From Selenomonas sp. (GTDB lineage Bacteria; Bacillota_C; Negativicutes; Selenomonadales; Selenomonadaceae), in contig JAGAYB010000113.1 of the NCBI GenBank assembly GCA_017940705.1, forward strand, positions 1 to 6,742: a stretch of DNA of 6,742 nt. The letters are read 5' to 3'. Shown piece by piece: positions 1 through 6,742 of this stretch (positions are counted from its first letter, which is position 1; the number at the start of each line of letters is the position of its first letter). Position numbers and translations under genes: made by a program. The notes under the pieces are model-generated. The model searched no databases. It saw only the letters and a program-made list of their open reading frames with translations, and was not told the origin of the DNA.

Positions 1-89
1 CAGCTGCCTTTGAGGAGTATGGCGGCTTCTGTGACAGTTTCGCCCTTGCGGTGCAGTACCTGTCCTTTGGTGATGTCGATTTTTCCCAT
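1..89 (-). CDS. CRP/FNR-type cyclic-nucleotide-binding-domain regulator, N-terminal fragment (partial)
   Basis: Minus-strand gene cut by the left edge: 29 codons are present, starting at the ATG at 89-87. The start is supported by an AAGGAGG site (minus strand, 99-105) nine bases upstream. The visible protein begins MGKIDITKGQVLHRKGE and continues to a LLKGS turn. The pattern of a KGQ-L--KGE turn followed by a hydrophobic strand ending in KG is how the beta-roll of cyclic-nucleotide-binding domains of CRP/FNR regulators usually opens. The C-terminal half, where a helix-turn-helix would lie, is outside the window, so a regulator rather than another cNMP-domain protein is an inference. It is transcribed away from the HD-domain gene. 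I see no convincing promoter for it in 90-180. Confidence 0.6.
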   Translation of the reverse strand, partial: MGKIDITKGQVLHRKGETVTEAAILLKGS

Positions 90-186
90 GTTTTCCTGCC
101 TCCTTGACCAATGATTCATATTCCATTATTTCGTCCTTAATTAGGAATTTTCCTTCAATTTCAAGGGCGTCTCCGTGTTTTTTCTG

Positions 187-215
187 TGGCAAAAATTTTT
201 TAATTGCGCTATAAT
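187..215 (+). promoter_or_regulatory. Probable sigma70 promoter for the HD gene-glnS-permease unit
   Basis: A perfect TATAAT lies at 210-215. Seventeen bases upstream is a weak -35 candidate TGGCAA (187-192, three of six consensus positions) in an A/T-rich stretch. It would start transcription near 222, about 30 bases before the TTG start at 252. It is the only good promoter-like sequence in front of the three-gene block. The -10 is convincing and the -35 is not, so an activator may help. Confidence 0.55.
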
Positions 216-251
216 GATATATCGTAATGTGATGGTGAAGAAGGTATATTA

Positions 252-1070
252 TTGAAAGAATTATTAAGGAAAATGCACACTTGGATGACCGGCTACATGA
301 ATCAGTTTGTGACTGATGATGAAGAGGTCATGCAGGGGATTCGCATAAAGACAGAACATACGGGCTATGTAACGGCCATTGCCCGGGAACTGGCACAGCA
401 TTTAAGCCTGAGTGAGCATGATGTACAGCTGGCGGAAATGATGGGGCTCTTTCATGATGCAGGTCGTTTTCGCCAGTACAGCATCTACAAGACCTTCAAT
501 GATTCGCAGTCCGAAGACCATGCGGATTTGGGATTGAAGGTGCTGGCTGAGGAAATGCCTTATATGGGGGATTTGTCTGCCGAAGATGCCGATTTACTCT
601 GTTATGCCATAAAGTTTCATAATAAAAAGGAAATTCCTGCTGACGCTGCCGGCAGGCGGTTGTTATTTGCCAGGCTCTTGCGTGATGCGGATAAGCTGGA
701 TATTTATCGGGTGCTGTCTCCCTTCCTTGACCCGGAAAAGGCAGACCAGGCCCCCCGGTTTATGAAGGCAAAGTCTACCGACCTTATCAGCCCGGAGTTT
801 ATCAAGGCATTTGCTGCCGGAGAGCAGGCAGATTACCGCAAGCTGAAAACTTTAGGCGACCGCAGGCTGGTACGCCTTTTGTGGGTTTATGATGTAAACT
901 TTGGCTGGACGCTGGAGAAGATGGTGGAACGTGGCTATATCCAGAAGGTTATCGACCATCTGCCGGAGCAGGAAGGCGTGCAGACCGGTGTAGACCGGCT
1001 GTGGGCTTATATTGAGAAAAAGTGCGCGGCAGCAGATGATGTGAGCGCATATATAAAGGAGAGAATATAA
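252..1070 (+). CDS. HD-domain metal-dependent phosphohydrolase
   Basis: A cytoplasmic protein of 272 residues with the full HD-superfamily signature in order: His36 (KTEHT), the His68-Asp69 pair (LFHDAGR), His90 (EDHAD), His123 (KFHNK) and Asp147 (RDADKLD). These residues normally bind one or two divalent metals and hydrolyse phosphate esters of nucleotides or related compounds. The actual substrate cannot be read from the sequence. There is no signal peptide, membrane segment or fused second domain. The chosen start is TTG at 252, with a GAAGAAGG site at 237-244, seven bases upstream. An in-frame ATG at 273 is the alternative, but its A/G-rich stretch is too close. The stop codon overlaps the glnS ATG by one base (TAATG), which implies translational coupling. 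Confidence 0.9.
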
Positions 1071-2746
1071 TGGCAGAAAACACGACAATCGCCACGAACT
1101 TTGTGCAGAATGCGATTGAGGAAGACCAGAGAAACGGTAAATACACCGAAGGGATTCACACCCGTTTCCCACCCGAGCCCAATGGCTATCTGCATATTGG
1201 TCATGCCAAGTCTATATGCTTGAACTTTGGCCTGGCAGAGTATAATCATGGCCTGTGCAATCTGCGCTTTGATGATACCAATCCTACCAAGGAGGACACG
1301 GAATACGTGGATTCCATTCAGGAAGATATCCGTTGGCTGGGCTTTAGCTGGCAGAACCGCATGTACTATGCGTCGGACTACTTTGATAAGCTCTATGATT
1401 ATGCGGTTGAACTGATTAAAAAAGGCCTGGCTTATGTGGATGACCTGACGGCAGACCAGATTAAGGAATACCGCGGTACGCTGACGGAGCCGGGCAAGGA
1501 AAGCCCATACCGCAACCGCAGTGTGGAGGAAAACCTCGACCTGTTTGCCCGTATGAAGGCCGGTGAATTTGCTGACGGGGAAAAGGTGCTGCGCGCCAAA
1601 ATCGACATGGCTTCACCGAATATGGTTATGCGTGACACGGTTATCTACCGTATTGCCCATGCCCATCATCACCGCACGGGGGATAAATGGTGCATCTATC
1701 CGATGTATGACTTTGCCCATCCACTGTCCGATGCCATTGAGGGCATTACCCATTCTGTCTGCACGCTGGAATTTGAGGAGCATCGTCCGTTCTATGACTG
1801 GCTGCTGGAAAATCTGGATTTTGACGTCAATACCCGTCCGCGCCAGATTGAGTTTGCCCGTCTGAACCTCACGAATACCGTAACCAGCAAGCGCAAACTG
1901 CGCCAGCTCGTGGAAGAAGGTCATGTGCGCGGTTGGGATGACCCGCGTATGCCGACCATCTCCGGCCTGCGCCGCCGTGGCTTTACGCCGGCCTCCCTGC
2001 GCAAGTTCTGTGAGGAAATCGGTGTAGCCAAGGGCAACAGCCTCGTTGATGTGGCCATGCTCGAATCATGTGTGCGTGCTGACCTCAATGAAAACGCTGA
2101 CCGCATTATGGCGGTGCTGCGTCCGCTGAAGGTGGTTATCACGAACTACCCCGAGGATAAGGAAGAATGGCTTTTAGGGGACAATAACCCCATGCATGGC
2201 GGCCATCGCTTTGTGCCGTTCTCCCGTGAAATCTACATTGAACAGGAAGATTTCATGGAAGATGCGCCCAAGAAATTCTTCCGCTTGAAACCGGGCGGCG
2301 AAGTACGTCTTAAACACGCCTACATCATCAAATGTGAGGAAGTCGTTAAGGACGAGCAGGGAAGTGTCGTAGAACTGCGCTGCACTGCTGACCTTGATTC
2401 CAAGACGGGCGGCGCTACGGCCGGCCGCAAGGTCAAGGGTACCATTCACTGGGTAGCGGCCAAAACTGCTGTTCCGGCCGAAGTACGTCTCTATGACTAC
2501 CTGCTGGAAACCGATGAAAACGGCAACCTGCCGGAGGATTTCATCGGCGCACTCAATAAAAATTCCCTGGAAGTTATCGACAATGCGCTGGTGGAGCCTA
2601 GTGTAAAACTGCAGGCTGCCGGCAAGCATTATCAGTTCCTGCGCACGGGTTACTTCGTGATTGACCCCGACACCACGCCGGACAAGCTGGTATTTAATCG
2701 TGTGGTAGGACTGCGCGACAGCTGGGCAAAAGAAAAAAATAAATAA
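1070..2746 (+). CDS. glnS: Glutaminyl-tRNA synthetase (GlnRS)
   Basis: Charges tRNA-Gln with glutamine using ATP, in the cytoplasm. At 558 residues it matches the usual bacterial length (about 550). The class I signature [15 protein letters not shown] spans residues 34-48 with HIGH at 42-45. The second ATP-binding motif is VTSKRK at 271-276, the GlnRS form of KMSKS, with Thr where many homologues have Met. The segment [14 protein letters not shown] (231-244) is typical of GlnRS and separates it from GluRS. The C-terminal half (about 340-558) is the beta-barrel anticodon-binding region, so the protein is full length. The start ATG overlaps the preceding stop and has AAAGGAGAG at 1055-1063. Most Firmicutes lack GlnRS and make Gln-tRNA by the GatCAB amidation route, so its presence is a lineage marker. 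Confidence 0.97.
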
Positions 2747-2784
2747 AAACTCTATAGGGATGAAAAAAGAAAGAGGGGTAAATT

Positions 2785-4065
2785 TTGACTTCAACAACGA
2801 TAGCCATAGTTATCTTTGTGGCTGCTTATGCCTTGATTATTTCGGAAAAGGTACATCGCACCATCGTGGGCATCTTTGGTGCCATGCTGATGATTCTGTT
2901 CGGGATTATCAGTCAGGAAACGGCTATTCATCACATTGACTTTAATACATTGGGCCTTTTGATGGGCATGATGATTATTGTCAACATTACCAGTGAAACG
3001 GGGCTGTTTAACTTCCTTGCCATCTGGGCGGCCAAGAAGGTCAAGGCAAAGCCCGTGGCGCTGCTGGTGGCGCTGTCCACCATTACGGCTGTATGCTCGG
3101 CACTCCTCGATAACGTGACCACGGTGCTTTTGACCGTGCCTATTACGTTTAGCATTACTTCGCAGCTCAAGGTAGATGTAAAGCCGTATCTGATGGCACA
3201 GATTATTTCCTCCAATATCGGCGGTACGGCCACCCTTATCGGTGACCCGCCGAATATTATGATTGGCAGTGCCGTGGGCCTGAGCTTTATGGACTTCATT
3301 CAGAACATGACGCTGGTATCGGTGGTTATATTCATCGTAGTGCAGGGCGTTCTCGTTGCGCTCTATGGCAGCAAGCTCAAAACTACACCGGAACTGCAGG
3401 ACAAGGTTATGCGCCTTAATGCCAAGAGTCAGATTGCCGACAAGGCCTTGCTGAAAAAATGTCTGGCCGTAATCTTCTTTACGATTACGCTGTTCGCCAT
3501 GCACGGTGCTTTGGGGCTGGAAACGGCTACGGCGGCTCTCACGGGCGCAGGCCTGCTGCTCTTAATCACCTACACGCGCAATGAAACCATGATTGCCAAA
3601 GTCCTCTCCAAGGTGGAATGGCTGGCCATCTTCTTCTTTGCCGGTCTGTTCGTCCTCGTCGGCGCTTTGGTAGAGACCGGCGTTATCAAGGCCATGGCGG
3701 CAGAAGCCTTGGCTGTAACCAACGGCAATGTACCGATGACGGCGATGCTGATTCTTTGGATGAGTGCCATTGCCTCGGCCTTCATTGATAACATTCCCTT
3801 TGTAGCCACGCTGATTCCGCTGATTCAGGATATGGGGCAGATGGGGCTTTCCAACCTTGAGCCCATGTGGTGGAGTCTGGCGCTGGGCGCCTGCCTCGGC
3901 GGCAACGGTACGCTTATCGGTGCTTCGGCCAACGTGGTTGTGGCATCCCTGGCTGCCCAGCATGGCAAGCAGATTTCCTTCATTGGCTTTATGAAGGTAG
4001 CTTTCCCGGTGATGATTCTCACCATTATCATGTCCAGTATCTACATCTGGATTTGGCATCTCTAA
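2785..4065 (+). CDS. SLC13/ArsB/NhaD-superfamily ion permease
   Basis: An inner-membrane transporter of 426 residues with about ten hydrophobic segments in two related halves. Half one carries LLDNVTT (107-113) and then SNIGGTATLIGDPPNIM (143-159), the hallmark loop of the ArsB/P-protein branch of the ion transporter superfamily. Half two carries FIDNIPF (333-339) and LGGNGTLIGASANVV (371-385), the matching re-entrant loop. The two DN pairs (109-110, 335-336) are the expected pseudo-symmetric elements. The substrate is not determined: no arsR or arsC is next to it, so naming it arsB is unjustified, and sodium-coupled anion or dicarboxylate uptake, or proton/sodium antiport, are alternatives. 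The start is TTG at 2785 with AGAGGGG (2772-2778) six bases upstream. It lies 38 bases after glnS with no terminator between, so it is probably co-transcribed. Confidence 0.88.
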   Translation: MTSTTIAIVIFVAAYALIISEKVHRTIVGIFGAMLMILFGIISQETAIHHIDFNTLGLLMGMMIIVNITSETGLFNFLAIWAAKKVKAKPVALLVALSTITAVCSALLDNVTTVLLTVPITFSITSQLKVDVKPYLMAQIISSNIGGTATLIGDPPNIMIGSAVGLSFMDFIQNMTLVSVVIFIVVQGVLVALYGSKLKTTPELQDKVMRLNAKSQIADKALLKKCLAVIFFTITLFAMHGALGLETATAALTGAGLLLLITYTRNETMIAKVLSKVEWLAIFFFAGLFVLVGALVETGVIKAMAAEALAVTNGNVPMTAMLILWMSAIASAFIDNIPFVATLIPLIQDMGQMGLSNLEPMWWSLALGACLGGNGTLIGASANVVVASLAAQHGKQISFIGFMKVAFPVMILTIIMSSIYIWIWHL

Positions 4066-4076
4066 TCAATAACGAC

Positions 4077-4115
4077 AAAAAGCTGACTTGTCATTCGACA
4101 TGTCAGCTTTTTTTT
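4077..4115 (+). terminator. Intrinsic terminator after the permease, probably bidirectional
   Basis: An 11-bp hairpin has left arm 4082-4092 (GCTGACTTGTC), loop ATTC and right arm 4097-4107 (GACATGTCAGC), with a single T-T mismatch, followed by eight T (4108-4115). Five A (4077-4081) precede the stem, so the minus strand has the same hairpin followed by five T. It can therefore also end the small minus-strand gene whose stop lies at 4158. It separates the housekeeping block from the peptide locus. Confidence 0.92.
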
Positions 4116-4157
4116 GCAGGTATTAGGGTGTTGGCTGTTGAATTATAAATTATAGTC

Positions 4158-4334
4158 TTAAGGCTTTAAGGGCTTATAGGGATTAGGCCTGCCGGCTGCA
4201 GCGAGAGTATCCAGTTCATTCCAGGATAGCTCCTGTTTCTGGCTGCGCATCTCGTGGAGGTGGTCCTTGAGGCTGTCTTTTACTTTGCTGAAACGGGAGA
4301 AGTCCGTTTCCTGTAGTTGTTTTTCAATACGCAT
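4158..4334 (-). CDS. Small protein of unknown function, 58 aa
   Basis: Not recognised. The start ATG (4334-4332) has a perfect AGGAGG (minus strand, 4343-4348) eight bases upstream and an extended -10 promoter behind it, so the gene is well supported despite its size. The protein is highly charged, begins MRIEKQLQETDFSRF, is predicted largely helical (about residues 12-47) and ends in a Pro/Lys-rich tail (RPNPYKPLKP). It has no signal peptide, membrane segment or cysteine. The segment ELSWNELDTLAAAG (35-48) faintly recalls the end of a double-glycine or Nif11-type leader, but it has Ala-Ala-Ala-Gly instead of Gly-Gly. It is divergent from the adaptor gene and shares its promoter region, so a role in the peptide locus (regulator, immunity or accessory) is possible but only inferred from position. 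It could equally be an unrelated small cytoplasmic protein. Confidence 0.75.
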   Translation of the reverse strand: MRIEKQLQETDFSRFSKVKDSLKDHLHEMRSQKQELSWNELDTLAAAGRPNPYKPLKP

Positions 4335-4365
4335 GATGTCTACCTCCTGTGTTATCTTTAATTCT

Positions 4366-4374
4366 ATTATAACA
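4366..4374 (-). promoter_or_regulatory. Extended -10 promoter of the 58-aa gene
   Basis: The minus strand reads TGT-TATAAT across 4374-4366, a perfect extended -10. The position for a -35 at 17-bp spacing (4389-4394) reads ATCCTG, a poor match, as is common for extended -10 promoters. Transcription would start near 4359, about 25 bases before the ATG. Its -35 side overlaps the -35 of the rightward promoter at 4385-4390. Confidence 0.75.
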
Positions 4375-4384
4375 TACGAGGGAG

Positions 4385-4413
4385 TGGACAGGATATTACA
4401 AGATTTGTAAAAT
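4385..4413 (+). promoter_or_regulatory. Sigma70 promoter of the adaptor/peptide locus
   Basis: TGGACA (4385-4390, five of six) and TAAAAT (4408-4413, five of six) are separated by exactly 17 bases. The predicted start near 4420 gives a leader of about 22 bases with GGAGA before the ATG at 4442. This is the best full promoter in the window. Confidence 0.75.
4396..4410. promoter_or_regulatory. Candidate operator, inverted repeat TTACAA-GAT-TTGTAA
   Basis: A perfect 6-bp inverted repeat with a 3-base centre lies between the -35 and -10 of the rightward promoter and covers the first three bases of its -10. A dimeric protein bound here would block polymerase on the rightward promoter and could also affect the divergent one. 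The minus-strand half contains CTTGTAATA, which recurs at 5635-5643 in front of peptide 1. In A/T-rich DNA an arm of this size can arise by chance. Confidence 0.4.
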
Positions 4414-4441
4414 TTTTTAGGGAAGTTCGGAGAATTTTTTT

Positions 4442-5623
4442 ATGAAAACGTATTTTTACTTGGGTGTCGGCATTATTATTATGGTTATTGTGGGGCTGTT
4501 AGGCTACGGCGTGTACCTGAACCAGCGTGGGGAAAACGAAATCGAGCAGCGTATGGAAAACCTGCGCCTGCCCCTTAATGGTGCGGTGGTTCAGGAACGG
4601 GAAATCCAGCCCTATGTGGAGCTGGAACTGACGAATTTCTATTGCGATGATATGGCCGATGTAATCGCCAGGGAAAATGGGCGCATCACTCAGGTGTTTG
4701 TGGAAAAACATGGCATGGTGACGGCAGGCAAGCCCATCCTGCAGCTGGTGGACGAGGATATTCCTTTAAAAATCAAGCAGGCCGATAGCGATATAATGGA
4801 GGCTGAGGCTCAGCTACTGAAGGCGCGTAATTCCTATAACCGTTACAGTCAGCTCGTGGAATACCATGCTATTTCGCTGGAAAAATATGATGAGGCGGCA
4901 GCAGCCTACAAGGCTGCCCAGGCGCGAATGGATAATTTGACGGCCCAGCGGGAACAGCTGCTTATGCGCCAGTCCCGGCAGATGGTGCTGTCCTCCATTG
5001 ATGGGGAGGTATTGCGCCTTTACCAGAGTGAAGGTGCTTATGTGACAGCTGGTACGCCTGTGGCGTTGGTGGGGGATTTCAGCAAGCTCTATTTCACGTC
5101 TCCCGTGGTGGACGAGCAGGCTAAGCGCATGGTAATCGGCCAGCCTGTCAGTCTGACCATTGACGCTGGTACGTCTGTACTGGGCGGCGAGGCCCTGCCC
5201 AAACCTTATGGTGCGAATTATTCCGTGGGCAATATGGGTGAGGACCAGATTTTTTCGGCCATGGTGATAAAAATAACGCCGGACCTGGCTGAACCGGCAA
5301 CGGTACGGCAGGTAATCTGGCAGGTGGACAACCGCGTGGGGCTATTGGAACCGGGCACCTATCGGAAGGTACGGCTACATGCCAATGCGGCACGCAAGTG
5401 CCTGGCGGTGCCGGTGGCGGCCTTTACTGATGAATACCATGACCGGGTGGCAGTCGTGGAATCCGATGGATGTCTGGGATTCCGTGATGTGAAAACAGGC
5501 ATAACCAACGGTACATATATTGAAATCATTTCCGGGCTGCAGGCGGGGGATATCGTCATCACCTCCGATACTGAAGGAGTGACAGCCGGCACGGAAGTGG
5601 AACTCACGCTGGAAGAAAACTAA
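4442..5623 (+). CDS. Periplasmic adaptor (HlyD/RND membrane fusion protein family), probable exporter subunit
   Basis: A 393-residue adaptor linking an inner-membrane pump to an outer-membrane channel. Domains in order: one membrane segment (about 5-26, no lipobox cysteine, so anchored by the helix); first lipoyl half with GRITQVFVEKHGMVTAGKPI (80-99); a short alpha-hairpin (about 106-180, with YHAISLEKYDEAAAAYKAAQ at 141-160); second lipoyl half (about 184-212, EGAYVTAGTPVALVGD); a beta-barrel (about 213-318); and a membrane-proximal domain ending in TYIEIISGLQAGDIVITS (358-375). This last domain is typical of RND/MacA-like adaptors rather than classical type 1 HlyD. The length is normal for the family. 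The start ATG has GGAGA at 4429-4433. No pump or outer-membrane partner gene lies in the window. Downstream are double-glycine peptides on the same strand, so it probably serves their export, although a small-molecule efflux role is the standard alternative. Confidence 0.9.
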   Translation: MKTYFYLGVGIIIMVIVGLLGYGVYLNQRGENEIEQRMENLRLPLNGAVVQEREIQPYVELELTNFYCDDMADVIARENGRITQVFVEKHGMVTAGKPILQLVDEDIPLKIKQADSDIMEAEAQLLKARNSYNRYSQLVEYHAISLEKYDEAAAAYKAAQARMDNLTAQREQLLMRQSRQMVLSSIDGEVLRLYQSEGAYVTAGTPVALVGDFSKLYFTSPVVDEQAKRMVIGQPVSLTIDAGTSVLGGEALPKPYGANYSVGNMGEDQIFSAMVIKITPDLAEPATVRQVIWQVDNRVGLLEPGTYRKVRLHANAARKCLAVPVAAFTDEYHDRVAVVESDGCLGFRDVKTGITNGTYIEIISGLQAGDIVITSDTEGVTAGTEVELTLEEN

Positions 5624-5635
5624 TTTTTGCAGCCC

Positions 5636-5675
5636 TTGTAATAGTTTGCGAAATCAAGCGTATGTATAGGCAAAT
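5636..5675 (+). promoter_or_regulatory. Duplicated upstream element, copy 1 (before peptide 1)
   Basis: This stretch aligns without gaps to 6005-6044, with 28 of 40 positions identical. Two blocks stand out: TGTAATAG (5637-5644) and TCAA-CGTAT-TATA-GC (5654-5671). They are spaced exactly 22 bases start to start in both copies. The second block contains TATGTATA, a possible -10 region, and the first could be an activator or -35-like box, but no consensus -35 fits at 17 bases. It lies about 45 bases before the start of peptide 1. Promoter function is inferred from conservation and position. Confidence 0.5.
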
Positions 5676-5720
5676 AAAAAATATAGAATACAAACAACAT
5701 AAAGAAAGGTGGGGATTAAA

Positions 5721-5999
5721 ATGACGGGTAAAGATAAAAAACTCGAACTGCAGGAAAGAGATTTAGCGCATATTTCTGGCGGCGAGGAGTTAGAAACAAT
5801 TCCTATCGAGGATATTAGTGATCAGCTTAACGTCCAAATTGGAACTATGACAGCGTTCAGCTCAGGGCCGGCGGAAGGACCGGCGAATGAACCTGGGCCG
5901 AGCTATTATCAGGACAACAGCAACAACAGTGGCGCCCAGCAAAATACCCAGAATGGTGACTGCGAGAATACGGGCGGTATGAACGTCAAAAAAAAATAA
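5721..5999 (+). CDS. Double-glycine leader peptide 1 (92 aa), putative secreted bacteriocin-like precursor
   Basis: The leader is residues 1-21, MTGKDKKLEL to ISGG, with Leu10, Leu15 and Ile18 at -12, -7 and -4 before Gly20-Gly21. This is the pattern cut by C39-peptidase ABC exporters. The predicted core is 71 residues: an acidic stretch (22-44), a Pro/Gly-rich linker (about 48-61, with GPANEPGP), then the conserved tail NSNNSGAQQNTQNGD (66-80) ending in Lys-Lys-Lys. Cys81 is the only cysteine among the four peptides of the array, so no disulfide within this chain is possible. The ATG at 5721 is preferred over the GTG at 5709, because GGTGGGG (5708-5714) then serves as ribosome binding site and peptide 4 starts identically (GGGGATTAAAATGAC, MTGKD). 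The function is unknown. The family resemblance is to the leader only. Confidence 0.85.
   Translation: MTGKDKKLELQERDLAHISGGEELETIPIEDISDQLNVQIGTMTAFSSGPAEGPANEPGPSYYQDNSNNSGAQQNTQNGDCENTGGMNVKKK
5916..5978 (+). repeat. Conserved Asn/Gln tail module, copy 1 (peptide 1)
   Basis: This 63-base coding repeat covers residues 66-86 of peptide 1. Against copy 2, 19 of 21 residues and 51 of 63 bases agree. Seven of the nine differing codons are synonymous, so the module has been kept at the protein level. The residues that differ are Asp80 and Cys81 (Asn and Ile in copy 2). Confidence 0.9.
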
Positions 6000-6004
6000 A
6001 AACT

Positions 6005-6044
6005 ATGTAATAGGCTATATACTCAATCGTATATATAAGCAAAA
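6005..6044 (+). promoter_or_regulatory. Duplicated upstream element, copy 2 (before peptide 2)
   Basis: Ungapped match to 5636-5675, with TGTAATAG at 6006-6013 and TCAATCGTATATATAAGC at 6023-6040. It ends about 35 bases before the start of peptide 2. Here the second block offers TATATA/TATAAG as -10-like sequence. Peptides 3 and 4 have only about 20 bases in front of them and no copy, which suggests that transcription can begin before peptides 1 and 2 and runs through 3 and 4. Confidence 0.5.
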
Positions 6045-6079
6045 TCAAGAAAGATTAAAAAAAGAAAGGGGTTTTAAAA

Positions 6080-6346
6080 ATGAAGGACAACAAGCAGGAA
6101 CTCAGCACTGAGAAGATGGAAAAGGTCTCCGGCGGCGGTTGGGAGCAGGTAATTCCGCTGGCAACTGAGGTGGTAGGCAAGCTGATGAATTCCGGTGGCA
6201 AAGATGATTCCGGCAGTGGACAGTCAGCTCCGGCCAATACTACCCCCACAAATCAGCAGAATAACTCCAATAACAGCGGTGCCCAGCAGAATACCCAGAA
6301 CGGTAACATTGAGAATACAGGCGGTTTGGTAGTTAATCCCAAGTAA
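6080..6346 (+). CDS. Double-glycine leader peptide 2 (88 aa), putative secreted bacteriocin-like precursor
   Basis: The leader is residues 1-19, MKDNKQELSTEKMEKVSGG, with Leu8, Met13 and Val16 at -12, -7 and -4. A third Gly follows, so the cut may fall after Gly19 or, less likely, Gly20. The core (69 residues) starts with WEQVIPLATEVVGKLM (21-36), in which Trp21, Val24, Ile25, Ala28, Val31, Val32, Leu35 and Met36 fall on one face: an amphipathic, potentially membrane-active helix. A Gly/Ser/Pro/Thr linker (37-57) follows, then the conserved tail (58-82) and a short hydrophobic end (LVVNPK). Ribosome binding site AAAGGGG is at 6065-6071, eight bases from the ATG. The leader is of a different type from peptide 1 and resembles peptide 3. 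There is no cysteine. Bacteriocin, signal and assembling surface peptide are all possible. Confidence 0.87.
   Translation: MKDNKQELSTEKMEKVSGGGWEQVIPLATEVVGKLMNSGGKDDSGSGQSAPANTTPTNQQNNSNNSGAQQNTQNGNIENTGGLVVNPK
6263..6325 (+). repeat. Conserved Asn/Gln tail module, copy 2 (peptide 2)
   Basis: Residues 62-82 of peptide 2 (NSNNSGAQQNTQNGN, then IENTGG). The similarity extends upstream into NQQN, which is shared with peptide 3 but not with peptide 1. It is the most typical of the three copies, sharing 19 of 21 residues with copy 1 and 15 of 21 with copy 3. Confidence 0.9.
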
Positions 6347-6367
6347 GCGAAAGGACAGGGACAGGCC

Positions 6368-6613
6368 ATGAAGGAAGAAAAACAGGAACTGGAAATGGAA
6401 AACCTGTCAAAAGTGGCAGGCGGGGCAGAAAACAACCAGCAGAATAATTCGGATAACAGTGGTGCTCAGCAGAACACGCAACATGGTGATATTAATAATA
6501 CAAGCCATATCTCGCAGGTAAATGAGGTGTCCAATAACGCTGCACCGGTAGATATCGGCTCACCGGTTGACATCAATAATGGTGGGAACAACAGCGTCTA
6601 CAACATCAATTGA
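6368..6613 (+). CDS. Double-glycine leader peptide 3 (81 aa), lacking the variable segment
   Basis: The leader is residues 1-19, MKEEKQELEMENLSKVAGG, with Leu8, Leu13 and Val16 at -12, -7 and -4. It is identical to the peptide 2 leader at 11 of 19 positions. The Asn/Gln module (ENNQQNNSDNSGAQQNTQHGD, 21-41) follows the GG almost at once, so the helix and linker of peptide 2 are missing. Instead there is a unique C-terminal part (46-81) with a PVDI-GS-PVDI internal repeat (60-69) and an Asn-rich end (NNGGNNSVYNIN). It has no Cys and is almost without positive charge after cleavage. The gene starts 21 bases after the peptide 2 stop. The ribosome binding site is weak (AGGGACAGG at 6357-6365), so translation may depend on coupling to peptide 2. 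It may be an assembly partner rather than an active toxin, by inference. Confidence 0.83.
   Translation: MKEEKQELEMENLSKVAGGAENNQQNNSDNSGAQQNTQHGDINNTSHISQVNEVSNNAAPVDIGSPVDINNGGNNSVYNIN
6446..6508 (+). repeat. Conserved Asn/Gln tail module, copy 3 (peptide 3)
   Basis: Residues 27-47 of peptide 3 (NSDNSGAQQNTQHGD, then INNTSH). It agrees with copy 2 at 15 of 21 residues, with seven further codons differing only synonymously. The GG that ends copies 1 and 2 is replaced by Ser-His, and the protein continues for 34 more residues. Confidence 0.87.
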
Positions 6614-6633
6614 TATAGTGAGGGGGGATTAAA

Positions 6634-6742
6634 ATGACCGGTAAAGATGAGAGAAACGAACTCAAGGCTAAAGATTTAGCGCAGGTTTCTGGCGGCAATT
6701 GGTTTAAAGACGTAGTTAAATATGCCACAACAGGTGTACCCG
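6634..6742 (+). CDS. Double-glycine leader peptide 4, N-terminal part (partial)
   Basis: Cut by the right edge after 36 codons. The leader is residues 1-21, MTGKDERNEL to VSGG, with Leu10, Leu15 and Val18 at -12, -7 and -4. It shares 13 of 21 residues with the peptide 1 leader and 50 of 63 bases in the same stretch, plus an identical GGGGATTAAA before the ATG, so the two are duplicates. The core begins NWFKDVVKYATTGVP (22-36), where Trp23, Phe24, Val27, Val28 and Ala31 give an amphipathic pattern like the start of the peptide 2 core. Whether it carries the Asn/Gln tail cannot be seen. Ribosome binding site AGGGGGG is at 6621-6627. It starts 20 bases after the peptide 3 stop, so the array continues to the right. 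Confidence 0.85.
   Translation, partial: MTGKDERNELKAKDLAQVSGGNWFKDVVKYATTGVP

What the first reader, a model, noticed from the sequence alone, without database searches (positions are those of the whole stretch)
5721..6742. Tandem array of double-glycine peptides joined to a conserved Asn/Gln-rich tail
Four consecutive small genes carry textbook GG leaders (-12/-7/-4 hydrophobic, then GG). The three complete ones share a tail with NS-NSGAQQNTQ-G---NT. GG-leader bacteriocins usually have Gly-rich helical or Cys-containing cores. A strongly polar Asn/Gln module kept across otherwise unrelated cores is unusual, and I cannot place it in a named family. It could be a docking signal for export, a receptor-binding or self-assembly (amyloid-like) element, or an outer-membrane retention tag.
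Basis: partly seen in the sequence, partly recalled or inferred. Interest (0 to 1): 0.85.

Follow-up and report, generated by a model that had tools for sequence, protein, structure and literature searches.

The report
Exported peptide set sharing a tail
A Selenomonas-type bacterium carries four neighbouring genes for small, probably exported peptides with different bodies and one shared, tightly conserved tail; relatives pair such peptides with a dedicated exporter, an alternative sigma factor and an outer-membrane autotransporter, which suggests a surface-acting peptide system that matched no family in the libraries searched.

Summary
In detail: four small genes (5721-6742) have canonical GG leaders. 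The three complete ones share QxNSxNSGAQQNTQxG, and the full-length homologue of the cut fourth has a near-identical tail. The tail is under protein-level purifying selection; the cores change freely. No Pfam or NCBIfam model covers it. A syntenic locus (L001, Selenomonas sp. AE3005) shows what the window cuts off: a complete NHLM (NHLP-type) two-ABC exporter with C39 peptidase, an ECF sigma factor, a fifth GG mini-peptide and a type Va autotransporter. Of 189 family genomes, seven have such peptide sets; all seven have the mini-peptide, and in 8 of 9 mini-peptide genomes the autotransporter lies directly downstream. A bipartite promoter (TGTAAT-N16-CGTATnTAT) precedes p1 and p2, recurs before GG-peptide genes elsewhere, and tracks the sigma factor (Fisher p = 3e-16). 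Export docking is disfavoured: tail-less GG peptides share leader type and promoter. Best reading: an NHLM-exported, sigma-controlled multi-peptide set acting at the cell surface, its tail being the common module that joins the peptides to each other or to the autotransporter. Main rival: microcin-like peptides whose tail is an uptake domain; no immunity gene was recognised. Function is untested.

The parts
4442..5623 (+). HlyD/RND-type periplasmic adaptor (393 aa), the gene next to the array
   Evidence: TIGR01730 166.9 bits (cut-off 94.9), HlyD_D23 and HlyD_3; a homologue in 50 of 61 stretches examined
5637..5674 (+). ECF-type promoter element P1: TGTAAT-N16-CGTATGTAT, upstream of p1
   Evidence: 0 mismatches; none in 200 shuffles; conserved in L001 and before peptide genes of other genomes
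5721..5999 (+). peptide p1 (92 aa): GG leader 1-21, core EELETIPIEDISDQ..., shared tail, end
5910..5960 (+). tail motif of p1, QDNSNNSGAQQNTQNGD
6006..6043 (+). ECF-type promoter element P2: TGTAAT-N16-CGTATATAT, upstream of p2-p3-p4
6080..6346 (+). peptide p2 (88 aa): GG leader 1-19, amphipathic core GWEQVIPLATEVVGKL, G/S/T/P linker, shared tail
6257..6307 (+). tail motif of p2, QNNSNNSGAQQNTQNGN
6368..6613 (+). peptide p3 (81 aa): GG leader, tail almost directly after the cleavage site, then a second module
6440..6490 (+). tail motif of p3, QNNSDNSGAQQNTQHGD
6515..6577 (+). second module of p3 (QVNEVSNNAAPVDIGSPVDIN); the part of p3 after the tail is similar in L109 p3 (0 of 1000 shuffles) and resembles, by eye, the mini-peptide before the autotransporter
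6634..6742 (+). peptide p4, first 36 aa (GG leader and start of the core NWFKDVVKYATTGVP); full length in P0009 and L001 with the tail

Best explanation
The array encodes substrates of an NHLM-type (C39 peptidase, two-ABC, HlyD) exporter. An ECF sigma factor of the same operon switches them on. The leader is cut at GG and the mature peptides reach the outside of this outer-membrane-bearing Firmicute. There they act together as a multi-peptide set at the cell surface. The variable cores (membrane-active-looking helices in p2 and p4) are the working parts. The conserved Asn/Gln tail is the shared interaction module that joins the peptides to each other and/or to the autotransporter passenger encoded in the same locus with its GG mini-peptide. 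Shown by sequence: leaders, tail conservation, linked exporter in relatives, promoter-sigma association, co-inheritance with mini-peptide plus autotransporter. Inferred: cleavage, export, surface location, joint assembly, the role of the tail.
For: Exporter: in L001 the three genes after p4 pass the NCBIfam cut-offs for NHLM HlyD (226.5/156.2 bits), NHLM ABC1-C39 (967.3/853.3) and NHLM ABC2 (754.1/709.4). GG peptides with Asn/Gln-rich tails lie within about 6 kb of an NHLM ABC2 gene in G001, G005, G039, G117, G166 and G083; the G091 contig is too short to tell. Promoter: TGTAAY-N16-CGTATnTAT in 27 of 189 genomes, 87 sites against 4 for the reversed pattern. 20 of 26 genomes with the operon's sigma factor have it, against 7 of 163 without (p = 3e-16); leaving out the six genomes whose loci shaped the pattern, 15 of 21 against 6 of 162 (p = 7e-13). 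16 of 26 sites read downstream are followed within 130 nt by a GG-leader ORF, against 16 of 3000 and 99 of 3000 random positions. Partner: the mini-peptide (GG leader, QVEIxNxVKxNxxPVxIGxTVVI) at E<1e-10 in 9 of 189 genomes; in 8 of 9 the autotransporter lies directly downstream. Five of the nine built the profile; of the four new ones three have the autotransporter next to it. The 7 peptide-set genomes are all among the 9 (p = 2e-11; without the five profile genomes, 3 of 4 against 0 of 180, p = 4e-6). Tail versus core, window against L001: cores 10 nonsynonymous to 1 synonymous change, tail motif 0 to 3, adaptor 5 to 21. Tails are locus-matched: similarity within/between genomes 0.364/0.176 for tails, 0.254/0.186 for the middle, 0.546/0.439 for leaders (33 peptides, 8 genomes). 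p2, p3 and p4 have orthologues outside the genus in L109 (0, 0 and 1 of 1000 shuffles; for p3 the part after the tail).
Against: No physical evidence of binding, export or assembly. An eighth genome, G121, has one Asn/Gln-rich GG peptide beside an NHLM ABC2 gene but no mini-peptide at E<1e-10 (its contig is 3.3 kb). The mini-peptide genomes G105 and G113 gave no clear tail-bearing set (contigs of 4.0 and 3.2 kb). p1 has no demonstrable orthologue in L109 (577 of 1000 shuffles; its core is more like L109 p2, 8 of 1000). AlphaFold2 gave p4 no confident structure (mean pLDDT 48.5). The tail-only profile recovers G001, G039, G117 and G091 but not G005, G166 or G083, so homology of the tails in those three is not shown. 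Middles and leaders, too, are more alike within than between genomes (0 of 2000 label shuffles each), and near-duplicate genes in G039 and G166 add to this. Six of 26 sigma genomes have no exact promoter site, two of them (G083, G121) with such peptides. The adaptor, HlyD and sigma genes examined have no such element upstream. The part of the peptides after the tail motif changes about as freely as the cores (8 to 2). Fisher tests ignore shared descent, and co-inheritance of neighbours can reflect shared transfer. The exporter is read from a syntenic relative, not from the window.
Confidence: 0.4

Rival explanations
1. A multi-component class II microcin-like set: p2 and p4 cores (and the long-leader peptides of G005 and G091) are membrane-active toxins, and the shared C-terminal tail is a receptor-binding uptake domain that delivers different toxins through one receptor of competing outer-membrane-bearing bacteria.
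For: Class II microcins have GG leaders, and their C-terminus determines uptake; microcins V and L resemble each other only in the C-terminal 32 residues and share the receptor Cir (PMC10233263, passages). p2 and p4 cores are amphipathic (moment 0.45 and 0.39 at 100 degrees, no control run). Cores accumulate amino-acid changes (10:1) while the tail motif is frozen.
Against: [quoted passage not shown] In L001 no ORF of 30 aa or more lies free between adaptor and HlyD apart from p1-p4; in L109 one 44-aa GTG frame (10715-10849) does, without a hydrophobic stretch by eye. p1 has no amphipathic core (0.15) and p3 has virtually no core. Tails match within a locus and differ between genomes, which fits a partner in the producer better than a receptor in prey. 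The 10:1 ratio does not differ from neutrality (p = 0.25).
Confidence: 0.3
2. The tail is a second recognition element for the exporter or for a tailoring enzyme (a follower peptide).
For: The tail is as constant as a recognition element would be, and exporter genes are linked.
Against: Tail-less GG peptides (the mini-peptide; dispersed peptides in L214, L216-L220, L223-L226, L229-L232) carry the same leader type, and the dispersed ones the same promoter; that they use the same exporter is not shown, and G001 has a second NHLM locus. Among the L001 proteins scanned, from HlyD to autotransporter, and the window's adaptor, none matches a tailoring enzyme. The tail lies almost right after the cleavage site in p3 and 40 or more residues later in p1, p2 and p4, so its distance from the leader is not fixed.
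Confidence: 0.1
3. The peptides are intercellular signals or simple matrix/adhesion filler, and the tail is a compositional feature (solubility or spacing) without a binding partner.
For: The tail is polar, low in hydrophobicity (mean -0.47) and in p4 follows flexible G/S/T/P linkers that vary in length between homologues.
Against: Residue identity, not only composition, is conserved with synonymous sites near saturation; nine tail positions (N, S, G, Q) are invariant in the 17 sequences of A2. Four co-encoded versions are unusual for a signal.
Confidence: 0.1

Closest known systems
NHLP/Nif11 precursor and NHLM export systems (TIGR03793/03798 precursors; TIGR03794/03796/03797 exporter; PMC2887384)
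   Same: The exporter: HlyD, C39-ABC and second ABC, all above curated cut-offs in L001; substrates end their leader in GG.
   Different: The window peptides have short class-II-type leaders with no NHLP or Nif11 match at E<=1; no tailoring enzyme among the proteins scanned; extra RND-type adaptor, ECF sigma factor, mini-peptide and autotransporter. A Nif11-like leader was seen in a relative (L046 peptide, E 4e-4, below cut-off).
Class II microcins, e.g. MccV and MccL (PMC10233263)
   Same: GG leader, variable N-terminal part joined to a conserved C-terminal part; C39-type exporter (the latter recalled for microcins).
   Different: No immunity gene recognised, four different cores in one operon, Asn/Gln tail rather than a Ser/Gly siderophore or Cir-type tail, NHLM two-ABC exporter, linked autotransporter.
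Cdz contact-dependent bacteriocin of Caulobacter crescentus (PMC5380434)
   Same: Small peptides secreted by a type I system through an outer membrane; surface retention is shown there, only proposed here.
   Different: Cdz relies on hydrophobic glycine zippers and has the CdzI immunity protein; here the conserved module is polar Asn/Gln and no immunity gene was recognised.
FapF/NapF-type C39-linked amyloid or peptide secretion (PMC5557850, listing only; PMC11798529, passages)
   Same: C39-linked export of GG peptides together with a dedicated outer-membrane beta-barrel.
   Different: The partner here is a type Va autotransporter with a long passenger; structural matches to FapF cover the barrel only and rank below the best autotransporters.

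Membership tests
NHLM/NHLP export system | TransFuse, TransCleave and TransABC genes (TIGR03794, TIGR03796, TIGR03797) | tested here: met
   All three above cut-off in the syntenic locus L001; the window itself ends before them
NHLM/NHLP export system | precursor with nitrile-hydratase-like or Nif11-like leader | tested here: not met
   No such match for p1-p4; among the 32 members of A3 one weak NHLP match, E 0.056; the L046 150-aa peptide matches Nif11 below cut-off
Class II GG-leader peptides (bacteriocin/microcin type) | short leader with hydrophobic -12/-7/-4 and GG | tested here: met
   Sequence; sub-threshold leader matches to ComC, Bacteriocin_IIc, TIGR01847
Class II microcin | adjacent immunity gene | tested here: not met
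   No free ORF of 30 aa or more in L001; one 44-aa GTG frame in L109, not immunity-like by eye; an immunity gene elsewhere is not excluded
Class II microcin | antibacterial activity | not testable with these tools
   needs the bench
Cdz-type contact-dependent bacteriocin | extended hydrophobic glycine zipper | not tested
   no dedicated test run; G-rich stretches of p4 look linker-like by eye
Curli or other functional amyloid | curlin repeat model (Pfam) | tested here: not met
   32 members of A3 scanned at E<=1, no curlin match
Curli or other functional amyloid | cross-beta fibre formation | not testable with these tools
   needs ThT, electron microscopy or diffraction
Type Va autotransporter (the linked partner) | C-terminal barrel of the autotransporter fold | tested here: met

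The most novel reading that the evidence does not exclude
A two-route surface assembly system: peptides exported by a type I NHLM machine dock through a locus-specific Asn/Gln tail onto, or co-polymerise with, the passenger of a type Va autotransporter. One ECF sigma factor would co-switch them with a dispersed arsenal of GG peptides, so the tail would be a standard plug that lets interchangeable cores be displayed on the outer membrane of a diderm Firmicute.
Probability: 0.25. Interest if true: 0.82.

Novelty: new variant of a known kind. Interest (0 to 1): 0.6.

Why it matters
NHLM exporters are common in this family (106 of 189 genomes over the ABC2 cut-off), yet no description of their substrates or regulation there turned up in the papers searched. 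This locus supplies a substrate family with a module that can be tested alone, a promoter signature that finds further GG-peptide genes, and a candidate sigma factor and surface partner. If the tail joins peptides to an autotransporter, it would be a new way to display exported peptides on an outer membrane and a modular tag of practical use.

Tried and rejected
Window's own genome: none held, so exporter, sigma factor and autotransporter are read from the syntenic L001 and other relatives. Rfam: no match in the window. Sigma-70 promoters and terminators in 5500-6742: no more than chance. Curlin-like reading of Q-x-G-x-x-N in some tails: suggested by eye, no Pfam support, not claimed. N-x-S/T glycosylation sequons in the tail: not constant between loci by eye, dropped. 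Passenger fold: Foldseek and VIA-align rows do not test it on its own (VIA-align rows shown begin at about residue 350), so no statement on its fold is made. FapF-like secretion: matches are barrel-only. First GG-leader script used a wrong spacing, replaced. One codon script stopped with an error for picking the wrong record (redone); another stopped half-way (its substitution counts stand, the rest redone in 96).

Selections behind counts. The seven 'peptide-set' genomes were chosen by reading stretches around hits: the full-length profile gave 16 of 189 genomes at E<=0.05, six of these at E<1e-4 (G001, G039, G091, G166, G083, G005), G117 at 0.026; most of the other nine are leader-only or partial matches. 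In one search, 33 peptides were kept and 13 dropped (tail Asn+Gln fraction under 0.2 or post-GG part under 35 aa; the drops include mini-peptides, tail-less GG peptides of G166 and G121, and one peptide each of G166 and G117 that has a tail-like end just under the threshold). In one search, 36 upstream stretches were read and 12 hold TGTAAY-N16-CGTA. In one search the 26 sites are those in 20 fetched stretches, out of 87 sites in all (my notebook says 86 by miscount); 10 of 26 had no GG ORF, two of them preceding LysM proteins. Of the 12 tail-only matches, several are profile members or their near-identical L001 orthologues. The broad tail search scored only the 7986 candidates sharing most words; 40 of 41 listed proteins had E<0.01. 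The mini-peptide search of the class found 9 of 380 genomes, all in the family.

Papers: PMC2887384 (passages and section 6), PMC4289311, PMC5380434, PMC10233263, PMC11798529 (passages); PMC5007114 (start of abstract); all others search listings only. The library lacks most subscription papers.

Full report
WHAT IS IN THE WINDOW. The window reads an HD-domain protein (252-1070), a gln-tRNA synthetase-like gene (1070-2746; name mine, from its sequence), a CitMHS transporter (2785-4065), an HlyD/RND-type adaptor (4442-5623) and then four small ORFs p1-p4 on the + strand. Each small ORF begins with a double-glycine leader whose -12, -7 and -4 positions are hydrophobic. p1-p3 share QxNSxNSGAQQNTQxG. 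The window's cut p4 is completed by P0009, a 112-aa protein with the same first 36 residues and a near-identical tail. All four members therefore carry it.

NOT CHANCE AND NOT A RECENT COPY. The three cores share an exact block of 9 residues against at most 4 in 2000 shuffles. Over 17 tail codons the paralogues have pS 0.46-1.21 and pN 0.05-0.14: synonymous sites are near saturation, so the amino-acid sequence is what is kept. Between the window and its p1-p3 orthologues in L001, cores show 10 nonsynonymous to 1 synonymous change, the tail motif 0 to 3, leaders 1 to 1, the part after the motif 8 to 2, and the adaptor 5 to 21. Core against adaptor differs at p = 8e-5, but the core ratio does not differ from neutrality (p = 0.25), so positive selection is not claimed. 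Among homologues, cores of p1, p2 and p4 are 0.15-0.22 identical to each other while the first 12 tail residues are 0.86-0.87 identical (33 proteins in three groups).

NO NAMED FAMILY. Pfam and NCBIfam give sub-threshold leader matches and scattered weak matches for the window peptides and for the 32 members of A3. Two searches of 5.8 billion proteins found 11 proteins (E<=1) and 41 proteins (E<=10); apart from a few that have lost the tail these are small GG peptides with it. One carried an organism name, Selenomonas sp. (P0012). A tail-only profile in 189 genomes of the family gave 12 matches at E<1e-4, all inside GG-peptide frames of G001, G039, G117 and G091 (several of them in or close to the profile), and six weak partial ones.

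WHAT THE WINDOW CUTS OFF. The one locus returned by the genome-collection scan, L001 (Selenomonas sp. AE3005), is syntenic: adaptor, p1-p4, then an HlyD protein, a C39-ABC exporter, a second ABC protein, a sigma factor, a fifth GG peptide of 52 aa and a 684-aa outer-membrane protein. The three exporter proteins pass the NHLM cut-offs. This is the export system that PMC2887384 (section 6 read) tied to NHLP/Nif11 precursors. It is common in the family: 106 of 189 genomes over the ABC2 cut-off. A homologue of the adaptor lies in 50 of 61 stretches examined, some of the rest being cut short or without an NHLM exporter.

THE PEPTIDE SETS IN RELATIVES. Sets of GG peptides with Asn/Gln-rich tails were found in G001, G005, G039, G091, G117, G166 and G083, and a single such peptide in G121. 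Each locus has its own tail wording shared by its peptides. Tail similarity is 0.364 within and 0.176 between genomes, a larger contrast than for leaders (0.546/0.439) or middles (0.254/0.186), though all three exceed 2000 label shuffles (33 peptides of 8 genomes, 13 dropped). Homology of the tails of G005, G166 and G083 to the window's tail is not shown by the tail-only profile. Outside the genus, L109 keeps orthologues of p2, p3 and p4 but not of p1. P0005-P0008 join a p2-type leader to a p1 core, so leader and core behave as modules.

A SHARED PROMOTER. The same 38-base element precedes p1 and p2 in window and L001. TGTAAY-N16-CGTA lies in 12 of 36 upstream stretches read: before window and L001 p1 and p2, before the first peptide genes of L046, L109, L110, L074 (two), L112 and L111, and before the L109 mini-peptide; not before the adaptor, HlyD or sigma genes read. 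The exact pattern TGTAAY-N16-CGTATnTAT gives 87 sites in 27 of 189 genomes, against 4 sites for the reversed pattern. 20 of 26 genomes with the operon's sigma factor have it, against 7 of 163 without; 19 of 20 when the sigma factor is at least 70% identical; 15 of 21 against 6 of 162 without the six genomes that shaped the pattern. Of 26 sites read downstream, 16 are followed within 130 nt by a GG-leader ORF (controls 16 and 99 of 3000). The likely meaning is that the ECF sigma factor of the NHLM operon drives a dispersed regulon of GG peptides, this array among them.

HOW IT MOST LIKELY WORKS. Shown by sequence: leader type, exporter in relatives, promoter association, co-inheritance. Inferred: the sigma factor turns on the array; the C39 domain cuts at GG; peptides leave the cell; the tail, probably not needed for export because tail-less peptides share leader type and promoter, is the common contact surface. 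Locus-matched tails and the constant presence of the mini-peptide in the seven sets, with the autotransporter beside it, point to a partner in the producer. Hence a surface-acting multi-peptide set is preferred (0.40). The microcin reading is next (0.30): microcins V and L share only a C-terminal uptake part (PMC10233263, passages), but no immunity gene was recognised and p1 and p3 are poor toxins by anatomy.

LIMITS. Nothing here shows expression, cleavage, export, binding, killing or fibres. AlphaFold2 sees p4 as unstructured. The window's own exporter was not seen. Statistical tests across genomes ignore shared descent.

Noticed in passing
window 5637-5674 and 6006-6043; L214-L232: ECF-type promoter TGTAAT-N16-CGTATnTAT marks a dispersed GG-peptide regulon in this family and tracks the NHLM-operon sigma factor; it can be used to find unannotated GG peptides.
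   Followed up: yes
L213:146-442 and L228:151-447: The same promoter element lies 74 and 95 nt before a 99-aa LysM protein in two genomes, a possible non-peptide member of the regulon.
   Followed up: partly
L122:14711-15307: An ORF with a GG leader near an NHLM exporter carries a Hint (intein/Hedgehog-type) domain above the Pfam cut-off: a GG precursor that may process itself.
   Followed up: partly
P0005-P0008 against window p1 and p2: A p1 core joined to a p2-type leader: leader and core are exchanged as modules.
   Followed up: no
L047, L058, L078: Close relatives of the same exporter (ABC1 85-88% identical) have no tail-bearing peptide and no autotransporter of this clade in the stretch read, so the substrate module comes and goes while the exporter stays.
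   Followed up: partly
L109 and L110 (G039:C16): A second p2+p3 pair with its own copy of the promoter lies about 39 kb from the main locus on the same contig.
   Followed up: no
window 4158-4334 minus strand; L001 8080-8256: A conserved 58-aa ORF on the opposite strand before the adaptor, no Pfam match at E<=0.01.
   Followed up: no
L055:14759-17179 and L115:8954-12856: Runs of six and nine GG-leader ORFs without the Asn/Gln tail; the one tested (L055 16841-17179) has no Pfam match.
   Followed up: no
L124:3492-3776: In G105 the mini-peptide has a long leader ending GS instead of GG.
   Followed up: no
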